Part shown: piece by piece, positions 1 to 64,000 of the stretch | How the letters are laid out: each line of letters starts with the position of its first letter | Numbering within the stretch: the first letter of the stretch is position 1 | Assembly: GCF_007197755.1 (NCBI RefSeq) | Contig: NZ_CP041636.1 | Coordinates: 310,001 to 374,000 of the forward strand | DNA: 64,000 bases | Reading direction: 5' to 3' | From: Ferrovibrio terrae | GTDB taxonomy: Bacteria > Pseudomonadota > Alphaproteobacteria > Ferrovibrionales > Ferrovibrionaceae | Translations under genes and position numbers: made by a program | Notes under the pieces: generated by a model | Databases searched by the model: none | Seen by the model: only the letters and a program-made list of their open reading frames with translations | What the model was told of the DNA's origin: nothing

Positions 1-819
1 GTCAGCTATGTCGTGATCGATCCGGCGACCAGAAACTGTGCCATCGTGGACTCGGTACTCGACTACGATCCGGCGTCCGGCCGCACAAAAACCGCGTCCG
101 CTGACAGCATCATCGCCTTCATCCGCCAGCAGGGCCTGACGCTCGACTGGATTCTTGAAACGCATGTCCATGCCGATCATCTTTCCGCCGCGCCTTATAT
201 CAAGCAGCAGCTGGACGGCCGGATCGGCATCGGCTTCAACATCACCGTCGTTCAGAACGTGTTCGGCAAGGTGTTCAATGCCGGCACCGAATTCGCCCGC
301 GACGGCAGCCAGTTCGACCATCTGTTCCGCGATGGCGAGACGTTCCGGATCGGCAATATCGAAGCCCGCGTTCTGCATACCCCCGGCCATACGCCGGCCT
401 GCATGACCTATGTGATCGGCGATGTCGCCTTCGTCGGCGATACGCTGTTCATGCCCGATTACGGCACGGCGCGCTGCGACTTCCCCGGCGGCGATGCGCG
501 CGAACTCTATCGCTCGATCCGCAAGATCTTCGCCCTGCCGCCGGAAACGCGCCTGTTCATGTGCCATGACTACAAGGCGCCGGGCCGCGAGGACTATCGC
601 TGGGAAACCACGGTGGCGGCGGAGCGCACCGGCAATATCCATGTTCATGACGGCGTGGACGAGGACAGCTTCGTCGCCATGCGGCGCAAGCGCGACGCCA
701 CCCTGGATATGCCGCGTCTGATCCTGCCATCGGTGCAGGTCAATATGCGCGCCGGCAAACTGCCGCCGGCAGAGAGCAACGGCACGCGCTATCTGAAAAT
801 CCCGCTCGACGCCCTCTGA
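1..819 (+). CDS. MBL-fold hydrolase, persulfide dioxygenase-like (5' end outside window)
   Basis: Metallo-beta-lactamase fold protein of the ETHE1/Blh type, which in characterised members oxidises glutathione persulfide to sulfite. The metal motif THVHADH is at positions 160-180, followed by HTPGHTP and VGDTLF segments and a late CHDY histidine, giving the full ligand set of the family. The reading frame is open to base 1 (VSYVVIDPATRN), and family members begin upstream of this, so the gene is cut by the window edge; the GTG at 13 is internal. The next gene, a TauE/SafE permease, starts 2 bp after the stop, matching BigR-type sulfide-detoxification operons. The cognate ArsR-family repressor, if present, would be upstream and is not visible. 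Confidence 0.85.
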   Translation, partial: VSYVVIDPATRNCAIVDSVLDYDPASGRTKTASADSIIAFIRQQGLTLDWILETHVHADHLSAAPYIKQQLDGRIGIGFNITVVQNVFGKVFNAGTEFARDGSQFDHLFRDGETFRIGNIEARVLHTPGHTPACMTYVIGDVAFVGDTLFMPDYGTARCDFPGGDARELYRSIRKIFALPPETRLFMCHDYKAPGREDYRWETTVAAERTGNIHVHDGVDEDSFVAMRRKRDATLDMPRLILPSVQVNMRAGKLPPAESNGTRYLKIPLDAL

Positions 820-821
820 TC

Positions 822-1598
822 ATGCTGACACTTACGGCAGCACAGACAGCCTTGGCGCTGGCCTCGGGCGGCGTGGTCGGCTTAGCCCTGGCGCTGGTCG
901 GCGGCGGCGGGTCGATCCTTGCCGTTCCCGCACTGCTCTATCTCGTCGGCCTGAGCGACACGCACCTCGCCATCGGCACCAGCGCGCTGGCGGTTGCCGT
1001 AAATGCCTTTGCCAATCTCGCCATGCACGCGCGTCAGCAGCCGGTGAAATGGCGTTGTGCCGCCGTCTATGCCGCCAGCGGCGTGCTGGGGGCCGCCATC
1101 GGCTCCACATTCGGCAAGCTGGTGGATGGCCGCCAGCTTCTGCTGCTGTTCGCGGCTGCCATGGTGGCGGTGGGATTCGCGATGCTGCGGCCCAAGGCGG
1201 CCGGCGGCGATCCGGATGTCCAGCTCAACGCCCGCATCTTTCCGAAACTGGCGATCTTCGGCCTGATGACCGGATTGGCGAGCGGCTTTTTCGGCATCGG
1301 CGGCGGCTTCATGGTCGTGCCGGGACTGATGGCCGGCAGCGGCATGCCCATGCTGAACGCGGTTGCCGCGTCTCTGCTTTCGGTCGGCAGTTTCGGATTC
1401 ACCACGGCTGCGAATTACGCATTCAGCAGTCAGGTTCACTGGATCGCCGCCGGCTGGTTTATCGCCGGTGGTCTGATCGGCGGCGTGATCGGGCTCCGCC
1501 TTGCCGTTCATGCCGCAACCCGCAAGGGATTGCTGAACCGGATCTTCGCCGCACTGATCTTCTGCGTCGCCGCCTACATTGTCTGGCGCGCGATCTGA
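822..1598 (+). CDS. TauE/SafE family (TSUP) sulfite/sulfur-compound permease
   Basis: 258-aa integral membrane protein made almost wholly of hydrophobic helices, with the two related glycine-rich segments typical of the TSUP fold: GGGGS near residue 28 and GIGGGF near residue 163, reflecting the internal duplication of the family. It begins 2 bp after the persulfide-dioxygenase-like gene, so the two are very likely cotranscribed. A sulfite or thiosulfate exporter is a natural partner, since the dioxygenase makes sulfite. The exact substrate cannot be read from sequence. Its stop codon directly abuts the stop of the convergent monooxygenase gene. Confidence 0.85.
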   Translation: MLTLTAAQTALALASGGVVGLALALVGGGGSILAVPALLYLVGLSDTHLAIGTSALAVAVNAFANLAMHARQQPVKWRCAAVYAASGVLGAAIGSTFGKLVDGRQLLLLFAAAMVAVGFAMLRPKAAGGDPDVQLNARIFPKLAIFGLMTGLASGFFGIGGGFMVVPGLMAGSGMPMLNAVAASLLSVGSFGFTTAANYAFSSQVHWIAAGWFIAGGLIGGVIGLRLAVHAATRKGLLNRIFAALIFCVAAYIVWRAI

Positions 1599-2771
1599 TC
1601 AGCCGCCATACAGCCAGTCATTGCCGGCATAGGCCTGCGCCTGGTTGCGGCCCGACAGCAGGCCATTGCGCAGTTCACGTACCGGTCCGGTGGCGTGATA
1701 AAAATCGCCATAGACCCGCGCCATCACCTGCACCCGCGCGGTGCGCAGGTAACGTTCCTGCTGATAGGCCAGGAAAGCGGCATGAGGATCGTCACGCCGC
1801 GCCGCCATTTTCTCGGCCAGGCAGACGGCATCTTCGATCGCCATGCAGGCACCCTGCGCCAGATACTGCAGCATCGGATGCGCCGCATCACCCAGCAGCA
1901 CGATGCGGCCCTTCGTCCAGTTCGCCACCGGCTCGCGGTCGCACAGCACCCACATGCGCCAGGAATCGATCTTGCCGAGCAGGTTATGCACCTGCGGCTG
2001 CTGGTTCTGGAACCGCTCGTTCAGCTCCTCCACGTCGCCGAAGGCGTTCCAGCCTTCTTCGTAGCGGTTGGAGTGGAATACCGCGACCAGGTTGAACAGC
2101 TCGCCGCGCCGCAGCGGGTAATGCACCAGATGCGTCTTCGGCCCGGCCCAGAGCACCACGTTATTCTCGAACTGGCCCTGCGGCACGTCAGCCGCCGGCA
2201 GCACGGCGCGATAGGCGATATGGCCAGACACGCGCGGCTTGCCGTCGTTGACGATGTCGGCGCGCACCTGCGACCACAGGCCGTCACAGGCGATCAGGCT
2301 GTCACCCGCGATCTTTTCACCATCGGCCAGCGTTACCGTCACGCCAGTGCCGCTATCCTGCCAGGCCATCACCTTGGCGTTGTTGCGCAACGTGATGGCC
2401 TTCTGTGCCAGACAGGCCTGCAGCAATGTGCCGTGCAGGTCGGCGCGATGCGTCACCGCATAGGGCATCCCCCAATGCGCGCGCGCCTGGTCGCCCATCG
2501 GGATTTTTGTCACGACCTCGCCGGTCAGGGCATCGCGCATGATCAGGTTTTCAGGAAACACCGCATCGGCTTCGATGGCAGCGCGAATGCCGAGCGCCTC
2601 AAAGCGGCGGAACACATTGGGCCCAAGCTGAATCCCGGCGCCGACTTCCTTGAACTCGGCCGACTGCTCCAGCAGCACCGAACCGATGCCTTTCAGCGCC
2701 AGCGCCAGCGCCGTCGCCAGTCCGCCAATGCCGCCGCCGATGATGATGACCGGCCGATTCATCCCCGTCAT
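1599..2771 (-). CDS. FAD-dependent aromatic monooxygenase (3-hydroxybenzoate 6-hydroxylase-like)
   Basis: 390-aa class A flavoprotein monooxygenase. The N-terminal dinucleotide-binding motif GGGIGG is at residues 12-17, the ACDG segment lies mid-protein, and the FAD-ribityl GDAAHP motif is near residue 295. Overall similarity is closest in my judgement to 3-hydroxybenzoate 6-hydroxylase/salicylate hydroxylase-type enzymes acting on hydroxylated aromatic acids with NAD(P)H; substrate assignment is inference. Two starts are possible, ATG 2771 and ATG 2762: GGGGGAG sits about 7 nt before the first and GGAGA about 9 nt before the second. A 7-bp inverted repeat lies just upstream. No ring-cleavage genes are adjacent. 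Confidence 0.8.
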   Translation of the reverse strand: MTGMNRPVIIIGGGIGGLATALALALKGIGSVLLEQSAEFKEVGAGIQLGPNVFRRFEALGIRAAIEADAVFPENLIMRDALTGEVVTKIPMGDQARAHWGMPYAVTHRADLHGTLLQACLAQKAITLRNNAKVMAWQDSGTGVTVTLADGEKIAGDSLIACDGLWSQVRADIVNDGKPRVSGHIAYRAVLPAADVPQGQFENNVVLWAGPKTHLVHYPLRRGELFNLVAVFHSNRYEEGWNAFGDVEELNERFQNQQPQVHNLLGKIDSWRMWVLCDREPVANWTKGRIVLLGDAAHPMLQYLAQGACMAIEDAVCLAEKMAARRDDPHAAFLAYQQERYLRTARVQVMARVYGDFYHATGPVRELRNGLLSGRNQAQAYAGNDWLYGG

Positions 2772-2788
2772 TCTCCGTCTCCCCCAAT

Positions 2789-2808
2789 ATAGTCCTTACA
2801 CGGACTAT
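2789..2808. promoter_or_regulatory. Inverted repeat ATAGTCC-N6-GGACTAT, candidate operator
   Basis: Perfect 7-bp inverted repeat with a 6-nt spacer, 18 bp upstream of the monooxygenase start. It could be an operator for a dimeric regulator or a 5'-UTR hairpin. No regulator gene is next to it, so the assignment is tentative. Confidence 0.4.
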
Positions 2809-2891
2809 TTACTGACGACTATACCGCCGATCCGGGGCGCGATCCAGCAAACTATTGCCGATTCTCCCTTTTCGCGAATCGACAACAGGAT

Positions 2892-2920
2892 TTGACACCT
2901 CATGGGCGAGGTCGAATGAT
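2892..2920 (+). promoter_or_regulatory. Sigma-70-type promoter for nucleobase permease
   Basis: A consensus -35 TTGACA (2892-2897) is followed after 17 nt by AATGAT (2915-2920), which matches the -10 consensus at four of six positions. The promoter points at the permease start at 3022 and implies a 5' leader of roughly 95 nt. Confidence 0.5.
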
Positions 2921-2933
2921 CGACTTTAGTCGA
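2920..2933. promoter_or_regulatory. Palindrome TCGACT-TT-AGTCGA overlapping the predicted transcription start
   Basis: A perfect 6+6 palindrome with a 2-nt centre begins at the last base of the predicted -10 box, so a bound repressor would block the start site of the permease promoter. The regulator is unknown. Confidence 0.4.
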
Positions 2934-3021
2934 AGACAGGCAGCCTCGATTCGCAACGACAAGACCAAACGCTGCCGCTCCGGCGCTCGCACTCGCAGAT
3001 AAAATGCAAAGGGGAAAACCA

Positions 3022-4317
3022 ATGGCACAGTCAGATGGCGGCTTCCTGTCGCGCTGGACTCTGAAAACCGGCGGCGTGATCGCGCCCGACGAACGCCTGC
3101 CGATGGGGCAGACGATTGCACTCGGCCTGCAGCATGTGGTGGCGATGTTCGGTGCCACCGTGCTGGCGCCGTTGCTGATGGGCTTCGATCCGAATGTCTC
3201 GATCCTGTTCTCGGGCATCAGCACGCTGATCTTCTTCTTCATCACCGGCGGCAAGCTGCCGAGCTATCTCGGCTCCAGCTTCTCCTTCATCGCTGTCGTC
3301 ATCGCCGCTACCGCCTATGCCGGCAGCGGCCCGAATGCCAATATCGGTGTCGCGCTGGGCGGCATCATCGCCTGCGGCGCGCTCTATGCCATCATCGGGC
3401 TCATCGTCATGAAGTCCGGCATCGGCTGGATCGAAACCCTGATGCCGCCGGTGGTGACCGGCGCCATCGTCGCCGTGATCGGGCTGAATCTCGCACCGAT
3501 CGCCGTGAAGGGCATCAGCGCCAGCGGCTTCGACGCCTTCATCGGGCTGTTCACCGTGGTCGCCGTCGGCGTCGTCGCGGTCTACACCAGGGGCACCGTG
3601 CAGCGCCTGCCGATCCTGCTCGGCGGCCTGGCGGCTTACGTCATCTATGCCGTGCTGGCCAACGGAATGGGCATGGGCAAGCCGATCGACTTCAGCGGCG
3701 TGATGGCTGCCGCCTGGATCGGCATGCCGAACTTCACCGCGCCCGTGTTCGACGCCAAGGCCATGGCGCTGATCGCCCCCGTCGCGATCATCCTGGTGGC
3801 GGAGAATCTCGGCCATGTGAAGGCGATCGGCGTGATGACCGGCCGCAACCTCGACCCGCTGCTGGGCAAGGCCTTCCTCGGCGACGGCATCGCCACCATG
3901 GTGTCGGGCGCCGGTGGCGGTACCGGCATGACCACCTACGCCGAAAACATGGGCGTCATGGCGGTGACCAAGATCTTCTCCACGCTGGTCTTCATCGTCG
4001 CGGCGCTGTTCGCCATCCTGCTCGGCTTCTCGCCCAAATTCGGCGCGCTGATCCTCACCATCCCAGGCCCTGTCCTTGGCGGCCTGGCGCTGGTGGTGTT
4101 CGGCCTGATCTCGGCCACGGCCGGCCGCATCTGGGTCGAGAACAAGGTCGACTTCTCGAACGCGCGTAACCTGATCACGGTCGGCGTGGCGCTCACCCTC
4201 GGCGCCGGCGACCTGATGCTGAAGTTCGGCGGCTTCTCGCTGGGCGGCATCGGCACCGCCACCTTCGGCGCGATCATCCTCTACCAGATCCTGAACGGCC
4301 GCCAGGCCAACCCGTAA
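3022..4317 (+). CDS. NCS2 family uracil/xanthine permease (RutG/UraA-like)
   Basis: Inner-membrane nucleobase:cation symporter of 431 aa. The opening block (GVIAPDERLPMGQT, then HVVAMFGATVLAPLLMG) and the segments GSSFSFI, LNLAPIAVKG, VAENLGHVKAIG and TTYAENMGVMAVTK closely match the RutG/UraA subgroup, which takes up uracil and related pyrimidines with protons. The start at 3022 is preferred over the in-frame ATG at 3004 because AAAGGGG lies 8-14 nt before 3022. The gene has its own promoter and ends in a strong hairpin terminator located inside the opposing DUF72 gene. No pyrimidine-degradation (rut) genes are adjacent, so the specific substrate is inferred. Confidence 0.88.
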   Translation: MAQSDGGFLSRWTLKTGGVIAPDERLPMGQTIALGLQHVVAMFGATVLAPLLMGFDPNVSILFSGISTLIFFFITGGKLPSYLGSSFSFIAVVIAATAYAGSGPNANIGVALGGIIACGALYAIIGLIVMKSGIGWIETLMPPVVTGAIVAVIGLNLAPIAVKGISASGFDAFIGLFTVVAVGVVAVYTRGTVQRLPILLGGLAAYVIYAVLANGMGMGKPIDFSGVMAAAWIGMPNFTAPVFDAKAMALIAPVAIILVAENLGHVKAIGVMTGRNLDPLLGKAFLGDGIATMVSGAGGGTGMTTYAENMGVMAVTKIFSTLVFIVAALFAILLGFSPKFGALILTIPGPVLGGLALVVFGLISATAGRIWVENKVDFSNARNLITVGVALTLGAGDLMLKFGGFSLGGIGTATFGAIILYQILNGRQANP

Positions 4318-5265
4318 TCAGGATTTCGCCTTCCGGCCCGCGGCGGATTTATTTCCGCCGCGGGTTTTCTTTTGCACGAAATCTTCGAGCGGCGGCAGAC
4401 CGGCGTCTACTTTCAGCCGTTTCGACAGCTTCAGCGCATCGAACGGCGCCTTCACTTTCATGTCGTTGTCGAAATAGACGAAGATATCCTTCACCTTCAC
4501 ATCTGCCTTCGTCGATGAAACCCGGTCGATCTCGCGCGGCGACCGGCTTTTGCTCCAGCTGTGGAACCAGCGCACCCAGTCATCCAGCGCATCATCCGAA
4601 TAGCCGCTGGCATAAAGCTGTTCGGAACCATGCAGCCGCGCATAGACGAAATCGGCGGTGATATCGCCCAGCCGCGGCCAGTCCACCGTATCGGCGACCA
4701 CCAGTCCGACCCTGTATTGGCGCAGCAGCGCCACGAAGCGGTCGTCGCGGAAGCTTTCGTGGCGGATTTCCATGGCATGGCGCAGCGGGCGGTTTTTGTC
4801 CGGTGTCAGGAAGACGCGGCCTTTCATGCCAGCATCATGTTTGCGCGCAAGTTGGGCCGCCGCTTCGGTGTCATGCGGCAGCAACTTCAGGAAATCTTCC
4901 AGCCGCTCCGGATCGAACCGGTAGCTCGGCGGCAGCTGCCACAGGATCGGGCCGAGCTTTTCACCCAGCGCCAAAATCCCTTGCGCGAAGAAATTGGCCA
5001 GCGGTTTTTCGGCCTCGCGCAGCCGGCGGATATGGGTGATGTAGCGTGAGGCCTTGATGGCGAAGACGAAGTCATCCGGCGTACCGTCGCGCCAGCGTTC
5101 GAAAATCGCCGGGCGCTGCTGGCCGTAGAAGGTGCCATTCACCTCGATGCTGGGGAAAGTGCGGGCCGCATAGGCCATCTCATGCGTCTGCGGCAGGCCT
5201 TTGGGGAAAAATACCCCGCGCCAAGGTTTGTAGGTCCAGCCTGAGATGCCGATGCGGATCGCCAT
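4318..5265 (-). CDS. DUF72 domain-containing protein
   Basis: 315-aa protein of the DUF72 (YecE-like) family, a TIM-barrel fold of unknown biochemical role. It begins with the family block RIGISGWTYKPWRG and carries later conserved segments FAIKASRYITHIRRL and VYARLHGSE. The C-terminal 20 residues are basic (TRGGNK, GRKAK) and are encoded by the DNA that also forms the permease terminator on the other strand. The stop codon abuts the permease stop. It follows rfbD by 51 bp in the same direction and may be the last gene of the sugar operon, but there is no functional link I can support. Confidence 0.85.
   Translation of the reverse strand: MAIRIGISGWTYKPWRGVFFPKGLPQTHEMAYAARTFPSIEVNGTFYGQQRPAIFERWRDGTPDDFVFAIKASRYITHIRRLREAEKPLANFFAQGILALGEKLGPILWQLPPSYRFDPERLEDFLKLLPHDTEAAAQLARKHDAGMKGRVFLTPDKNRPLRHAMEIRHESFRDDRFVALLRQYRVGLVVADTVDWPRLGDITADFVYARLHGSEQLYASGYSDDALDDWVRWFHSWSKSRSPREIDRVSSTKADVKVKDIFVYFDNDMKVKAPFDALKLSKRLKVDAGLPPLEDFVQKKTRGGNKSAAGRKAKS
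4337..4373 (+). terminator. Rho-independent terminator of the permease gene
   Basis: Perfect 10-bp G+C stem (4337-4346 with 4355-4364), extendable by one A:T pair, a short T-rich loop, then TTTTCTTTT. It lies 20 nt after the permease stop and entirely within the 3' coding end of the convergent DUF72 gene. Confidence 0.85.
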
Positions 5266-5316
5266 GGCAGTTGAACCCGCTGCCGGAGTTTCGGTTCCGC
5301 AGAACCACGGACGGAG

Positions 5317-6189
5317 TTACTCGTGGCTCAGCAACCGGGCCACACCATGCCGCACGCCCTCCTGCCAGGGCGGCAGGCGGATGCCATAGGCGGCTGCGAT
5401 CTTCGCCGTCGCGAGCACCGAATTCGCCGGGCGCGTCACCGGCGTCGGATAGTCCGCCGTCGAAATCGGATCGACCAGGATGCCGCGCCCCGCCATCGCC
5501 ATCGTGGTGACGGCCAGGCCGTGCCAGGTGGTTTCCCCGCTGCCGGCGAGATGGAAGATACCTGAGAGCGCCGCATCCCGCGCGCCGGCCAGCCGTCTGG
5601 CCATGGCAAGGATCGCCGTCGCCAGGTCCGGCGCATAGGTCGGCGAGCCGTGCTGATCGGCGACAACGCGCAGGCGGTCGCGTTCGGCACTCAGCCGCAG
5701 CATGGTCTTGACGAAATTGGTCCCGAACGGACTGTGCAGCCATGCGGTGCGCAAGATCACCGCGGCTGGAAAAGCCGCCAGCACAGCCTGCTCGCCGGCC
5801 AGTTTCGAGGCGCCGTAAACGCTCTGCGGATGGCAGGCATCGGTCTCGCGCCAGGCGCCTGATCCGGTGCCATCGAACACATAGTCGGTCGAGAGATGGA
5901 TCAGCGGCAGGTTGCGCCGGGCGCAGACATCGGCCACGGCGGCGGCGCCATCACGATTGATGGCAAAAGCCAGATCGGCCTCGCTCTCGGCCCTGTCCAC
6001 GGCGGTATAGGCCGCCGCATTGACAACGATATCCGCGGGCAGTTCATCCAGCGCGACAGCAACCGTTTCCGGTTCCGCCAGATCGAGCAGCGGGCGGCCG
6101 ATGCAGGTGATGGCGGCATCATCGCCGGACAGCTCGGCCAGAGACCGTGCCAGCTGGCCCTGCGTGCCGATCACCGCCACGCGCAGCAT
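5317..6189 (-). CDS. rfbD: dTDP-4-dehydrorhamnose reductase
   Basis: 290-aa short-chain reductase that makes dTDP-L-rhamnose from dTDP-4-dehydro-L-rhamnose. The N-terminal Rossmann motif is GTQGQLA (residues 8-14). The STDYVFDG segment (residues 100-110) and YGASKLAGE supply the catalytic Tyr-x3-Lys. The start at 6189 is chosen because MLRVAVIG is the family N-terminus and lies 2 bp after the rfbC stop; longer open frame upstream overlaps rfbC. It is the last of rfbA-rfbC-rfbD. rfbB is missing from the window. Confidence 0.92.
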   Translation of the reverse strand: MLRVAVIGTQGQLARSLAELSGDDAAITCIGRPLLDLAEPETVAVALDELPADIVVNAAAYTAVDRAESEADLAFAINRDGAAAVADVCARRNLPLIHLSTDYVFDGTGSGAWRETDACHPQSVYGASKLAGEQAVLAAFPAAVILRTAWLHSPFGTNFVKTMLRLSAERDRLRVVADQHGSPTYAPDLATAILAMARRLAGARDAALSGIFHLAGSGETTWHGLAVTTMAMAGRGILVDPISTADYPTPVTRPANSVLATAKIAAAYGIRLPPWQEGVRHGVARLLSHE

Positions 6190-6191
6190 GG

Positions 6192-6791
6192 CTAGGGCTT
6201 GCCGCCATCGCTGCCATTCGTCGTGACGATCAGCGGCGGCAGCGGATAATAAGGCGGCAGGGCTTTCGCCTCGCTCAGCAACGGCGCCGCCATATCCTTC
6301 CTGGCAATCACCGGGTCGGACACTTTCCAGTCGATGCCGATGGCCGGATCGTTCCAGCGGATCGCATGCTCGCAGTTCGGATCGTAGGGCGCGGTGCACT
6401 GATAGAGGAAATCGGCCTGATCACTCAGCACCGAGAAGCCATGCGCAAAGCCCGGCGGAATCCATAGCTGATGATGATTGTCGCCGCTGAGCAGCGTGCC
6501 GGTCCAGCGCCCGAAGGTGGGCGAGCCCTTGCGGATATCGACAGCAACATCGAACACCTCGCCCGCCACCACCGTGACCAGCTTGCCCTGGCCATGCGGC
6601 TCCTGGTAATGCAGGCCGCGAATAACCCCTTTACGGGAACGCGAGAAATTGGTCTGCACCGACGGCACGCCGAGGCCCTGGTTGAGGTAGCGTGGCGCGT
6701 TCCACAACTCCTTGATCGAACCGCGGTCATCGGCAAACACCTTCATCTCGATGATGAAGACGTCGGGGAGGTCGGTGGCGATGATGCGCAT
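6192..6791 (-). CDS. rfbC: dTDP-4-dehydrorhamnose 3,5-epimerase
   Basis: 199-aa cupin-fold epimerase acting on dTDP-4-dehydro-6-deoxyglucose. Diagnostic stretches are DDRGSIKELW, SRKGVIRGLHYQ (with the conserved His of the active site) and LWIPPGFAHGF. Length matches the usual 180-200 aa. It is spaced 2 bp from both rfbA upstream and rfbD downstream, so the three are translated from one transcript. Confidence 0.93.
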   Translation of the reverse strand: MRIIATDLPDVFIIEMKVFADDRGSIKELWNAPRYLNQGLGVPSVQTNFSRSRKGVIRGLHYQEPHGQGKLVTVVAGEVFDVAVDIRKGSPTFGRWTGTLLSGDNHHQLWIPPGFAHGFSVLSDQADFLYQCTAPYDPNCEHAIRWNDPAIGIDWKVSDPVIARKDMAAPLLSEAKALPPYYPLPPLIVTTNGSDGGKP

Positions 6792-6793
6792 GA

Positions 6794-7672
6794 TTAACGC
6801 TCGCGTCCCTCGGTCAGCAGACGGCGGAGATACTGGCCATAGGCGTTCTTGCTGTAGGCGGCCGCGAGCTTTTCCAGTTGCGCTGCATCGATATAGCCCT
6901 GACGCCAGGCCACCTCTTCGGGAGCAGCGATCTTCAGGCCTTGGCGCTTTTCAACCGTGGCGATGAAATTCGAGGCCTCCAGCAGGCTGTCCGGTGTGCC
7001 GGTGTCGAGCCAGGCAAAGCCACGACCGAACAGTTCGACTTTCAGCTTGCCGCGTTTGAGATAGACGTTGTTGAGATCGGTGATCTCCAGCTCGCCACGC
7101 GCCGACGGCTTCAGGCTGGTGGCAATATCGCAAACCTCGCGGTCGTAAAAATAGAGACCGGTGACCGCCCAGTTGGTCGGCGGATTGGCCGGCTTCTCGA
7201 TGATCGCGGTCGGCGTCTTGTCCGGCCCCAGTTCCAGCACGCCATAGCGCTCCGGATCGGCCACCCAGTAGCCGAACACCACCGCGCCATCCCTGATGGC
7301 GGCGGCACGGCGCAGGACGTCGCCGAAACCCTCGCCGTAAAAGATGTTGTCGCCCAGCACCAGCGCACAGGCTTCGCCATTGATGAAATCGCGGCCAATG
7401 ACAAAGGCCTGCGCGATGCCATTGGGCTCCGGCTGCACGGCATAGGTGATCGAGATGCCCCACTGGCTGCCATCGCCCAGCAGGTTGCTGAAGGCGGTCT
7501 GGTCGCGCGGCGTGGTGATCACCAGAATTTCGCGGATGCCGGCCAGCATCAGCGTGGTGAGCGGATGATAGATCATCGGCTTGTCGTAAACCGGGATCAG
7601 CTGCTTGCTGGTCACCGCTGTCGCAGGATGCAGCCGGGAACCGGCGCCGCCCGCCAGGATGATGCCTTTCAT
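6794..7672 (-). CDS. rfbA: Glucose-1-phosphate thymidylyltransferase
   Basis: 292-aa nucleotidyltransferase that makes dTDP-glucose, the common precursor of dTDP-rhamnose and of dTDP-3-amino sugars. The N-terminus [14 protein letters not shown] is the nucleotide-binding signature; [26 protein letters not shown] and [20 protein letters not shown] follow in family order. It feeds both the rhamnose enzymes downstream and the FdtA/FdtB branch upstream in this locus. Confidence 0.94.
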
Positions 7673-7769
7673 CGCATTCGGTCCTTCAATTGTCCGCCTG
7701 CCGGATCGTCGGGAGGCAGGCTCAAGTCTGCATCAAATCGACGGTCTGCGCCATCGCCCGGCAGGCGAA

Positions 7770-9467
7770 CTAGCTGCGCCCCTGCGCCGGCGGCGCAAGG
7801 CGGATCTGGTCGAGCAGCTGTTGCGTCGTATCCGGCCGATAGTCTCCCAATACCGGCGGCGCGACGCCCGTGGGGGTCTGGCCGGTGAAGGCTGCAGACG
7901 CTGCCTGCTCGGAATGATGTGTTTCGAAATAGGCCCGCGAAAGCTTGGCGTGGCGCGCCAGCGTTTCGCGGTTTGCCGAGCGCAACGCAGCGGTCAGGCT
8001 TTCCAGATCGGACCAGCGGAAGGCGCCCGGATAGACCATATCGGCCACGCAGGCAAAGCGTGACTGGTAGTTGACGTGATAAAGCACCGGAATGCCGGTC
8101 GCCATCGCCTCGATCAGCGCCTTGCCCCCGCTGGTCGGGAAGGACGCGACATAGAGATCGACTTTCAGGTCATGCAGGGCCGCGGAAAGGCTCTCGACAT
8201 GCGGCATATGCCGGAAGCGTTCGCGCGGAATCGATCGGCGATCGAGATTGCCGTGGATCTGGGCCACCACCTCGGCCGGCAGCGCGCCGATATGGATATG
8301 TTCCCCGCCGGTTTCTGCCATCATCTGCGGCAGGATATCGGCGTAGCGATAGGCGTAGCTTCTGTCGGTGAATTTGGCCGGCGAGCCGCAGGCGGCGGTG
8401 CGCACGGGTCCTTCGGCCAGGAATGCCGAGGCCTCTCGCATGGCGGTATCGCCAACCGTCATGGGAATATAGAGCGGATTGGTCTCCGGCCTGTGCCGGC
8501 AGAGCAGGTGATGCACCATCGGGGTCTGGTCGATATGCCCGGTCACAACCAGGGTGGCACCCAGACTGAAGCAGGCATCCGAATGATGATTGAAATAGGT
8601 CTTCGTGTTGCCCAGCAGTGCCGTGGCAGCCGGAATGATCGGATCATACGGATGATTGAACAGAAAAACCGTTTCCGGACGCAGCGTCTGCAGGTTCTGC
8701 AACAACCACAGCAGCGTCTGGTCATGCCGGATCTGGTTGTTGCGGTGCCAGCTGAAGTCGATCCCCTTCAGCTCCTTGTCCAGCAGGCTCTGCACCGCCG
8801 GCATCGCCATGCCGATGCCAAGCCCGGTCAGCAGAAGCACATGTTTGCGCTCTGGCTGCCGCCGGATGTAATCCAGCAGCACCCGGGTATGGCCGCCGAA
8901 TTCGTGAATCGCAGTGGCCAGATAGACAATCGGCGCCGCCGGGTCCGGATCGATCGGCGCGATCTTCGCATGACCGGCGAACAGCGCCCCCGTTTCCACA
9001 CACAATGCATCAAGCTGGGGATCGTTGCCCGGTGCCGCCCGCGACATCGGCAGGCTCTTCACCAGCCTGTAGGCGACATCTGACAGCGCCCACAGGGCAT
9101 AGCCGAAATCGCCGTCCGCGCAGGCGGCCTTCACATCCCGGCTGACGTCTTCGACGGTGGGATAAAAGCCGGCATCGATGCCCTGCTTCTGCAGATGCAG
9201 GGCACGCTTCGCCATCTGACGTGAGGTCAGCACGCGCATGTCGGCTGGGGCGTAGGGCAACAGCCTGTTCCAGATGGAGAGCGCTTCAGCCCGGTTGCCC
9301 AACGACGAATTCAGTTGCGCCATCAGCGGCAGCAGCCTGGGATCCTGTCCCAGTTTCGCGAACTGCGTCTGGATGTAGTCCAGCGCGGCCGGGGCGCCGC
9401 GCCCTGCGGCCAGCTCCTGGGTGGTCTTGACGACGTCCTCCAGCGAGGGAACAGCCTGGTCCGGCAT
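7770..9467 (-). CDS. Glycosyltransferase with N-terminal TPR-like region
   Basis: 565-aa soluble protein. Residues 1-110 form helical repeats (LPLMAQLNSSLGNRAEALSIWNRLLPYAPADM) like a TPR/SEL segment; the rest resembles a GT-B glycosyltransferase with the donor-domain segment FPTSGGKALIEAMATGIPVLYH near residue 455. Such TPR-linked transferases occur in O-antigen, exopolysaccharide and flagellin-glycosylation loci. It starts 6 bp after the FdtA-type gene, so it probably transfers the amino-dideoxyhexose or rhamnose made here. Acceptor and donor are not identifiable from sequence. Confidence 0.7.
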   Translation of the reverse strand: MPDQAVPSLEDVVKTTQELAAGRGAPAALDYIQTQFAKLGQDPRLLPLMAQLNSSLGNRAEALSIWNRLLPYAPADMRVLTSRQMAKRALHLQKQGIDAGFYPTVEDVSRDVKAACADGDFGYALWALSDVAYRLVKSLPMSRAAPGNDPQLDALCVETGALFAGHAKIAPIDPDPAAPIVYLATAIHEFGGHTRVLLDYIRRQPERKHVLLLTGLGIGMAMPAVQSLLDKELKGIDFSWHRNNQIRHDQTLLWLLQNLQTLRPETVFLFNHPYDPIIPAATALLGNTKTYFNHHSDACFSLGATLVVTGHIDQTPMVHHLLCRHRPETNPLYIPMTVGDTAMREASAFLAEGPVRTAACGSPAKFTDRSYAYRYADILPQMMAETGGEHIHIGALPAEVVAQIHGNLDRRSIPRERFRHMPHVESLSAALHDLKVDLYVASFPTSGGKALIEAMATGIPVLYHVNYQSRFACVADMVYPGAFRWSDLESLTAALRSANRETLARHAKLSRAYFETHHSEQAASAAFTGQTPTGVAPPVLGDYRPDTTQQLLDQIRLAPPAQGRS

Positions 9468-9473
9468 CCGAAG

Positions 9474-9923
9474 TCACATACCGGGCAGCGGAATGCCGGC
9501 AGCGGCCCAGCGCGCAGTGGCGGCGTGACGGAATTCGGTATGGTCGCGGATATAGTCGCTTTCCGCATAATGTGCCGACGCCATCACGAGGCAGACGGCA
9601 CCAGACGAGAAATTGTTGATCACGCGCCAGACCATCGGTTTCAGCAGCACGCCCTTATGCGAGCGATTGAGGAACACGCTTTCCTGCCGGCGGCCATCAT
9701 CGAGATGGATGCTGAAACTGCCCGAGGCGGCGATGATCAGCTGTTGCAGTGTTTTATGCGCATGACCGGCGCGCTCGGAGCCCGAGGGAACGTCGTAGAG
9801 GTAATAGACACGCCGGATATCGAACGGCACCTGACGGTCGGCTTCCACGACGGTGAGATTGCCGCGCAGGTCATGCACGACCGGCAGGTCGATGACATCC
9901 CAGCTCTTGTCGGTCTCACTCAT
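9474..9923 (-). CDS. dTDP-4-oxo-6-deoxyglucose 3,4-ketoisomerase (FdtA/QdtA-like)
   Basis: 149-aa cupin of the FdtA/WxcM family. Recognisable blocks are DLRGNLTVVE, the RVYYLYDVPSG strand, GHAHKTLQQ with the catalytic histidines, and MASAHYAESDYIRD near the C-terminus. Family members shift the keto group of dTDP-4-keto-6-deoxyglucose from C4 to C3; FdtA gives the galacto and QdtA the gluco product, which sequence alone does not distinguish here. With the FdtB-type aminotransferase and acetyltransferase upstream it forms a complete Fuc3NAc/Qui3NAc-type branch. Confidence 0.85.
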   Translation of the reverse strand: MSETDKSWDVIDLPVVHDLRGNLTVVEADRQVPFDIRRVYYLYDVPSGSERAGHAHKTLQQLIIAASGSFSIHLDDGRRQESVFLNRSHKGVLLKPMVWRVINNFSSGAVCLVMASAHYAESDYIRDHTEFRHAATARWAAAGIPLPGM

Positions 9924-10006
9924 ACGTCGGTTTTCCGCCCACAGATTCCCTTCGGCGGGAGTCTAGCCGGGAATTTATTAACAAATGCCTCAGCTTGAGG
10001 AGCCGG

Positions 10007-10930
10007 TCAGGCCTCACGAATGGCAACGCCGAAGCCGGTCTGGCCGAAACCGTTGCCGTTGTAGAACAGATGCGTGCCGCCGGGCAGCGCCGTCACCGCG
10101 CTAAAGCTGATGGCTTCCGAATCCCAGCCGTCCGGCGAGACATCCAGGCCCAGCGCCGCGTCGTCGCGCTGCCAGGTGCGACCATCGACCGAAATGGCAT
10201 AAGCCAGCCGGTAGCCGTGCCGCAGCGTACGCGTCGAGAAGTAAAGCTCGTATCCGGCCGTTGACGACACCACGAAAGGCCGGCCGAGGCCGTGTTCGAC
10301 CGCCTCATCGGGCCCGAGCACGAAACGGCTGGGCCCCGTCCATTGCCGGCCATCGGCCGAGTGTACTTCGCGCATGTGATAGCTCGGCACCGCCTTGCCG
10401 CCGACCTCCACTTCATGGTCGCCGGCGATATACAGCATGCGCCAGTTGTCGCTGCCGTCACGCAACACGAAGGGTGCGGTGCGATAGAGCAGTTCGCCGT
10501 CGCAGCGCTCCAGGATCGGCGCCTCCGAGATGCGCGTGAAGCTTTCGCCGCCGTCGCGGCTGATCGCCAGACCGCTGAACAGCGTGTAACGGACCTGCAC
10601 GCCGAGCTGATAGCCGACGTAATAAAGCCAGAGCTCGTCACCGCGCCAGATCGCGCAGGTGGGATTGACGCCATTGTCGTCAAAACAGCCCGCCCGGCCG
10701 ATATCGAGCACCGGTTTTTCTGAGCGACGCAGGATACGGGTCGGGTCGCGCGGATCGAGATCGGCATAGCCGATACGGCCGACGCCCCTGTCGTCGCAGG
10801 AGGCGAAATAGATGCGCAATCCACCATCGGGCATCCCGACAGGTGTCGGGATCATCGCATGACTGCGCGCCCAGGGCTCATGGCCATCCGGCGCATAAAC
10901 ACGCCCGAGCTTGCGCCAGCGCATGGTCAT
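10007..10930 (-). CDS. Five-bladed beta-propeller, glycoside-hydrolase-like protein
   Basis: 307-aa protein with repeated motifs of the GH32/43/68-type five-bladed beta-propeller: ARSHAMIPTP, DDNGVNPTCAIW, LWLYYVG, GLAISRDGGESF and YELYFSTRTL. No signal peptide is apparent, so it acts in the cytoplasm. Similar proteins are common in sugar-nucleotide and O-antigen loci with no settled activity. It starts 1 bp after the acetyltransferase gene and lies between it and the FdtA-type gene, so it belongs to the amino-sugar branch by position. Hydrolase function is unproven; catalytic acids cannot be assigned with confidence. Confidence 0.7.
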   Translation of the reverse strand: MTMRWRKLGRVYAPDGHEPWARSHAMIPTPVGMPDGGLRIYFASCDDRGVGRIGYADLDPRDPTRILRRSEKPVLDIGRAGCFDDNGVNPTCAIWRGDELWLYYVGYQLGVQVRYTLFSGLAISRDGGESFTRISEAPILERCDGELLYRTAPFVLRDGSDNWRMLYIAGDHEVEVGGKAVPSYHMREVHSADGRQWTGPSRFVLGPDEAVEHGLGRPFVVSSTAGYELYFSTRTLRHGYRLAYAISVDGRTWQRDDAALGLDVSPDGWDSEAISFSAVTALPGGTHLFYNGNGFGQTGFGVAIREA

Positions 10931-10931
10931 G

Positions 10932-11609
10932 TTATTCGGGCACCTTGAAGAAGCGCCAGGTCGTCAGTCTGGCAACCTCAGCATCAGCCGGACGAAACAG
11001 CTGTCCGGCGCCGGTATCTTTCGAGATCACGCAGCCGGGCCCGACCCAGTTGTCCTTGCCCAGCGTGAGATTGTTGGCCAGCGTGGCATTCACGCCGAGG
11101 AAGCTGCCGCTGCCGATGGTGCAATAGCCCGAGATCACTACATGCGATGACACGAAAACATTATCCTCGATCACGGAGTGGTGTCCGATATGGTTGCCGC
11201 TCCACAGCACGACATTGTCGCCGATGGTCACAAAAGGCTGCACCACGTTGTTCTCGAAGATGAAGCAATGCTCGCCCAGCCTGGCATTCTTCCACACAAA
11301 TGCCTGCGGGCTGATATAGCTGGCCGGCCGGTAGCCCAGTGCCCTGGCGGCCGCCAGCAGCCGGGCGCGCAGGCGATTCATCTGCGTGTAGACCACGGCG
11401 ACAAAAATATCGTGTTCGTCCGGCGGATACAGTGTGGCCAGGTTCTCAAAGGCCACGACCGGGCGGCCCAGCAGGCTGTCGCGCCCGAGATAGGCCTGCT
11501 CAACGGCAAAGGCGACCACCTCATACTCTTCGCCAGCGCTGAAATACTCGCAGGCGATCTCGGCAAAGGCGCTATCGCCGACCAGAACGAGTTTGCGTTT
11601 CTGCGCCAC
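10932..11609 (-). CDS. PglD/NeuD-type sugar acyltransferase (left-handed beta-helix)
   Basis: 225-aa protein with an N-terminal Rossmann-like PglD domain (KLVLVGDSAFAEIA) and a C-terminal left-handed beta-helix of hexapeptide repeats (residues about 100-200), containing the NHIGHHSVI segment with the likely catalytic His. Family members N-acylate UDP- or dTDP-linked amino sugars. Its place between the FdtB-type aminotransferase (3 bp gap) and the FdtA-type gene suggests that it acetylates the 3-amino group, as FdtC/QdtC does. Start is GTG, supported by GAGAGGG just upstream. Confidence 0.8.
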   Translation of the reverse strand: MAQKRKLVLVGDSAFAEIACEYFSAGEEYEVVAFAVEQAYLGRDSLLGRPVVAFENLATLYPPDEHDIFVAVVYTQMNRLRARLLAAARALGYRPASYISPQAFVWKNARLGEHCFIFENNVVQPFVTIGDNVVLWSGNHIGHHSVIEDNVFVSSHVVISGYCTIGSGSFLGVNATLANNLTLGKDNWVGPGCVISKDTGAGQLFRPADAEVARLTTWRFFKVPE

Positions 11610-11612
11610 AGC

Positions 11613-12743
11613 CTACCCTCTCGCTTCACGCCTGGACGGCTGGGCCAGTGTCTGGCGGATCACGCCGCAGACATGATCGATCTGCGCATCCGCCAGCCCC
11701 GGCCAGACCGGCAGGCTCAGCGTCGTGCGCGCGATGCGCTCTGCCACCGGAAACTGCCCGGCGCCATAGCCCAGCGCGGCATAGGCCGGCTGCAGATGCG
11801 GTGGCACCGGATAATGCACCATGGTCTGCACACCGGCGGCAGTCAGCGCTTCCGCCAGGCGATCTCGTGCGGCATGGCGCACCGGGAACAGGTGCCAGAC
11901 CGGTTCGGAGCCCTCGGTGACGGCCGGCAGATCGAGACCCGGCAGGCCGGACAGTGCCCGCATGTAGCGCGCGGCGATGCGGCAGCGGTCGGCATTCAGG
12001 TCGTCCAGCCGGCGCAGCTTCACCGACAGGATCGCGGCCTGCAGTTCATCCAGCCGTGAATTGCAGCCGGCGATCTGGTGTTCGTATTTCTTTTCCGAGC
12101 CGTAATTGCGGAGCAGCCGGATGCGTTTGGCCAGCGCGGCATCATGGGTGACCACAGCACCGCCATCGCCCAATGCGCCGAGATTCTTGGTCGGATAGAA
12201 GCTGAAACCTGCTGCCGTGCCGAGGCTGCCAACCTTATGGCCGCGATAGCTGGCGCCATGCGCCTGCGCGGCATCTTCGATCAGATGGAAGTTGTGCTGT
12301 GCCGCCAGTGCCTGCAGCGGCGCCATATCGGCCGGCACGCCATAGAGATGCACCGCGATCAGTGCCTTGGTGCGGTCCGTGATTGCTGCCCGCACCAACG
12401 CCGGATCGACATTGCCGGTACTGGCGAGGCAGTCGATGGCGACCGGGCGCGCGCCGGTGCGGGTGACGCCGAGCCAAGTGGCAATGAAGGTATGCGCCGG
12501 TACCAGCACCTCGTCGCCGGCGCCGATGCTTAAGCCTTCAAGGATCAGGGTCAGGGCATCTAGGCCATTGGCAACCCCGATGCCATGGCCAGCGGCGCAG
12601 TACGCGGCGAATTCGGATTCGAAAGCGGCGACGCGCTCGCCGAGGATGAACTGGCGGCCATCCAGCGTCGCGCGCCAGGCAGCATCCAGCTCGCCGGCAA
12701 TGGCGGCATGCGTCAGTCCGATGTCGAAAAACGGCACATTCAT
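11613..12743 (-). CDS. DegT/DnrJ/EryC1/StrS sugar aminotransferase (FdtB/QdtB-like)
   Basis: 376-aa PLP-dependent aminotransferase. It starts VPFFDIG, has [12 protein letters not shown] in the cofactor-binding loop, EDAAQAHGA with the pyridine-N-binding Asp, and [17 protein letters not shown] with the PLP-lysine at about residue 186. The subgroup matches enzymes aminating C3 of dTDP-3-keto-6-deoxyhexoses, consistent with the FdtA-type isomerase nearby. ATG 12743 is preferred to the in-frame TTG at 12752. It is the first gene of the leftward run; a 90-bp gap separates it from the divergent methyltransferase and must carry both promoters. Confidence 0.88.
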
Positions 12744-12842
12744 GGGCGGCAATCCGGGTATTTGTGCATAAGTTAGATCACCGATTCTTAATAAATCACA
12801 TCTAGTTTTCCGTGAGAAAGCGGACAGGATTCAACTCTGCGC

Positions 12843-13622
12843 ATGACCCAACGCGACCGCAGCTCGGGAACCGGCATCGACCCCGCGGCTTATAGCGTCG
12901 CGGGCTTCGAAGATTTTCGCCGCCGCGCCGCCGATCCAAGGCTCAGCCCGCATGAGAAATCCGGCTTCCCCGACCTCTATCGCGAGGGCCGAGGCGGCAC
13001 GATCCTGAACGACATCCTGGCCAAGATGCCGCCGCTCTGCGAGCGCGGCCGGCGGGTGCTCGACATCGGCCCGGGCAGTTCCAGCCTGCCGATGGCCGTG
13101 ATCGAACATTGCATCCGCCAGCAGCATAGCCTTGTGATGGTCGATTCCGCCGAGATGCTGGCGCTGTTGCCCGATCATGCCGCGATCACCAAGATCGCCG
13201 GCGCCTTCCCCGCTGCTTTGCCCGCCGTGCAGAAATCTGGCGCCGGCTTTGATGCCATCCTGGTCTACAGCGTGGCGCAGTATGTGTTTGCCGAGGGCAA
13301 CCTGTGGTCCTTCGTCGACCTCGCCGCGGGACTGCTCAATCCGGGAGGCACGCTGCTGATCGGCGATCTGCCCAATGCCAGCATGCGCAAGCGTTTCCTG
13401 GCCAGCGCGGCCGGACGCGAACACCATCGCCGTCATGTCGATCCCAACAACGATCCTGTCGTGGACTTCAATCTCGCCGAACCCGGCCAGATCAACGATG
13501 CGGTGGTCTTCGCCATCCTGCAGCGCATGCGGCTCGCCGGCTTCGATGCCTTCGTGCTGCCGCAGGCGCCGGAACTGCCGCAAGCCAGCCGCCGCGAAGA
13601 CATTCTGATCCGCCGGCCGTGA
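12843..13622 (+). CDS. Class I SAM-dependent methyltransferase
   Basis: 259-aa protein with a Rossmann-type methyltransferase core: motif I VLDIGPGSSSLP (residues about 75-86), a motif II acidic residue in LVMVDSAEML, and a motif IV segment AILVYSVAQYVF. There is no membrane segment. It is divergent from the amino-sugar operon and overlaps the next gene by one base (TGATG). A sugar or glycan methylation role is suggested only by position in the glycan locus. Confidence 0.75.
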   Translation: MTQRDRSSGTGIDPAAYSVAGFEDFRRRAADPRLSPHEKSGFPDLYREGRGGTILNDILAKMPPLCERGRRVLDIGPGSSSLPMAVIEHCIRQQHSLVMVDSAEMLALLPDHAAITKIAGAFPAALPAVQKSGAGFDAILVYSVAQYVFAEGNLWSFVDLAAGLLNPGGTLLIGDLPNASMRKRFLASAAGREHHRRHVDPNNDPVVDFNLAEPGQINDAVVFAILQRMRLAGFDAFVLPQAPELPQASRREDILIRRP

Positions 13623-14575
13623 TGTCTGCCGATCACCCCAGGATCACATTGCGCCGCTACAGCGACAGCGACGCCGAAAGCTGGAACCGTTTCATAGCCT
13701 CCAGCAAGAACGGTACTTTCCTGCTGGACCGCAACTACATGGACTACCATCGTCAGCGCTTCGACGACCACTCGCTGCTGGCCTTCGACACCGACGGCGC
13801 ATTGCTGGCCGTGATCCCGGCGCATCGCCGCGACGATATGCTGGTCAGTCATGGCGGCCTGACCTATGGCGGCGTGATCAGCGACGATGCGATGACGCCG
13901 CTGAAGATGCTCGGCCTGTTCGAGTCTCTGCTGGCGCATCTCAAAAGCCAGGGCATGCGCGGCCTCTATTACAAGACCATCCCGCGCTTCTATCACCGCC
14001 GGCCGGCCGACGAGGACCTGTTCGCCCTCTTCGTCCACAAGGCTGCACTGAAACGCCGCGACCTCACCACCCTGATTGATCCGCAATTCCCCGCGCCGGT
14101 GCAGACTCGCCGGCGGCGTGGCATGAAGGCGGCCGCCAAAGCCGGGCTGACGGTGTCCGCCAGCGACCGCTGGGAAGACTTCTGGGCAATCCTGACCCAG
14201 AACCTGGGCGACCGACATAATCTCAAGCCGGTGCACAGCGTCGAGGAAATCCGCCTGCTGCACGGCCGCTTCCCCGACGCCATCAAACTCTGGTGCGTCA
14301 CGCAGAATGACGTCGTGGTTGGCGGAGCCGTCATCTACCTGACCGAACGCTGCGCGCATGTGCAGTACACTGCCAGCAATCCGGCCGGTCGCGATGCCAA
14401 TGCGCTCGATCTCTTATTCTTCGCCCTGATCGAGGATTATGCCGGTCGCTGGTTCGACTTCGGGATTTCCAATGAAGGCGATGGCCGCATCCTCAACCAC
14501 GGCCTGATCGACTACAAGGAAGGCTTCGGCGCCCGCACCGTCACGCTGGATCATTACGAGATCCTGCTGCCTTAG
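13622..14575 (+). CDS. GNAT/FemAB-like acyltransferase
   Basis: 317-aa protein resembling the BioF2/FemAB-like GNAT fold (two-lobed). Seen segments are an N-terminal lobe with FIASSKNGTFLLDRNYMDYH and a second lobe with WCVTQNDVVVGGAVIY and DFGISNEGDGRILNHGLIDYKEGFGA, the usual end of this family in polysaccharide loci. The start at 13622 is fixed by the TGATG overlap with the methyltransferase stop. Its stop overlaps that of the convergent glycosyltransferase. Likely acylates an amino sugar or lipid-linked glycan; inference from location. Confidence 0.72.
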   Translation: MSADHPRITLRRYSDSDAESWNRFIASSKNGTFLLDRNYMDYHRQRFDDHSLLAFDTDGALLAVIPAHRRDDMLVSHGGLTYGGVISDDAMTPLKMLGLFESLLAHLKSQGMRGLYYKTIPRFYHRRPADEDLFALFVHKAALKRRDLTTLIDPQFPAPVQTRRRRGMKAAAKAGLTVSASDRWEDFWAILTQNLGDRHNLKPVHSVEEIRLLHGRFPDAIKLWCVTQNDVVVGGAVIYLTERCAHVQYTASNPAGRDANALDLLFFALIEDYAGRWFDFGISNEGDGRILNHGLIDYKEGFGARTVTLDHYEILLP

Positions 14576-15648
14576 AGCGCCAGGCCTGCCAGCCGGAAAA
14601 CCTCCAGCAGCTGCGTCCGCAGCCGCGCCACCGAATAGTCCTGCCCGACCCGGTCGCGCGCCTTTGCCACCATCGTCGCCCGCGTCGCCGCATCGCCCAG
14701 CAGGGCGGGCAGCGCCGTGGCCCAGTCGGCATCTTTCACCAGCAAAGCCGCGCCGCCGGCGCAGCAGTCGCGATAGATCGGATGATCCGACGCGATCACC
14801 GGCAGGCCAGCCGCCGTATACTCCACCCATTTGGTATAGGTCTTCATGCGGGTGAAAGGGTTGTCGCAGAGCGGCGTGAGGCCGAGCACCCAGTTGCGGC
14901 GCTGCAGGTCGCGCAGGTAGTCGTCGTACGGGATGAAGCGGCGCTCGTGCTTCACGCGCTCGCCAAAGCGCGACAGTTCCGCCGGACTATGCTCCAGCGA
15001 ACCGATCAGTTCGAACCGCGCCTGCGGATGCTGCTCCAGCGCCGCGACAATGCCGGGCAACGCCAGTTTCAGATCCTCGTTATGCCCGCCGCTGGCCGCA
15101 TAGCCAAAGGTGAGCGAGGTCGGCGCTGGTGGTGGTGGCAATAGATCGACGGCGGCGCAGATCGGGCCGACATGGGACTTGGCCACACTGACGCCAAGTT
15201 CCAGCATGCGGTCGCGCAGCGCGTCGGTGCTGAAATAGGCGACGCTCGCCTGCTCCATTTGCGCGCGCAGCGCCTGCAGCCGCGTCGGATGATTGTAATA
15301 GGCGACTTTCTCGGCGCCCTGGTCGGCCGAGACCTCCATCAGATTGTCGTCGAGATGGAAGACGAAAGGCAGGCCGAGCTTGCGACTGGCGGCGAGAAAA
15401 TCCTCGGCCATTGCGCCATTGTACCGACTGGAAAACACCAGCGCCGGCCGCACCTGGTTCAGGATCATGCCGGCCAGCGAGAGACCATCGATGCCCGGCG
15501 GTGCATTTTTGGCGATCTGCACCAGTGCCTCCTGCGTCAGCATCTGGATATTGATGCCCGGCATGCCATGCAGCGGTCGCAGCAGATGAATTGCCAGTGT
15601 GGGCGACACGCTTGCCGAGAGGGCGAGAATGGTGACCGGCGGGTTCAT
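14572..15648 (-). CDS. Glycosyltransferase (GT4-like, GT-B fold)
   Basis: 358-aa protein with a GT-B donor domain; the C-terminal segment PFTRMKTYTKWVEYTAAGLPVIASDHPIY resembles the EX7E-type nucleotide-sugar site of GT4 enzymes. There is no signal peptide. It overlaps the upstream glycosyltransferase gene by ATGA, so the two are translationally coupled and probably act in sequence on one glycan. Confidence 0.72.
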   Translation of the reverse strand: MNPPVTILALSASVSPTLAIHLLRPLHGMPGINIQMLTQEALVQIAKNAPPGIDGLSLAGMILNQVRPALVFSSRYNGAMAEDFLAASRKLGLPFVFHLDDNLMEVSADQGAEKVAYYNHPTRLQALRAQMEQASVAYFSTDALRDRMLELGVSVAKSHVGPICAAVDLLPPPPAPTSLTFGYAASGGHNEDLKLALPGIVAALEQHPQARFELIGSLEHSPAELSRFGERVKHERRFIPYDDYLRDLQRRNWVLGLTPLCDNPFTRMKTYTKWVEYTAAGLPVIASDHPIYRDCCAGGAALLVKDADWATALPALLGDAATRATMVAKARDRVGQDYSVARLRTQLLEVFRLAGLAL

Positions 15649-16721
15649 CGCTTCAGATCGCCGAGCACGGCGAGCCAGCGTGCCGCATTGGCCGCAGGGC
15701 TGTAGCGCGCCTGGACAAAATCCTGCCCGGCCTGCAGACGCGCAAGCGTAACGGCAGGATTGCTGACCGCCGTTTCGACCGCAGTGGCAATCGAGGCATC
15801 GAGCCCGATGAAATCGCCCAACGTCTGATAACTTTCGAGCGGATGCGCCACCACGTAGCGGCCCGCCGCCAGCGCCTGCAATGCGCGGTTGTTGCTTTTG
15901 CCCCTGGATGAGGCGGCATCGGCATCGAAGGGCAGCACGACAAGATCACAGGCCGCCAGAGACGCCTCCAGCACGGGAACCGACCATTGTTCATGGGCCA
16001 CGCCGAACGCGGCCGGTTCCGCCGGCCCGAATATCCGCTGGCTGTCTGCGCTCGGCAGCGCCTCGCAGACCAGCTTCAGCGCAACGGGGCGGCGCTGGCG
16101 GATTTTCGGCAGATCGTCATGCACCAGCTGACGCACTGCGGCGACATGCGCCGAGAGGAAGCCGAACCACAACAGGTTCAGCGGCTGTGCCGGTGCGAAT
16201 TTCGCCGGCTGGGGCGCCACTTCCACCACATCTTCGATGACGAAAACCGGTCTGGCGGGACCCAGGACGTCGCGCATCTGCTGGGCCAGCGCCTCGGTCG
16301 GCGCGGTCACGGCGTCGCAGCGCGCGAAAACCGCTTCCAGGATCGTGCGATAGGTCTGTGCCTTGTCGCGCCCGAAGGCCTTCGCCATCGCGTCCAGGAC
16401 ATCCACGGAAAGCTTGAAATCCGAAACATCCACCACGATGCGGCCGCCCTGACTGCGGATCGCATCCAGCCGGTCGAACAGCACCTTGATCACATTGGCC
16501 AGCATCAGGATGTCGTGCTTGGGCTGGTGCAGCACCAGCAGGTCGAGCCGGGTGTCGAAATCCGGCCGGAACAGTTCCATCAGCGCAATGACCGAAGCGC
16601 TGTGTCCGTCCTGCCGCAGCTGCCCGGCGGGGATGAAGCCGCGATAACGCGTGCTGGCCAGACGGGTCATCTGATCCGGCGGGGCGTGGGGCGTGGTGTT
16701 GACGGCAAAGACGACGCGCAT
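15645..16721 (-). CDS. Glycosyltransferase-like protein
   Basis: 358-aa protein paired by an ATGA overlap with the glycosyltransferase downstream. N-terminal half: MRVVFAVNT, then PKHDILMLANVIKVLFDRL and IVVDVSDFKLS; C-terminal half: VLEASLAACDLVVLPFDAD and NRALQALAAGRYVVAHPLESY, the acceptor/donor arrangement of GT-B enzymes. Sequence is too divergent to name donor or linkage. Confidence 0.6.
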   Translation of the reverse strand: MRVVFAVNTTPHAPPDQMTRLASTRYRGFIPAGQLRQDGHSASVIALMELFRPDFDTRLDLLVLHQPKHDILMLANVIKVLFDRLDAIRSQGGRIVVDVSDFKLSVDVLDAMAKAFGRDKAQTYRTILEAVFARCDAVTAPTEALAQQMRDVLGPARPVFVIEDVVEVAPQPAKFAPAQPLNLLWFGFLSAHVAAVRQLVHDDLPKIRQRRPVALKLVCEALPSADSQRIFGPAEPAAFGVAHEQWSVPVLEASLAACDLVVLPFDADAASSRGKSNNRALQALAAGRYVVAHPLESYQTLGDFIGLDASIATAVETAVSNPAVTLARLQAGQDFVQARYSPAANAARWLAVLGDLKR

Positions 16722-16777
16722 GGGCAGGCAAAAACTCGATTCGTGGGTTAACGAGTATAGCTGTTATGCCTGACGTT

Positions 16778-17680
16778 TTACCCCTTGCTTTGGCCCTCAG
16801 GCAGGAACCGCGCGCGTTCCTCGCGGAAGCGGCGCACCAGGAATTCGCGGCAGGTGACAATGCGGCGCACGGATGCTGATTCCGGATGGCTCAGCAGATA
16901 GTAGCTGCGGCGGAACGACACCTCGGGCAGCACGCGCACCAGATCCGCTTCGCCGTTGACGGCGAAATCATGCAGGATGCCGATGCCGGTGCCGGCGCGC
17001 ACCGCTTCGAGCTGGCCGACCACGCTGGCGCAGCGGAATTTGCGGCCCGGCGATTTCTCCAGCAGCGCGCCGTAATCCAGCGCCGCGGAATACGCCATGT
17101 CCTCGACGCCGGCGACCAGCACATGGGCCGCGAGATCAGCGCTCTCTGCCGGTACGCCTTCGCGTTTCAGGTAGTCGCGCGCGGCATAAAGCCCGAGCGA
17201 ATAATCGGCCAGCTTTGACACCACCAGGCGGCCATCGGCCGGCGGCTCAAGCACGATGGCGAGATCGGCCTCGCGGCGCGACAGCGAGAAAATGCGCGGC
17301 AGCGGCACCAGTTCGACCACCAGCCCGGGATGCAGCGCCACCAGCGCGCCGAGCTCGGCGGCGAGGAAGCAGTTGCCCAGACCATCCGGCGCGCCGATCC
17401 GCACCGTGCCGGCCACTTCGGCAGTGACGTCGCGCAGCTCTTCGGAAATCCCCAGCACGGCCGTCTCGAGCCGCTCCGCCACCTCGAGCAGGCGCTCGCC
17501 CGCCGCCGTCAGGGTCGAGCCGGCCGGCCGGCGGCTGAACAGCTGGCTGCCCAGCGACTCCTCCAGCGCATCCAGCCGGCGCGACACCGTGGCGTGGTTG
17601 AGCCCGAGCTTTTTGCCCGCCGACAGCAGCTGACCTTCGCGGGCGACCGCCAGAAAAACCCTCAGATGATCCCAGTCCAT
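16778..17680 (-). CDS. LysR-family transcriptional regulator
   Basis: 300-aa LTTR. The winged helix-turn-helix is residues 1-60 (MDWDHLRVFLAVAREG, then LGLNHATVSRRLDALE), and the effector-binding domain follows with GTVRIGAPDGLGN. The start at 17680 is chosen over the in-frame ATG at 17695 because AAGGTGAG sits just before it. It is divergent from mmsA across about 130 bp, the classic LTTR arrangement, so mmsA is its probable target; a coinducer cannot be inferred. Confidence 0.85.
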   Translation of the reverse strand: MDWDHLRVFLAVAREGQLLSAGKKLGLNHATVSRRLDALEESLGSQLFSRRPAGSTLTAAGERLLEVAERLETAVLGISEELRDVTAEVAGTVRIGAPDGLGNCFLAAELGALVALHPGLVVELVPLPRIFSLSRREADLAIVLEPPADGRLVVSKLADYSLGLYAARDYLKREGVPAESADLAAHVLVAGVEDMAYSAALDYGALLEKSPGRKFRCASVVGQLEAVRAGTGIGILHDFAVNGEADLVRVLPEVSFRRSYYLLSHPESASVRRIVTCREFLVRRFREERARFLPEGQSKG

Positions 17681-17811
17681 CTCACCTTGGCCCATGATCC
17701 GGCTCTAAACTTCAATTTCTGCACAATTGTTTCTGTTAATTTGACGTTGCTGTGCATTTCTTAATGCTGAAACACTTCCGGCCTTCCGTCAAACCCTTCC
17801 GGAGTCGCCAG

Positions 17812-19308
17812 ATGGCCAATCTCATCCCCCATTTCATCAATGGCCGTCTCGTGCCGGGCACCGGTCGCACCGCGCCGGTGTTCAATCCGGCGACCGGCGC
17901 GCAGTCGGGAGAGGTCAGCCTCGCCACCGCCGCCGAGGTCCGCGCCGCCGTCCAGGCCGCCGCTGCCGTGGCCGATGACTGGGCCGCGACCACGCCGCTG
18001 AAGCGCGGCCGCATCCTGAACGCTTTCCTGCGCATCCTGGACGAACGCATCGACGAGCTTGCTGCTGTCATCACCGCCGAACACGGCAAGGTGCTGTCGG
18101 ACGCCAGGGGCGAGATCCAGCGCGGCATGGAAGTGGTGGAATTCGCCACCGCCGCGCCGCAGCTGCTGAAGAGCGAGATGACCGAGAATGTCGGCACGCG
18201 CATCGACAGCTTTGCGCTGCGCCAGCCGCTCGGCGTCGTCGCCGGCATCACCCCGTTCAATTTTCCCGCCATGGTGCCGATGTGGATGTTCCCGGTCGCG
18301 CTGGCCTGCGGCAACTGCTTCATCCTCAAGCCGTCGGAGCGCGATCCATCCGCCTCGCTGCTGCTGGCGCAGTGGCTGAAGGAAGCCGGACTGCCGGACG
18401 GCGTGTTCAGCGTGATCCAGGGTGACAAGGATGCCGTCGATGCCCTGCTGCACGACCCGGATATCCAGGCGATCAGCTTCGTCGGCTCGACGCCGATCGC
18501 GCGCTACATCTATGAAACCGCCGCGCGCACCGGCAAGCGCTGCCAGGCCTTGGGCGGCGCCAAGAACCACATGATCGTGATGCCCGATGCCGATCTGGAC
18601 CAGGCGGTGGATGCGCTGATGGGCGCGGCCTATGGCTCGGCCGGCGAGCGCTGCATGGCGATCTCGGTGGCGGTGCCGGTGGGTGAGGCCACCGCCAATG
18701 CGCTGATGGCCAAGCTGGAGCCAAAGGTGCGCGCGCTGCGCGTCGGCCCCGGCACCGATCCGGAAGCCGAGATGGGCCCGCTGGTGACGCGCCAGCATCT
18801 CGACAAGGTACGCGGCTATATCGATGCCGGCGTGGCCGAGGGCGCCAAGCTGGTGGTGGATGGCCGCGGGTTGAAGCTGCAGGGCTATGAGCAGGGCAAC
18901 TTCATCGGCGGCACGCTGTTCGACCACGTGACCACCGACATGACGATCTACAGGGAAGAGATCTTCGGCCCGGTTCTGGCCGTGGCGCGCGCCGACAGCT
19001 ACGCCACGGCGGCGAAGTGGATCAACGAGCATGAATTCGGCAACGGCACCGCGATCTTCACGCGCGATGGCGATGCCGCACGCGAATTCGCGCATCAGAT
19101 CAAGGTCGGCATGGTGGGCATCAATGTGCCGATCCCGGTGCCGATGGCCTTCCATTCCTTCGGCGGCTGGAAGTCGTCGCTGTTCGGCGACCTGCATATG
19201 CATGGCCCCGAAGGCGTGCGCTTCTATTCGCGGCTCAAGACGATCACCAGCCGCTGGCCGACCGGCATCCGCGCCGGGGCCGAGTTCGTCATGCCGACGA
19301 TGAAATAG
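17812..19308 (+). CDS. mmsA: CoA-acylating methylmalonate-semialdehyde dehydrogenase
   Basis: 498-aa aldehyde dehydrogenase superfamily enzyme that converts (methyl)malonate semialdehyde to propionyl-CoA or acetyl-CoA with NAD in valine, inositol, pyrimidine or beta-alanine catabolism. The opening [10 protein letters not shown], the [16 protein letters not shown] block specific to this subfamily, and [11 protein letters not shown] with catalytic Cys281 support the call. Start at 17812 follows GGAG at 17801; in-frame codons upstream lack a ribosome site. Divergent LysR gene likely regulates it. Downstream the strand changes to the tRNA. Confidence 0.92.
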
Positions 19309-19390
19309 GCCGGACGACATGGCAGACCCGCCCTGGTCCCATCGAGGGGGCCGGGGCGGCGGTATCGCCAACGTAAGCCATTGGAAAGAT

Positions 19391-19467
<77 letters not shown>

Positions 19468-19540
19468 GGGGGTCTGGACGGGCCGGACCTTAACCGAGCC
19501 AACGGGTTGCGCGCAAGGCTGGCCGGGCGCCGGCTGCCGC

Positions 19541-19660
19541 TTCGTTTTGCTTCGCAGCGGTTCGTGGATGTTCGTACGGGTTCGTGGCGGTTCGCTGGCG
19601 TTCGTGAGCGTTCGCGGCGGTTCGTGGGTGTTCGTGAGCGTTCGTGGGAGTTCATTCGCC
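19541..19660. repeat. 12-copy 10-bp tandem repeat (TTCGTGNNNG) on the 5' side of tRNA-Arg
   Basis: Twelve consecutive 10-bp units, each starting TTC(G/A) and most of the form TTCGTGNGNG, fill 19541-19660 with no insertion or deletion. Unit length is close to one DNA helical turn. The array starts 74 bp upstream of the tRNA 5' end. Since 10 is not a multiple of 3 and stop-free frames arise on both strands as a by-product, it is more likely a structural or slippage repeat than coding sequence. Terminal copies are the most degenerate. Confidence 0.85.
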
Positions 19661-19717
19661 TCCTCCCTGTCCATCGCATGACGATACTCGCGCGACGCGC
19701 GATCAGCGGCGGCGCGC

Positions 19718-20314
19718 CTAATGTTTGCGCGGTGGCCTGACCGGAGCGCGGATCAGCAGCGGCGCACCGTTACGGTCGGTCAACTTTCCTTCACCCCGAT
19801 AATCGAGAATGTTGCGCAGGAACGTGAAGGCCAGCTCATAGGCATGCTCCGGCCATTCGGAACGGATCGCATTGTCGAACCCATGGAGCGAGCAGCGCGT
19901 GCGGCAGGTCCATTCGCCATGATCGGCGCGCTCGGGCGGCTGCACCTCGGCAGTAAAATCCGTCAGTACGCCATTGTGCAGGCAGCGGCCGAGAAAGCGC
20001 GCGGGCGCGAAACAGGGAATACCGAACTCATCCATCACCGGCACGGGAATGCCAGCCGCATTGCCTGCGGCATCGCAGACCTCGAAGCCGAGCCCGTACG
20101 TGTTGAAACGCAGGAAGGCGGCGGCCTTCGAGTAGGCCCATTCGGGATAGCGCGAGCGGAACTGCCCGCCGCCGCCGATGAGCGGACAGGAGAAACTGCA
20201 GAGATAGTCGTCCGTGCCGTCATCGGCGGCGACCGGCGCACCGACCTCGCCAGTCAGCGGCCGGGTGATGCCATCGGGATAGCGGGCGACGAGGGAGAAG
20301 GCGAAGGCTTTCAT
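19718..20314 (-). CDS. Hypothetical protein with internal duplication
   Basis: 198-aa soluble protein, family not recognised. It looks like two related halves: the first has CSFSCPLIG...FRSRYPEWAYSKAAAFLR (about residues 38-68) and the second CRTRCSLHG...IRSEWPEHAYELAFTFLR (about residues 136-166), each with a Cys-x3-Cys pair followed by a Pro-Glu-x-Ala-Tyr helix. GAGG lies just upstream of the ATG. It sits between the tRNA/repeat region and the foreign-looking AAA ATPase but has host-like base composition. Function unknown. Confidence 0.65.
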   Translation of the reverse strand: MKAFAFSLVARYPDGITRPLTGEVGAPVAADDGTDDYLCSFSCPLIGGGGQFRSRYPEWAYSKAAAFLRFNTYGLGFEVCDAAGNAAGIPVPVMDEFGIPCFAPARFLGRCLHNGVLTDFTAEVQPPERADHGEWTCRTRCSLHGFDNAIRSEWPEHAYELAFTFLRNILDYRGEGKLTDRNGAPLLIRAPVRPPRKH

Positions 20315-20366
20315 GGGCCCTCACTATAGAACATAACGGGAACTTCCGCAAGGCAATCTTTCTGAG

Positions 20367-22625
20367 CTAATACCCTTTGGCGAGTTCCAATGCCAAAATC
20401 GCATGAGCTTTTATCTCGTCGTGATCAACAGCGGGGGCATTCATATGATGGTATTTAGTACCGAACGAGTTCACAGATTCCAGATCCTGAAGATGCTCAA
20501 ACAGTGCGTGAGCTTGGCCCGCTCCGCGAATGACGCCGATCATTACCCCTAAGGATTTGCTCGACTTGAAATCACCCGGAAAGCGATAGCGCAGATGCGC
20601 TTCTAAGACGGGGCGAACGTTGCCGGCAATTAAGCGTAGTTCACTGCAGGAATCGGTCGCCACAAAATCGGTCAATTCCGCGTGCTGCTTAAAATAAACG
20701 TCCTGTACTTCCTGATAAATGTCCCACTCGCTCATATTGGTTTTGTGTTTTGCTTTTACGAACTGCTGACAAGTAACCGTATGAGCATCGAGAACAGAAT
20801 GCAGTTCGTTGATAAAGAACGCATCGTGGGAGAAGAGAAATAACTGAGCGCATTCTGAACCGAACTTCTTTAGCAGATGCGCAGTCTGTACTCGTCGTGA
20901 CCTATCTTGACTATTAAATGGGTCATCAAACACAACGATCTTCTTAGCCTTATCCGGATCGTTGTCTAATTGGGCCAAGAAAAATGCCAGCGCCAGCGTA
21001 CTCTTGTCTCCTGCCGACAATGTATTTTTGAATGATCGTTGCCCCAAGGGAGTCTCTTCATCTCCCAAATCTACTGGGTGTCCATTAATAAGGAACTGGT
21101 ATTGTGCACTCGGTGTACCTCCGATGTAGTTGTGCAAACTGTTCGCCATCCTGAAATCAGCTGCGAACCTGGTGAGATACTTGTTAATGGAATCTTCGTA
21201 TCGCTTCGTCATACTTTGGAAATAAACATCCAATCTGTTCCTCGCCAATTTCTTCCGTTCATCCAACTCAACCTTCTCGGCCATTAAGGCCTGAAGAGCA
21301 GTGCAGTAAGCGGCCATATCCGGTTCATGTCGCCTTTTCTGCAGATTCAGCAATTTGAATTGCGACCTCAGATCGTCCAAGTTTGCTTTTCTTGTGGCGG
21401 CTTTTAGGTGCTTAATTTTTTCGTTCTTAAGCCCCACCTCTGAGTTATAGGCACCAAGTCTATCGACGAGGTCTCTAATTCCACTTTCGGCTGACCTGTA
21501 ATCACTCCCCAATTCAATTTTACTCAGGGGGTTTTGCAGTTTTCTACGAACGTAATCGAGAGCAATTCTTTGAAAATCGGCTATCACCACAGGATAATCC
21601 GAAATATCCACCTTGCTGTCTTTCACGTCGAGGAACTGTCCCCAAAAACCGATGGCTCTCCCATTTTCGGAATACTCAACTGATATCAACGATACATTTT
21701 GCGGTCCTAGCTGACTCACAAAAGCGAACTCAAGTTTCTGCACTTCATCAATAAATTTGGCATACGCCTCCCCAAAGTAGGCCTTATAAGCATCAATCAG
21801 GGAAAGCGCTCTTAAACCTTGGCCGCAAAATGGGCACTCGTCCTTCTTTATAAAGCTTACACCCGCACGCAACCATCTCTCGCCTTCATGCCCCATCGAA
21901 TGCATCGCAATTCGTGACTTAACTATCCCTTCGGCCTCCTCGGCAATACGATCCAAGGTCGCGGTGACTATTTCGTCTACACCCTCTGGAATTTTTGGAA
22001 CGACCAATTCATTTAGTAAAAAGTTTGCGCTGATCTCGCTTGCTCGCTCGGCAGCTTTAATTTCTATAGCTTTCTCATTCATCAAATCATCGATACTGCC
22101 TACTTTTTCTAACTCTAAGTAGTCGTCGACATTTATCCCGTGCGGTTTGATTTCTTTCTCAAGGTCACGCCGGCGAGATAATATCTCGACATTCTTTTCC
22201 CGAATTGCAGCATCCAAATCATCGACATCTTTCTTGAGAGCGACGCCCGCACGACCGACGATTACCTCCAGTTGCTTGCGCCGATGATCGCGGTCTATGT
22301 AGTCGCCCGCATGAACATTCTCGGATATAAATGCGGAGTCGAAGATGGAAATATTTGGAAGCGTGGCCGACCATGCGCCATCAAATGTAATCGTTCTATC
22401 GTCTGTCAGTATTTTAACTTTGGGCGAAGCATCTCCACCCAAAGTAGCCCGTTCAGTAATATAGGCAGACTCACCTGACGCCAGAGACCTTAAGACGGCG
22501 CAGACTGTTGTTTTGCCGCATCCGTTGGACGCAAAAAATAAGTTAAAGCGATTTAACTCGACTCCTTTCTGACTCGCTTTGTGAAAGCGCCCAACATTGG
22601 AAATTTCCGCAATTCTATTGAGCAT
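20367..22625 (-). CDS. AAA family ATPase with CXXC hook, RloC/PrrC-like (AAA_13)
   Basis: 752-aa SMC/Rad50-like ABC ATPase. Walker A NGCGKT at 34-39, coiled-coil stretches about 120-250 and 380-470, a CPFC zinc-hook-like motif at 264-267 between them, signature LSAGDKS at 536-542, Walker B IVVFDD at 563-568 and H-loop His600. Beyond the ATPase, R671-x3-E675 is followed by His706, a spacing close to the Arg/Glu/His anticodon-nuclease triad described for PrrC and RloC. This makes a tRNA-cleaving defence protein plausible but unproven; an OLD/RecF-like DNA-repair ATPase is the alternative. Codon use is visibly A+T-richer than its neighbours, suggesting transfer. AAGGAG precedes the start. Confidence 0.75.
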   Translation of the reverse strand: MLNRIAEISNVGRFHKASQKGVELNRFNLFFASNGCGKTTVCAVLRSLASGESAYITERATLGGDASPKVKILTDDRTITFDGAWSATLPNISIFDSAFISENVHAGDYIDRDHRRKQLEVIVGRAGVALKKDVDDLDAAIREKNVEILSRRRDLEKEIKPHGINVDDYLELEKVGSIDDLMNEKAIEIKAAERASEISANFLLNELVVPKIPEGVDEIVTATLDRIAEEAEGIVKSRIAMHSMGHEGERWLRAGVSFIKKDECPFCGQGLRALSLIDAYKAYFGEAYAKFIDEVQKLEFAFVSQLGPQNVSLISVEYSENGRAIGFWGQFLDVKDSKVDISDYPVVIADFQRIALDYVRRKLQNPLSKIELGSDYRSAESGIRDLVDRLGAYNSEVGLKNEKIKHLKAATRKANLDDLRSQFKLLNLQKRRHEPDMAAYCTALQALMAEKVELDERKKLARNRLDVYFQSMTKRYEDSINKYLTRFAADFRMANSLHNYIGGTPSAQYQFLINGHPVDLGDEETPLGQRSFKNTLSAGDKSTLALAFFLAQLDNDPDKAKKIVVFDDPFNSQDRSRRVQTAHLLKKFGSECAQLFLFSHDAFFINELHSVLDAHTVTCQQFVKAKHKTNMSEWDIYQEVQDVYFKQHAELTDFVATDSCSELRLIAGNVRPVLEAHLRYRFPGDFKSSKSLGVMIGVIRGAGQAHALFEHLQDLESVNSFGTKYHHMNAPAVDHDEIKAHAILALELAKGY

Positions 22626-22862
22626 GCCGTTCCCCTTCTCCTTTTACCCACAAGGCTAAGGCATAGAAGCGGCAACACGCCAGATGATTACCATGGTATG
22701 CTATCTTATGCTGCCCCCGCGTTGGGGCGAGGAGGTCAACAAGATCGGTGTTTTGCGTGGGCAGGCTGGGATCGTCAGCATGCCGCCGAAGTGTATCGGC
22801 CCTGACTATAATTCAAGCGCAGGGCTACCGACCTAACAGTCCCGCGTAGAACGCACCCGCCC
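22626..22862. other. Intergenic stretch upstream of the AAA ATPase, no gene recognised
   Basis: About 240 bp without a supportable gene. The left end carries the ATPase ribosome site. The remainder is mixed in composition, includes an A+T-rich patch near 22680-22715, and marks the right boundary between the A+T-rich gene and host-like DNA. I saw no integrase fragment, direct repeat or terminator I could defend. Confidence 0.4.
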
Positions 22863-23771
22863 CTATGCCTTCGCCGCCTCGTCCATCAGCAGATCGAGCG
22901 GCGTGCCGCCGAACACATGTTCCTCGGTCAGCGTCGCCATCAGGTTCATCGCGCCGTAGAAGTGCAGGAAATAACAGTTCTGCAATTCGCGGCGCACCAG
23001 ATAATGCGCCATCCGGATGATCGACGGATGCAGGTGTTTCGGCTGGTTATCCCAGATGAGGATCTCGGGCACATAGAGCAGCAGCGTTTCCTGGATGCCC
23101 CAGTTGAACCTGGTGTTGAGCAGATGGCCGAGATCGCGTTCGATGATCTCATGCGACAGCAGCGGCTGTTCGTAGAGCCGGGCGCCCGCATCCTCGCCGT
23201 CATAGCAGTGCAGGAACAGATCCCGGTGATGCCTGGGCGACACCACCAGCACGCCGGTGTTGAACATGATGTCGTGCTCAGGGACATTGTGGTCCCGGTA
23301 GTTCTTTCTGATTTCCTGCTCCCACACCATGTCCTCGGCATCGGGCAGGAACTGCGCGTTATGCAGGCGCTCGAGATAGATCATGCGTTCGGCGCTTGAA
23401 CTGCGCGCGCCGGCCACGGCGAGGCTGATCTTTTCCGGCGGACCGGACGAGGCCACGATGTCCTGCGCCTCGGGGCCGATGATGATATCGGAATCGATCC
23501 AGACAATGCGCTCATACTGCGCCGACCAGGGCTGGCTCAGGATCAGCAGCTTCTGCCAGGCCGGTGAGCGCGCCTGCGCCCTGCTGCCGGTATCGAGCGG
23601 CTGGCTGATGATGATCACATCGTAATCGAAAGTCCGGGCATAGCGGAGCCAGGAGGCCCGGCACAGGCGCAGCCAGGTGGCGATGTAATTCGGGCCGATA
23701 ATGAGGGTGACGATGGCCGTCTTGCGCCCGGTATGGGGAACCACGCTCTCGGGCGTATCCAGTACGAACAT
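22863..23771 (-). CDS. Glycosyltransferase with DXD motif (GT34/nucleotide-diphospho-sugar type)
   Basis: 302-aa GT-A-like protein. TAIVTLIIGPNY begins the nucleotide-binding fold, YERIVWIDSDIII holds the metal-binding DSD, and MFNTGVLVVSPRHHRDLF resembles the GMA12/MNN10-type galactosyl/mannosyltransferase core. The start at 23771 is selected because AGAAGGG lies about 11 nt upstream; an in-frame extension to 23837 encodes a basic low-quality tail. It stands alone, 89 bp downstream of the ABC ATPase, and its glycan target is unknown. Confidence 0.68.
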   Translation of the reverse strand: MFVLDTPESVVPHTGRKTAIVTLIIGPNYIATWLRLCRASWLRYARTFDYDVIIISQPLDTGSRAQARSPAWQKLLILSQPWSAQYERIVWIDSDIIIGPEAQDIVASSGPPEKISLAVAGARSSSAERMIYLERLHNAQFLPDAEDMVWEQEIRKNYRDHNVPEHDIMFNTGVLVVSPRHHRDLFLHCYDGEDAGARLYEQPLLSHEIIERDLGHLLNTRFNWGIQETLLLYVPEILIWDNQPKHLHPSIIRMAHYLVRRELQNCYFLHFYGAMNLMATLTEEHVFGGTPLDLLMDEAAKA

Positions 23772-23859
23772 GGGACGGCGCACCCTTCTGGTGGCTGGCT
23801 TCCGGCCCTTCTTGCCAGAGCGGCAGAAGCCCTGCAACGGATTTGTCGGCCGGGCCGCG

Positions 23860-24834
23860 TCAGGCCGCGCGGCTGCGCGTCAGTTCGAGGAACAGGTCTT
23901 CAAGGTCGGCGTCCTGCGTGGTGAGGTCGTGGATCGCCAGCCCGGCCGCCTGCAGTTTGGCCAGCAGGCTGCCGAACGGCATCTGGCTCGGGCGATACTG
24001 CAGCCGCAGCCGGCGCGGGCCGACCAGTTCGGCATCCAGACCCGCCAATGCCGGCGGGATCGCGGCGAGATCGGCCTCAAGCGTGACGACCACATCCTTG
24101 CGGTCCATGCGTGCCAGCAGTTTTGGCGTCGCGTCATGCGCCACGATACGCCCGTGGTTGACGATGGCGATATGATCGCACAAAGCCTCGGCCTCTTCGA
24201 GGTAATGCGTGGTCAGCACCACGGTGGTGCCGCGCGCATTGAGCTGCCGCACATAGGCCCAGAGCTGCTGGCGCAGTTCGATGTCGACGCCGGCGGTGGG
24301 TTCGTCCAGCACCAGCACCGGCGGGGTATGCACCAGCGCCTTGCCGACCAGCAGGCGACGCCGCATGCCGCCCGACAGCGTGCGCGCGTAGGAATTCGCC
24401 TTGTCGGTGAGGCCCAGCGCCGCCAGAATCTCGTCGCTGCGCCGTTCGGCCTTCGGCACGCCGTAGAGGCCGGCCTGGAATTCCAGCGCCTCGCGCGGCG
24501 TGAAAAACGGATCGAGGTTGAGTTCCTGCGGCACCACGCCGATGGCCGCGCGGGCGGCGCGCGTGCTCGTGTCGATATCGTGGCCCCAGACGGCGGCGCT
24601 GCCCGAGGTCTTGGTCACCAGGCCGGCGAGGATATTGATCAGCGTGGATTTGCCAGCGCCGTTCGGGCCAAGCAGACCGAAGAAACTGCCGCGCGGGATA
24701 TCCAGGGTGATGCCATGCAGGGCCGTCTTGGCCTTGTCGCCCTTGCCATAGACCTTGACCAGATCGCGCACGGAAATGGCGGGAACAGCGGCGGAAAGCT
24801 GGCCCAAAACGGACGGAGAATCGGCAGCAGTCAT
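23860..24834 (-). CDS. ABC transporter ATP-binding protein
   Basis: ABC ATPase of about 324 aa of the exporter type: Walker A GPNGAGKS, Q-loop VVPQELNLD, signature LSGGM, Walker B VLVLDEPTAGVD and H-loop TTHYLEEAE, followed by a roughly 80-aa C-terminal domain (VVVTLEADL) seen in DrrA/NodI/YadG-type ATPases. The permease is not adjacent. ATG 24834 is taken as start; an in-frame GTG at 24900 is the alternative, and neither has a strong ribosome site. It is divergent from the zinc-finger gene. Confidence 0.85.
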   Translation of the reverse strand: MTAADSPSVLGQLSAAVPAISVRDLVKVYGKGDKAKTALHGITLDIPRGSFFGLLGPNGAGKSTLINILAGLVTKTSGSAAVWGHDIDTSTRAARAAIGVVPQELNLDPFFTPREALEFQAGLYGVPKAERRSDEILAALGLTDKANSYARTLSGGMRRRLLVGKALVHTPPVLVLDEPTAGVDIELRQQLWAYVRQLNARGTTVVLTTHYLEEAEALCDHIAIVNHGRIVAHDATPKLLARMDRKDVVVTLEADLAAIPPALAGLDAELVGPRRLRLQYRPSQMPFGSLLAKLQAAGLAIHDLTTQDADLEDLFLELTRSRAA

Positions 24835-24966
24835 GGCGCGGCCTGTGGCGTTTTGCCCCTGTAGGGCTGGCGTGGCGGACGGTGCTGCGGTAGGTATCAC
24901 TTCAGGCCTTGGGGGTCAAACCCGGGGCCTTGAGACCGCTTTCTGGCAGCCCATCCGGAGACACCC

Positions 24967-25155
24967 ATGCAGGCCAAGACTTCTGCTCCCGAAACCATCA
25001 CCGTGGAAAGCCCGGTCGTGGCCTGCGACGGCGGCGGCGGTGCGCTGGGCCATCCGCGCGTCTATCTGAACATGGGCGACAAGACCGAGATTGACTGCCC
25101 CTATTGCGGCCGCGCCTATGTGCTGAAGGCCGGCGCGCACGGCCACGGTCACTAA
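24967..25155 (+). CDS. Zinc-finger domain protein (NDUFS6-like, zf-CHCC)
   Basis: 62-aa protein with the zf-CHCC pattern: a Cys in VACDGGGG, a His in GHPRVYL, then CPYCGR (two Cys) followed by YVL. The family contains the NDUFS6 zinc-binding accessory subunit of complex I and small alphaproteobacterial homologues. It ends with a His-rich tail (HGHGH). Together with the ABC ATPase and polA this order is, to my knowledge, common in alphaproteobacteria. Confidence 0.85.
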
Positions 25156-25164
25156 ACCACCCTC

Positions 25165-25190
25165 GTCATCCCTGCGAAAGCGGGGATCCA
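25165..25190. repeat. REP-like palindrome upstream of polA
   Basis: GTCATCCCTGCGAAAGCGGGGATCCA: an 8-bp stem (one G-T pair) around GAAA. It has the GTCAT...ATCCA framing of the REP-like elements downstream of polA. It lies 66-91 bp upstream of the polA start. Confidence 0.6.
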
Positions 25191-25255
25191 GTCGCCGTCG
25201 ACAGCACGCTCCTTCCGGGGACGACGAAACAGAGACTTTCGGAGAGCGTCTTTCA

Positions 25256-28126
25256 ATGGCATCCAAACACCGCCTCTATCTGGTTGACGGCTCGGGCTAC
25301 ATCTTCCGGGCCTATCACGCGCTGCCGCCCCTGACACGCAAATCCGACGGCATGCCGATCGGCGCCGTGTCGGGCTTCTGCAACATGCTGTCCTCCTTGC
25401 GCGACAAGGCCGAGCATGACGAGGCCGTCAGCCATATGGCGGTGATCTTCGATGCCGGTCGCGAAACCTTCCGCAGCGAGATCTATCCGGAATACAAAGC
25501 CAACCGTTCCGAGACGCCGGAAGACCTGATCCCGCAATTCGCGCCGATCCGCGAAGCCACGCGCGCCTTTGGTTTGCCCAGCATCGAGAAAGACGGCTTC
25601 GAGGCCGACGACATCATCGCGACCTATGCCCGCATCGCCCATGAAGCCGGCATGGAAGTCTGCGTCGTGTCGTCGGACAAGGACCTGATGCAGCTCGTCA
25701 GGGACGGCGTGGGCATGATGGATCCGATGAAGGACCGCAATATCGGTCCGGCCGAAGTGATGGAGAAATTCGGCGTCGCGCCCGACAAGGTGATCGACGT
25801 GCAGGCGCTGGCCGGCGATTCCACCGACAACGTGCCCGGCGTGCCCGGCATCGGCATCAAGACGGCAGCCGAACTGATCAACATCTATGGCGACCTGGAA
25901 AGCCTGCTGGCGCGCGCCGGCGAGATCAAGCAGCCCAAGCGCCGCGAGACGCTGCTCAACAATGCCGACAAGGCGCGGATTTCCTATCAGCTGGTGAAGC
26001 TGAAGGACGATGTGCCGCTGGAGCTTGGCCTCGACGACCTGAAACTCTCGCCGGTGGAATGGCCGAAACTGTCGGCCTTCCTGAACGAGATGGAATTCCG
26101 CACGCTCACCTCGCGGATCGAGAACAAGCTGCGCTCGCGCGGCACCGATATGTCGGGCGGCGCGCCAGGCGTGACGGCGCGTCCTGAAAGCATGTACAGC
26201 GCACCGGTGGCGTCCGCACATAAGGCGACGACGCCGATTGCCCCGGTGATCGCCTTTGCCGGCGAAGGCGGCCCCGAGCAGCCTGCCGTCAGCCGCGACC
26301 GGTACGAGATGGTGCAGGACCTTGGCGCGCTGCAGCGCTGGATCGCGCGCGGCTTCGAGGCCGGCGTCATCGCCTTCGACACCGAGACCACCAATCTGTC
26401 GCCCACCATGGCCGAGATCGTCGGCTTCAGCCTCGCCGTTGCACCGGGCGAGGCCTGCTATGTGCCGCTCGGCCATCGCAAGGCCGGCGGCGGGCTGGAT
26501 TTCGGCGGCGATGGCGAGCTGAAGCAGATTCCGCTGCAGCAGGCGCTTGATGCACTGAAGCCCCTGCTGGCCGATCCCGGCGTGCTGAAAGTCGGGCAGA
26601 ACATCAAATACGATATGGCGGTGCTGAACAAATACGGCGTCAGCGTCGCGGCTTACGACGACACCATGCTGATGTCCTACACGCTGGATGCCGGCAAGCA
26701 TGGTCACGGCATGGACGAGCTGTCGCAGCGCCATCTCAGCCATACCCCGATCAGCTACGACGAGGTCACCGGCACCGGCAAGGCGCGGCTGCCCTTTGCC
26801 GAAGTGGCGCTCGACAAGGCGCGCGATTACGCCGCCGAGGATGCCGATGTGACGCTGCGGCTCTGGCATGTGTTGAAACCGCGCCTGCTGGCCGAGAAGC
26901 AGGTCACGCTGTACGAGACCATCGAACGGCCGCTGCCCGATGTGGTCTGCGCCATGGAATGCGCCGGCATCAAGGTCGATCCGGCCGAACTCAACCGCCT
27001 GTCGGCGGATTTCGCGCAGCGCATGGAGACTTTCGAGAAGAAGGCGCATGAACTGGCGGAAGACAGCTTCAACATCGGTTCGCCCAAGCAGCTCGGCGAA
27101 ATCCTGTTCGACAAGATGAAGCTGCCCGGCGGCAAGAAGGGCAAGACCGGGGCTTACTCGACCGGTGCCGAGGTGCTGGAGGAACTGGCCGCCGAGGGCC
27201 ATGAACTGCCGCGCGTGGTGCTGGACTGGCGCCAGCTGCAGAAGCTGAAAAGCACCTATTCCGATGCACTGGTCGCCTCGATCAACCCGCGCACCGGCCG
27301 CGTGCACACCTCCTTCGCGCTGTCGGCCACCAATACCGGCCGCTTCGCGTCATCCGATCCCAACCTGCAGAATATTCCGGTGCGCACCGAGGAAGGCCGC
27401 AAGATCCGCAAGGCCTTCGTCGCCGACAAGGGCCACAAGATCATCTCGGCCGACTATTCGCAGATCGAGCTGCGCATCCTGGCCCATATCGCCGATATCG
27501 GCACGCTGAAGGACGCCTTCCGCGATGGCATCGACATCCACGCGCTGACCGCCAGCCAGGTGTTCAACACGCCGGTCGAAGGCATGGACCCGATGGTGCG
27601 CCGCGCCGCGAAAGCCATCAACTTCGGGATCATCTACGGCATGAGCGCGTTTGGCCTGGCGGCCCAGCTCGGCATCCCGCAGCGCGAGGCGCAGAGCTAT
27701 ATCGAGGCCTATTTCCAGCGCTATCCCGGCATCCGCGCCTATATGGACAGCACCAAGAAGCAGGTGAAGGAACAGGGTTTCGTCACCACGCTCTATGGCC
27801 GGCGCGTGCATTTCCCCAATATCAACTCGAAGAACCCGGCCGAACGCGCCTTCCTCGAACGCGCGGCGATCAACGCGCCGATTCAAGGGTCCGCGGCCGA
27901 CATCATCAAACGCGCCATGGCGAAACTGCCGGCGGCGATTGCGGCGCAGAATCTCAGCGCCCGCATGCTGCTGCAGGTGCATGACGAACTGGTCTTCGAG
28001 GCGAAGGAGACGGAAGTCGACGCGCTGATCGCGGTGGCCAAGGACGTGATGCAGGCGGCCGCCCAGCTCGATGTGCCGCTGGTGGTCGAAGCCGGCGTGG
28101 GCGACAACTGGGAAGCGGCGCATTAA
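25256..28126 (+). CDS. polA: DNA polymerase I
   Basis: 956-aa family A polymerase with all three domains. The 5'-3' nuclease is residues 1-300 (YLVDGSGYIFRAYHALPPL, EADDIIATYA). The 3'-5' proofreading domain begins near 350 with an intact AFDTETT motif I. The polymerase domain has motif A DYSQIELR (Asp733), motif B RRAAKAINFGIIYG and motif C VHDELVFE (Asp910). It is therefore a complete Pol I with proofreading, active in Okazaki-fragment maturation and repair. Palindromic repeats lie on both flanks. Confidence 0.97.
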   Translation: MASKHRLYLVDGSGYIFRAYHALPPLTRKSDGMPIGAVSGFCNMLSSLRDKAEHDEAVSHMAVIFDAGRETFRSEIYPEYKANRSETPEDLIPQFAPIREATRAFGLPSIEKDGFEADDIIATYARIAHEAGMEVCVVSSDKDLMQLVRDGVGMMDPMKDRNIGPAEVMEKFGVAPDKVIDVQALAGDSTDNVPGVPGIGIKTAAELINIYGDLESLLARAGEIKQPKRRETLLNNADKARISYQLVKLKDDVPLELGLDDLKLSPVEWPKLSAFLNEMEFRTLTSRIENKLRSRGTDMSGGAPGVTARPESMYSAPVASAHKATTPIAPVIAFAGEGGPEQPAVSRDRYEMVQDLGALQRWIARGFEAGVIAFDTETTNLSPTMAEIVGFSLAVAPGEACYVPLGHRKAGGGLDFGGDGELKQIPLQQALDALKPLLADPGVLKVGQNIKYDMAVLNKYGVSVAAYDDTMLMSYTLDAGKHGHGMDELSQRHLSHTPISYDEVTGTGKARLPFAEVALDKARDYAAEDADVTLRLWHVLKPRLLAEKQVTLYETIERPLPDVVCAMECAGIKVDPAELNRLSADFAQRMETFEKKAHELAEDSFNIGSPKQLGEILFDKMKLPGGKKGKTGAYSTGAEVLEELAAEGHELPRVVLDWRQLQKLKSTYSDALVASINPRTGRVHTSFALSATNTGRFASSDPNLQNIPVRTEEGRKIRKAFVADKGHKIISADYSQIELRILAHIADIGTLKDAFRDGIDIHALTASQVFNTPVEGMDPMVRRAAKAINFGIIYGMSAFGLAAQLGIPQREAQSYIEAYFQRYPGIRAYMDSTKKQVKEQGFVTTLYGRRVHFPNINSKNPAERAFLERAAINAPIQGSAADIIKRAMAKLPAAIAAQNLSARMLLQVHDELVFEAKETEVDALIAVAKDVMQAAAQLDVPLVVEAGVGDNWEAAH

Positions 28127-28134
28127 GGCAAATT

Positions 28135-28220
28135 GTCATCCCCGGGCTTGCCCCGGGGATCCACGTCTTACGTCTCTATAAAGAAAAGGCGTGGATGGCC
28201 GGGTCAAGCCCGGCCATGAC
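28135..28220. repeat. BIME-like pair of inverted REP palindromes
   Basis: Two hairpins, ATCCCCGGG-N5-CCCGGGGAT (28138-28160) and ATGGCCGGG-N5-CCCGGCCAT (28195-28217), in inverted orientation and joined by a CCACG...CGTGG pair. GTCAT and ATGAC bound the unit. It starts within 10 bp of the polA stop and could also act as a terminator, although no T-run follows. Confidence 0.8.
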
Positions 28221-28241
28221 AGTTTTGAGGTGTCGGTGTCT

Positions 28242-28547
28242 TTACTCGAACACCGGCCGGAAGAAATTGCGCTCCCAGCGGCGGATGCATTTGGTCTGCT
28301 GACCATACTCCCAGGCCGCCTTGCATTCGGCATCGTCTGCCATGGCGATGCGATACTGCTCGTAGGCCGCGAGACTCGGGAAGCTGAAGCTGGCCAGCGC
28401 GATATCGCTGGCGCCCTCGCTGGGCAGCAGGTAGCCGTGATGCGTGCCGCCGAGTTTCTTCACCAGCCGGATCCACATCCGGCCGTAGTCCTCGAATTCC
28501 TTCACCTTGTCGGGGTCGATCTCGTAGCGCAGGAAACAGGTGATCAT
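28242..28547 (-). CDS. NIPSNAP family protein
   Basis: 101-aa protein of the NIPSNAP/dimeric alpha-beta barrel class. It opens MITCFLRYEIDPDKVKEFEDYGRMW and has the conserved THHGYLLP and FPSLAAYEQYRIAM segments. Start at 28547 is supported by AGAGG upstream; an in-frame extension would run into the BIME repeat. Bacterial members are of unknown function and often sit near catabolic genes. Confidence 0.85.
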   Translation of the reverse strand: MITCFLRYEIDPDKVKEFEDYGRMWIRLVKKLGGTHHGYLLPSEGASDIALASFSFPSLAAYEQYRIAMADDAECKAAWEYGQQTKCIRRWERNFFRPVFE

Positions 28548-28566
28548 GCTCGCAACCTCTGTTCTC

Positions 28567-28636
28567 GTCACCCTCGGGCTTGACCCGAGGACCTCGTGCA
28601 ACGGCCTGAGACCCTCGGGTCAAGCCCGAGAGTGAC
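28567..28636. repeat. Second BIME-like pair of inverted palindromes
   Basis: CCTCGGG-CTTGA-CCCGAGG (28572-28590) and CTCGGG-TCAAG-CCCGAG (28614-28630) in inverted orientation, bounded by GTCAC and GTGAC. Same architecture as the element after polA but a different stem sequence. It occupies most of the gap between the NIPSNAP and lipoprotein genes. Confidence 0.8.
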
Positions 28637-28644
28637 GATCTCTC

Positions 28645-29076
28645 TTACTGCGCGCCCTTCAAACAACGCTGCACGATGGCGCCGCAGGGTTCCATGATCT
28701 CGCGCCCCGTGGCGGTGCGGCCGCGGAATTCGACCTCGCGCACCCTTCCGTTTTGCAGCGCAAAGGTCGCCTCGCAGTAACGGAAATAGTCGTATGATGT
28801 CTCAGCGCGGCCGGTCGGCGTGTAACCCACATCAGAGATCGTGGTCGCCGAACGGCTGGTCTCGCGGAAATAGCTCCACAAATCGATGCCATTCTCGCGG
28901 TTCAGCGCGGTCGGCTCGCCGGCACAGGCCTTGAGCTGGGCATCGCTCATGCCGATCATCTCGGTCCGGGCCCGCTCGGCCACCTGTTCCAGCGGCGAGG
29001 CACAGCCGGCAAGGCCGGCAGCGAGGATCAGGCAGGCCGGAAACAGTCGTGCGGGGGCGAGGCGGTTTTTGTGCAT
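28645..29076 (-). CDS. Small lipoprotein, SmpA/OmlA-like suggestion
   Basis: 143-aa protein with a lipoprotein signal: basic start MHKNR, hydrophobic stretch, and lipobox LAGC with acylated Cys25. The mature part has MSDAQLKACAGEPTALNRENGIDLWSYF, which recalls the small SmpA/OmlA outer-membrane fold (a glycine-proline turn then a W-x-Y/F strand), but similarity is weak. Start at 29076 puts the signal peptide at the N-terminus; an upstream in-frame codon at 29100 would add eight residues. Confidence 0.65.
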   Translation of the reverse strand: MHKNRLAPARLFPACLILAAGLAGCASPLEQVAERARTEMIGMSDAQLKACAGEPTALNRENGIDLWSYFRETSRSATTISDVGYTPTGRAETSYDYFRYCEATFALQNGRVREVEFRGRTATGREIMEPCGAIVQRCLKGAQ

Positions 29077-29189
29077 TGCGCCAATCTGCCGCAACGCCAA
29101 GCCGGGGTCAAACCCTCTGTAGGCTTACGAATATTGTCCCCTCGCCCGCTTTCCGATAAACCAGAAGCCAACCGAGAAAGGGACCCAGA

Positions 29190-30278
29190 ATGGCCGCGAA
29201 TGTCACCGTCATGCCGGACAAGCTGCGCGCCGCCGTGCGCCATATCTGCCTGGCTGGCGGCAGCAACGAACGCGAGGCCGTGCTGGTCGCCGACAACCTG
29301 GTGCTGGCCAACCTGAGCGGCCATGACAGCCACGGCGTCGGCATGCTGCCGCAATACATCCTCGCCGCGGTGGAAAAGCGCCTGGTGGTGAACCAGTCGG
29401 TGCGGGTGACCGGCGACGCCGGCGCGATCCTCAATCTCGATGGCGGCATGGGCTATGGCCAGGTGATCGGCCATGAAGCCATGGAACTGGGCATCCGCCG
29501 GGCCCGCGAAGCCGGCGCCTGCATCGTGAGTTTGCGCGACAGCCACCATATCGGCCGCATCGGCCATTGGGGCGAGCAGTGCGCCGCCGCCGGCCTGGTG
29601 TCGATGCATTATGTGAATGTGGTCGGCCGCCCGGCGCTGGTGGCGCCGTTTGGCGGGTCGGATGCGCGCTTCGCCACCAATCCCTACTGCTGCGCCATCC
29701 CAGCCACCGAGCCGGGCGGCGAGCCCATCGTGCTCGACATGGCGACATCGATGATCGCCATGGGCAAGGTGCGCGTCGCCATGAACAAGGGCGAGACGAT
29801 TGCGCCCGGCACGCTGATCGACGCGAAGGGCAATCCGACCACCGATCCGAAGACCATGTTCAATTCGCCGATCGGCGCGATCCTGACCTTTGGCGAACAC
29901 AAGGGCTATGGCCTCGCCGTGATCGCCGAGCTGCTGGCGGGCGCTTTCACCGGCGGCAACACCATGAAGCCCGATGCCTGGGCGAAGAACACCATCACCA
30001 ACAACATGTTTTCGGTGATCGTCGATCCCGCGAAACTTGGCGGCGCCGACAGCTGGCGTCGCGAGACCGCCGCCTTTGTCGACTTCGTCAAAGCCTCGCC
30101 GAAAGCCCCCGGCTCCGATGGCGTGCAGGTCGCCGGCGAGCCGGAACGGCGCTATCGCGCCAAGCGCAACCACGACGGCATCCCGGTGGATGCCACCACC
30201 TGGAGCGAGATCGTCGCCACGGGTGAATCGGTTGGCGTCAGCGCCAGCCAGACCAACGCCGCCGCAGGACTGAAATAA
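29190..30278 (+). CDS. Ldh family NAD(P)-dependent oxidoreductase
   Basis: 362-aa enzyme of the malate/L-lactate/ureidoglycolate dehydrogenase type 2 family. Typical segments are NLSGHDSHGVGMLPQY, DSHHIGRIGHWGEQC, and the cofactor region EHKGYGLAVIAELLAGAFTGG. The family reduces 2-keto acids or oxidises 2-hydroxy acids. Its stop overlaps the next start (TAATG), linking it to the keto-acid hydratase and an MDR dehydrogenase in one operon, so a small 2-keto or 2-hydroxy acid intermediate is likely. GAGAAAGGG precedes the start. Confidence 0.85.
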   Translation: MAANVTVMPDKLRAAVRHICLAGGSNEREAVLVADNLVLANLSGHDSHGVGMLPQYILAAVEKRLVVNQSVRVTGDAGAILNLDGGMGYGQVIGHEAMELGIRRAREAGACIVSLRDSHHIGRIGHWGEQCAAAGLVSMHYVNVVGRPALVAPFGGSDARFATNPYCCAIPATEPGGEPIVLDMATSMIAMGKVRVAMNKGETIAPGTLIDAKGNPTTDPKTMFNSPIGAILTFGEHKGYGLAVIAELLAGAFTGGNTMKPDAWAKNTITNNMFSVIVDPAKLGGADSWRRETAAFVDFVKASPKAPGSDGVQVAGEPERRYRAKRNHDGIPVDATTWSEIVATGESVGVSASQTNAAAGLK

Positions 30279-31066
30279 TGAATAGCTCAGCCATTAATGA
30301 AGCCGCCGACCGCCTGCGCCAGGCGTTTGAATCCGGCACGGCCTGCGCCCCGGTGCGCGAATTGCTGGCCGGCGACATGAAGGCGGCCTATGCCGTGCAG
30401 GCGCTGAACCGCGATTACTGGCTCAAGCAGGGCGGCCGTCGCGCTGTCGGTTACAAGATCGCGCTCAGCAACCGCGCCGCGCAGAAGGCGATGAACCTCA
30501 CCGAACCGGCCTATGGCATCCTCTATGCCGACATGCTGATGGGCGACGGCGATGAAGTGGCCGCCGGCCGCGTGATGCAGCCGCGCGTCGAGGGCGAAGT
30601 GGCCATCGTGCTGGATCGCGACCTCGACATGGAACAGCCCACATTGGCCGATGTGATCCGCGCCGTGGGCTACTGCCTGCCCGCCATCGAAGTGGTTGGC
30701 GGTCGCATTGCCAACCTGGATGCCAAGCCGGTCGATCTCGTCGCCGACAATGCCAATGGCGGTGCCTTCGTGCTGGGCGCGCCGGCACGGCGGCTGGATG
30801 GCCTTGATCTGCGCCGCATGGCGATGAGCATGACCAGGAACGGCAGCCCGGCCGCCAATGGCACGGGTGAAGCCGTGTATGGCAGTCCGCTGCATGCGCT
30901 GGCCTGGCTGGCCGGCAAGCTGGTGACCGACGAGATGCCGCTGCATGCCGGTGACGTGATCATGACCGGGACCTATTTCGCCATGCAGGCGGCAGCGGCC
31001 GGCGACCAGTTCGAAGTCATGGCCGAAGGCCTCGGCCGCTGCGCCGTCAGCTTCGCGGCCGCATAA
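30278..31066 (+). CDS. 2-keto-4-pentenoate hydratase-like (FAH superfamily)
   Basis: 262-aa protein of the MhpD/TesE/DmpE group. It has the VGYKIALSNRAAQKAM segment, EGEVAIVLDRDL with metal-binding Glu residues, and the C-terminal ending DVIMTGTYFAMQAAAAGD. Family enzymes add water to 2-hydroxypenta-2,4-dienoate in meta-cleavage pathways. It overlaps the Ldh gene by one base and precedes the MDR dehydrogenase by 17 bp. No ring-cleavage dioxygenase is nearby, so the pathway is unclear. Confidence 0.83.
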   Translation: MNSSAINEAADRLRQAFESGTACAPVRELLAGDMKAAYAVQALNRDYWLKQGGRRAVGYKIALSNRAAQKAMNLTEPAYGILYADMLMGDGDEVAAGRVMQPRVEGEVAIVLDRDLDMEQPTLADVIRAVGYCLPAIEVVGGRIANLDAKPVDLVADNANGGAFVLGAPARRLDGLDLRRMAMSMTRNGSPAANGTGEAVYGSPLHALAWLAGKLVTDEMPLHAGDVIMTGTYFAMQAAAAGDQFEVMAEGLGRCAVSFAAA

Positions 31067-31083
31067 CTCAGGGAACACCAGCC

Positions 31084-32100
31084 ATGCGCGCGATCGAACT
31101 GCAGAGCTTTTCGGTCGACAGCCTGCGCATGACGGAGCGACCCGACCCAACTCCAAAGCCGGGCGCAGTGCTGGTGCGGGTGAAGGCCTGCTCGCTGAAT
31201 TTCCGCGACTGGCTGATGGCGCTCGGCCAGTATAATCCGAAACAGAAACTGCCGCTGATCCCGGTCTCCGATGGCGCGGGTGAAGTCATCTCTGCCGGCG
31301 ATGGCGTGCGGGATTTCAAAGCCGGCGACCGGGTACTGGGGCATTTCTTCCCAGCGTGGGAGTCCGGCGAGCCCAGCGTCGAGAAATTCAGCGTCAGCAT
31401 GGGCGGGCCGTTCGATGGCTGGCTCTGCGAACAGCGCACGTTTCCGGCAAGCGCGCTGGCGCATATCCCCGCGCATCTCTCTTACGAAGAGGCTGCGGCC
31501 CTGCCCTGCGCCGCGCTGACCGCCTGGAGCGCCATCGTCACGCTCGGTAAAGTGCAACCCGGCGAGCGCGTGCTGATCCAGGGCACCGGCGGTGTCGCGC
31601 TGTTTGCGTTGCAGTTTGCCAAGCTCGCCGGCGCGGAAGTGATCATGACCTCGTCGTCGGACGAGAAGCTGGCGCGCGTCAAGGCCATGGGTGCCGATCA
31701 CCTGATCAACTACAAAACCGATACCAGCTGGGGCCATACGGCGCGCGCGCTGACCGGCGGGGCCGGCCTTGACCACATCGTCGAACTCGGCGGTGCCGGC
31801 ACGCTGATGCAGTCGATCCGCGCCATCCGGCCCGGCGGCACGATCAGCATGATCGGCGTGCTGTCAGGCCCCGGCCATGATCTGAAGATTCCGCTGGTGG
31901 TGATGCAGCAGATCCGGCTGCAGGGCGTGACGGTCGGCGCCAAGGACGGCTTCGATGCGATGCTGCGCGCGATCAGCTTAAGCGAACTCAAGCCGGTGCT
32001 CGATGAGCGTTTCGACTTCTCGGAAACCGGCGTGCGTGCTGCATACAGTCATATGGGCGGCGGCAGCCATTTCGGAAAGATTGTGCTGACTTTCGACTGA
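31084..32100 (+). CDS. MDR superfamily alcohol dehydrogenase/quinone reductase-like
   Basis: 338-aa medium-chain dehydrogenase. N-terminal GroES-like half has SLNFRDWLMALG and PVSDGAGEV; the cofactor half has the Rossmann motif GTGGVALFALQFAK. The cysteine cluster that binds the structural zinc is absent and the usual catalytic Cys position reads Asn-Phe-Arg-Asp, so it is probably zinc-independent. Third gene of the Ldh-hydratase operon. Confidence 0.85.
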   Translation: MRAIELQSFSVDSLRMTERPDPTPKPGAVLVRVKACSLNFRDWLMALGQYNPKQKLPLIPVSDGAGEVISAGDGVRDFKAGDRVLGHFFPAWESGEPSVEKFSVSMGGPFDGWLCEQRTFPASALAHIPAHLSYEEAAALPCAALTAWSAIVTLGKVQPGERVLIQGTGGVALFALQFAKLAGAEVIMTSSSDEKLARVKAMGADHLINYKTDTSWGHTARALTGGAGLDHIVELGGAGTLMQSIRAIRPGGTISMIGVLSGPGHDLKIPLVVMQQIRLQGVTVGAKDGFDAMLRAISLSELKPVLDERFDFSETGVRAAYSHMGGGSHFGKIVLTFD

Positions 32101-32122
32101 GCCTGCGTATAGTGCCGGCCCC

Positions 32123-32695
32123 ATGCAGCCCCGCGTCGCGCTCTACACCTTCGGAATCTTTGCCAGGCCATACGCCGACCCGGCGAATGACAGCTTCCAC
32201 GCGCGCAACGAGGCCAACCTTGCCGCCGTCGAGGCCAGCGCGGGCTTCATCGCGCGGTCAGGCTATGACGGCGATCCGGGTCCGGCGAGCTGGGGCACAC
32301 ATGCCTATCCGCGTTTCTATACCGGCAGCGACGCGCATTCGCCGTCCACGCTGTCGCTGTGGAGCGATCTGGAAGCGCCGATGGCCTACACCTATCACGG
32401 TATCCATGCCGAGGCGCTGTCGCATGGCCGCGACTGGTTCGCCAGGCCGATCCTGCCGCCGGCCAAACCGGCCTGGCCGCCCTATGTGCTGTGGTGGGTG
32501 ACGGCCGATCATGTGCCGGACTGGCGCGAGGCGGTCGCGCGGCTGGAATACCTGCATGATCACAGCGCATCGGCGCGGGCGTTTGACTGGAAGACACCGT
32601 TCGATGCCAGTGGAGCGCCGTGCAGTATCGATCGCGACAGCGTCAGACGACGAGCTGACCTCAATCGAATACGTTCATCAAAATCCGCTGTATAG
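32123..32695 (+). CDS. DUF3291 domain-containing protein
   Basis: 190-aa protein. ALYTFGIFARPYADP, SAGFIARSGYDGD, and LSLWSDLEAPMAYTYHGIHAEAL are the DUF3291 core; WWVTADHVPDWREAVARLEYLHDHSASARAFDWKTPFD ends the domain. The last 16 residues (from RRRADLN) look unlike the rest and the stop lies in a motif that recurs after the DUF4238 gene, so the tail may have been altered by an insertion. Function unknown, possibly monooxygenase-like by fold. Confidence 0.83.
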   Translation: MQPRVALYTFGIFARPYADPANDSFHARNEANLAAVEASAGFIARSGYDGDPGPASWGTHAYPRFYTGSDAHSPSTLSLWSDLEAPMAYTYHGIHAEALSHGRDWFARPILPPAKPAWPPYVLWWVTADHVPDWREAVARLEYLHDHSASARAFDWKTPFDASGAPCSIDRDSVRRRADLNRIRSSKSAV

Positions 32696-32751
32696 TTTTC
32701 GCACCCCACATTGATTCAGGGCAATTCTTCGGAAGGTGAATTGGGATTCAA

Positions 32752-33669
32752 ATGCCCCAGCAAGAGGCGCGCGAACATCATTACGTTCCCAAACTTCTCC
32801 TGAAGCCATGGCTCATCAAGGGGAGAAACGGCGAACTAAATCTTCATGGCTACTGGTGGAACCCAAGGGCGAATAAGCTCTTTTGCAAGATTAAAGGTCT
32901 CTCTGCGTTTTGCATGCAACTCGATTTATTAAGCTTGCGTGCAAGCAATTTAGGGAGAGATGCCCTTGAACGCATTTTCTTCGGGGATGTAGACACCAAG
33001 GGTGCCATAGTTAAAGAAGCAATCCTCAATGGAGGAACAGCACATCTAGACTCCCAGCAGCGTTCTGATTTTGCGCGGCTATTGCTTTCGCTCGAGGCCA
33101 GACGTCCTGCTATTGTGAGTAAACTGAAAAGTGATGGAGCAAAATTTATTGCTGAAGCTCTAGATAGCGATGCTGAACTACAGGAAGAGTTTCGCAAGCT
33201 AGGGATTAATCAACCGCCCTCCTCTTATGTTCAGAATGAATTCGGGTGGGACTTACAAGATCGTGCCTTAGGGGTTATTCAAAAGCTTGTCGACAACCCA
33301 AGAGTTGGACGCCCATTTATCAATGCCGCGTGGGGCATCAAGCACATAAGTAGTACATCACCTAGTCTTGTTTTGTCAGATCGCCCTCTGATACGGGTAT
33401 TTGGACATGACAATCCGGATGCTATTTGGCTACTTCCTCTAACCCCGCAATCGGCGTTTATAGCGGCAAACCGTTCGGAAAACTTAAAACGCACACTGAA
33501 CCTTAGCGATCAACAGTTCGCAAAGTTGGTTAATGTTCAAAGTGCAGTTCAAGCGGAGCGCTTCGTATTCAGCACGAACGAAGAGGACAAAGCTTGGCTT
33601 ACCAAGCACCTCAAACGCTCCCCTAAACCTCTGTATAATTCCGTTTGCCCGCGATCCGGTGCAGGATGA
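32752..33669 (+). CDS. DUF4238 domain-containing protein, foreign composition
   Basis: 305-aa protein that starts with the DUF4238 signature HHYVPKLLLKPW (residues 9-20) and contains SSTSPSLVLSDRPLI and LLPLTPQSAFIAANRS, typical of the family's C-terminal half. Role unknown; family members are scattered in accessory DNA. Codon third positions are much A/T-richer than in the genes on either side, pointing to horizontal acquisition. GGAAGG lies upstream of the ATG. A TATAAT box for the next gene falls near its 3' end. Confidence 0.78.
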   Translation: MPQQEAREHHYVPKLLLKPWLIKGRNGELNLHGYWWNPRANKLFCKIKGLSAFCMQLDLLSLRASNLGRDALERIFFGDVDTKGAIVKEAILNGGTAHLDSQQRSDFARLLLSLEARRPAIVSKLKSDGAKFIAEALDSDAELQEEFRKLGINQPPSSYVQNEFGWDLQDRALGVIQKLVDNPRVGRPFINAAWGIKHISSTSPSLVLSDRPLIRVFGHDNPDAIWLLPLTPQSAFIAANRSENLKRTLNLSDQQFAKLVNVQSAVQAERFVFSTNEEDKAWLTKHLKRSPKPLYNSVCPRSGAG

Positions 33670-33697
33670 TTCTACCGATCCAGCCCCGGAGCCCGCC

Positions 33698-34198
33698 ATG
33701 TATGTCCTGATCCTGACCATCGTCCACACCGCCATCAGCCTGGTGGCGCTGGCGACCGGACCCGCCGTGGTGGCCGATCTGCTGGGCAGCCGCGAGCGCG
33801 AGGGCATGACCAAGCTGTTCCTCGCCATGGCGCTGCTGACCAGCGCGACCGGCTTCCTGTTTCCCTTCACGCAAATTCTGCCCTCGCATGTGGTGGGCGT
33901 CGTCGCGCTGGTGGTGCTGGCCGTGACGATCCCGGCGCGCTACCGCTATCAGCTTCGTGGCGCCTGGCGCTGGATCTACGCCGGCGGCGCAGTGGCCAGC
34001 CTGTATCTGCTGGTCTTCGTGCTGATCGCGCAGCTCTTCACCAAGATTCCCGCGCTGACGGCTGCCGCGCCGACGCTGTCGGAACCGCCCTTTGCGGTGA
34101 CGCAGGCGGCGGCCTTCGCGATCTTCGCCGTGCTCGGCCTGCTCGCGGTACGCCGCTTTCACCCGGCTGCTGCACTCGCTCCTTCAACGGCAGGGTAA
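33698..34198 (+). CDS. Five-helix integral membrane protein
   Basis: 166-aa protein with about five transmembrane helices (residues about 3-28, 36-58, 63-85, 95-118, 134-152) and no recognised domain. ATG 33698 is used because the open frame upstream is the end of the DUF4238 gene in another frame. Its last 40 nt overlap the 3' end of the convergent SnoaL-like gene. Confidence 0.65.
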   Translation: MYVLILTIVHTAISLVALATGPAVVADLLGSREREGMTKLFLAMALLTSATGFLFPFTQILPSHVVGVVALVVLAVTIPARYRYQLRGAWRWIYAGGAVASLYLLVFVLIAQLFTKIPALTAAAPTLSEPPFAVTQAAAFAIFAVLGLLAVRRFHPAAALAPSTAG

Positions 34199-34608
34199 GG
34201 CAGCGCGCGGTCGATCAGCGCGGTATCGGCATATTCGGTGATCTCGACCACGCGGCCGTCCACCAGCCGGAAGATCATGCAGTAGCTGTTGCAGTACACC
34301 ACGCCGGTCCGGGTCACGGCATTGCCGCGCGCCTGCACCACCACGCAGTCTTCCTCCGCGATCATGCGCGACACGGTGAGCGGGTTCGGCCCGGCCAGCA
34401 CCTCGAATAGCGGCTTGAGCAGGTCTGTCTTCACGGCGGCCTTGCCGCGATAGCTGCGCGACCAGGCGGTGCTGCCCTCGACATGCCAGACCACATCCTC
34501 GGCCAGCATCTCGATGAATGGCCGGCCGTTGCCGGAGGCCAGATCGGCGAATACCCAGTGCAGCAGCGCCTTGTTGGCGGCGGCCTGTTTCTGTGCCGGC
34601 TTTTTCAT
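34159..34608 (-). CDS. SnoaL-like/NTF2 fold protein
   Basis: 149-aa protein of the ketosteroid-isomerase-like NTF2 superfamily: ALLHWVFADLASGNGRPFIEMLAEDVVWHVEG at the start and YCMIFRLVDGRVVEITEYADTALIDRAL at the end. Start at 34608 overlaps the stop of the CMD-family gene by ATGA, so they are coupled. Members range from isomerases to hydrolases; no specific activity can be assigned. Confidence 0.8.
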   Translation of the reverse strand: MKKPAQKQAAANKALLHWVFADLASGNGRPFIEMLAEDVVWHVEGSTAWSRSYRGKAAVKTDLLKPLFEVLAGPNPLTVSRMIAEEDCVVVQARGNAVTRTGVVYCNSYCMIFRLVDGRVVEITEYADTALIDRALPYPAVEGASAAAG

Positions 34609-35162
34609 GCAGCCAACTCCGGCCAGGGATGGCAGAGTGCGGGTTCGGGCGGCAGTCGCAGTCCGTTGGCGAGATAGGCCACGGTGCGGTAGTAGCCGGC
34701 GAGCAGCAGCAGTTCGAGGATGGCTTCGTCGCTGAAGGCAGTTCTCAGCTCGGCCCACAGCGCATCGCCGATATCGCAATCATCCTGCAGCGCATCGGCC
34801 AGCCGCAGCAACAGGCGGTCGTCGGCAGTCCATGCGGCGTGATCCGCCGTGCCATGCACGCTGGCGCGAACCTGATCCGGCGTGATACCGGCCTGCCGGC
34901 TGAAGAAATGCACGCGCAGGCCCCATTCATAACGGCAACCACAATTGGCACAGACGCGCAGCAGCAACACCTCGCGCTGGCGCAGCGTGAGTCTGCTGTC
35001 GGGCCGGTAACCGACCGAGCCGCGCAGGAAGCGCTGCAACAGGTCAGGATCGCGCGCCAGCGCGGTGAAGAGCGCGAAGGGCGGGCCCCAGTCGGCAGGC
35101 AGGCGGGCGAAAGCGGCCTGCACATCGGCGGCATAAGGCTGGGTGACAGGGGAAATTCTCAT
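34605..35162 (-). CDS. Carboxymuconolactone decarboxylase (AhpD-like) family protein
   Basis: 185-aa all-helical CMD-fold protein. REVLLLRVCANCGCRYEWG carries two cysteines (C-A-N-C) at the usual AhpD motif position, though the downstream His of AhpD is not evident, and DDRLLLRLADAL plus ILELLLLAGYYRTVAYLANGL match the C-terminal helices. Divergently transcribed from a LysR gene 60-80 bp away and coupled to the SnoaL-like gene, forming a small regulated unit. Confidence 0.82.
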   Translation of the reverse strand: MRISPVTQPYAADVQAAFARLPADWGPPFALFTALARDPDLLQRFLRGSVGYRPDSRLTLRQREVLLLRVCANCGCRYEWGLRVHFFSRQAGITPDQVRASVHGTADHAAWTADDRLLLRLADALQDDCDIGDALWAELRTAFSDEAILELLLLAGYYRTVAYLANGLRLPPEPALCHPWPELAA

Positions 35163-35239
35163 GGCGTCCTCCTGCCGTCAGCATCGCGCCGGCACAATCA
35201 TTCTTCCAATCGATAGTCTGTATGATTTATATTCGTGAC

Positions 35240-36177
35240 ATGAATTTAGCTGCCCTCGACCTCAACCTGCTGGTGGCGCTGGATGCACTGGTGACGGAGA
35301 CGCATGTCGGCCGCGCCGCGATGCGGATCGGCCTGTCGCAGCCGGCGATGAGCCATGCATTGCGCCGCCTGCGCGAGATCCTGAACGATCCGCTGCTGGT
35401 GCGCACCGGCCCCGGCATGGAACTGACGCCGCGCGCACAGGCTTTACGTGGCCCGCTCAAACAAACCCTTGAACAGGTGCGCGGGCTGTTCGTGGCCGAC
35501 GGTTTCGATCCGGCCAGCAGCACGCGGCGCTTCGCGCTGATGATCCCCGACTACATCATCAATTTCGTGCTGCCGCCGCTGGTCAGCCGCATCGCGGAGG
35601 AAGCGCCCGGCGTGCGGCTGGATATCACGCCCTGGCGCGGCGCGCCGTTGCAGGCCAGCGGCGCGATCGCGACCGAGATCGCGCGCAGCATCGATTTCGC
35701 CTTCAACTGCCGGCCCGGTGCGTTGCCCGGCTTTCATCGCCAGCGCCTGTTCGGCGACGCGGACCGCCTGGCTGTGCGTCGCGGCCATCCGGTGGGAACG
35801 AAGCTCGGTCGCCTGCCGCAGTTCCTTGCCGCGCGACATGTCGCCGTGATCGGCCGCGGCCAGAGCGAAGACCTGATCGACACCTGGCTGCAGGGCCAGG
35901 GCCTCCAGCGCCGCATCGCGCTGTCGGTGCCGAGCTACTTACAGGCGCTGCACACCGTGGCGCAGAGCGACCTGGTCGCCTTCGTGCCGAGCCGGCTGAT
36001 CACCAGCCTTGCCAAGCAGCTCGACCTGGTGACAGTCGAGCCGCCGCTGCAGCCGGAGCCCGATGAGGAATACCTGTTCTGGCCGGTGCGCCACCAGAAC
36101 GATCCCGGCTCGCTGTGGCTGCGCCGCCATATCATCGCGGTCGGCCGCGATCTCGACCGGCAGAAGCGCAAGGCAGG

Positions 36178-36181
<4 letters not shown>
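35240..36181 (+). CDS. LysR-family transcriptional regulator
   Basis: 313-aa LTTR. The DNA-binding region is MNLAALDLNLLVALDALVTE, then GLSQPAMSHALRRLRE (residues 1-60), the NodD/LinR-like subgroup. The start at 35240 gives the standard N-terminus; an ATG at 35222 in frame is possible. It is divergent from the CMD/SnoaL-like pair, its likely target. Its stop shares bases with the stop of the convergent Amt-kinase gene. Confidence 0.85.
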
Positions 36182-38319
<2,138 letters not shown>

Positions 38320-38531
38320 GCGGCTCCAATAGCAAAGCAAGAGGCGTACCATGGGAATCGCCGATTCCCCGCGCCTGCCCGGCTTGTCCCGGGGCCCGGC
38401 ATGCCTATATTTTCAGCAGGGCTGTCGTCATTTGCGGCGCAGACAGTTGGCTTTTGCCAAACAGGTCCTTATCTGTGATCCCCGACAGTCTGCGACAAAA
38501 CTGAAAACCATTTCGAGCGACGATACAGGCC

Positions 38532-39521
38532 ATGGACTTTTCGCCCAAATCCCCGACCAGCATTCCTGGCAGCCTGCCCGGCCTCACCGGCCTTGCCGGC
38601 GGTCCCGCCGCGCCCGCGGCACCCGCCGCGGCTGCATCCGCAGACCTGATCAAGGATGCCGATGCCAGCACCTTCATGCAGGATGTGATCGAGGCCTCGA
38701 TGCAGCAGCCGGTGCTGGTCGACTTCTGGGCGCCGTGGTGCGGCCCCTGCAAGCAGCTGACGCCTGCCTTGGAAAAGCTGGTCAAGGGCGCCAACGGCAA
38801 GCTGCGCCTGGTCAAGGTCAATGTCGACGATCCGAAGAACCAGCCGCTGGCCCAGCAGCTGCGCATCCAGTCGATCCCGGCCGTCTATGCCTTCTATCAG
38901 GGCCAGCCGGTCGATGGATTTGTCGGCGCGCTGCCGGAAAGCCAGCTGAAGAAATTCGCCGAAGGCCTGCCGGGCGCGGGCGAGATCCAGGACAGCGCCG
39001 CCGACGCCATAGAGGCCGGCAAGACAGCTTTGGCCGAACAGGCCTGGGAAGATGCCGCGGCCGCCTTTTCCACGGCGCTCGGCACCGAGCCTGAGAATGT
39101 GCCGGCGCTTGGCGGTCTGGCGCGTGCGCTGATCGGCATGGGCGAGATCGAGGGCGCCAAGGAAATCCTCGAACAGATTCCTGCCGACAAGGCCGGTCAT
39201 GCCGATGTGGTCGCCGCGCGTTCGGCGCTGGAACTGCAGGAAGCCGGCAGCCAGGCGGCAGGCAACCTCAAGCCGCTGGAAGCTGCTGTGGCCGCCAATC
39301 CGGCCGACCATCAGGCGCGGCTGGATTATGCCGTGGCGCTGCATGGCGCCGGCAATGCCGAAGCCGCCATCGACCAGCTGCTGGATATCGTCAAGCGCGA
39401 TCGCAAATGGAACGAGGAAGCCGCGCGCAAGCAGCTGGTGAAAATCTTCGAGGCGATGGGCCCGATGGATCCGCTGGTGGTGGATGCCCGCCGCCGCCTC
39501 TCCTCGATCCTGTTCTCGTGA
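38532..39521 (+). CDS. Thioredoxin-TPR co-chaperone, CnoX/YbbN-like
   Basis: 329-aa protein: low-complexity Pro/Ala-rich N-terminus (about 45 aa), thioredoxin domain with FWAPWCGPCKQL (redox-active CGPC near residues 70-73) and the cis-Pro segment QSIPAVYAF, then TPR repeats to the C-terminus. E. coli CnoX lacks the CGPC pair, whereas this protein keeps it, as reported for some alphaproteobacterial homologues, so it may combine holdase and thiol-reductase roles. It leads a run of four same-strand genes. Confidence 0.85.
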   Translation: MDFSPKSPTSIPGSLPGLTGLAGGPAAPAAPAAAASADLIKDADASTFMQDVIEASMQQPVLVDFWAPWCGPCKQLTPALEKLVKGANGKLRLVKVNVDDPKNQPLAQQLRIQSIPAVYAFYQGQPVDGFVGALPESQLKKFAEGLPGAGEIQDSAADAIEAGKTALAEQAWEDAAAAFSTALGTEPENVPALGGLARALIGMGEIEGAKEILEQIPADKAGHADVVAARSALELQEAGSQAAGNLKPLEAAVAANPADHQARLDYAVALHGAGNAEAAIDQLLDIVKRDRKWNEEAARKQLVKIFEAMGPMDPLVVDARRRLSSILFS

Positions 39522-39539
39522 TCTGACCGAGCAGCCGCG

Positions 39540-40226
39540 ATGCATGAGTCCCAGTGCCCCTCCAGCATCGCCGAGCTGACCGCCACCATCCCGATCTTTC
39601 CGCTTACCGGCGTGCTGCTGCTGCCGCGCGGCCTGCTGCCGCTCAATATCTTCGAGCCGCGCTATCTGGCGATGACGCGCGCGGCGCTGAACGGCGCCAA
39701 GCTGATCGGCATGCTGCAGCCGACCGAGCCCTTCGGTCGCGACGGCCAGTCGCCGCCGAAGAACAGCGCCGATGTGTATGGCACCGGCTGCGTCGGCAAG
39801 ATCGTCTCGGCCACCGAGACCGATGACGGCCGCATGCTGCTGACCCTGAAGGGGCTCTGCCGCTTTAACGTGACGCGCGAGGTCGATACCGAGACGCCCT
39901 ATCGCCAGGTCGAGGCGGACTACGCGCCTTACGCGGGCGACATGGCCGTGCAGCCGGATGGCCTGTGCGACCGCAACCGCCTGATCCATGCGCTGAGCGG
40001 CTATTGCGCGCGGCACAACCTGCCGGCCGACTGGGAGTCGATCACTGCGGTGAACGACGACCTGCTGGTGCATTCGCTGGCGATGATCTGTCCCTTCACG
40101 GCCGGCGAAAAGCAGGCCCTGCTGGAAGCCACGGATTTCAAGGCGCGCGCCGCCCTGCTGGTCGGCCTGCTGGAAATGGCGATGCTGGATCACAGCACCC
40201 TGCCGCGCGGCGCCAAGCCCAATTAA
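39540..40226 (+). CDS. Lon protease substrate-binding (LON N-terminal) domain protein
   Basis: 228-aa stand-alone LON-substrate-binding domain: IPIFPLTGVLLLPRGLLPLNIFEPRYLAM at the start and GCVGKIVSATETDDGRMLLTLKGLCRF in the core. There is no ATPase or protease domain. Standalone copies are widespread in alphaproteobacteria with no agreed role. It sits 18 bp after the CnoX-like gene. Confidence 0.88.
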   Translation: MHESQCPSSIAELTATIPIFPLTGVLLLPRGLLPLNIFEPRYLAMTRAALNGAKLIGMLQPTEPFGRDGQSPPKNSADVYGTGCVGKIVSATETDDGRMLLTLKGLCRFNVTREVDTETPYRQVEADYAPYAGDMAVQPDGLCDRNRLIHALSGYCARHNLPADWESITAVNDDLLVHSLAMICPFTAGEKQALLEATDFKARAALLVGLLEMAMLDHSTLPRGAKPN

Positions 40227-40235
40227 GGAAAAGCC

Positions 40236-40445
40236 ATGAGCGAGCCCACGCAGACTTCCTCCGCACCGGTCGATCCCAAGCTGCTCGAACTGCTGGTCTG
40301 CCCGGTCACGAAGGGCCCGCTGAGCTACGACCGCGCGCGCAACGAACTGGTCAGCGACAAGGCCGGGCTGGCCTTCCCGATCCGCGACGGCATTCCGATC
40401 ATGCTGGTGGACGAAGCACGCCAGATCGACGACACGCATCTGTGA
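40236..40445 (+). CDS. Trm112 family protein
   Basis: 69-aa protein with the bacterial Trm112/YcaR core: [15 protein letters not shown], then [13 protein letters not shown]. Eukaryotic and some bacterial Trm112 proteins activate methyltransferases that modify tRNA, rRNA or release factors. Only one Cys remains, so it does not form the eukaryotic zinc site. Its stop overlaps the next start (TGATG). Confidence 0.88.
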
Positions 40446-40876
40446 TGTCATCTGACTCGAAATACGGCGTCGCCAGCGGCCTCAATCCGCGCTCGCTCTA
40501 CCAGCAGGCCGGCCGACCGGCCTGCACCGACGTGCGCTATATCTCGGCCGAGAAGCGCCTGGACGTCGCGTTCGAAGACGGCAAGCAGTTCACCTTCACG
40601 GCGGAATTCCTGCGCATCGAAAGCCCGTCAGCGGAAGTCCAGGGCCATGGCCCGAGCCAGAAGACGCTGGTGCCGGGCCGCCGCCATGTCGGTATTATCG
40701 GCATCGAGCCGGTCGGGACGTATGCCTTGCGCCTGAAATTCGATGACCTGCACGATACCGGGCTCTATAGCTGGGAATGGTTCTACGACCATGGCCACAG
40801 CCAGGATGACCTCTGGCAGGACTATCTACAGCGGCTTGAGGCGCGCGGACTCACCAGAGACCCGCGCGCCCGTTAA
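40445..40876 (+). CDS. DUF971 domain-containing protein
   Basis: 143-aa protein of the GBBH-like N-terminal (DUF971) family: LDVAFEDGKQFTFTAEFLRIESPSAE and GIEPVGTYALRLKFDDLHDTGLYSWEWFY. The domain occurs in iron-sulfur-related and butyrobetaine-hydroxylase-like proteins. Start is fixed by the TGATG overlap with the Trm112 gene, which also shows cotranslation. Its stop lies 4 bp from the TonB receptor stop on the other strand. Confidence 0.85.
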   Translation: MSSDSKYGVASGLNPRSLYQQAGRPACTDVRYISAEKRLDVAFEDGKQFTFTAEFLRIESPSAEVQGHGPSQKTLVPGRRHVGIIGIEPVGTYALRLKFDDLHDTGLYSWEWFYDHGHSQDDLWQDYLQRLEARGLTRDPRAR

Positions 40877-40880
40877 GACC

Positions 40881-43220
40881 CTAGAACTTCACATTCACGC
40901 CGACGCCAACCGTGCGCGGCCGCAGGATATAAGCGGTGTCGCCGCTGGTTGAGAGATTGATCTGCGTCTCGTCGCGGGCATCAAGGACATTGTTGACGAA
41001 GCCGAAGACCTTGGCGTTCGGCACGATCTGATACCCGGCCTGCAGGTTGGCGACAAAATACGGATCGACCTTGGCGCGCGGCCGGTTTTCCAGATCGGAA
41101 TAGTAAGCATCCGAATACCGGGCATCGGCGCTGGCGCTGAAGCCGTTGTCGAATTCATACGTGAAACCGATATCAGCCGTGAAGGCCGGCGACATCGGCA
41201 GCTTGTTGCCGGCATAGCCGGTGAACTCGTCGATCTCGGTCTTCAGCAGGCCGATATTGCCGAACAGAGTGAGGCCCGGCGCCGCCAGGAAGCGGGCCCC
41301 GATCTCGCTGCCCATGGTGTGTGACTCCGTCGCGTTGAGAACGACAGCTTCTGTCACGTTGATGTTGTAGGGCAGCTGCATGTTCTTATAGTCGGCATAG
41401 AATACGTTGCCGGTGACCTGCAGGCGACCGCCCAATAACTCATGTCGCGTATAACCTTCGTAGTTCCAGACCGATTCCGGCCGGAAGGTGTAGCTGGTGC
41501 CGCCGAAGGTCACACCAGCGCCACCGCCGTTATAACCCTTCGCCACGGTGGCCCCCAGCGTCCAGGTCTTGTCGACATGCCAGGCAACGCCGGCCTTGGG
41601 CAGATAGGCATTGTAGTCTTCGTCGAGATTGACCGCCGTGAGGCTGCCCTGCAGGGTCTGGCGACGACGGTTCTCGCGTTCGACACGGCCGCCCAGCGTG
41701 ACATCCACATCCGGCAGGACGCTGTAGGTGCCTTCGCCGAAGGTGGCATAGGTGGTGGTGAAGTCCTTGTACCGATTGGTGCCACTGATCAGCAGCACTT
41801 CATCCTGGCTGGAATGGAAGGCATAGAGTCCGACCAGGCCTTTCAGCTTGCCATCCATGCCGGTGAAGCGCAGGCGTGGCTCCTCCTGCAGCTGATAGCC
41901 GTCGATCTCGGCATAGCCGAAGGCCGTCGTCTCCAGCCGGCGTACGGAAATGTCGGTATAGGAGAACGTATTTTCGATGGTCAGTGCGTCGCTGATCAGC
42001 CATTTGGTATCCGCCGTGCCGCTGGACGTGCGCGGCACGAAGATGGGCGACGAATTCGGGAAACCGGTAACGAGACCCGCTTCCGGCCACCTCACGGATT
42101 CGACCTGCGGCTGCGATGTCTTGTTGTAGTTCAGCGTCAGCAGCGTGGAGAAGCCATCCAGCCTGCGTGGCTCGATCAGCAGCTTGCCGCGCAGATTGGT
42201 GGATTCAAATTCATCAGGGTCACTGACCCGGGGATAGGACTTCGTGCCTTCCAGGAAGCTTTCGCTGGTCTGGCGGTCGGCCGCCAGCCGGAAGGCAAGC
42301 TGATCCTCGATCAGCGGACCAGAGAGATAAGCGGCACCTTCACGCTGGCTGAAATTTCCCAGCATGGCGCGACCGCCACCCTCCCACTGCCAGGTCGGAT
42401 CCTTGGTCTTGACCACGATGGCGCCGGCGATGGCGTTACGACCCTGCATGGTGCTTTGCGGACCGCGCAGCACTTCAACCTGCTCGACATCCCACAGCGA
42501 ATTGTCGCCATAGATCTGTTCGTTGAAGCTGACCGGACGGCCATCAACCTGCAGGTTGAGGCGCGAGCGGATGCCCGCGATGAAAGCGTAGCCGCCCTGG
42601 GTCGGCCCGGTGCCGTCGATGCCGCGTATGGTCGGCGCCAGGTTGGAGTTGGTGCCCGTCGTGGTGACGTTGACCACGCGATCGACCAGAGCATTTGCGG
42701 ACGAAATATGCGGCCGACTTTCCAGCGTCTTCTCGTCAAAGATCGCGACGCTGGTGGCGGTTTCCTGCAGCGTGCGTTCGGTCTTCTCGCCGCTGACGGT
42801 GAGTGCATCCAGCACCACGCCGCCCATGCTGCCCTGCGGCGCATCCAGCAGGGTGATGGTATTGCCATCGACGCGGCGATGCATGATGCCGCTGCCGGAC
42901 AGCAGCTGGCGCAGCGCCTCATCGGCAGTGAGGTTGCCGCGCACGGCAGAGGCGCGCTTGCCCTCCAGGCTGGTGCCGGTGGTGACGGTCTGCAGGCCAG
43001 TGATGCGGCTGAAGGCGGTGAGCGCGGCAGTCAACGGCTGGGCCGGCAGGTCGAAACTGTAGCTGCGGCTGGCCGGGCTGGCTTGCGCCGTCTGGACTGG
43101 ACCGGTCTGGGCTCCACTTGTCTGAGCCAGGACCGGAAAGCCCGGAATTCCCAGGATAAACCCACCAACAACGGCTGCGCCAAGCCGATATCCGGCCGAC
43201 GCCTTCCCCCTGACAACCAT
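40881..43220 (-). CDS. TonB-dependent siderophore-type receptor with STN signalling domain
   Basis: 779-aa outer-membrane receptor: signal peptide to about residue 33 (PVLAQ), STN secretin-like signalling domain (about 50-120, LPAQPLTAALTAFSRITG), plug domain with VEVLRGPQSTMQGRNAIAGAI, and a 22-strand-type barrel ending VGVGVNVKF with the C-terminal aromatic residue. An STN domain means it signals to an anti-sigma factor, here the FecR protein encoded next to it. Ligand is probably a ferric siderophore but not determined. ATG 43220 is used instead of the in-frame TTG 43238. A TGCG-N7-CGCA palindrome is upstream. Confidence 0.88.
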   Translation of the reverse strand: MVVRGKASAGYRLGAAVVGGFILGIPGFPVLAQTSGAQTGPVQTAQASPASRSYSFDLPAQPLTAALTAFSRITGLQTVTTGTSLEGKRASAVRGNLTADEALRQLLSGSGIMHRRVDGNTITLLDAPQGSMGGVVLDALTVSGEKTERTLQETATSVAIFDEKTLESRPHISSANALVDRVVNVTTTGTNSNLAPTIRGIDGTGPTQGGYAFIAGIRSRLNLQVDGRPVSFNEQIYGDNSLWDVEQVEVLRGPQSTMQGRNAIAGAIVVKTKDPTWQWEGGGRAMLGNFSQREGAAYLSGPLIEDQLAFRLAADRQTSESFLEGTKSYPRVSDPDEFESTNLRGKLLIEPRRLDGFSTLLTLNYNKTSQPQVESVRWPEAGLVTGFPNSSPIFVPRTSSGTADTKWLISDALTIENTFSYTDISVRRLETTAFGYAEIDGYQLQEEPRLRFTGMDGKLKGLVGLYAFHSSQDEVLLISGTNRYKDFTTTYATFGEGTYSVLPDVDVTLGGRVERENRRRQTLQGSLTAVNLDEDYNAYLPKAGVAWHVDKTWTLGATVAKGYNGGGAGVTFGGTSYTFRPESVWNYEGYTRHELLGGRLQVTGNVFYADYKNMQLPYNINVTEAVVLNATESHTMGSEIGARFLAAPGLTLFGNIGLLKTEIDEFTGYAGNKLPMSPAFTADIGFTYEFDNGFSASADARYSDAYYSDLENRPRAKVDPYFVANLQAGYQIVPNAKVFGFVNNVLDARDETQINLSTSGDTAYILRPRTVGVGVNVKF

Positions 43221-43238
43221 ACCCGCCCCCAAATGCAA

Positions 43239-43255
43239 ATGCGTACTCTTCGCAT
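43239..43255. promoter_or_regulatory. Palindrome ATGCG-N7-CGCAT upstream of the TonB receptor
   Basis: Inverted repeat centred 27 bp before the receptor start; its TGCG-N7-CGCA core is identical in layout to the site upstream of the sigma-factor gene. Candidate Fur-type iron-regulation site. Confidence 0.45.
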
Positions 43256-43314
43256 CTTTAGACGAGGCTGGGTCTGGAACCCGGACAGCCGGGCCAGCAA
43301 GTTTTTTCAGGACG

Positions 43315-44310
43315 TCAGCGGCGTCGTTCGATCCGGACCGTACCGCCCGGCCATTCGTAGGTCTGCAGCGGCATTGTCACCAGCAGGGCCGCCAGCGCCC
43401 GCTCCGGCTCGCTCACCTGCAGCCGGGCCGTCACCGGCAGCATCCCGACGGCCGGATCGTCGAGCAGGATAGGTGCCCAGCGGTAACGACCGATCTCGGC
43501 CAGCACGTCCTGCAGCGGCACCCGGTCGAAACTGCGCCAGCCGGCCGCGAAATCCGCCACGCTGCTGGGGTCGATGGCCTCGATAGCGCTGACGCCTGCG
43601 GCGCTGGCGCGGACACGCTGGCCCGCCGCCAGCTTCGCCTCGCCGCCGGCATAAGCCTGCACATCGACGCGGCCGGACTGCACGTCGATCCGGTCATTCG
43701 CTTCCTTGCGGCTGACGAGGAAGCGCGTGCCGACCACTGTCACGGTGGACTGGCCGCCTGCGATCACCATGGGCCGCGCCGGATCGGGCATCGCTTCGAC
43801 CACGATGGTGCCGCGCAGCAGCTTCAGCCTGCGCAGCGACGCGGTGTATTCGACATCGATGGCGGCGCCGGCATCGAGTGTCAGACGCGAGCCATCTGCC
43901 AGTTGCGTCACGGCGATCCTGTGCAGCGGCGCGCGCACATCCGCCATGGCCCATTCCCGGAAGTGCCGCGCCTGCGGGAGCAGGTAGATGCCACCGGCCA
44001 GGATGGCGAGGCCCAGCATCGCAGCGAGGGCGAGGCCGAAAGGCCGCAGACTGTCGCGCCAAAGCGCCGGCTGCGGGGCACGCAGGCTGTGTTCGAGCGC
44101 CAGCGCCAGTTCGTCGCGCTGCCAGAACCGTTGCGCGGCTGCGAAAGCCCGCTCATGCGCCGGATCCGCGGCGCGCCAGCGCGCGCAGGCAACATGCACA
44201 TCGGCACCCGCATCGGGATCGCTGACACGCATCAGCCACTGCATGGCGATGTCGTTGGGCGACGCCATTTCGGGGGCGGCTGCGGCGTGGGTTCGGGGCT
44301 GGTCGGTCAT
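43315..44310 (-). CDS. FecR family anti-sigma/signal-transducing protein
   Basis: 331-aa membrane protein. The cytoplasmic N-terminal domain (DIAMQWLMRVSDP, RWRAADPAHERAFAAAQRFWQ) binds the sigma factor, a single transmembrane helix lies at about residues 91-110, and the periplasmic FecR domain has ADGSRLTLDAGAAIDVEY and VVGTRFLVSR, followed by a C-terminal DUF4974/STN-like part (VPLQDVLAEIGRY). It transduces the receptor signal to the FecI-like sigma factor encoded 92 bp upstream. Confidence 0.9.
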   Translation of the reverse strand: MTDQPRTHAAAAPEMASPNDIAMQWLMRVSDPDAGADVHVACARWRAADPAHERAFAAAQRFWQRDELALALEHSLRAPQPALWRDSLRPFGLALAAMLGLAILAGGIYLLPQARHFREWAMADVRAPLHRIAVTQLADGSRLTLDAGAAIDVEYTASLRRLKLLRGTIVVEAMPDPARPMVIAGGQSTVTVVGTRFLVSRKEANDRIDVQSGRVDVQAYAGGEAKLAAGQRVRASAAGVSAIEAIDPSSVADFAAGWRSFDRVPLQDVLAEIGRYRWAPILLDDPAVGMLPVTARLQVSEPERALAALLVTMPLQTYEWPGGTVRIERRR

Positions 44311-44402
44311 TCTATCGAGTATGACGGGTCACAGGAAGCAATCCCGCCGCGATATCTCCATTTATGGACATGACAGGATTTTGGTCATGCCAGTGTTGGG
44401 GA

Positions 44403-44936
44403 TCACAACTGTGGCCCGTCAAGCAGTTCGCGCAGCCGGCGCAGGCCACGGGCCAGATTCTTTTCGATCGCCGCCGGGCTCATGCCGGTACGCCGGGCAA
44501 TCTCGGCATGGCTTAACCCCTCCACCCGCTTGAGCGCCAGGACACGGCGCTGCGCCTCGGGCAGTTCGGCCAGAGCGACCTGCAGCCGGCGCAGCAGATC
44601 GCGGTCGACCGCCTCCACTTCCGGCGACGGCAGGGCGGCGGGATGATTATGACTGAGCTCCACCGGGTCGATCACGCCGGCAACGACACGGTCATGCCGC
44701 AGGGCGTCAGAGGCCAGATTGCCAGTGATGCGGAACAGGAAGGCGCGCGGATTATCGATCTCGGCCGGGGCGGCACCATTGCCGTTTGTGCCGCCGCTCA
44801 TGGCGACGGTGAAGCGCACGAAGGTGTCCTGCACCAGATCGGCCGCCGCCTCGCGATTGCCGAGCCGGCGCTGGGCAAAGCGTTGCAGTTCGTCGCGATG
44901 CCGGGCGAAAAGCCCGGCGAGGTCGAAGGGGTGCGC
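44403..44936 (-). CDS. FecI-like ECF sigma factor
   Basis: ECF sigma factor of about 177 aa. Region 2 is DLVQDTFVRFT...DNPRAFLFRITGNLASDALR, and region 4 is LPEAQRRVLALKRVEGLSHAEIARRTGMSPAAIEKN. First gene of sigma-FecR-receptor, the cell-surface signalling order. GTG 44936 with AGGAT upstream is preferred to GTG 44981 because the latter would leave an 11-nt leader overlapping the palindrome at 44992; the longer form would add 15 residues. Confidence 0.85.
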   Translation of the reverse strand, partial: AHPFDLAGLFARHRDELQRFAQRRLGNREAAADLVQDTFVRFTVAMSGGTNGNGAAPAEIDNPRAFLFRITGNLASDALRHDRVVAGVIDPVELSHNHPAALPSPEVEAVDRDLLRRLQVALAELPEAQRRVLALKRVEGLSHAEIARRTGMSPAAIEKNLARGLRRLRELLDGPQL

Positions 44937-44991
44937 CACCGGTAGGATCCTGCTGCGGCGGGCCTGGCCGCCGGCGGGCACCCTATTTCAA

Positions 44992-45008
44992 TTGCGAATT
45001 AGTCGCAA
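44992..45008. promoter_or_regulatory. Fur-like palindrome TTGCGA-N5-TCGCAA upstream of the sigma-factor gene
   Basis: Perfect 6-bp inverted repeat. Written as TGCGAAT-T-AGTCGCA it fits the 7-1-7 symmetry of Fur boxes (9 of 14 positions shared with TGATAAT-N-ATTATCA). It lies about 56 bp upstream of the preferred sigma-factor start. Confidence 0.5.
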
Positions 45009-45034
45009 CAGATTTAACCAACGGCGCACCCTGC

Positions 45035-45202
45035 TTAGCGTCTGGCGGGGCGCAGCCAGTACCAGCACATCAGCACGGTGGGGATGCCGAGCGTCAGCCA
45101 CGACATCACGTCCCACAGGCCGTCTTCCAGCAGGGCCGAGATCAGGCCGATGCCGCTCAGCACGCCCAGCAGGATGGGCATGCCCCACAATTTCATATTC
45201 AT
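45035..45202 (-). CDS. 55-aa membrane protein coupled to the PepSY gene
   Basis: Short gene whose ATG overlaps the PepSY stop (ATGA). The product has two predicted transmembrane helices, about residues 5-24 (LWGMPILLGVLSGIGLISAL) and 33-50, joined by a short acidic loop (LEDGLWD), and ends with basic residues RPARR. I recognise no named family, but small two-helix proteins next to PepSY iron-regulated membrane proteins recur in siderophore loci. It ends about 27 bp before the Fur-like site of the sigma gene. Confidence 0.75.
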   Translation of the reverse strand: MNMKLWGMPILLGVLSGIGLISALLEDGLWDVMSWLTLGIPTVLMCWYWLRPARR

Positions 45203-46380
45203 TCCGCAGCCCCCCGGATGCCGTCACGGGCCAGCATGGGCTCCGGTTCGCCCTCCTGTTCCAGTTCGCGAATACGCTGTTCGATCGGACTGCGCCGACG
45301 CTGGAACCACAGATACAGGCCGCTGCCAAGCACGACGATGGTAACGAGGTCGAAGAAGGTCCAGATGATCTTCAGCGGCATGCCGCCGTAATCGCCGAAA
45401 TGCAGCGGCTGCGACAGCAGCAGGGTTTTGACATACCAGGGCATCTCGCGCGTATCGGTGAGGTCGGCGGTCTGCGCATCCACCAGCACCGGCTTGAACA
45501 GTCGCGCCGTCAGCGGCGTGTTGCCGCGCATGAAGATCGCGTAGTGATGCGGACTGCTGAACAGCGTGCCCGGCATGGCGACGAAGGCCGGATTCATCTC
45601 CGGCGCGGTCTTGCGCGCCGTCACCATGGCATTGTCGAGCGGGCCGAGCCTGTCCGGCACCGGCTGGCCAGCATAGGGCGCGGTCATGGTCGCCAGCTGG
45701 TCGTACTGCCAGTATTTGATGATCAGGTCCGCCCAGGTGTTGATCACGCCGGTGCTGCCGACGACCAGCGCCCAGACCACGGTGATGATGCCAAGCATGT
45801 TATGCAGGTCGAGCCATTTGAGGCGCGTGCTGCGCTGCTTGCGCACCGTCCCGAAATCCAGCTTGCGCATCAGCGGGCCATAAACCGCGATGCCGGTGAC
45901 GATGGCGACCACGAACAGCAGGCCCATGAAGCCGAGGAACAGCTTGCCGGGCAGGCCGGCGAACATGTCGACATGCAGCTTGAACATGATCTGCATGAAG
46001 TCGAGATCCTTGGTCGAACCCTCGCGCAGGATGTCGGTGGTGCGCGCATCGAAGATGAAGAAGCCGAAATCCTCCGTCTCGGTCATCGTCTTCGCCGTGG
46101 TGGTGAAGACCAGTTCCGGCTCTTCCTCGTCCCAGGAGACGTAGAGCACCTTTTCGTCGGGCCTGGCCTCCAGTGTCTTCTGGATCACCCGGTCGAGCGA
46201 TGCCATCGGCGTGCCGGCCGGCAGGTCGGCGGGTTCCTTCTGGTCGCTCAGCAGATGTTCGAGTTCATGATGGAAAATCAGCGGCAGGCCGGTGACGCAC
46301 AGCATCAGCAGAAACACCGTGCAGATCAGGCTTGTCCACTTGTGGACGAGATACCAGGCCTTGAAGGTCTTGACGGTCAT
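45199..46380 (-). CDS. PepSY-associated TM helix protein (iron-regulated PiuB-like)
   Basis: 393-aa inner-membrane protein: FKAWYLVHKWTSLICTVFLLMLCVTGLPLIF is the typical first helix with the family His, followed by a periplasmic PepSY region (VLYVSWDEEEPELVFTT), central helices with FLGFMGLLFVVAIVTGIAVYG and WLDLHNMLGIITVVWALVVG, and a last helix near residue 360. Family members are linked to siderophore reduction or release of iron. First gene of a unit that continues into the 55-aa protein and perhaps the sigma factor. Confidence 0.87.
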   Translation of the reverse strand: MTVKTFKAWYLVHKWTSLICTVFLLMLCVTGLPLIFHHELEHLLSDQKEPADLPAGTPMASLDRVIQKTLEARPDEKVLYVSWDEEEPELVFTTTAKTMTETEDFGFFIFDARTTDILREGSTKDLDFMQIMFKLHVDMFAGLPGKLFLGFMGLLFVVAIVTGIAVYGPLMRKLDFGTVRKQRSTRLKWLDLHNMLGIITVVWALVVGSTGVINTWADLIIKYWQYDQLATMTAPYAGQPVPDRLGPLDNAMVTARKTAPEMNPAFVAMPGTLFSSPHHYAIFMRGNTPLTARLFKPVLVDAQTADLTDTREMPWYVKTLLLSQPLHFGDYGGMPLKIIWTFFDLVTIVVLGSGLYLWFQRRRSPIEQRIRELEQEGEPEPMLARDGIRGAAE

Positions 46381-46475
46381 ACGCTCTCCGACGCGAAGGA
46401 AATACTGCCCCTAGCTAAGACGAGCGAGATGACAAAAACCGGAGGAGATTTTAAAAGTTTTGGAAAAACGGTGCT

Positions 46476-47738
46476 TTAGCCGAGCGTTTCACCCTTCAGC
46501 AGGCGGGGCAAACGACCGACATCGCCCATGGCATGGCGCATGAACAGCTTCTTCAGCGGCCCGATGCGGTTGACCATGCCGAGACCGAGATCGCGGGCGA
46601 TCCGCAACGGCGCGATATCGTTGGAGAACAGCCGCGTCAGGCCATCGGTGACGGCGCCGAGCACGACATTGTCGACACGGCGCCAGCGTTCGTAGCGTTC
46701 GAGCACATCGCTGCGACCGATATCGAGACCCAGGCGGCGCGCATCGACCACCGCTTCGGTCAGCGCCGCGATATCGCGTAAGCCCAGATTGAGCCCCTGC
46801 CCCGCGATGGGGTGGATGCCATGCGCCGAGTCGCCGACCAGCGCCATGCGATGCGCGGTATATTTCAGCGCCAGCATGAAACTGAACGGATAGGACCAGC
46901 GCGGCCCGACCACGTCACAGTCGCCATAGCCGGTGCCGAAGCGCTGGCGCATCTCGGCGGCGAAACCGGCATCGTCCAGCGCCATGATCGCAGCCGCGCG
47001 CTCGGTCGGCTCGCTCCAGACCAGCGAGGAACGATGATGACCGGCTGCATCGTCGGTCATCGGCAGCATGGCGAACGGCCCGGCTGGCAGGAAGCGTTCC
47101 TGCGCCACGCCCTCATGCGGCAATGCGTGCTGCACGGTGCAGACGATGCCGGTCTGTCGATAGGACCAGTCGATGGTGCGGATGCCGGCGTCACGGCGGA
47201 TCGCCGACTGGCGACCATCGGCCCCCACGATCAGGCGTGCGCGCAGTCGCCGGCCATTGCCGAGTTCGATCTCTGCCGGCGCGCCCGAGCCGGAGAGGCC
47301 GTAGTCGATGCTGCGCGCGGTCATCGGCGCGATCAGTTCCAGATTGGGGCAATCGGCCAGCGCGGCCTGCTGGGCCTGCCGGATCACGCGGTTCTCGACC
47401 AGGTAACCGAACGGGGCGCTGCCGATTTCGCTGTGGTCGTAATGCACGAAGAGCAGCGAGTCGCCATCCGAAACCCGGATGTCCCACATCGGCTGCGCCA
47501 TGCGGACATGCCGCCACAGGCCGATGGCGTCCAGCATGCGCTGCGAGGCCAGGGCAATGGCCGAGACGCGGCCATCGAAGGCCGCTTCGGTGACACGGGC
47601 AGGATCTTCACGGTCGATCACCGCCACCGAAATACCGTGCCGGGCCAAGGCGATGGCCTGGGTCAGGCCGTTCAGGCCGCCACCGATCACGACGACGTCG
47701 AACAACTCGGCTTGACTGGCTACGGAAGGGTGCGTCAT
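46476..47738 (-). CDS. UbiH/UbiF/VisC/COQ6-family FAD hydroxylase
   Basis: 420-aa flavin hydroxylase of ubiquinone biosynthesis. VVVIGGGLNGLTQAIALARHG is the FAD-binding N-terminus, GADGRQSAIR the middle motif, and ALVGDSAHGIHPIAGQGLNLGLRDIAALTE the family-specific C-terminal motif. Which ring position it hydroxylates is not clear from sequence. ATG 47738 follows GAGG at 9 nt; an alternative ATG at 47747 overlaps that site. Divergent from DUF1194. Confidence 0.87.
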   Translation of the reverse strand: MTHPSVASQAELFDVVVIGGGLNGLTQAIALARHGISVAVIDREDPARVTEAAFDGRVSAIALASQRMLDAIGLWRHVRMAQPMWDIRVSDGDSLLFVHYDHSEIGSAPFGYLVENRVIRQAQQAALADCPNLELIAPMTARSIDYGLSGSGAPAEIELGNGRRLRARLIVGADGRQSAIRRDAGIRTIDWSYRQTGIVCTVQHALPHEGVAQERFLPAGPFAMLPMTDDAAGHHRSSLVWSEPTERAAAIMALDDAGFAAEMRQRFGTGYGDCDVVGPRWSYPFSFMLALKYTAHRMALVGDSAHGIHPIAGQGLNLGLRDIAALTEAVVDARRLGLDIGRSDVLERYERWRRVDNVVLGAVTDGLTRLFSNDIAPLRIARDLGLGMVNRIGPLKKLFMRHAMGDVGRLPRLLKGETLG

Positions 47739-47852
47739 GGCCGGCATCCTCGGCACGGCTCCCCCGGTTGTCCAGTCCCAGCCTTGTCTGATCTTGGACG
47801 TTATGCCGCAATTTCTTTGGACGCGGCCGCCGCGTAGGATTAGCCTTGGTCC

Positions 47853-48713
47853 ATGCCGTTCAAGCCGCTGACCTTCCTGGTTCTGGCGTGGCTGACGGGC
47901 CTGCCGCTGCTGTCCCTGCCCTCGAAGGGATTGGCCGCCGAGCAGATGCCCGTCGATCTTGAATTGCTGCTGGCCGTTGATATCTCCGGCAGCATCGATG
48001 CTGACGAAGCCCGGCTGCAGCGCGAAGGCTATGCCCGCGCCCTGATCGACAAGGATGTGCTGAAGGCGATCCGCGGCGGCATCCATGGCAAGATCGCCAT
48101 CGCCTATTTCGACTGGTCGGACGCCTATCTGCAGAACCAGATCATGGACTGGACGCTGGTGCAGGACGAAGCCAGCGCGCGCAGGGTGGCGCAGCACCTG
48201 CTGGACAGCCAGACGCGCACCGCGCGCCGCACCAGCATCACCGGCGCAATCACCCATGCCATTCCCCGCTTCGGCGACGGCGCCTACAAGGGCCTGCGGC
48301 GCGTGCTGGATATTTCGGGCGACGGGCCGAACAACGACGGCGGGCCGATCGACATCGCGCGCGACAAGGCGGTGTCGTCGGGCATCGTGATCAACGGCCT
48401 GGTGATCCTGAACGGCAAGCAGAACACCTGGGGCTTCCCGCAACTGGAAGACCTCGACCGCTATTACGAGGGCTGCGTGATCGGTGGCCCCGGCTCATTT
48501 GTCGTGGTGGCGGAGAGTTTCGACACTTTCCACGAAGCCGTGCGCCGCAAGCTGATCCTCGAAATCGCCACCGCGCCAGCCGTGCCGCCGGCCTGGCAGC
48601 TGATCGGCCCGTCGGTGACCCACAAGGTGCAATCGGGCTATCGCTATCCCAAGGGTTGCGACGTGGGCGAACGGCAGAGCCAGGAATTCTGGCGCCGGCG
48701 CTGGGACCAGTAG
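47853..48713 (+). CDS. DUF1194 (von Willebrand factor A-like) secreted protein
   Basis: 286-aa protein with a signal peptide (hydrophobic residues 6-25, cleavage near GLAAE) and a VWA-like domain with the MIDAS motif DISGSID at about residues 44-50 and the later ISGDGPNNDGGP segment. DUF1194 proteins are common in alphaproteobacteria and their role is unknown; metal-dependent protein binding in the periplasm is likely. Confidence 0.85.
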   Translation: MPFKPLTFLVLAWLTGLPLLSLPSKGLAAEQMPVDLELLLAVDISGSIDADEARLQREGYARALIDKDVLKAIRGGIHGKIAIAYFDWSDAYLQNQIMDWTLVQDEASARRVAQHLLDSQTRTARRTSITGAITHAIPRFGDGAYKGLRRVLDISGDGPNNDGGPIDIARDKAVSSGIVINGLVILNGKQNTWGFPQLEDLDRYYEGCVIGGPGSFVVVAESFDTFHEAVRRKLILEIATAPAVPPAWQLIGPSVTHKVQSGYRYPKGCDVGERQSQEFWRRRWDQ

Positions 48714-48759
48714 CCGGCCCAAAGCTTTCCGGCGCGACAAAAAACCCGCCAAAGTCACG

Positions 48760-48788
48760 CCGGGGCACCTTGGCCTCGCCCGGTTTTT
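48760..48788 (+). terminator. Candidate Rho-independent terminator after DUF1194
   Basis: Five-bp G+C stem CCGGG/CCCGG with a 14-nt loop followed by TTTTT, 47 nt after the DUF1194 stop. Short stem, so moderate support. Confidence 0.45.
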
Positions 48789-48869
48789 GCCGTATTTCCA
48801 AGCAATAAACTGACCGGCAGACAAGCACCGGCCCCGTCCCGACCTGACACTTTCCTCGGAGTATCCTTC

Positions 48870-51483
<2,614 letters not shown>

Positions 51484-51510
51484 GGTTTTGACGCAACCGT
51501 CGGAGGAATG

Positions 51511-53169
51511 ATGTCGCTGCCGCCGCCGATCGACCAGACCTCCGCCTGGCGTGCCCTCGCCGCCCATGCCAGCGCCACGCGTACGCGGCAGCTGCGCGAC
51601 CTGTTTGCTGCCGACGACAAACGCTTCGAGACCTTCTCGTTCCGCTGCGGCAACATGCTGCTCGACCTGTCGCGCCAGCGCATGGATGGCGAAACGCTCG
51701 ACCTGCTGCTTGACCTCGCCAGGACCGCCGATGTGGAAGCCTGGCGCGACCGCATGCTGACCGGCGAGCCGATCAATACCACTGAGAACCGCGCAGCGCT
51801 GCATACCGCACTGCGCCTGCCGGCCAACGCCAGCCTGCTGCTGGGCAACACCGATATCGCGGCGCTGGTGCATGACGAGCTGAAGCGCATGGGCGAGATC
51901 ATCGCGGCCCTGCGCGACGGCACCTGGCGCGGCATAACGGAAAAGCAGTTCAAGAGCGTGGTCGCCATGGGTATCGGCGGCTCGGATCTGGGCCCGCGCA
52001 TGGCGCTGGAGGCCCTGACCGCCGACAAACTGCCCGATATCGACATCCATTTCGTCAGCAACGTGGATGGCGCCGATATCGCGCGCGCGCTGCAGAAATG
52101 CGACGCCGAAACCACGCTGTTCGTGGTGGCCTCCAAGACCTTCACCACGCAGGAAACCATGGCCAATGCCGAGACGGCGCGGGCCTGGCTGCAGGAAAAG
52201 CTCGGCCCCGGCATCATTGACTGGCCCCGCCATTTCATGGGCCTGTCGGCCAACACCACGGTGCCGGGCAAGTTCGGCATTCGTCCCGAACAGGTGCTGC
52301 AGTTCTGGGACTGGGTCGGTGGCCGCTATTCGCTGTGGTCGGCCATCGGCTTCCCGATCGCGCTTGGCATCGGCATGGACAAGTTTCGCCTGATGCTGGA
52401 TGGCGCCCATGCGATGGACCACCATTTCCGCACCGCACCGCTGAACGAGAACCTGCCGGTGCTGATGGCGCTGGCCGGCATCTGGAACGTCAACTTCCTC
52501 AATTTCCCCGCCCTCGCCGTGCTGCCCTACGACCAGGGCCTGTCGAAGCTGGCGCCGTATCTGCAGCAGGCGGATATGGAGAGTAACGGCAAGGGCGTCG
52601 ACCGCTGGGGCCGTCCGCTGGGCTTCCAGACCGGGCCGATCGTGTTTGGCGAACCGGGCACCAACGGCCAGCATGCCTTCTACCAGCTGCTGCATCAGGG
52701 CCCACAGACCATTCCGGCCGATTTCATTGTGCCGCTGCAGTCGCGTTATCCGCAGGGCAAGCATCACGAGATGCTGCTGGCTAACGCCTTCGCCCAGGCC
52801 GAAGCGCTGATGCGCGGCAAGACCCGTGCGGAAGCCGAGGCCGAACTGCGCGCGGACGGCGCAGACGATGCGAAGGTGGCTGCCCTTGCAGCCCATAAGG
52901 TTTTTTCGGGGAATCGCCCGAGCACTACCTTGCTGCTGCCCCAGGTCGATCCCTACCACCTCGGGATGCTGATCGCCCTCTATGAGCACAAGATCTTCGT
53001 GCAGGGCATCGTCTGGGGGGTGAATTCCTTCGACCAGTGGGGCGTGGAACTGGGCAAACAGCTGGCCAAGCCGATCCTGGAAGAACTGATCGACCCCTCG
53101 CTGCAGCATGCGCATGACAGCGCGACAGCCGGCATGATCGCACTGGCGCGCAGCCAGCCCCGGTCGTAG
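51511..53169 (+). CDS. pgi: Glucose-6-phosphate isomerase
   Basis: 552-aa enzyme. VVAMGIGGSDLGPRMALEAL, SKTFTTQETMANAETAR, and the two PROSITE-type stretches FWDWVGGRYSLWSAIGF and GVNSFDQWGVELGK are present. Two adjacent ATGs (51508, 51511) follow GGAGG at 51502-51506; the second has the better spacing. Last gene of the glpX-pgm-pgi set. Confidence 0.95.
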   Translation: MSLPPPIDQTSAWRALAAHASATRTRQLRDLFAADDKRFETFSFRCGNMLLDLSRQRMDGETLDLLLDLARTADVEAWRDRMLTGEPINTTENRAALHTALRLPANASLLLGNTDIAALVHDELKRMGEIIAALRDGTWRGITEKQFKSVVAMGIGGSDLGPRMALEALTADKLPDIDIHFVSNVDGADIARALQKCDAETTLFVVASKTFTTQETMANAETARAWLQEKLGPGIIDWPRHFMGLSANTTVPGKFGIRPEQVLQFWDWVGGRYSLWSAIGFPIALGIGMDKFRLMLDGAHAMDHHFRTAPLNENLPVLMALAGIWNVNFLNFPALAVLPYDQGLSKLAPYLQQADMESNGKGVDRWGRPLGFQTGPIVFGEPGTNGQHAFYQLLHQGPQTIPADFIVPLQSRYPQGKHHEMLLANAFAQAEALMRGKTRAEAEAELRADGADDAKVAALAAHKVFSGNRPSTTLLLPQVDPYHLGMLIALYEHKIFVQGIVWGVNSFDQWGVELGKQLAKPILEELIDPSLQHAHDSATAGMIALARSQPRS

Positions 53170-53240
53170 TCTTCACCTGTCTGCCGCGGTGGGGCGGCGG
53201 GCAGGTTTGGGGTTATCGAAAACATGCGAGTGCTGTCGCC

Positions 53241-54383
53241 ATGAGCGAAGCCAATGTCGCGCGCCAGCAGGACGCGGTACGACAGGGTATGCGGGAGATC
53301 GACTTCGTCCTGCATTCTTCCTGGCGACTGGGCAAGACCATCGTGGCCGGCTGGACGCATGAAGGCGGCCGCGCCAGCTTCTGTTTTTGCGAACCCTATA
53401 CGGTGCTGGGCAGCGCCGAGGAATTGCCGCGACTGGTGCGCGGCCGGCGGCTGATGGATGCCGCCAGTTTCGCCGAGACCTGCAAGCTGCTGCGGGCGCG
53501 GCCGCTGACCATGGACCTGCCCTTCACCATCGGCTCTGCGAAGGGCGAGGTGAATCCGCTGCAGATCGAGACGCTGGTGCGGCGCTATACGATCAGCGCC
53601 ACCGAAAGCCGCGCCGTCATCCTGTTCGACATCGTCAGCTTTTCCAAGCATTCGCCGCTGGAACAGGTGGCGCAGCTGTCCTCGCTGGAATATTCGATCA
53701 ACTCTGCCGGGAAGCGCCTCAATCAGGCGGGCCTGCGCACCGAACTGGCGCGGTCTACCGTCGGCGACGGCTTCTATGTCTGGAATCGCGGCGAAGGTCC
53801 GGATGCCGACCTGCGCAGCTGGCTCGCATTGCTGCTGATCCTGTCCGACAATGCGCTGGCACGGCAGAAGGGCAATGCGAAGCTGGTGCCGACCTTGCGC
53901 GCCGCCTTTACTGTCGGCAGCCATTTCTCGTACCACCAGGTGGAAGGCACCACGCCGCGCGGCTTTGAATACATTGTCGGCGAAGTGACCATCACGCTGG
54001 CGCGCATCATTGCCAAGGCACTGCCCGGCCAGATCCTGATCGGCCAGTTCCTGCGTGAACTCGGCGGCACGGCGGGCAGCATCGAGACTTACGGTTTCCT
54101 GGCCAAAGCCGAACAGATCGCCGCCGGACTGTCGGGGCTGGAGGTTGGTCATGCCGGCCTGCTTGGCCTGCGCAGCCGCACCACCAGTCCGGGTGATAAA
54201 TCGGGGCCGACGGTCTATCGCATCGGCGACAAGCACGGCTATACGCACCAGGCATTCAATACGCGCGTGACGGTCGAGCGGGAAAACTGCGAGCCGCTGA
54301 TGCTGGGTCTTGCGAGCGGCGAACTGGCCGGCTTCACGGCCGAGCACGCGCCCTATGACGCGAAAGCCGCACTCAAGCGTTAA
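53241..54383 (+). CDS. Class III nucleotidyl cyclase-like protein, possibly degenerate
   Basis: 380-aa soluble protein whose residues 120-290 resemble a class III cyclase homology domain: AVILFDIVSFSKH supplies a metal-binding Asp130, TVGDGFYVWN the second Asp176, and VTITLARIIAKALPGQILIG aligns with the NxAxR region. Arg255 appears kept but the transition-state Asn appears replaced, so activity may be changed or lost. The first 115 residues form an unrecognised N-terminal domain. Its stop overlaps that of the convergent pentapeptide-repeat gene. Confidence 0.62.
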   Translation: MSEANVARQQDAVRQGMREIDFVLHSSWRLGKTIVAGWTHEGGRASFCFCEPYTVLGSAEELPRLVRGRRLMDAASFAETCKLLRARPLTMDLPFTIGSAKGEVNPLQIETLVRRYTISATESRAVILFDIVSFSKHSPLEQVAQLSSLEYSINSAGKRLNQAGLRTELARSTVGDGFYVWNRGEGPDADLRSWLALLLILSDNALARQKGNAKLVPTLRAAFTVGSHFSYHQVEGTTPRGFEYIVGEVTITLARIIAKALPGQILIGQFLRELGGTAGSIETYGFLAKAEQIAAGLSGLEVGHAGLLGLRSRTTSPGDKSGPTVYRIGDKHGYTHQAFNTRVTVERENCEPLMLGLASGELAGFTAEHAPYDAKAALKR

Positions 54384-55681
54384 GACGGTGGCGTGACCTT
54401 CACGCCGACCGCGCCGGCAAAATCCGCGCCTTCGGTCTGCGCGCCGTCCAGATTGGCTTCCAGCAGATCGGCATCGCGCAGCACAGCCTGCTGCAGCCTG
54501 GCCTCGCGCAGATCGGCATGGCGCAGATTGGCATTGTCGAGATGGCTGGGGAAGCTGCGCGTCTCGGCCACCACCAGCGGCCGCAGGTCGACCTGGCGCA
54601 GATCGGCATGCGACAGGTTTGCCCCCCGCAGGGTGGCGCCGCGCAGGTCGGCACCACTGAGGCGACAGTTTCGCAGGTCGGCATTGGCGAGCCGCGCGCC
54701 CTGGATCGCCGCGCCTTCGAGGTTGAGGCCGAAGAACACCGCGTTGTTGGCCACCAGGCCGGTCAACTGCGCCTTGTACAGGCTGCCGATCTTGCGCAGG
54801 TCGAAGCCGGTGAAATCCACCGCCTTACCTGCCGCGCCGCCGCTGGTCACCCATTGCGCATGCAGGCGCAGCGCTTCTTCCGGCGTCATGTCCAGTTCGT
54901 CCAGCGATCTGCCGGCCGGTTTGTCGTTCAGCATGCCGGCCGTATTGGCGCCGCTCAGATCGGCCATCTGCATTTTGGCCTCGGTCAGCACCGCATTGGT
55001 CAGCGTCGCGCCCTTCAGACTGGCCCCGGACAAATCCGCGCCCGTGAGATCGGCATTGGTCAGGTTGGCATGCGCCAGATTGGCCCGCACCAGACTGCAG
55101 CCGACCATGATCGCATCGGTGAAATCGGTATGCTGCGCCGCCACGCCGCTCATGCGGGCCCTGGACAGGTTAGCGCCCTGCATCGCCGCGCCCTGCATGT
55201 CGGCCGCGCCGGACTTGAACTGCATGGCGCGGATGTCGCGCGTCTTGGCGTCGCGCTCGGCGATCATGCCGTCGCGCAGGTCGGCATCATACAGGTTGGC
55301 ATAGGTAAGATTGGCGCCCTGCAGCAGGGCGCCGCGCAGATCGGCACGCACCAGACTGGCGCCGGCCAGATTGGCCATACGAAGATCGGCACCAAATAAC
55401 ACCGCGCGGTCGAGGTTGCAGCCGCCGAGACTGGCGCCATGCAGCGCAGCACCGGTGAAATCCGCATCGCTGAGATTGGCCCCGGCGAACATCATGCCTT
55501 CCAGATCCTGGAAGGAGAAAATCGCACGCCGGCCGCCGAACACACCGTTGCGGTAATCCTGATGAAGTTTGATGGCCTTGGCGATATCCGCCTGCGTCAA
55601 CTTCTTGCGGATCATCCCGGTCTCTGCGGGGGCAGGCGCAGCTTGGCTGTTATTTCCCGGATCGCCCTGATTGGCCGTCAT
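54380..55681 (-). CDS. Pentapeptide-repeat protein
   Basis: 433-aa protein consisting mainly of A(D/N)Lxx repeats forming right-handed quadrilateral beta-helices. Two blocks are seen, about residues 45-245 and 310-425, separated by a non-repeat insert (LDELDMTPEEALRLHAQWVTSGG). The N-terminal 40 residues are non-repeat and include a helix IRKKLTQADIAKAIKLHQDYRNG. No membrane segment. GGAGG 5 nt upstream supports ATG 55681. It is the last gene after two unrecognised genes on the same strand, 45 bp from the nearer. Qnr-like gyrase protection is not implied; the two-block layout differs. Confidence 0.85.
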   Translation of the reverse strand: MTANQGDPGNNSQAAPAPAETGMIRKKLTQADIAKAIKLHQDYRNGVFGGRRAIFSFQDLEGMMFAGANLSDADFTGAALHGASLGGCNLDRAVLFGADLRMANLAGASLVRADLRGALLQGANLTYANLYDADLRDGMIAERDAKTRDIRAMQFKSGAADMQGAAMQGANLSRARMSGVAAQHTDFTDAIMVGCSLVRANLAHANLTNADLTGADLSGASLKGATLTNAVLTEAKMQMADLSGANTAGMLNDKPAGRSLDELDMTPEEALRLHAQWVTSGGAAGKAVDFTGFDLRKIGSLYKAQLTGLVANNAVFFGLNLEGAAIQGARLANADLRNCRLSGADLRGATLRGANLSHADLRQVDLRPLVVAETRSFPSHLDNANLRHADLREARLQQAVLRDADLLEANLDGAQTEGADFAGAVGVKVTPPS

Positions 55682-55726
55682 GCGCCTCCTCAAGCACCCG
55701 AAGGTGACTTAAGGAGTCAGATGGCC

Positions 55727-57142
55727 TCAGGCCGGCATTTTTTCAATGGCGGCGAGACCGTCTTTCATAAGCTTGCCTGCGGCGGAACCGCCACTGACCA
55801 GTTCCAGCATGCGCACGGCACCGTAGAGCTGCTGCTTGGCAGCATCCTTGCCGATACCGTTCAGCTTGCCTGCCTTGATATCGGCCACCAGCGAGCCGCC
55901 GCCCTGTTCGATCTGGCCGCCAAGCTGCTTGAGCGTGTCGCCCACATCCTTGTCGGCACCGATCCCGCTGGCAACCTTGGCCACTTTCTGGATTGCATAG
56001 ACGCGATCTTCCGCCTGCAGCTTGGCATTGAAGATCGCTTCCTTGACGGCGGCTTCCTGGCCCGGCTCGATCGCGGTCGGCGTCGCCAGTGCATCCAGCA
56101 CCTTGGCATCGGCGCCACTCAGCACGCCGGTCCTGACCATGTCGCGGAGCTTGCCGCCGGCGGCGTCCATCTCGGGCTGCGGCCCTTCAGCCATGCCATC
56201 GGCCTTGAGACGGCCGATCATCACCACGAAGTCATCAACCATGCCGGCGATATTGCCGGCTTCCATCTTGCCGGCATCGGCGCGACCGATCGACTTGAAG
56301 AATCGCTTGCTGTCGCCCGCAATCATGCGGCGCGCATACTGGCCGGGTTTGAGATCGGCGATGCCGGTCGGCATATCGCCCAGGCTGTCGAAGATCGGCA
56401 ATGCCTGGAAAGGATCGCTCATCCGGGCGAGGATGAAGGCAATCATGTAGCCCGGCAGGCCGGCGCCGCTGGTGCAGAGCGCCGTATAGCCTTCCTTGAT
56501 GGCTTCGATCTGTGCTTCGAGCAGCCTGCCGACCGGCTTGGGCGACAGCTCATCGCGCAGAGTCTCCAGCGCAGCGGAGACTTCCAGCATGCACATCATG
56601 TCGACGAGGTCGAGGTAGGCGGTTTCGCTGCCCAGCCTGGCGACAAGGGCGGCGCGATGCGCCGGATCGCTGTCGGCCTGGCTGACATCCTCGCGCAGGC
56701 GGCGCGCGGCGATGTTCCAGAGCGTGATACCCAGTTTGGGGATGCGTGGGTCGGCGCTGGCACCGATGGCCGGCGCTGCTGAAGTGCGAATGCTGGCTTC
56801 CAGTTCCTTGACCGAGGCCTGGTCGAGGGACTGCACGACGAATTCCCAGCAGGGCGCCAATGAGGCACGCGAGATGCGGCCGAACTGCTTGTCGCCGTCT
56901 TCGGGCAGGATCAGCAGGTCTTCGAAGGGATGGCAGAAAATGCGTTGCAGGGTCAGGTGGCGCGGCGGGCGGGTCTTGGCCAGTCGCGGCCGCAGGGTGC
57001 CGAGCGCGGCATCGGCCAGGGCCGCCGAGAGCACGACGGCGCGCGAGCGTTCGATGAGCAGGGTGAGCTGCGCCACCTTCTCGTCGGGTATCTCGAACAG
57101 CTTGCGCTCGATGTCGCGCAGCTCGGACGCAAGATCGGTCAT
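55727..57142 (-). CDS. Unrecognised 471-aa protein in pentapeptide-repeat operon
   Basis: Soluble, mostly helical protein with no domain I recognise. N-terminus LASELRDIERKLFEIPDEKVAQLTLLIERSRAVVLSA is helical; HPFEDLLILPEDGDKQFGRISRASLAP follows; the C-terminal 130 residues are Ala/Gly/Lys-rich (IGADKDVGDTLKQLGGQ). ATG 57142 overlaps the stop of the upstream 369-aa gene (ATGA), so the pair is translationally coupled and probably forms a complex. An in-frame extension to 57208 would overlap that gene by about 70 bp and is not favoured. Confidence 0.7.
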   Translation of the reverse strand: MTDLASELRDIERKLFEIPDEKVAQLTLLIERSRAVVLSAALADAALGTLRPRLAKTRPPRHLTLQRIFCHPFEDLLILPEDGDKQFGRISRASLAPCWEFVVQSLDQASVKELEASIRTSAAPAIGASADPRIPKLGITLWNIAARRLREDVSQADSDPAHRAALVARLGSETAYLDLVDMMCMLEVSAALETLRDELSPKPVGRLLEAQIEAIKEGYTALCTSGAGLPGYMIAFILARMSDPFQALPIFDSLGDMPTGIADLKPGQYARRMIAGDSKRFFKSIGRADAGKMEAGNIAGMVDDFVVMIGRLKADGMAEGPQPEMDAAGGKLRDMVRTGVLSGADAKVLDALATPTAIEPGQEAAVKEAIFNAKLQAEDRVYAIQKVAKVASGIGADKDVGDTLKQLGGQIEQGGGSLVADIKAGKLNGIGKDAAKQQLYGAVRMLELVSGGSAAGKLMKDGLAAIEKMPA

Positions 57143-58248
57143 ATCCGTTTCCGCTTCACGTTCTCTACGCGCCGGACCATCTCGATATCGAGCGAGCCGG
57201 AATTCCATCCCTCAAGAGCGCGCACCTGCATGCGCGTATTCTCCTGCATCGCTGCCAGATTTGGCCTGTTGGCGGCTTCCTTATCGGGGATGATGGGAAG
57301 AACTCGATAAATTTCCGTTACCGCCGCGCGCTGGGCGTCGCGGTCGCGGTCTTCGGCATCCTTCCACAGCAGAAGGATGAATTCCCATCCGTCCACGGTC
57401 CACCACAGCCGGCCGATATCGCGCTCCAGCGCCTCTGTCGCCTTCTCCCAGTTGGACAGGACACGCTCGGCATATTCGACCGGGCGCACGGCTGCGGCGG
57501 CCAGGTCGCGGGCGAAGTCGTCGGTGAAATAGGCGACCTTGGCGATGCCGCGGGCCAGATCGGAGGCCTCCGACTTGTCGCTGTCGGCCCAGTGATTCAG
57601 CGACTGCGCCAAGCCGGCAATGCCGCTGACCAGTCGGCGCAGGCGGCTTTCCTTGGGCATACCGGGCATGCCGAGCGGGGAGATATACTGGCCCCAGCGC
57701 TCCAGCCGGTCGTAGAGCTCGTTGGCATTGGTGCCAAGTTTCTTGGCGATCTCGCCCAGGCCGGAGCGGATGCGGTCGCGGCCGGCGGTGGAGGTGAAAT
57801 CCGACACATGCAGGGTCATCTGGCCGCCGGAGAGTCGCTCCAGCGCCGACTTGAACAGAAAGTAGCGCGTGAGGAGAACTTCGTTCTCTTCCTCGGTGAT
57901 GGCTTCCTCGGCGCTCTTCTGCGCCTCAGGCCCGGCAAGGCCGGTGCGCGCCGTTTCCAGCGTCGCCATGCGCACATCGGGCGGCAGGCAGGAATTCTTC
58001 TTGAAGATTTCTTCCTGCAGTGCGCGGTCGTGCATGGTGAGCTGGAAGATCTCGGGCACATCCTTCCAGCGGATGACGTAGTTGCCCTTCACGCCGGAGA
58101 AAGCGGAAACCGTCAATTCCAGATTGTCGCGACTGTCCATGCGGACACGCGCCTGGCTCAGCGCCGGCGTGGTGAACGCAACCGCCGTCCCGCGCTCTTC
58201 AAACTTCGCGGGCTGGAATTGCGACGCTGACCCTCTGGGGAAATTCAT
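57139..58248 (-). CDS. Unrecognised 369-aa protein in pentapeptide-repeat operon
   Basis: First gene of the three-gene operon. No family recognised. An N-terminal mixed alpha/beta part has AVAFTTPALSQARVRMDSRDNLELTVSAFSGVKGNYVIRW, like a small beta-rich domain; the rest is helical and rich in charged residues (ERDIGRLWWTVDGWEFILLLWKDAEDRDRDAQ). No signal peptide or membrane segment. Coupled by ATGA to the next gene. Confidence 0.68.
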   Translation of the reverse strand: MNFPRGSASQFQPAKFEERGTAVAFTTPALSQARVRMDSRDNLELTVSAFSGVKGNYVIRWKDVPEIFQLTMHDRALQEEIFKKNSCLPPDVRMATLETARTGLAGPEAQKSAEEAITEEENEVLLTRYFLFKSALERLSGGQMTLHVSDFTSTAGRDRIRSGLGEIAKKLGTNANELYDRLERWGQYISPLGMPGMPKESRLRRLVSGIAGLAQSLNHWADSDKSEASDLARGIAKVAYFTDDFARDLAAAAVRPVEYAERVLSNWEKATEALERDIGRLWWTVDGWEFILLLWKDAEDRDRDAQRAAVTEIYRVLPIIPDKEAANRPNLAAMQENTRMQVRALEGWNSGSLDIEMVRRVENVKRKRI

Positions 58249-58324
58249 CTTGTCCGACGATAGATAGCGAAAACCCTCTCCCTAATAAACCACAAGGCGG
58301 GTGTGGAGCAAACAACCCCGGGGG

Positions 58325-58753
58325 TCAGCGCAGCCATTCGCGTGATTTTTCGATCACCCGCACGGTCTCGTCCCACAGGTCCATGCGATGCAGGTCGGCC
58401 GGATCGACCCAGGCGACCGCTGCGGCATCGTCGCCGGCCACCGCCTCACCCGCCACCCAGCGGGCGACATAGTCGATGATAGTATAATGATACAGCACAC
58501 GGCCGGCGGCATCGCGCTGGATCGAATCGATCACCTCGACAAGGCCCAACAGTTCGATCACCACCCCGGTTTCCTCGGCGATCTCGCGATGGATGCCGGC
58601 CTCCACCGTCTCGCCCAGAGTCTGGGCACCGCCCGGCAGACTCCAGATGCCGGCCCGCGGAGGATTGCCGCGCTGGACCATCAGCACCCGCCCGTCCTTC
58701 CAGACGATCGCACCAAGCCCGACCAGCGGGTTGGGGGGGTATTCGCGCGACAT
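58325..58753 (-). CDS. NUDIX hydrolase (ADP-ribose pyrophosphatase-like)
   Basis: 142-aa protein with a complete NUDIX box GAQTLGETVEAGIHREIAEETGV (residues about 40-62) and the preceding MVQRGNPPRAGIWSLPGG seen in nucleoside-diphosphate hydrolases of the MutT/ADPR type. The start at 58753 gives a standard-length protein; the longer in-frame form has an atypical leader. Substrate not assignable. Confidence 0.88.
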   Translation of the reverse strand: MSREYPPNPLVGLGAIVWKDGRVLMVQRGNPPRAGIWSLPGGAQTLGETVEAGIHREIAEETGVVIELLGLVEVIDSIQRDAAGRVLYHYTIIDYVARWVAGEAVAGDDAAAVAWVDPADLHRMDLWDETVRVIEKSREWLR

Positions 58754-59026
58754 GCGGCGTCTCCATGCGGGCCGATTCCCGGATTGATTCCCGGACCGCC
58801 ACGATAGCCGAAAAGTCCGACACTGGGACCGGGCCGAACTTTCCACCGGCAGAGCCGTTAGGACCGGATCTTCAGGGCTGCGCGGGTGGGTCGGCGGGAT
58901 TTCAGGTTGAAAGCAGGGACTCTGCGTTGTACAGCAGATTCCAGAGTGATCCGGCGTCTGTTCCGGGAAATCGGCATTTACATATAATTACAGCAATATC
59001 AAAGTCTTAGGGTCTTCATCCATCTC

Positions 59027-60499
59027 ATGAGCGTCAGCCTTCCCCTTACCGGCAAACGTGTTCCGATCCAGTTCGGCCTGCTGGTCATGGGCTTTGTCGT
59101 GCTGGTGACGATGAGCCTGACCTCGCTCTGGCTGGCGCGTGAATCCGACCGCGCCTCGGAGATCGTCGCCCATACGCTGGAGGTGAATTCCGCCATCGTC
59201 ACCTACCAGGGCGCCTTGCGCCGGGCTGAAAGCGGCCAGCGCGGCTTCCTGCTGACCGGCGACCGGGCCTATCTGAACGACTACGAGGCCGGCCGTCGTC
59301 GTTTCGATGAAATCCGGCCCGAGCTGGAACGGCTGATCTCGGACAACCCGGAGCAGATGGCGCGCCTGCAGGCGCTGCAGCCGCTGGTGCAGCGCAAGAT
59401 CGAGGAGATGGAACAGACCCTCGCCATGAAGCAGGCCGGCCGCGAACGCGAGCTGCTGGCATCGCTGCAGGCGAATACCGGCCTCGACACCATGAACGAG
59501 ATGCTGTCGCGCATCTCCACGATGCTGAACGACGAGCGCGCGCTGCTGGAAGACCGGCGCGAATATTCCGATCGCACCAGCATCATGCTCTTCATCGTGA
59601 ACTTCGCCGGCGGCCTGATCATCGCGGTGCTGGCTCTGGCCTCGATCAGCCTGATCCGCAAACGCAGCCAGCAGGCGGCGGCTGCGCTGGTGCAGCTGGA
59701 AGCTGCGCATGCCGAACTGGCAACCGTCAACCGCAGCCTGGAGGAGCGCGTGGCCGAACGCACCGCCGACCTGCGCGAGGCCAACGACGAGATCCAGCGA
59801 TTCGCTTTCATCGTCAGCCACGATCTGCGCTCGCCGCTGGTCAACGTCATGGGCTTCACCAGCGAGATGGAAGCCCTGCAGGGGGAGATCTTCAGCGAGA
59901 CGCCACAAACGCCGGAACAGCGCGCGCAACAGCGACGAGAGGTGGAGGAGGCACTCGGCTTCATCAAAAGCTCGATTGCCAAGATGGACCGCCTGATCAA
60001 CGCGATCCTCGGCCTGTCGCGCGCCGGCCGCCGGGAATTCACCGCGCAACCGATCCAGCTCCACCAGCTGCTGACCGCGATGTCCAAGGATGTGGCGCAC
60101 CGCCTGCAGGAAGTCGGCGGCGAGATCGAAATCGCGTCACTGCCGGAAATTTCCAGCGACCGCCTCGCAATGGAGCAGATTTTCTCCAACCTGATCGACA
60201 ACGCGATCAAATATCGCAGCAACGACCGTCCGGTGCGCATCAGCCTCGACTCTGAGGAACGCGGCAACTTCGTGGTGATCCGCGTCAGCGACAATGGCCG
60301 GGGCATTGACCAGAAAGACTATGAGCGCATCTTTGAGCTGTTCCGCCGCGCCGGCAGGCAGGACCGCCCCGGCGAAGGCATCGGCCTCGCCCATGTGCGC
60401 GCCATGGTGCGCCGCCTCGGCGGCACGATTCGCGTCGACAGCGAACTCGGCCAGGGCACGACCTTTACGATAATTTTACCAAAAAAGTGGACTGCTTGA
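59027..60499 (+). CDS. CHASE3-domain sensor histidine kinase
   Basis: 490-aa membrane kinase. TM1 about residues 14-36, a CHASE3 extracytoplasmic domain 40-180 with the family RRAESGQRGFLLTGD block, TM2 about 186-210, a coiled coil with AERTADLREAND, HisKA with FIVSHDLRSPL (His265), and HATPase with NLIDNAIKY and GEGIGLAHVRAMVRRLGG. It resembles the phytochrome-like kinases that pair with Rcp1-type regulators. A TATAAT sits at 58983-58988. Cotranscribed with the response regulator 19 bp downstream. Confidence 0.9.
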   Translation: MSVSLPLTGKRVPIQFGLLVMGFVVLVTMSLTSLWLARESDRASEIVAHTLEVNSAIVTYQGALRRAESGQRGFLLTGDRAYLNDYEAGRRRFDEIRPELERLISDNPEQMARLQALQPLVQRKIEEMEQTLAMKQAGRERELLASLQANTGLDTMNEMLSRISTMLNDERALLEDRREYSDRTSIMLFIVNFAGGLIIAVLALASISLIRKRSQQAAAALVQLEAAHAELATVNRSLEERVAERTADLREANDEIQRFAFIVSHDLRSPLVNVMGFTSEMEALQGEIFSETPQTPEQRAQQRREVEEALGFIKSSIAKMDRLINAILGLSRAGRREFTAQPIQLHQLLTAMSKDVAHRLQEVGGEIEIASLPEISSDRLAMEQIFSNLIDNAIKYRSNDRPVRISLDSEERGNFVVIRVSDNGRGIDQKDYERIFELFRRAGRQDRPGEGIGLAHVRAMVRRLGGTIRVDSELGQGTTFTIILPKKWTA

Positions 60500-60518
60500 T
60501 CCCTTAAAGGGAAAGCAC

Positions 60519-60968
60519 ATGTCCGAACAGAATCCTGTTACGATCATTATGATCGAAGACGATGAAGGCCATGCGCGGCTGATCGAAAAGAATATCCGTC
60601 GTGCCGGCGTCAACAACGAGATCAAGCCGTTCACCACCGGCACCGATGCGCTCGGTTTCCTGCTGGGCAGCGACGGCAGCGGGCGCGATCACAAGGGCGA
60701 GGCCCTGCTGATCCTGCTCGACCTCAATCTGCCCGACATGTCGGGCGTCGATATCCTGCAGAAGATCAAGCAGAGCGAGGGCCTGCATATGGCGCCGGTC
60801 GTGGTGCTGACCACCACCGACGACAAGCGTGAAATCCAGCGCTGCTACGATCTGGGCTGCAACGTCTACATCACCAAGCCGGTCGACTATGAGCATTTCG
60901 CCCAGGCGATCCGCCAGCTCGGCCTGTTCTTCACCGTGATGCAGGTGCCCGAGAACGGCAAGGCCTGA
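60519..60968 (+). CDS. Single-domain response regulator (Rcp1-like)
   Basis: 149-aa receiver domain only. Acidic pocket Glu13-Asp14-Asp15, phosphorylation site Asp68 in LLDLNLPDMSG, Thr98 and Lys120 of the conserved Thr/Lys positions. The extended insertion before Asp68 (GSDGSGRDHKGEA) and TTTDDKREIQRCYDLGCNVYITKPVDYEHF are typical of the Rcp1-like branch. With no output domain it likely acts by protein interaction or a phosphorelay. AGGGAAA lies upstream. Confidence 0.92.
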   Translation: MSEQNPVTIIMIEDDEGHARLIEKNIRRAGVNNEIKPFTTGTDALGFLLGSDGSGRDHKGEALLILLDLNLPDMSGVDILQKIKQSEGLHMAPVVVLTTTDDKREIQRCYDLGCNVYITKPVDYEHFAQAIRQLGLFFTVMQVPENGKA

Positions 60969-60990
60969 CGCGGCAATCCGCAAACACGAA

Positions 60991-61022
60991 ACGGCAGCCG
61001 GATCACTCTGGCCGCCGTTTTG
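60991..61022 (+). terminator. Terminator after the response regulator
   Basis: AACGGC pairs with GCCGTT and the inner GCC with GGC, flanking a 10-nt loop, followed by TTTT. It ends 20 bp before the stop of the convergent molybdenum hydroxylase gene. Confidence 0.55.
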
Positions 61023-61041
61023 AGTCACAGGATGGCTTCGA

Positions 61042-63375
61042 CTATTCCGCCGCCTGGGTCTGGCGTTCGTTGATCAGCTGCCACAGCTTCAGCGGCGTGG
61101 CCGGCATGTCGACATGGCTGACACCCAGATCGGCCAGCGCATCGACGATGGCGCTGATCGTCGCCGGCGCCGAGCCCACCGCGCCCGCCTCGCCAGCGCC
61201 CTTGACGCCGAGCGGATTGGTCTTGCACGGCACCTCGCAGAGGATCACCTCGATATCGGGGAAGTTGTCGGCCCGCGGCAGGCAGTAATCCGTGAAGCTG
61301 CCGGTCAGCAGCTGACCGTCATTGTCGTAGACGACATGCTCGTAGATCGCCTGACCCACACCCTGCACCACGCCGCCATGGATCTGGCCCTTCACGATGG
61401 TGGGGTTGATCACGCGGCCCATATCGTCGGCCACCACATAACGCACCACCTGGGTGACGCCGGTGGCCGGATCGATCTCGACTTCGCAGGCATGACAGCC
61501 ATTGGGGAAGGTGATCGCCTGGATCTGATGATCAGTGGCAGTGTCGAGGCCTGCCGCCTGGTCGTAGCCAACGCCGGCACGTTTGCGTGCCTCGGCCGCC
61601 ACCTCCATGATGCCTATGCCGCGATCAGTGCCGGCCACGGCGAACCGCCCGGCGGCGAATTCGATATCGCCGGTGGCGGTTTCCAGCATCTCGGCGGCCA
61701 TCGCCTTGCCCTTGTCGATCACCGCATCGCTGGTGCTGAGCAGCGCGCCGCCCTGCGAATAGAGCGAGCGGGCGCCGCCGGTGCCACCGCCGGTCGGGAT
61801 CATGTCGCTGTCACCCTGACGGATGCGGATCATGTCGGCGCTGATGCCGAGCAGTTCCGAGATGATGCCGGTATAAGCGGTTTCATGGCCCTGCCCGGTT
61901 GACTGCGTGCCGACATAGACATCGACAAGGCCATCTTCGGCGAAGCGGATTTCGGCGCGTTCGGTCGGCGCGCCGCCGGTGGCCTCAAGGTAATAGGCCA
62001 TGCCGATGCCGCGGCGCAGTCCGCGCTTGGCGGAGGCCGCGCGACGAGTCTCGAAGCCGGCCCAGTCGATGGCCTTGAGTGCGGTCTCCGCCGTATTGGC
62101 GAAATCGCCGGAATCGTAGACCAGGTTCATCGCGCTGGTCCAGGGGAAGGCATCGGCCGGGATGTAGTTCTTGCGCCGCAACTCGGCGCGGTCGATCTTC
62201 AGTTCGCGCGCCGCGATATCAATCAGCCGTTCCATGATGTAGTTCGATTCCGGACGCCCGGCGCCGCGATAGGCATCAACCGGCACGGTATTGGTGAACA
62301 CGCCTTCGACGCGGGCATGCACCGCCTGGAAACGATAGACCGAGCTGAGCACCTTGGTACCAGCCATGGTCGGGATCATCGGCGCATACGTCGAAAGATA
62401 CGCGCCCATGTCGGCGATGTTGTGCACGCGCAACGCCAGGAAATGGTTATCCTTGTCCAGCGCCATCTCGGCATGGGTGAGGTTGGCGCGGCCATGCGTG
62501 TCGGTCAGGAAGGCCTCGGACCGCTCCGAGGTCCACTTGACCGGGCGGCCCAGCGCACGGGCGGCAAACAGCGTCAGCACCTGTTCGGGATAAATGAAGA
62601 TCTTCATGCCGAAACCGCCGCCGACATCGTCGGTGTACACGGCGAATTTCTCTTCCGGCAGATTGAATATCTTGGCCAGTGTCTTCTTCAGCACCCAGAC
62701 ACCCTGGGTCGGCACATGCAGCGCGAAACGGCCGGTCTGCTTGTCGAAAGCCGCCAGCGAGACGCGCGCCTCCATAGAGGCCACGATAATCCGGTTGTTT
62801 TCCAGCGTCAGCTTCACGGTTTTGGCAGCGCCGGCGAACAGTCCGTCCACCTTGGCCTTGTCGCCCACTTCCCAGTCGAAGACGCGGTTGTTCGGTGCTT
62901 CGGGCCAGATCTGCGGTTGCCCGGTATCCATGGCGGTGGCGAGATTGGCGGCGGCTGGCAACGAATCGTAATCCACCTCGATCAGTTCGGCGGCATCGCG
63001 CGCCTGTGCTGCCGTCTCGGCGACCACAAAGGCAACCGGGTCGCCAACATGGCGCACCATGCCATCGGCCAGCGCCGGGCGCGGCGGATCGGCGCGCAGG
63101 GAGCCGTCGCGATTTTTCAGCGGGATCATGCAGGGCAGCACGCCGATATTGGCCGCCGTGAGGTCGGCCGCCGTGTACACCGCCAGCACGCCGGGCGCCT
63201 GCTTGGCCTCCGTGGTGTCGATCTTCAGGATTTTGGCATGGGCATGCGGCGAACGCAGGAACACGCCCTGCACCATATCGGGCAGGCTGATATCATCCGC
63301 ATAACGTCCCTTTCCGGTGATGAAACGCTGGTCCTCGACACGGCGAACCGGCTGGCTCTGGCCGAACTTGGTCAT
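61042..63375 (-). CDS. Molybdopterin-binding large subunit, form-II CoxL/xanthine dehydrogenase family
   Basis: 777-aa protein of the xanthine dehydrogenase/CO dehydrogenase large-subunit family, which binds molybdopterin cytosine dinucleotide in the cytoplasm. GKGRYADDISLPDMVQGVFLRSPHAHA is at the start, DDVGGGFGMK and GAGRPESNYIMERL mid-protein, and GAGEAGAVGSAPATISAIVDAL at the end. The motif AYRGAGR marks the putative form-II group; form I, which oxidises CO, has AYxCSFR. The medium FAD and small iron-sulfur subunits that complete the enzyme are not seen in the window. Substrate is an aldehyde or N-heterocycle by family, unresolved. Confidence 0.87.
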   Translation of the reverse strand: MTKFGQSQPVRRVEDQRFITGKGRYADDISLPDMVQGVFLRSPHAHAKILKIDTTEAKQAPGVLAVYTAADLTAANIGVLPCMIPLKNRDGSLRADPPRPALADGMVRHVGDPVAFVVAETAAQARDAAELIEVDYDSLPAAANLATAMDTGQPQIWPEAPNNRVFDWEVGDKAKVDGLFAGAAKTVKLTLENNRIIVASMEARVSLAAFDKQTGRFALHVPTQGVWVLKKTLAKIFNLPEEKFAVYTDDVGGGFGMKIFIYPEQVLTLFAARALGRPVKWTSERSEAFLTDTHGRANLTHAEMALDKDNHFLALRVHNIADMGAYLSTYAPMIPTMAGTKVLSSVYRFQAVHARVEGVFTNTVPVDAYRGAGRPESNYIMERLIDIAARELKIDRAELRRKNYIPADAFPWTSAMNLVYDSGDFANTAETALKAIDWAGFETRRAASAKRGLRRGIGMAYYLEATGGAPTERAEIRFAEDGLVDVYVGTQSTGQGHETAYTGIISELLGISADMIRIRQGDSDMIPTGGGTGGARSLYSQGGALLSTSDAVIDKGKAMAAEMLETATGDIEFAAGRFAVAGTDRGIGIMEVAAEARKRAGVGYDQAAGLDTATDHQIQAITFPNGCHACEVEIDPATGVTQVVRYVVADDMGRVINPTIVKGQIHGGVVQGVGQAIYEHVVYDNDGQLLTGSFTDYCLPRADNFPDIEVILCEVPCKTNPLGVKGAGEAGAVGSAPATISAIVDALADLGVSHVDMPATPLKLWQLINERQTQAAE

Positions 63376-63512
63376 GCGGGCAGTCCTTTCAGGGAAAACG
63401 CCGCCCGTCCTGCCGGGCTGCGCTTCTGGGGGCGGTTTTGCAGAATGATAGGCATTCCGCCCCTGCTTTCAACCCGCCGATTGCAGGGCTGCAATAGGTT
63501 CTGCGAGGTGCC

Positions 63513-64000
63513 TTATGGTCCGAAGCGGCGCAATGCGCTGTAGGTCCAGAACGGCATGGCGCCCAGCAGCACGCAGACCCCGGAAAACAGGAAGACCGCC
63601 GTATATCCGCCGGTGAGATCATGCAGGGTGGCGCCGGTGAAGGTGCCGAAGCTGATGCCCAGGCCGCTGCCCACCATCATGGTGCCGAAAATCATACCGA
63701 AGCGGGGCCCGTGGAAAATCCGTGCCGCCGTCGCACCCACCAGCGGGCCGCGGGCGCCGAACGACAGCCCGACCAGCAGCACGAAGGTCCACAGCACCAG
63801 CGGCGATGGCCACAGCTTGAGTGCCCAGAGCGCGGCGAGGCCGAGCAGGCTGAAGGCATAGGACAGTGCAGCCGAACTGTGCCGGCCGATACGCACATCC
63901 AGCCAGGAGAAGCCGAGGATGCCGATCGGGGTCAGCACACCGACCAGACCGTAGATCGAGGCGGCTTTGAGCGGCGCATAGCCCAGTTCGACCATATAGG
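63513..64000 (-). CDS. MFS transporter, C-terminal part (start outside window)
   Basis: Open frame to the right edge (Tyr-Met-Val-Glu-Leu-Gly). The visible 161 residues have about five transmembrane helices, with GVLTPIGILGFSWLDVRIGR, VLLVGLSFGARGPLVGATAARIF and GTMMVGSGLGISFGTFTGA resembling the C-terminal half of the OFA/monocarboxylate-like major facilitator group. The initiator is to the right of base 64000. Substrate unknown. Confidence 0.72.
   Translation of the reverse strand, partial: YMVELGYAPLKAASIYGLVGVLTPIGILGFSWLDVRIGRHSSAALSYAFSLLGLAALWALKLWPSPLVLWTFVLLVGLSFGARGPLVGATAARIFHGPRFGMIFGTMMVGSGLGISFGTFTGATLHDLTGGYTAVFLFSGVCVLLGAMPFWTYSALRRFGP

Follow-up and report, generated by a model that had tools for sequence, protein, structure and literature searches.

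The analyzed stretch of 64,000 bases (hereafter, the window) corresponds to positions 310001–374000 of a single contig of 4,264,634 bases, and window positions are obtained by subtracting 310000 from the genome positions. The dioxygenase and TauE genes located at the left edge of the window represent the end of a four-gene operon, which was completed by examining the adjacent genome sequence (300001–315000, designated locus L002). All four genes are encoded on one strand in the order ArsR-family regulator, rhodanese, dioxygenase, and TauE, with intergenic gaps of 14, 11, and 2 bp, respectively (Table 1). The original prediction of a dioxygenase-like gene running off the left edge was thus borne out, the first 45 bases of this gene, including its ATG, being located outside the window. 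The proposed distance of 2 bp to the permease gene (stop at 819, ATG at 822) and the family assignments of both products (Pfam Lactamase_B and TauE) were likewise recovered.

Table 1. Features of the operon and its surroundings.
Feature	Genome position	Position in L002	Window position	Strand	Basis
Promoter-like site TTGACA-17-TAAATT	309033–309061		left of window	+	consensus scan
Paired palindromes TTAG-N6-CTAA, presumed operator	309045–309073		left of window		pattern search
ArsR-family regulator, 103 aa	309088–309399	9088–9399	left of window	+	family profiles
YgaP-like membrane rhodanese, 176 aa	309414–309944	9414–9944	left of window	+	PF00581, PF11127
Persulfide-dioxygenase-like MBL-fold protein, 287 aa	309956–310819	9956–10819	1–819	+	Lactamase_B, E 2.9e-22
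TauE/SafE-family permease, 258 aa, probable sulfite exporter		10822–11598	822–1598	+	PF01925, E 1e-43
FAD monooxygenase, convergent			1599–2771	-	NCBIfam 3-hydroxybenzoate 6-monooxygenase, 528.5 bits (cut-off 459)

The unit ends at position 1598, because the adjoining FAD monooxygenase gene is convergent and encoded on the other strand, the stops of both genes abutting at 1598/1599. A terminator-like site was identified within the TauE gene (L002 11357), for which the chance expectation in the region is 1.9 such sites. Upstream of arsR, a 98-bp intergenic stretch with 34% G+C is followed by an MFS transporter gene (PF06779) on the same strand. By consensus scan of the same strand, no promoter-like site was detected between the ArsR gene and the dioxygenase–TauE pair, nor between the other genes of the operon. 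The direct upstream neighbor of the pair is the YgaP-like rhodanese gene; accordingly, the arrangement named as speaking against the original prediction, namely a different upstream gene and a separate promoter for the pair, was not encountered at the resolution of this consensus scan.

Judged from near full-length similarity and metal-site motifs, the dioxygenase would belong to the SdoA/PDO2-type family. Its closest solved relatives by sequence were 9g8t (E 7e-134, 448.6 bits), 4ysk (E 2.8e-126, 423.6 bits; residues 5–286 of 287), and 4efz (E 4.1e-123, 413.2 bits), all matching over nearly the full length. The depositors' names for these entries go no further than metallo-beta-lactamase or beta-lactamase domain/family protein, and 4ysk is presumably the sulfur dioxygenase SdoA. 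The motifs HxHxDH (residues 70–75), HTPGH (from 141), GDT (from 161), and CHDY (from 203) are present. The score obtained with the Blh model NF040641 (411.9 bits) was below the cut-off of 625, and the match was confined to profile positions 141–423 of 423, representing the dioxygenase part of Blh alone; the N-terminal sulfurtransferase domain of Blh is absent. Three further dioxygenase matches in the same genome were weak (29–33% identity).

The rhodanese exceeded the cut-offs for PF00581 (72.5 bits) and PF11127 (37.7 bits) and matched both solved YgaP domains (2mpn, E 7.2e-19; 2moi, E 5.4e-18). Its rhodanese domain with a cysteine loop (cysteine 64 in CRSGNR), combined with the YgaP transmembrane domain, indicates that it is most probably a YgaP member. 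The permease reached 150.1 bits for PF01925 (cut-off 32.6) and thus contains the TauE/SafE family domain; by analogy with related proteins, it is a probable sulfite exporter. A sulfide:quinone reductase was not found in the genome with the single probe applied (L015:5538-7298, a DUF442-FAD oxidoreductase by eye). The sole match of this probe was a flavocytochrome c sulfide dehydrogenase flavoprotein (G000:C1:2995802-2996866; L127 1360–2646, minus strand; PF21706 and PF09242), which may supply the operon with sulfane sulfur. Locus L015 originates from Zavarzinia aquatilis, where a 587-aa protein (L015 5538–7301), by eye a DUF442-FAD oxidoreductase fusion, is encoded near a 77%-identical dioxygenase.

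As pointed out in the original prediction, an ArsR-type BigR repressor precedes the pair in known systems. Extension to the left indeed revealed an ArsR-family gene on the same strand, but its assignment to BigR proper did not hold, the score for the BigR equivalog NF040642 being 90.4 bits against a curated cut-off of 155. The regulator passed the ArsR winged-helix family PF01022 (47.5 bits, cut-off 22) and the general HTH_metalloreg model NF033788 (85.7 bits, cut-off 55). Its closest solved relatives by sequence were HlyU, NolR, 6o8k/13ct (which we take to be SqrR), YgaV (3cuo), and BigR (3pqj). In the alignments inspected, which covered 6o8k and HlyU (4k2e, 5znx, and 3jth) and not BigR or YgaV, cysteines C32 and C98 of the regulator aligned with cysteines of these proteins. 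NolR is a close relative featuring the same helix core without a cysteine at position 32.

Among further family matches, C32 was conserved in 17 out of 17 and C98 in 16 out of 17 proteins, the seventeenth being cut by a contig end. The ArsR paralogues of the same genome (eight matches, seven of them aligned) contained C32 in no case. Both cysteines were present in 15 of the 19 ArsR genes located near a related dioxygenase among the matches listed; L044 lacks C98, L053 lacks C32, and the alignment stops before position 98 in L028, L053, and L064. On these grounds, the regulator most likely belongs to the BigR/SqrR/YgaV/HlyU-like, persulfide-sensing group of ArsR proteins, whose characteristic cysteine pair it possesses. 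For BigR (PMC5823870), YgaV (PMC9774250), and HlyU (PMC10509353), this cysteine pair was described to be crosslinked upon sulfide or persulfide treatment, with DNA binding being lost or weakened.

Regarding the predicted operator, two adjacent TTAG-N6-CTAA palindromes were found to overlie the second (-10) hexamer TAAATT of the arsR promoter-like site. A palindromic site is thus present at the promoter of the regulator gene, and it differs from the SqrR site ATTC-N8-GAAT (PMC9774250). The genome contains four copies of the single palindrome, of which two stand next to each other at arsR; since the reversed-pattern control yielded 26 occurrences per strand, the rarity of the single palindrome is not used as an argument. 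The pair was detected once per genome in 7 out of 10 genomes of the genus (including the one studied here), and the reversed pattern in 0 of the 10. In all seven genomes, it is located at the arsR promoter, corresponding to seven of the eight genomes of the genus that have an ArsR match. The palindrome arms are constant across these seven genomes and the six-base spacers vary, as would be expected of a dimer-binding site; the pair is presumed to be the operator. In first-order Markov sequences derived from the 98-bp intergenic region, the pair appeared in 0 of 200,000 and the single site in 761.

Two genomes without the pair (G005 and G008) showed no ArsR match at E ≤ 1e-15, and in G013, which encodes the same four genes, no palindromes were found within 200 bp upstream of the ArsR gene, and the upstream gene is a different one. 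The SqrR-type site ATTC-N8-GAAT had no occurrence in the 200 bp upstream of the ArsR gene at L002. A search of the genome for second regulon sites matching the pair pattern with up to three mismatches gave no convincing candidate: the scan returned the operon promoter (on both strands) and one site with three mismatches at 3470960, the reversed control giving 2 and 2. The remaining single palindromes of the genome are located at 3173473 and 4020195. The latter (4020195–4020208) is found directly upstream of a different ArsR gene (L012 3824–4168, minus strand), the product of which lacks a cysteine at position 32. The neighbor of this gene resembles, by eye only, an AHSA1/SRPBCC protein gene.

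Within the genus, the identical order of ArsR, rhodanese, dioxygenase, and TauE genes was found in G012 and G013. In G006, G007, and G009, ArsR, rhodanese, and TauE genes are accompanied by a divergent dioxygenase gene, with the paired palindromes in between. The same layout, with the pair located at the ArsR promoter, was observed outside the genus in L128, L132, and L134, the latter two both originating from one genus. The divergently encoded dioxygenases (L125, L113, and L114 within the genus; L128, L132, and L134 outside) are 57–62% identical to that of the operon, and this layout suggests gene rearrangement around a conserved operator. ArsR, rhodanese, and dioxygenase genes are present in G011, where the 10 kb examined gave no match to TauE, and the contig of G010 ends inside the ArsR gene, so that the remainder of the operon is not visible. 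The operon of G013 (L123) is located directly 3' of an RND-type efflux pump gene, as judged by eye. In a survey of 80 named loci with a related dioxygenase (the best 80 of 584 relatives among the matches listed, with flanks of 4 kb or less), the same four-gene order was found in 0 of the 19 loci bearing an ArsR match (tblastn, E ≤ 1e-6).

Compared to previously described systems, the operon is of the BigR/SqrR/YgaV type. The bigR operon of Xylella fastidiosa and Agrobacterium tumefaciens shares with it an ArsR-type repressor positioned at the -10 region, an ETHE1-like sulfur dioxygenase, a TauE-related sulfite transporter, and the conserved cysteine pair (PMC5823870). In that operon, a sulfurtransferase (DUF442) is described as fused to the dioxygenase as Blh (PMC5823870), whereas here a separate YgaP-like membrane rhodanese takes the place of the sulfurtransferase and the dioxygenase is a single-domain protein. 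Because the regulator is below the BigR cut-off and the dioxygenase lacks the Blh sulfurtransferase domain, the operon differs from bigR-blh proper. In Escherichia coli, the ygaVP operon likewise features a SqrR/BigR-like repressor followed by the YgaP rhodanese and is autorepressed at its promoter; neither a dioxygenase nor TauE is named alongside it in the available part of that report, where the YgaV site is compared with the SqrR site ATTC-N8-GAAT (PMC9774250). In the yeeE-yedE-pdo2 system of Acinetobacter baumannii, a second persulfide dioxygenase (PDO2) is also under BigR control, the transporters being YeeE/YedE and a rhodanese going unmentioned in the available text (PMC7315123). A Streptomyces circuit comprises the same set of enzymes (PDO, TauE, and rhodanese) together with a persulfide-sensing repressor, which, however, belongs to the CsoR family and not, as here, to the ArsR family (PMC7533328).

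HlyU of Vibrio cholerae, which by sequence ranks among the nearest relatives of known structure, shares the cysteine pair and the recognition-helix core SQSALSQHL with the regulator. Its published operator fragment carries TTAA-N6-CTAAATTAG, which resembles TTAG-N6-CTAAATTAG of the operon; the target described for HlyU is hemolysin transcription and not a sulfur-oxidation operon (PMC10509353). As far as the sites are given in these sources, the palindrome found here is nearer to the HlyU site than to the SqrR site. Overall, the locus resembles ygaVP to which a dioxygenase and an exporter have been added, and it is a combination of known modules. The exact four-gene order was named in none of the titles and abstract beginnings examined, and it is not claimed to be unpublished. 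The operon is an ordinary one, belonging to a type whose protective role against sulfide in bacteria is known; its completion beyond the window edge confirms a routine prediction. The paired palindrome at the repressor gene promoter represents a clean phylogenetic footprint and opens binding and induction to direct tests.

Taken together, the locus is considered to be a self-regulated sulfide/persulfide detoxification operon of the composition arsR (bigR/ygaV-like), ygaP-like rhodanese, persulfide dioxygenase, and tauE, with a probability of roughly 0.88. The interpretation given in the original prediction is supported, its operon being a four-gene unit on one strand and the sulfide response probable by analogy with relatives. 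Repression, inducer, cysteine chemistry, substrates, and export are deduced from characterized relatives, on the basis of which the following course can be proposed. When sulfide stress is absent, an ArsR dimer would occupy the palindrome pair at the -10 region, thereby blocking RNA polymerase. Rising levels of persulfides or polysulfides would crosslink C32 and C98, releasing the regulator from the DNA and allowing expression of all four genes. The rhodanese would then handle sulfane sulfur at the membrane, the dioxygenase would oxidize glutathione persulfide to sulfite, and TauE would export the sulfite. As persulfide falls, autoregulation would restore repression.

Alternatively, the signal sensed by the regulator might not be persulfide but peroxide, a metal, or the general redox state, and the locus might be an oxidative-stress or metal operon with a sulfur dioxygenase included by chance. 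This is conceivable in view of the diversity of ArsR proteins and of a regulator that passes the HTH_metalloreg model and fails the BigR model. Moreover, both BigR cysteines were reported to be sulfenylated and glutathionylated in vitro (PMC5823870), and YgaV was described to respond also to H2O2 scavenging (PMC9774250). However, glutathione persulfide was reported to abolish DNA binding by HlyU, on which H2O2 had no effect (PMC10509353). The alignment of C32 and C98 with the HlyU and 6o8k cysteines and the membership of all three partner genes in sulfur-linked families also argue against another signal, which is consequently regarded as improbable. Slightly less credit is given to the dioxygenase–TauE pair being a transcription unit of its own that merely adjoins an arsR-ygaP pair, as known from ygaVP in E. 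coli. The dioxygenase gene is divergent from arsR in several relatives, and linkage therefore means neighborhood and not always a single transcript. In the operon studied, however, the gaps of 11 bp (rhodanese to dioxygenase) and 2 bp (dioxygenase to TauE) and the lack of same-strand promoter-like sites in the consensus scan from arsR to the pair favor one unit, and at the divergent loci the palindrome pair between both genes could serve both.

Least probable of all appears a function of the MBL-fold protein as glyoxalase II or another hydrolase. The glyoxalase II model TIGR03413 also matches, and ETHE1 (4chl), a named persulfide dioxygenase, reached no more than 79.9 bits, a weak match, but the TIGR03413 score of 80.9 bits is far below the cut-off of 200.8, compared to 411.9 bits for the dioxygenase part of Blh. 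Likewise, entries named as glyoxalase II or hydroxyacylglutathione hydrolase reached between 22.8 and 70.3 bits (the highest, 2gcu, being named "putative" only), as against 448.6, 423.6, and 413.2 bits for 9g8t, 4ysk, and 4efz.

A tentative and rather doubtful idea concerns the whole persulfide-sensing ArsR group, which might be divided by its recognition helix, the HlyU-like SALSQHL core reading TTAG-N6-CTAA and other members, such as SqrR, reading ATTC-N8-GAAT. If true, the sequence of a member not yet studied could allow prediction of its operator and regulon. The association is a lead only, the 65 ArsR loci compared being related and best-scoring instead of random, and the motif having been chosen after inspection of the genus. 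Against such a rule, half of the core-bearing proteins lack a TTAG-type site (TTAG-N6-CTAA or CTAA[A/T]TTAG, in the region from 200 bp upstream to 20 bases into the gene). The site ATTC-N8-GAAT occurred in only 2 of the 33 loci devoid of the core, both belonging to a single genus, and in 0 of the 32 core-bearing loci. TTAG-type sites near the start were found in 16 out of 32 loci with the core and 3 out of 33 without it (Fisher p 0.0003), and, after removal of the genus, in 8 out of 23 and 3 out of 32, respectively (p 0.04).

Follow-up and report, generated by a model that had tools for sequence, protein, structure and literature searches.

The window analysed here, a stretch of 64,000 nucleotides from Ferrovibrio terrae, carries at 20367..22625 on the minus strand a gene for a predicted RloC-like ATPase-HEPN protein of 752 aa that matches Pfam PF13166 and the PADLOC candidate system PDC-S06. 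The gene is a single intact open reading frame (ORF), as a preliminary description of this DNA had reported, and lies on the minus strand; the plus strand of the interval contains many stops. The A+T-rich codon use described against G+C-rich neighbours was likewise confirmed: the gene has a GC3 of 0.489, 11 AGA codons and 12 AUA codons, and the eight neighbouring ORFs measured for comparison have 0.759-0.869, 0-2 and 0-1, respectively. GC content is 0.46-0.53 across 20001-23000 and mostly 0.62-0.68 in other parts of the window. By composition the gene is foreign. A second lower-GC patch lies outside it, at 32001-34000 (0.587 and 0.544, compared with mostly 0.62-0.68).

The gene is the only recognisable one in a low-GC foreign insert of ~2.55 kb (20315..22862, no strand assigned), between a 198-aa ORF (19718-20314) and a 324-aa ORF (22863-23837), neither of which had an NCBIfam or PHROGs match. 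The flanking DNA is matched collinearly in a same-genus genome, G001: the match runs as far as 20314 on one side and resumes at 22867 on the other, and in G001 the two matched flanks are separated by ~0.5 kb of different DNA. The ORF list, the comparison with G001 and a check of the upstream end, where short ORFs of 20-74 aa are all that accompanies the RloC-like gene, revealed no second gene in the insert. When 61 genomes were searched at an E-value of 1e-3, three gave any match: the gene itself was found only in the window's own genome, no close copy was present in the 60 relatives, and G003 and G026 matched the protein over just 96 and 75 residues, the former through a distant full-length RloC-like protein in a different genomic place. 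A nucleotide-level donor search among plasmids returned one 116-base match, in Paracoccus (72%). Foreign composition, the flank match to G001 and absence from relatives together suggest that the gene was recently acquired, as a single gene, in agreement with the horizontal transfer and stand-alone position proposed earlier.

The same interval differs among relatives (window 20315-22862; L125:3935-4672; L124:7040-7756; L123:3446-3596). Where the window has the RloC-like gene, G005 and G002 instead carry a 245-aa gene (67% identical) that reads as ATPase-like, of which two fragments remain in G001. The RloC-like gene of G003 (L127:6834-9095), a member of the same genus, encodes a Ser-His protein with a CEFC hook that scores 455.7 bits to PF13166, and sits between ORFs 932-2872 and 10441-11424, read as two ribonucleotide reductase subunits. 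At the ends of the insert, a search for repeats found no direct repeats of 14 nt or more and four inverted pairs, one of which (14 nt, 86% complementary, 20295-20308 / 22867-22880) lies just outside both ends, in flanking coding sequence, and is possibly due to chance. Promoter and terminator matches were no more numerous than in shuffled sequence. A tRNA-Arg gene lies ~0.9 kb from the RloC-like gene, and nothing was found tying the tRNA to the insertion; downstream of it, at 19530-19700, GTTCGTG-type near-repeats match many sites in the same genome and several in relatives.

Residues 1-642 form an ATPase head for which fold comparisons match Rad50, SMC and RecF structures. Its motifs, all on the minus strand, are conserved across an alignment of 93 rows, comprising the protein and 92 others that include two RloC-like proteins (L003, L004); L001 (identical to the query), seven short sequences (L019, L020, L021, L096, L097, L099, L100) and L031 (internal stop) were omitted. 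The Walker A motif (residues 31-40, FASNGCGKTT; 22506..22535) has N34, G37 and K38 in 92/93 rows each, and the ABC signature LSAGDK (residues 536-541; 21003..21020) has S537 in 93/93, G539 in 90/93 and D540 in 91/93. Walker B and the D-loop (residues 563-574; 20904..20939) contribute D567, D568 and D574, and the switch histidine is H600 (20826..20828), each kept in all 93 rows. A zinc-hook-type CPFC motif (residues 264-267; 21825..21836; C264 92/93, C267 93/93) occupies the presumed apex of a helical insert, and in the predicted model lies between helical segments 224-241, 247-255 and 276-306, with a local pLDDT of only ~55-60; both its position and the helices on either side had been correctly described. 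Compared by sequence with solved structures, a profile of the clade matches Rad50, RecF and ABC transporters, while one RloC-like and one PADLOC-PrrC protein compared in the same way had no match. The PDB fold comparisons contained no RloC- or PrrC-named entry among the 50 matches listed of each, and the named entries in a viral structure comparison were all SMC- or Rad50-like proteins. These data support an RloC-like protein with a Rad50/SMC-type ATPase head and a zinc-hook-type CPFC motif, whose zinc binding is putative.

The C-terminal domain (residues 643-752; 20370..20699, minus strand) is predicted to be all-helical, with a pLDDT of 90.5 and a pTM of 0.82 for the model of residues 632-752. 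HEPN structures head its PDB comparisons with modest scores, which point to a HEPN-like fold and a predicted nuclease. The helical arrangement resembles that of the HEPN ribonucleases Csm6 and HepT and, as modelled, forms the expected helical bundle; unlike in these enzymes, the canonical Rx4-6H motif, which is absent from some HEPN families, is not found. No Arg is conserved before H727 (column 722 is mostly Ala, Ser or Thr); the Arg that is conserved, 56 residues N-terminal to the His, belongs to a preceding helix. The full-length model covers 64, and the C-terminal alignment 72, of the 75 full-length relatives from species genomes. Across the 73 aligned C-terminal domains, invariance is confined to three columns, R671 (20613..20615), E675 (20601..20603) and H727 (20445..20447), which are kept in 93/93, 93/93 and 92/93 rows of the larger alignment. 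The consensus around H727 is INxYxxxFHHD. R671 and E675 had already been proposed as triad residues and this stands; the third proposed residue, H706 (20508..20510), does not, being His in only 21/93 rows and opposite a gap in 15/15 RloC-like and 8/8 PrrC rows, while the histidine of the Ser-His pair of RloC-like and PrrC proteins falls in the H727 column. Since H706 is not conserved and H727 is, the likeness in spacing to PrrC (X30 compared with X31) was coincidental, and the conserved spacing is E675-X51-H727. On conservation, then, the third residue of the predicted triad is H727, giving Arg-X3-Glu-X51-His. The residue before the catalytic His is His in 87/92 rows, as in the protein itself (H726, kept in 87/93), and Ser in 2/92. 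The Glu-to-His spacer is 49-58 in 91/92 rows, and exceeds X52 in 66/92 rows with E and H.

Two RloC members, from Geobacillus kaustophilus and Acinetobacter baylyi, figure as studied in the parts of the literature consulted. RloC is described there as a protein of 658-897 aa whose gene is in most cases not linked to restriction genes, with the motif Arg-X3-Glu-X36-52-His (in the protein studied R692, E696 and H737, any of which abolishes activity when mutated) and often a Ser before the His (PMC2610378). A hook mutant was hyperactive (PMC2610378), and DNA-break inducers activate RloC, with disruption of tRNA, even in a restriction-deficient host (PMC3874168). The present protein resembles RloC in its Rad50-like head, its CXXC in a coiled-coil insert, its C-terminal Arg-X3-Glu-Xn-His and its size. 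In detail, the ABC ATPase motifs are present (K38 92/93; S537, D567, D568, D574 and H600 93/93), as is the hook, where model confidence is low; 752 aa falls within the published size range; and the spacer falls within the published range with H727 (X51) and outside it with H706 (X30). It differs from GkaRloC, whose spacer is X40, and from the usual RloC in having His-His in place of Ser-His and in its separation from Ser-His stand-ins in the tree (see below). As judged from sequence, it has the published RloC features except the Ser before His, which is usual and not required. The RloC-type reading of the preliminary description therefore stands as regards the AAA_13 match, the Rad50/SMC head, the hook, the HEPN-like fold and a triad, and is only partly supported because one triad residue, H706 in place of H727, was misassigned.

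PF13166 (AAA_13) matches residues 11-742 at 114.8 bits (cut-off 36; E 6.4e-33), compared with 455.7 bits for the G003 protein. The best PADLOC match is the PDC-S06 model PDLC04895 (E 4.1e-63), which is also best for the relatives L020, L022 and L023, while the G003 protein is best matched by another PDC-S06 model, PDLC04894. PDC-S06 is a candidate label; such PADLOC candidates have since been renamed to DefenseFinder types, with no mapping given in the excerpted source. Further matches are to PHROG 2801, of unknown function (E 3.3e-22, residues 251-610), and PADLOC mad3 (E 5.5e-12). In a profile comparison with PrrC, which the preliminary description had proposed, no PADLOC PrrC model matched at E up to 1, whereas the G003 protein matches the PrrC model at 3e-15. 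PrrC shares the combination of an ABC ATPase and a C-terminal nuclease domain, with R, E and H aligned. As described, it differs in its length (341-416 aa), in lacking the hook insert and in its genetic linkage to type I restriction (PMC2610378). The present protein does not have this form of a short hookless protein in a type I restriction locus. Membership in PrrC was rejected, with profile, size, hook and context all against it.

PF13166 was found in 39/299 genomes of the phylum (E 1e-10) and the PADLOC PrrC model in 14/299 (E 1e-40). A tree of 64 hand-picked sequences, quickly made without bootstrap, with long branches and SH-aLRT supports, comprised the protein, 38/90 full-length relatives, L146, L147, 15 RloC-like proteins (L103 and 14/29 intact PF13166 loci, PrrC-like and other types excluded) and 8/10 PrrC loci. 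In this tree RloC is represented by Ser-His PF13166 stand-ins, without GkaRloC or AbaRloC, and the His-His clade falls outside them. Forty-one rows, including the protein, form one side of a branch with a support of 99, and 37/41 have a literal His-His. The eight PrrC proteins form a clade (support 100), and the 15 Ser-His RloC-like proteins form two (99 each), whose union as one clade is unsupported. The C-terminal alignment gives spacers of X49-58 in the His-His clade (41/41), X36-44 in the RloC-like proteins (14/15 measurable) and X31-39 in PrrC (8/8), and a Ser before the His in 15/15 RloC-like and 7/8 PrrC proteins. The His-His C-terminal profile matches those of the two RloC-like groups at E 4.1e-05 and 0.0011 and that of PrrC at 0.23. 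Weak values of this kind are usual in the RloC-like/PrrC family, since the first RloC-like group matches PrrC at just 0.0025. In sequence comparisons, therefore, the protein is placed in a distinct His-His branch, separate from PrrC and from the Ser-His RloC-like stand-ins.

Relatives were drawn from plasmids (42 records, 18 loci fetched) and from species genomes, where an alignment-based scan gave at least 595 candidate stretches, at least 359 of them encoding a relative, and the best 80 were kept. Single-sequence scans of genome contigs and viral contigs confirmed no relative, and a phage collection contained none at E 1e-5. The relatives collected span many phyla (mostly as MAGs) as well as plasmids. 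The preliminary description had raised a search for restriction genes beside relatives, and such genes are present: counted from Pfam-named clusters, as lower bounds without a background control, type I genes lie within two ORFs on either side at at least 9/73 loci, and type I or GmrSD-type genes at at least 12/73. A tally of 137 of the 138 nearest-neighbour ORFs (L063 left out) contains, among the 25 of 109 Pfam families listed, N6_Mtase 4, Methylase_S 4, HsdM_N 4, ResIII 3, GmrSD_N 3, resolvase 6 and DUF2130 5. At annotated plasmid loci with full-length members, restriction or DNA-methylase genes occur within 7 kb in 6/13 (L005, L006, L007, L010, L011, L012) and are absent from that range in 7/13 (L008, L009, L014-L018), with the unannotated L013 outside the count. 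For RloC itself, the published survey, as excerpted, counts 8/72 genes within restriction loci of type I or III (PMC2610378).

We consider it probable (roughly 0.68) that the gene encodes a stand-alone ABC-ATPase/HEPN ribonuclease working like RloC, that is, a DNA-gated enzyme of phage defence that cleaves RNA, likely tRNA, and stops translation. Architecture, conserved motifs, fold resemblance, foreign composition and the restriction-gene neighbours of some relatives form the basis in the present analysis; dimerisation, the DNA trigger, the tRNA target and phage defence are carried over by analogy from RloC. We infer a DNA-gated, translation-stopping RNase because the parts of RloC are also present in this protein. 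On binding ATP, the Rad50-like heads would dimerise and the CPFC hook would join or gate the coiled coils, and in the undisturbed cell the head would keep the C-terminal HEPN nuclease (R671, E675, H727) inactive. Upon infection or DNA damage, broken or abnormal DNA at the head may cause ATP turnover that frees the nuclease, which would then cut RNA, most likely in the tRNA anticodon loop, so that translation halts and the phage fails.

The same architecture and defence role would also fit an enzyme that is not an anticodon nuclease, whose HEPN domain cuts another tRNA site, mRNA or rRNA and in which the His-His motif and the longer helix-helix spacer mark the changed target. Consistent with this are the separate clade with its support of 99, His-His in 87/92 and a spacer of 49-58 in 91/92 where the RloC-like proteins have Ser-His and 36-44, a profile that matches those of the second RloC-like group and PrrC weakly or not at all, and the cutting of mRNA reported, in the part of the source consulted, for some other HEPN enzymes (PMC3710099). 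The triad is kept, however, and X51 lies within the published RloC range of X36-52, so this alternative appears unlikely, though it deserves consideration. More generally, the His-His motif and longer spacer of the clade suggest a substrate or setting other than that of Ser-His RloC. A wider proposal sets the clade apart from RloC proper, as an ABC-HEPN defence family that spans phyla and has an RNA target and a trigger of its own; some members would form two-gene units with DUF2130, and others, of 510-518 aa and encoded on plasmids of lactic acid bacteria, would have lost the hook. This proposal is tentative, and we judge the odds to lean somewhat against it.

Other readings have less in their favour. 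A DNA-repair or DNA-processing ATPase of the Rad50/SbcC type with a non-catalytic helical tail would account for the match of the head to Rad50, SMC and RecF structures, but is highly improbable when invariance in the tail is limited to the nuclease triad positions, when AAA_13 and PDC-S06 are the profiles spanning nearly the whole protein, and when the gene is found in 1 of the 61 genomes searched, a distribution that does not suit a core repair gene. Equally doubtful is that the gene is one half of a multi-gene system whose partner, a restriction enzyme or DUF2130 protein, is absent or acts in trans. DUF2130 genes directly upstream on the same strand in five relatives, and type I or GmrSD-type genes within two ORFs at 12/73 loci, would favour such a system; conversely, the insert holds no recognised second gene, and at 61/73 loci the two ORFs closest on either side include neither restriction type. 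Moreover, among N6_Mtase-bearing types the only match in the genome is a 269-aa frame at 21.5 bits, barely above the cut-off of 20.4, which makes a type I partner in trans unlikely. A PrrC-type nuclease silenced by a type I restriction enzyme would share the aligned triad, but the protein is twice the size of PrrC, has a hook and lacks a PrrC profile match, no adjoining restriction gene was recognised and no strong HsdM-type match was found in the genome; this reading is almost certainly wrong.

By analogy with RloC, the gene most likely encodes an RloC-type phage-defence enzyme that belongs to a distinct and widespread side branch of the family. RloC couples the sensing of DNA breaks to a nuclease that stops translation. 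The widespread His-His clade keeps the triad and has a different residue next to the catalytic His and a different length of sequence between the two catalytic helices. Because motif and spacer are altered with the triad intact, the clade offers a direct way to test how RloC-like enzymes choose their substrates. Additionally, Arg-X3-Glu-X49-58-His-His can serve as a signature for members, such as the one described here, that escape the PADLOC PrrC model.

Two variants were seen among the relatives. At five loci (L054:6569-8005, L055:6708-7949, L058:6657-7934, L060:470-1747 and L075:6670-7980; hosts Phycisphaerae, Methyloglobulus, two Nitrospira and Caenimonas), a DUF2130 gene, its identity checked by name at one of the five, lies directly upstream of the His-His ATPase on the same strand, from an 8-base overlap to 63 bases apart, and may form a two-gene unit with it; a literature search, judged by title, gave no defence paper on DUF2130. 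On Leuconostoc and Lactococcus plasmids, short members without CXXC (L019:2309-3847 and L020:4602-6131; 510-518 aa as cut) keep Arg-X3-Glu and His-His.
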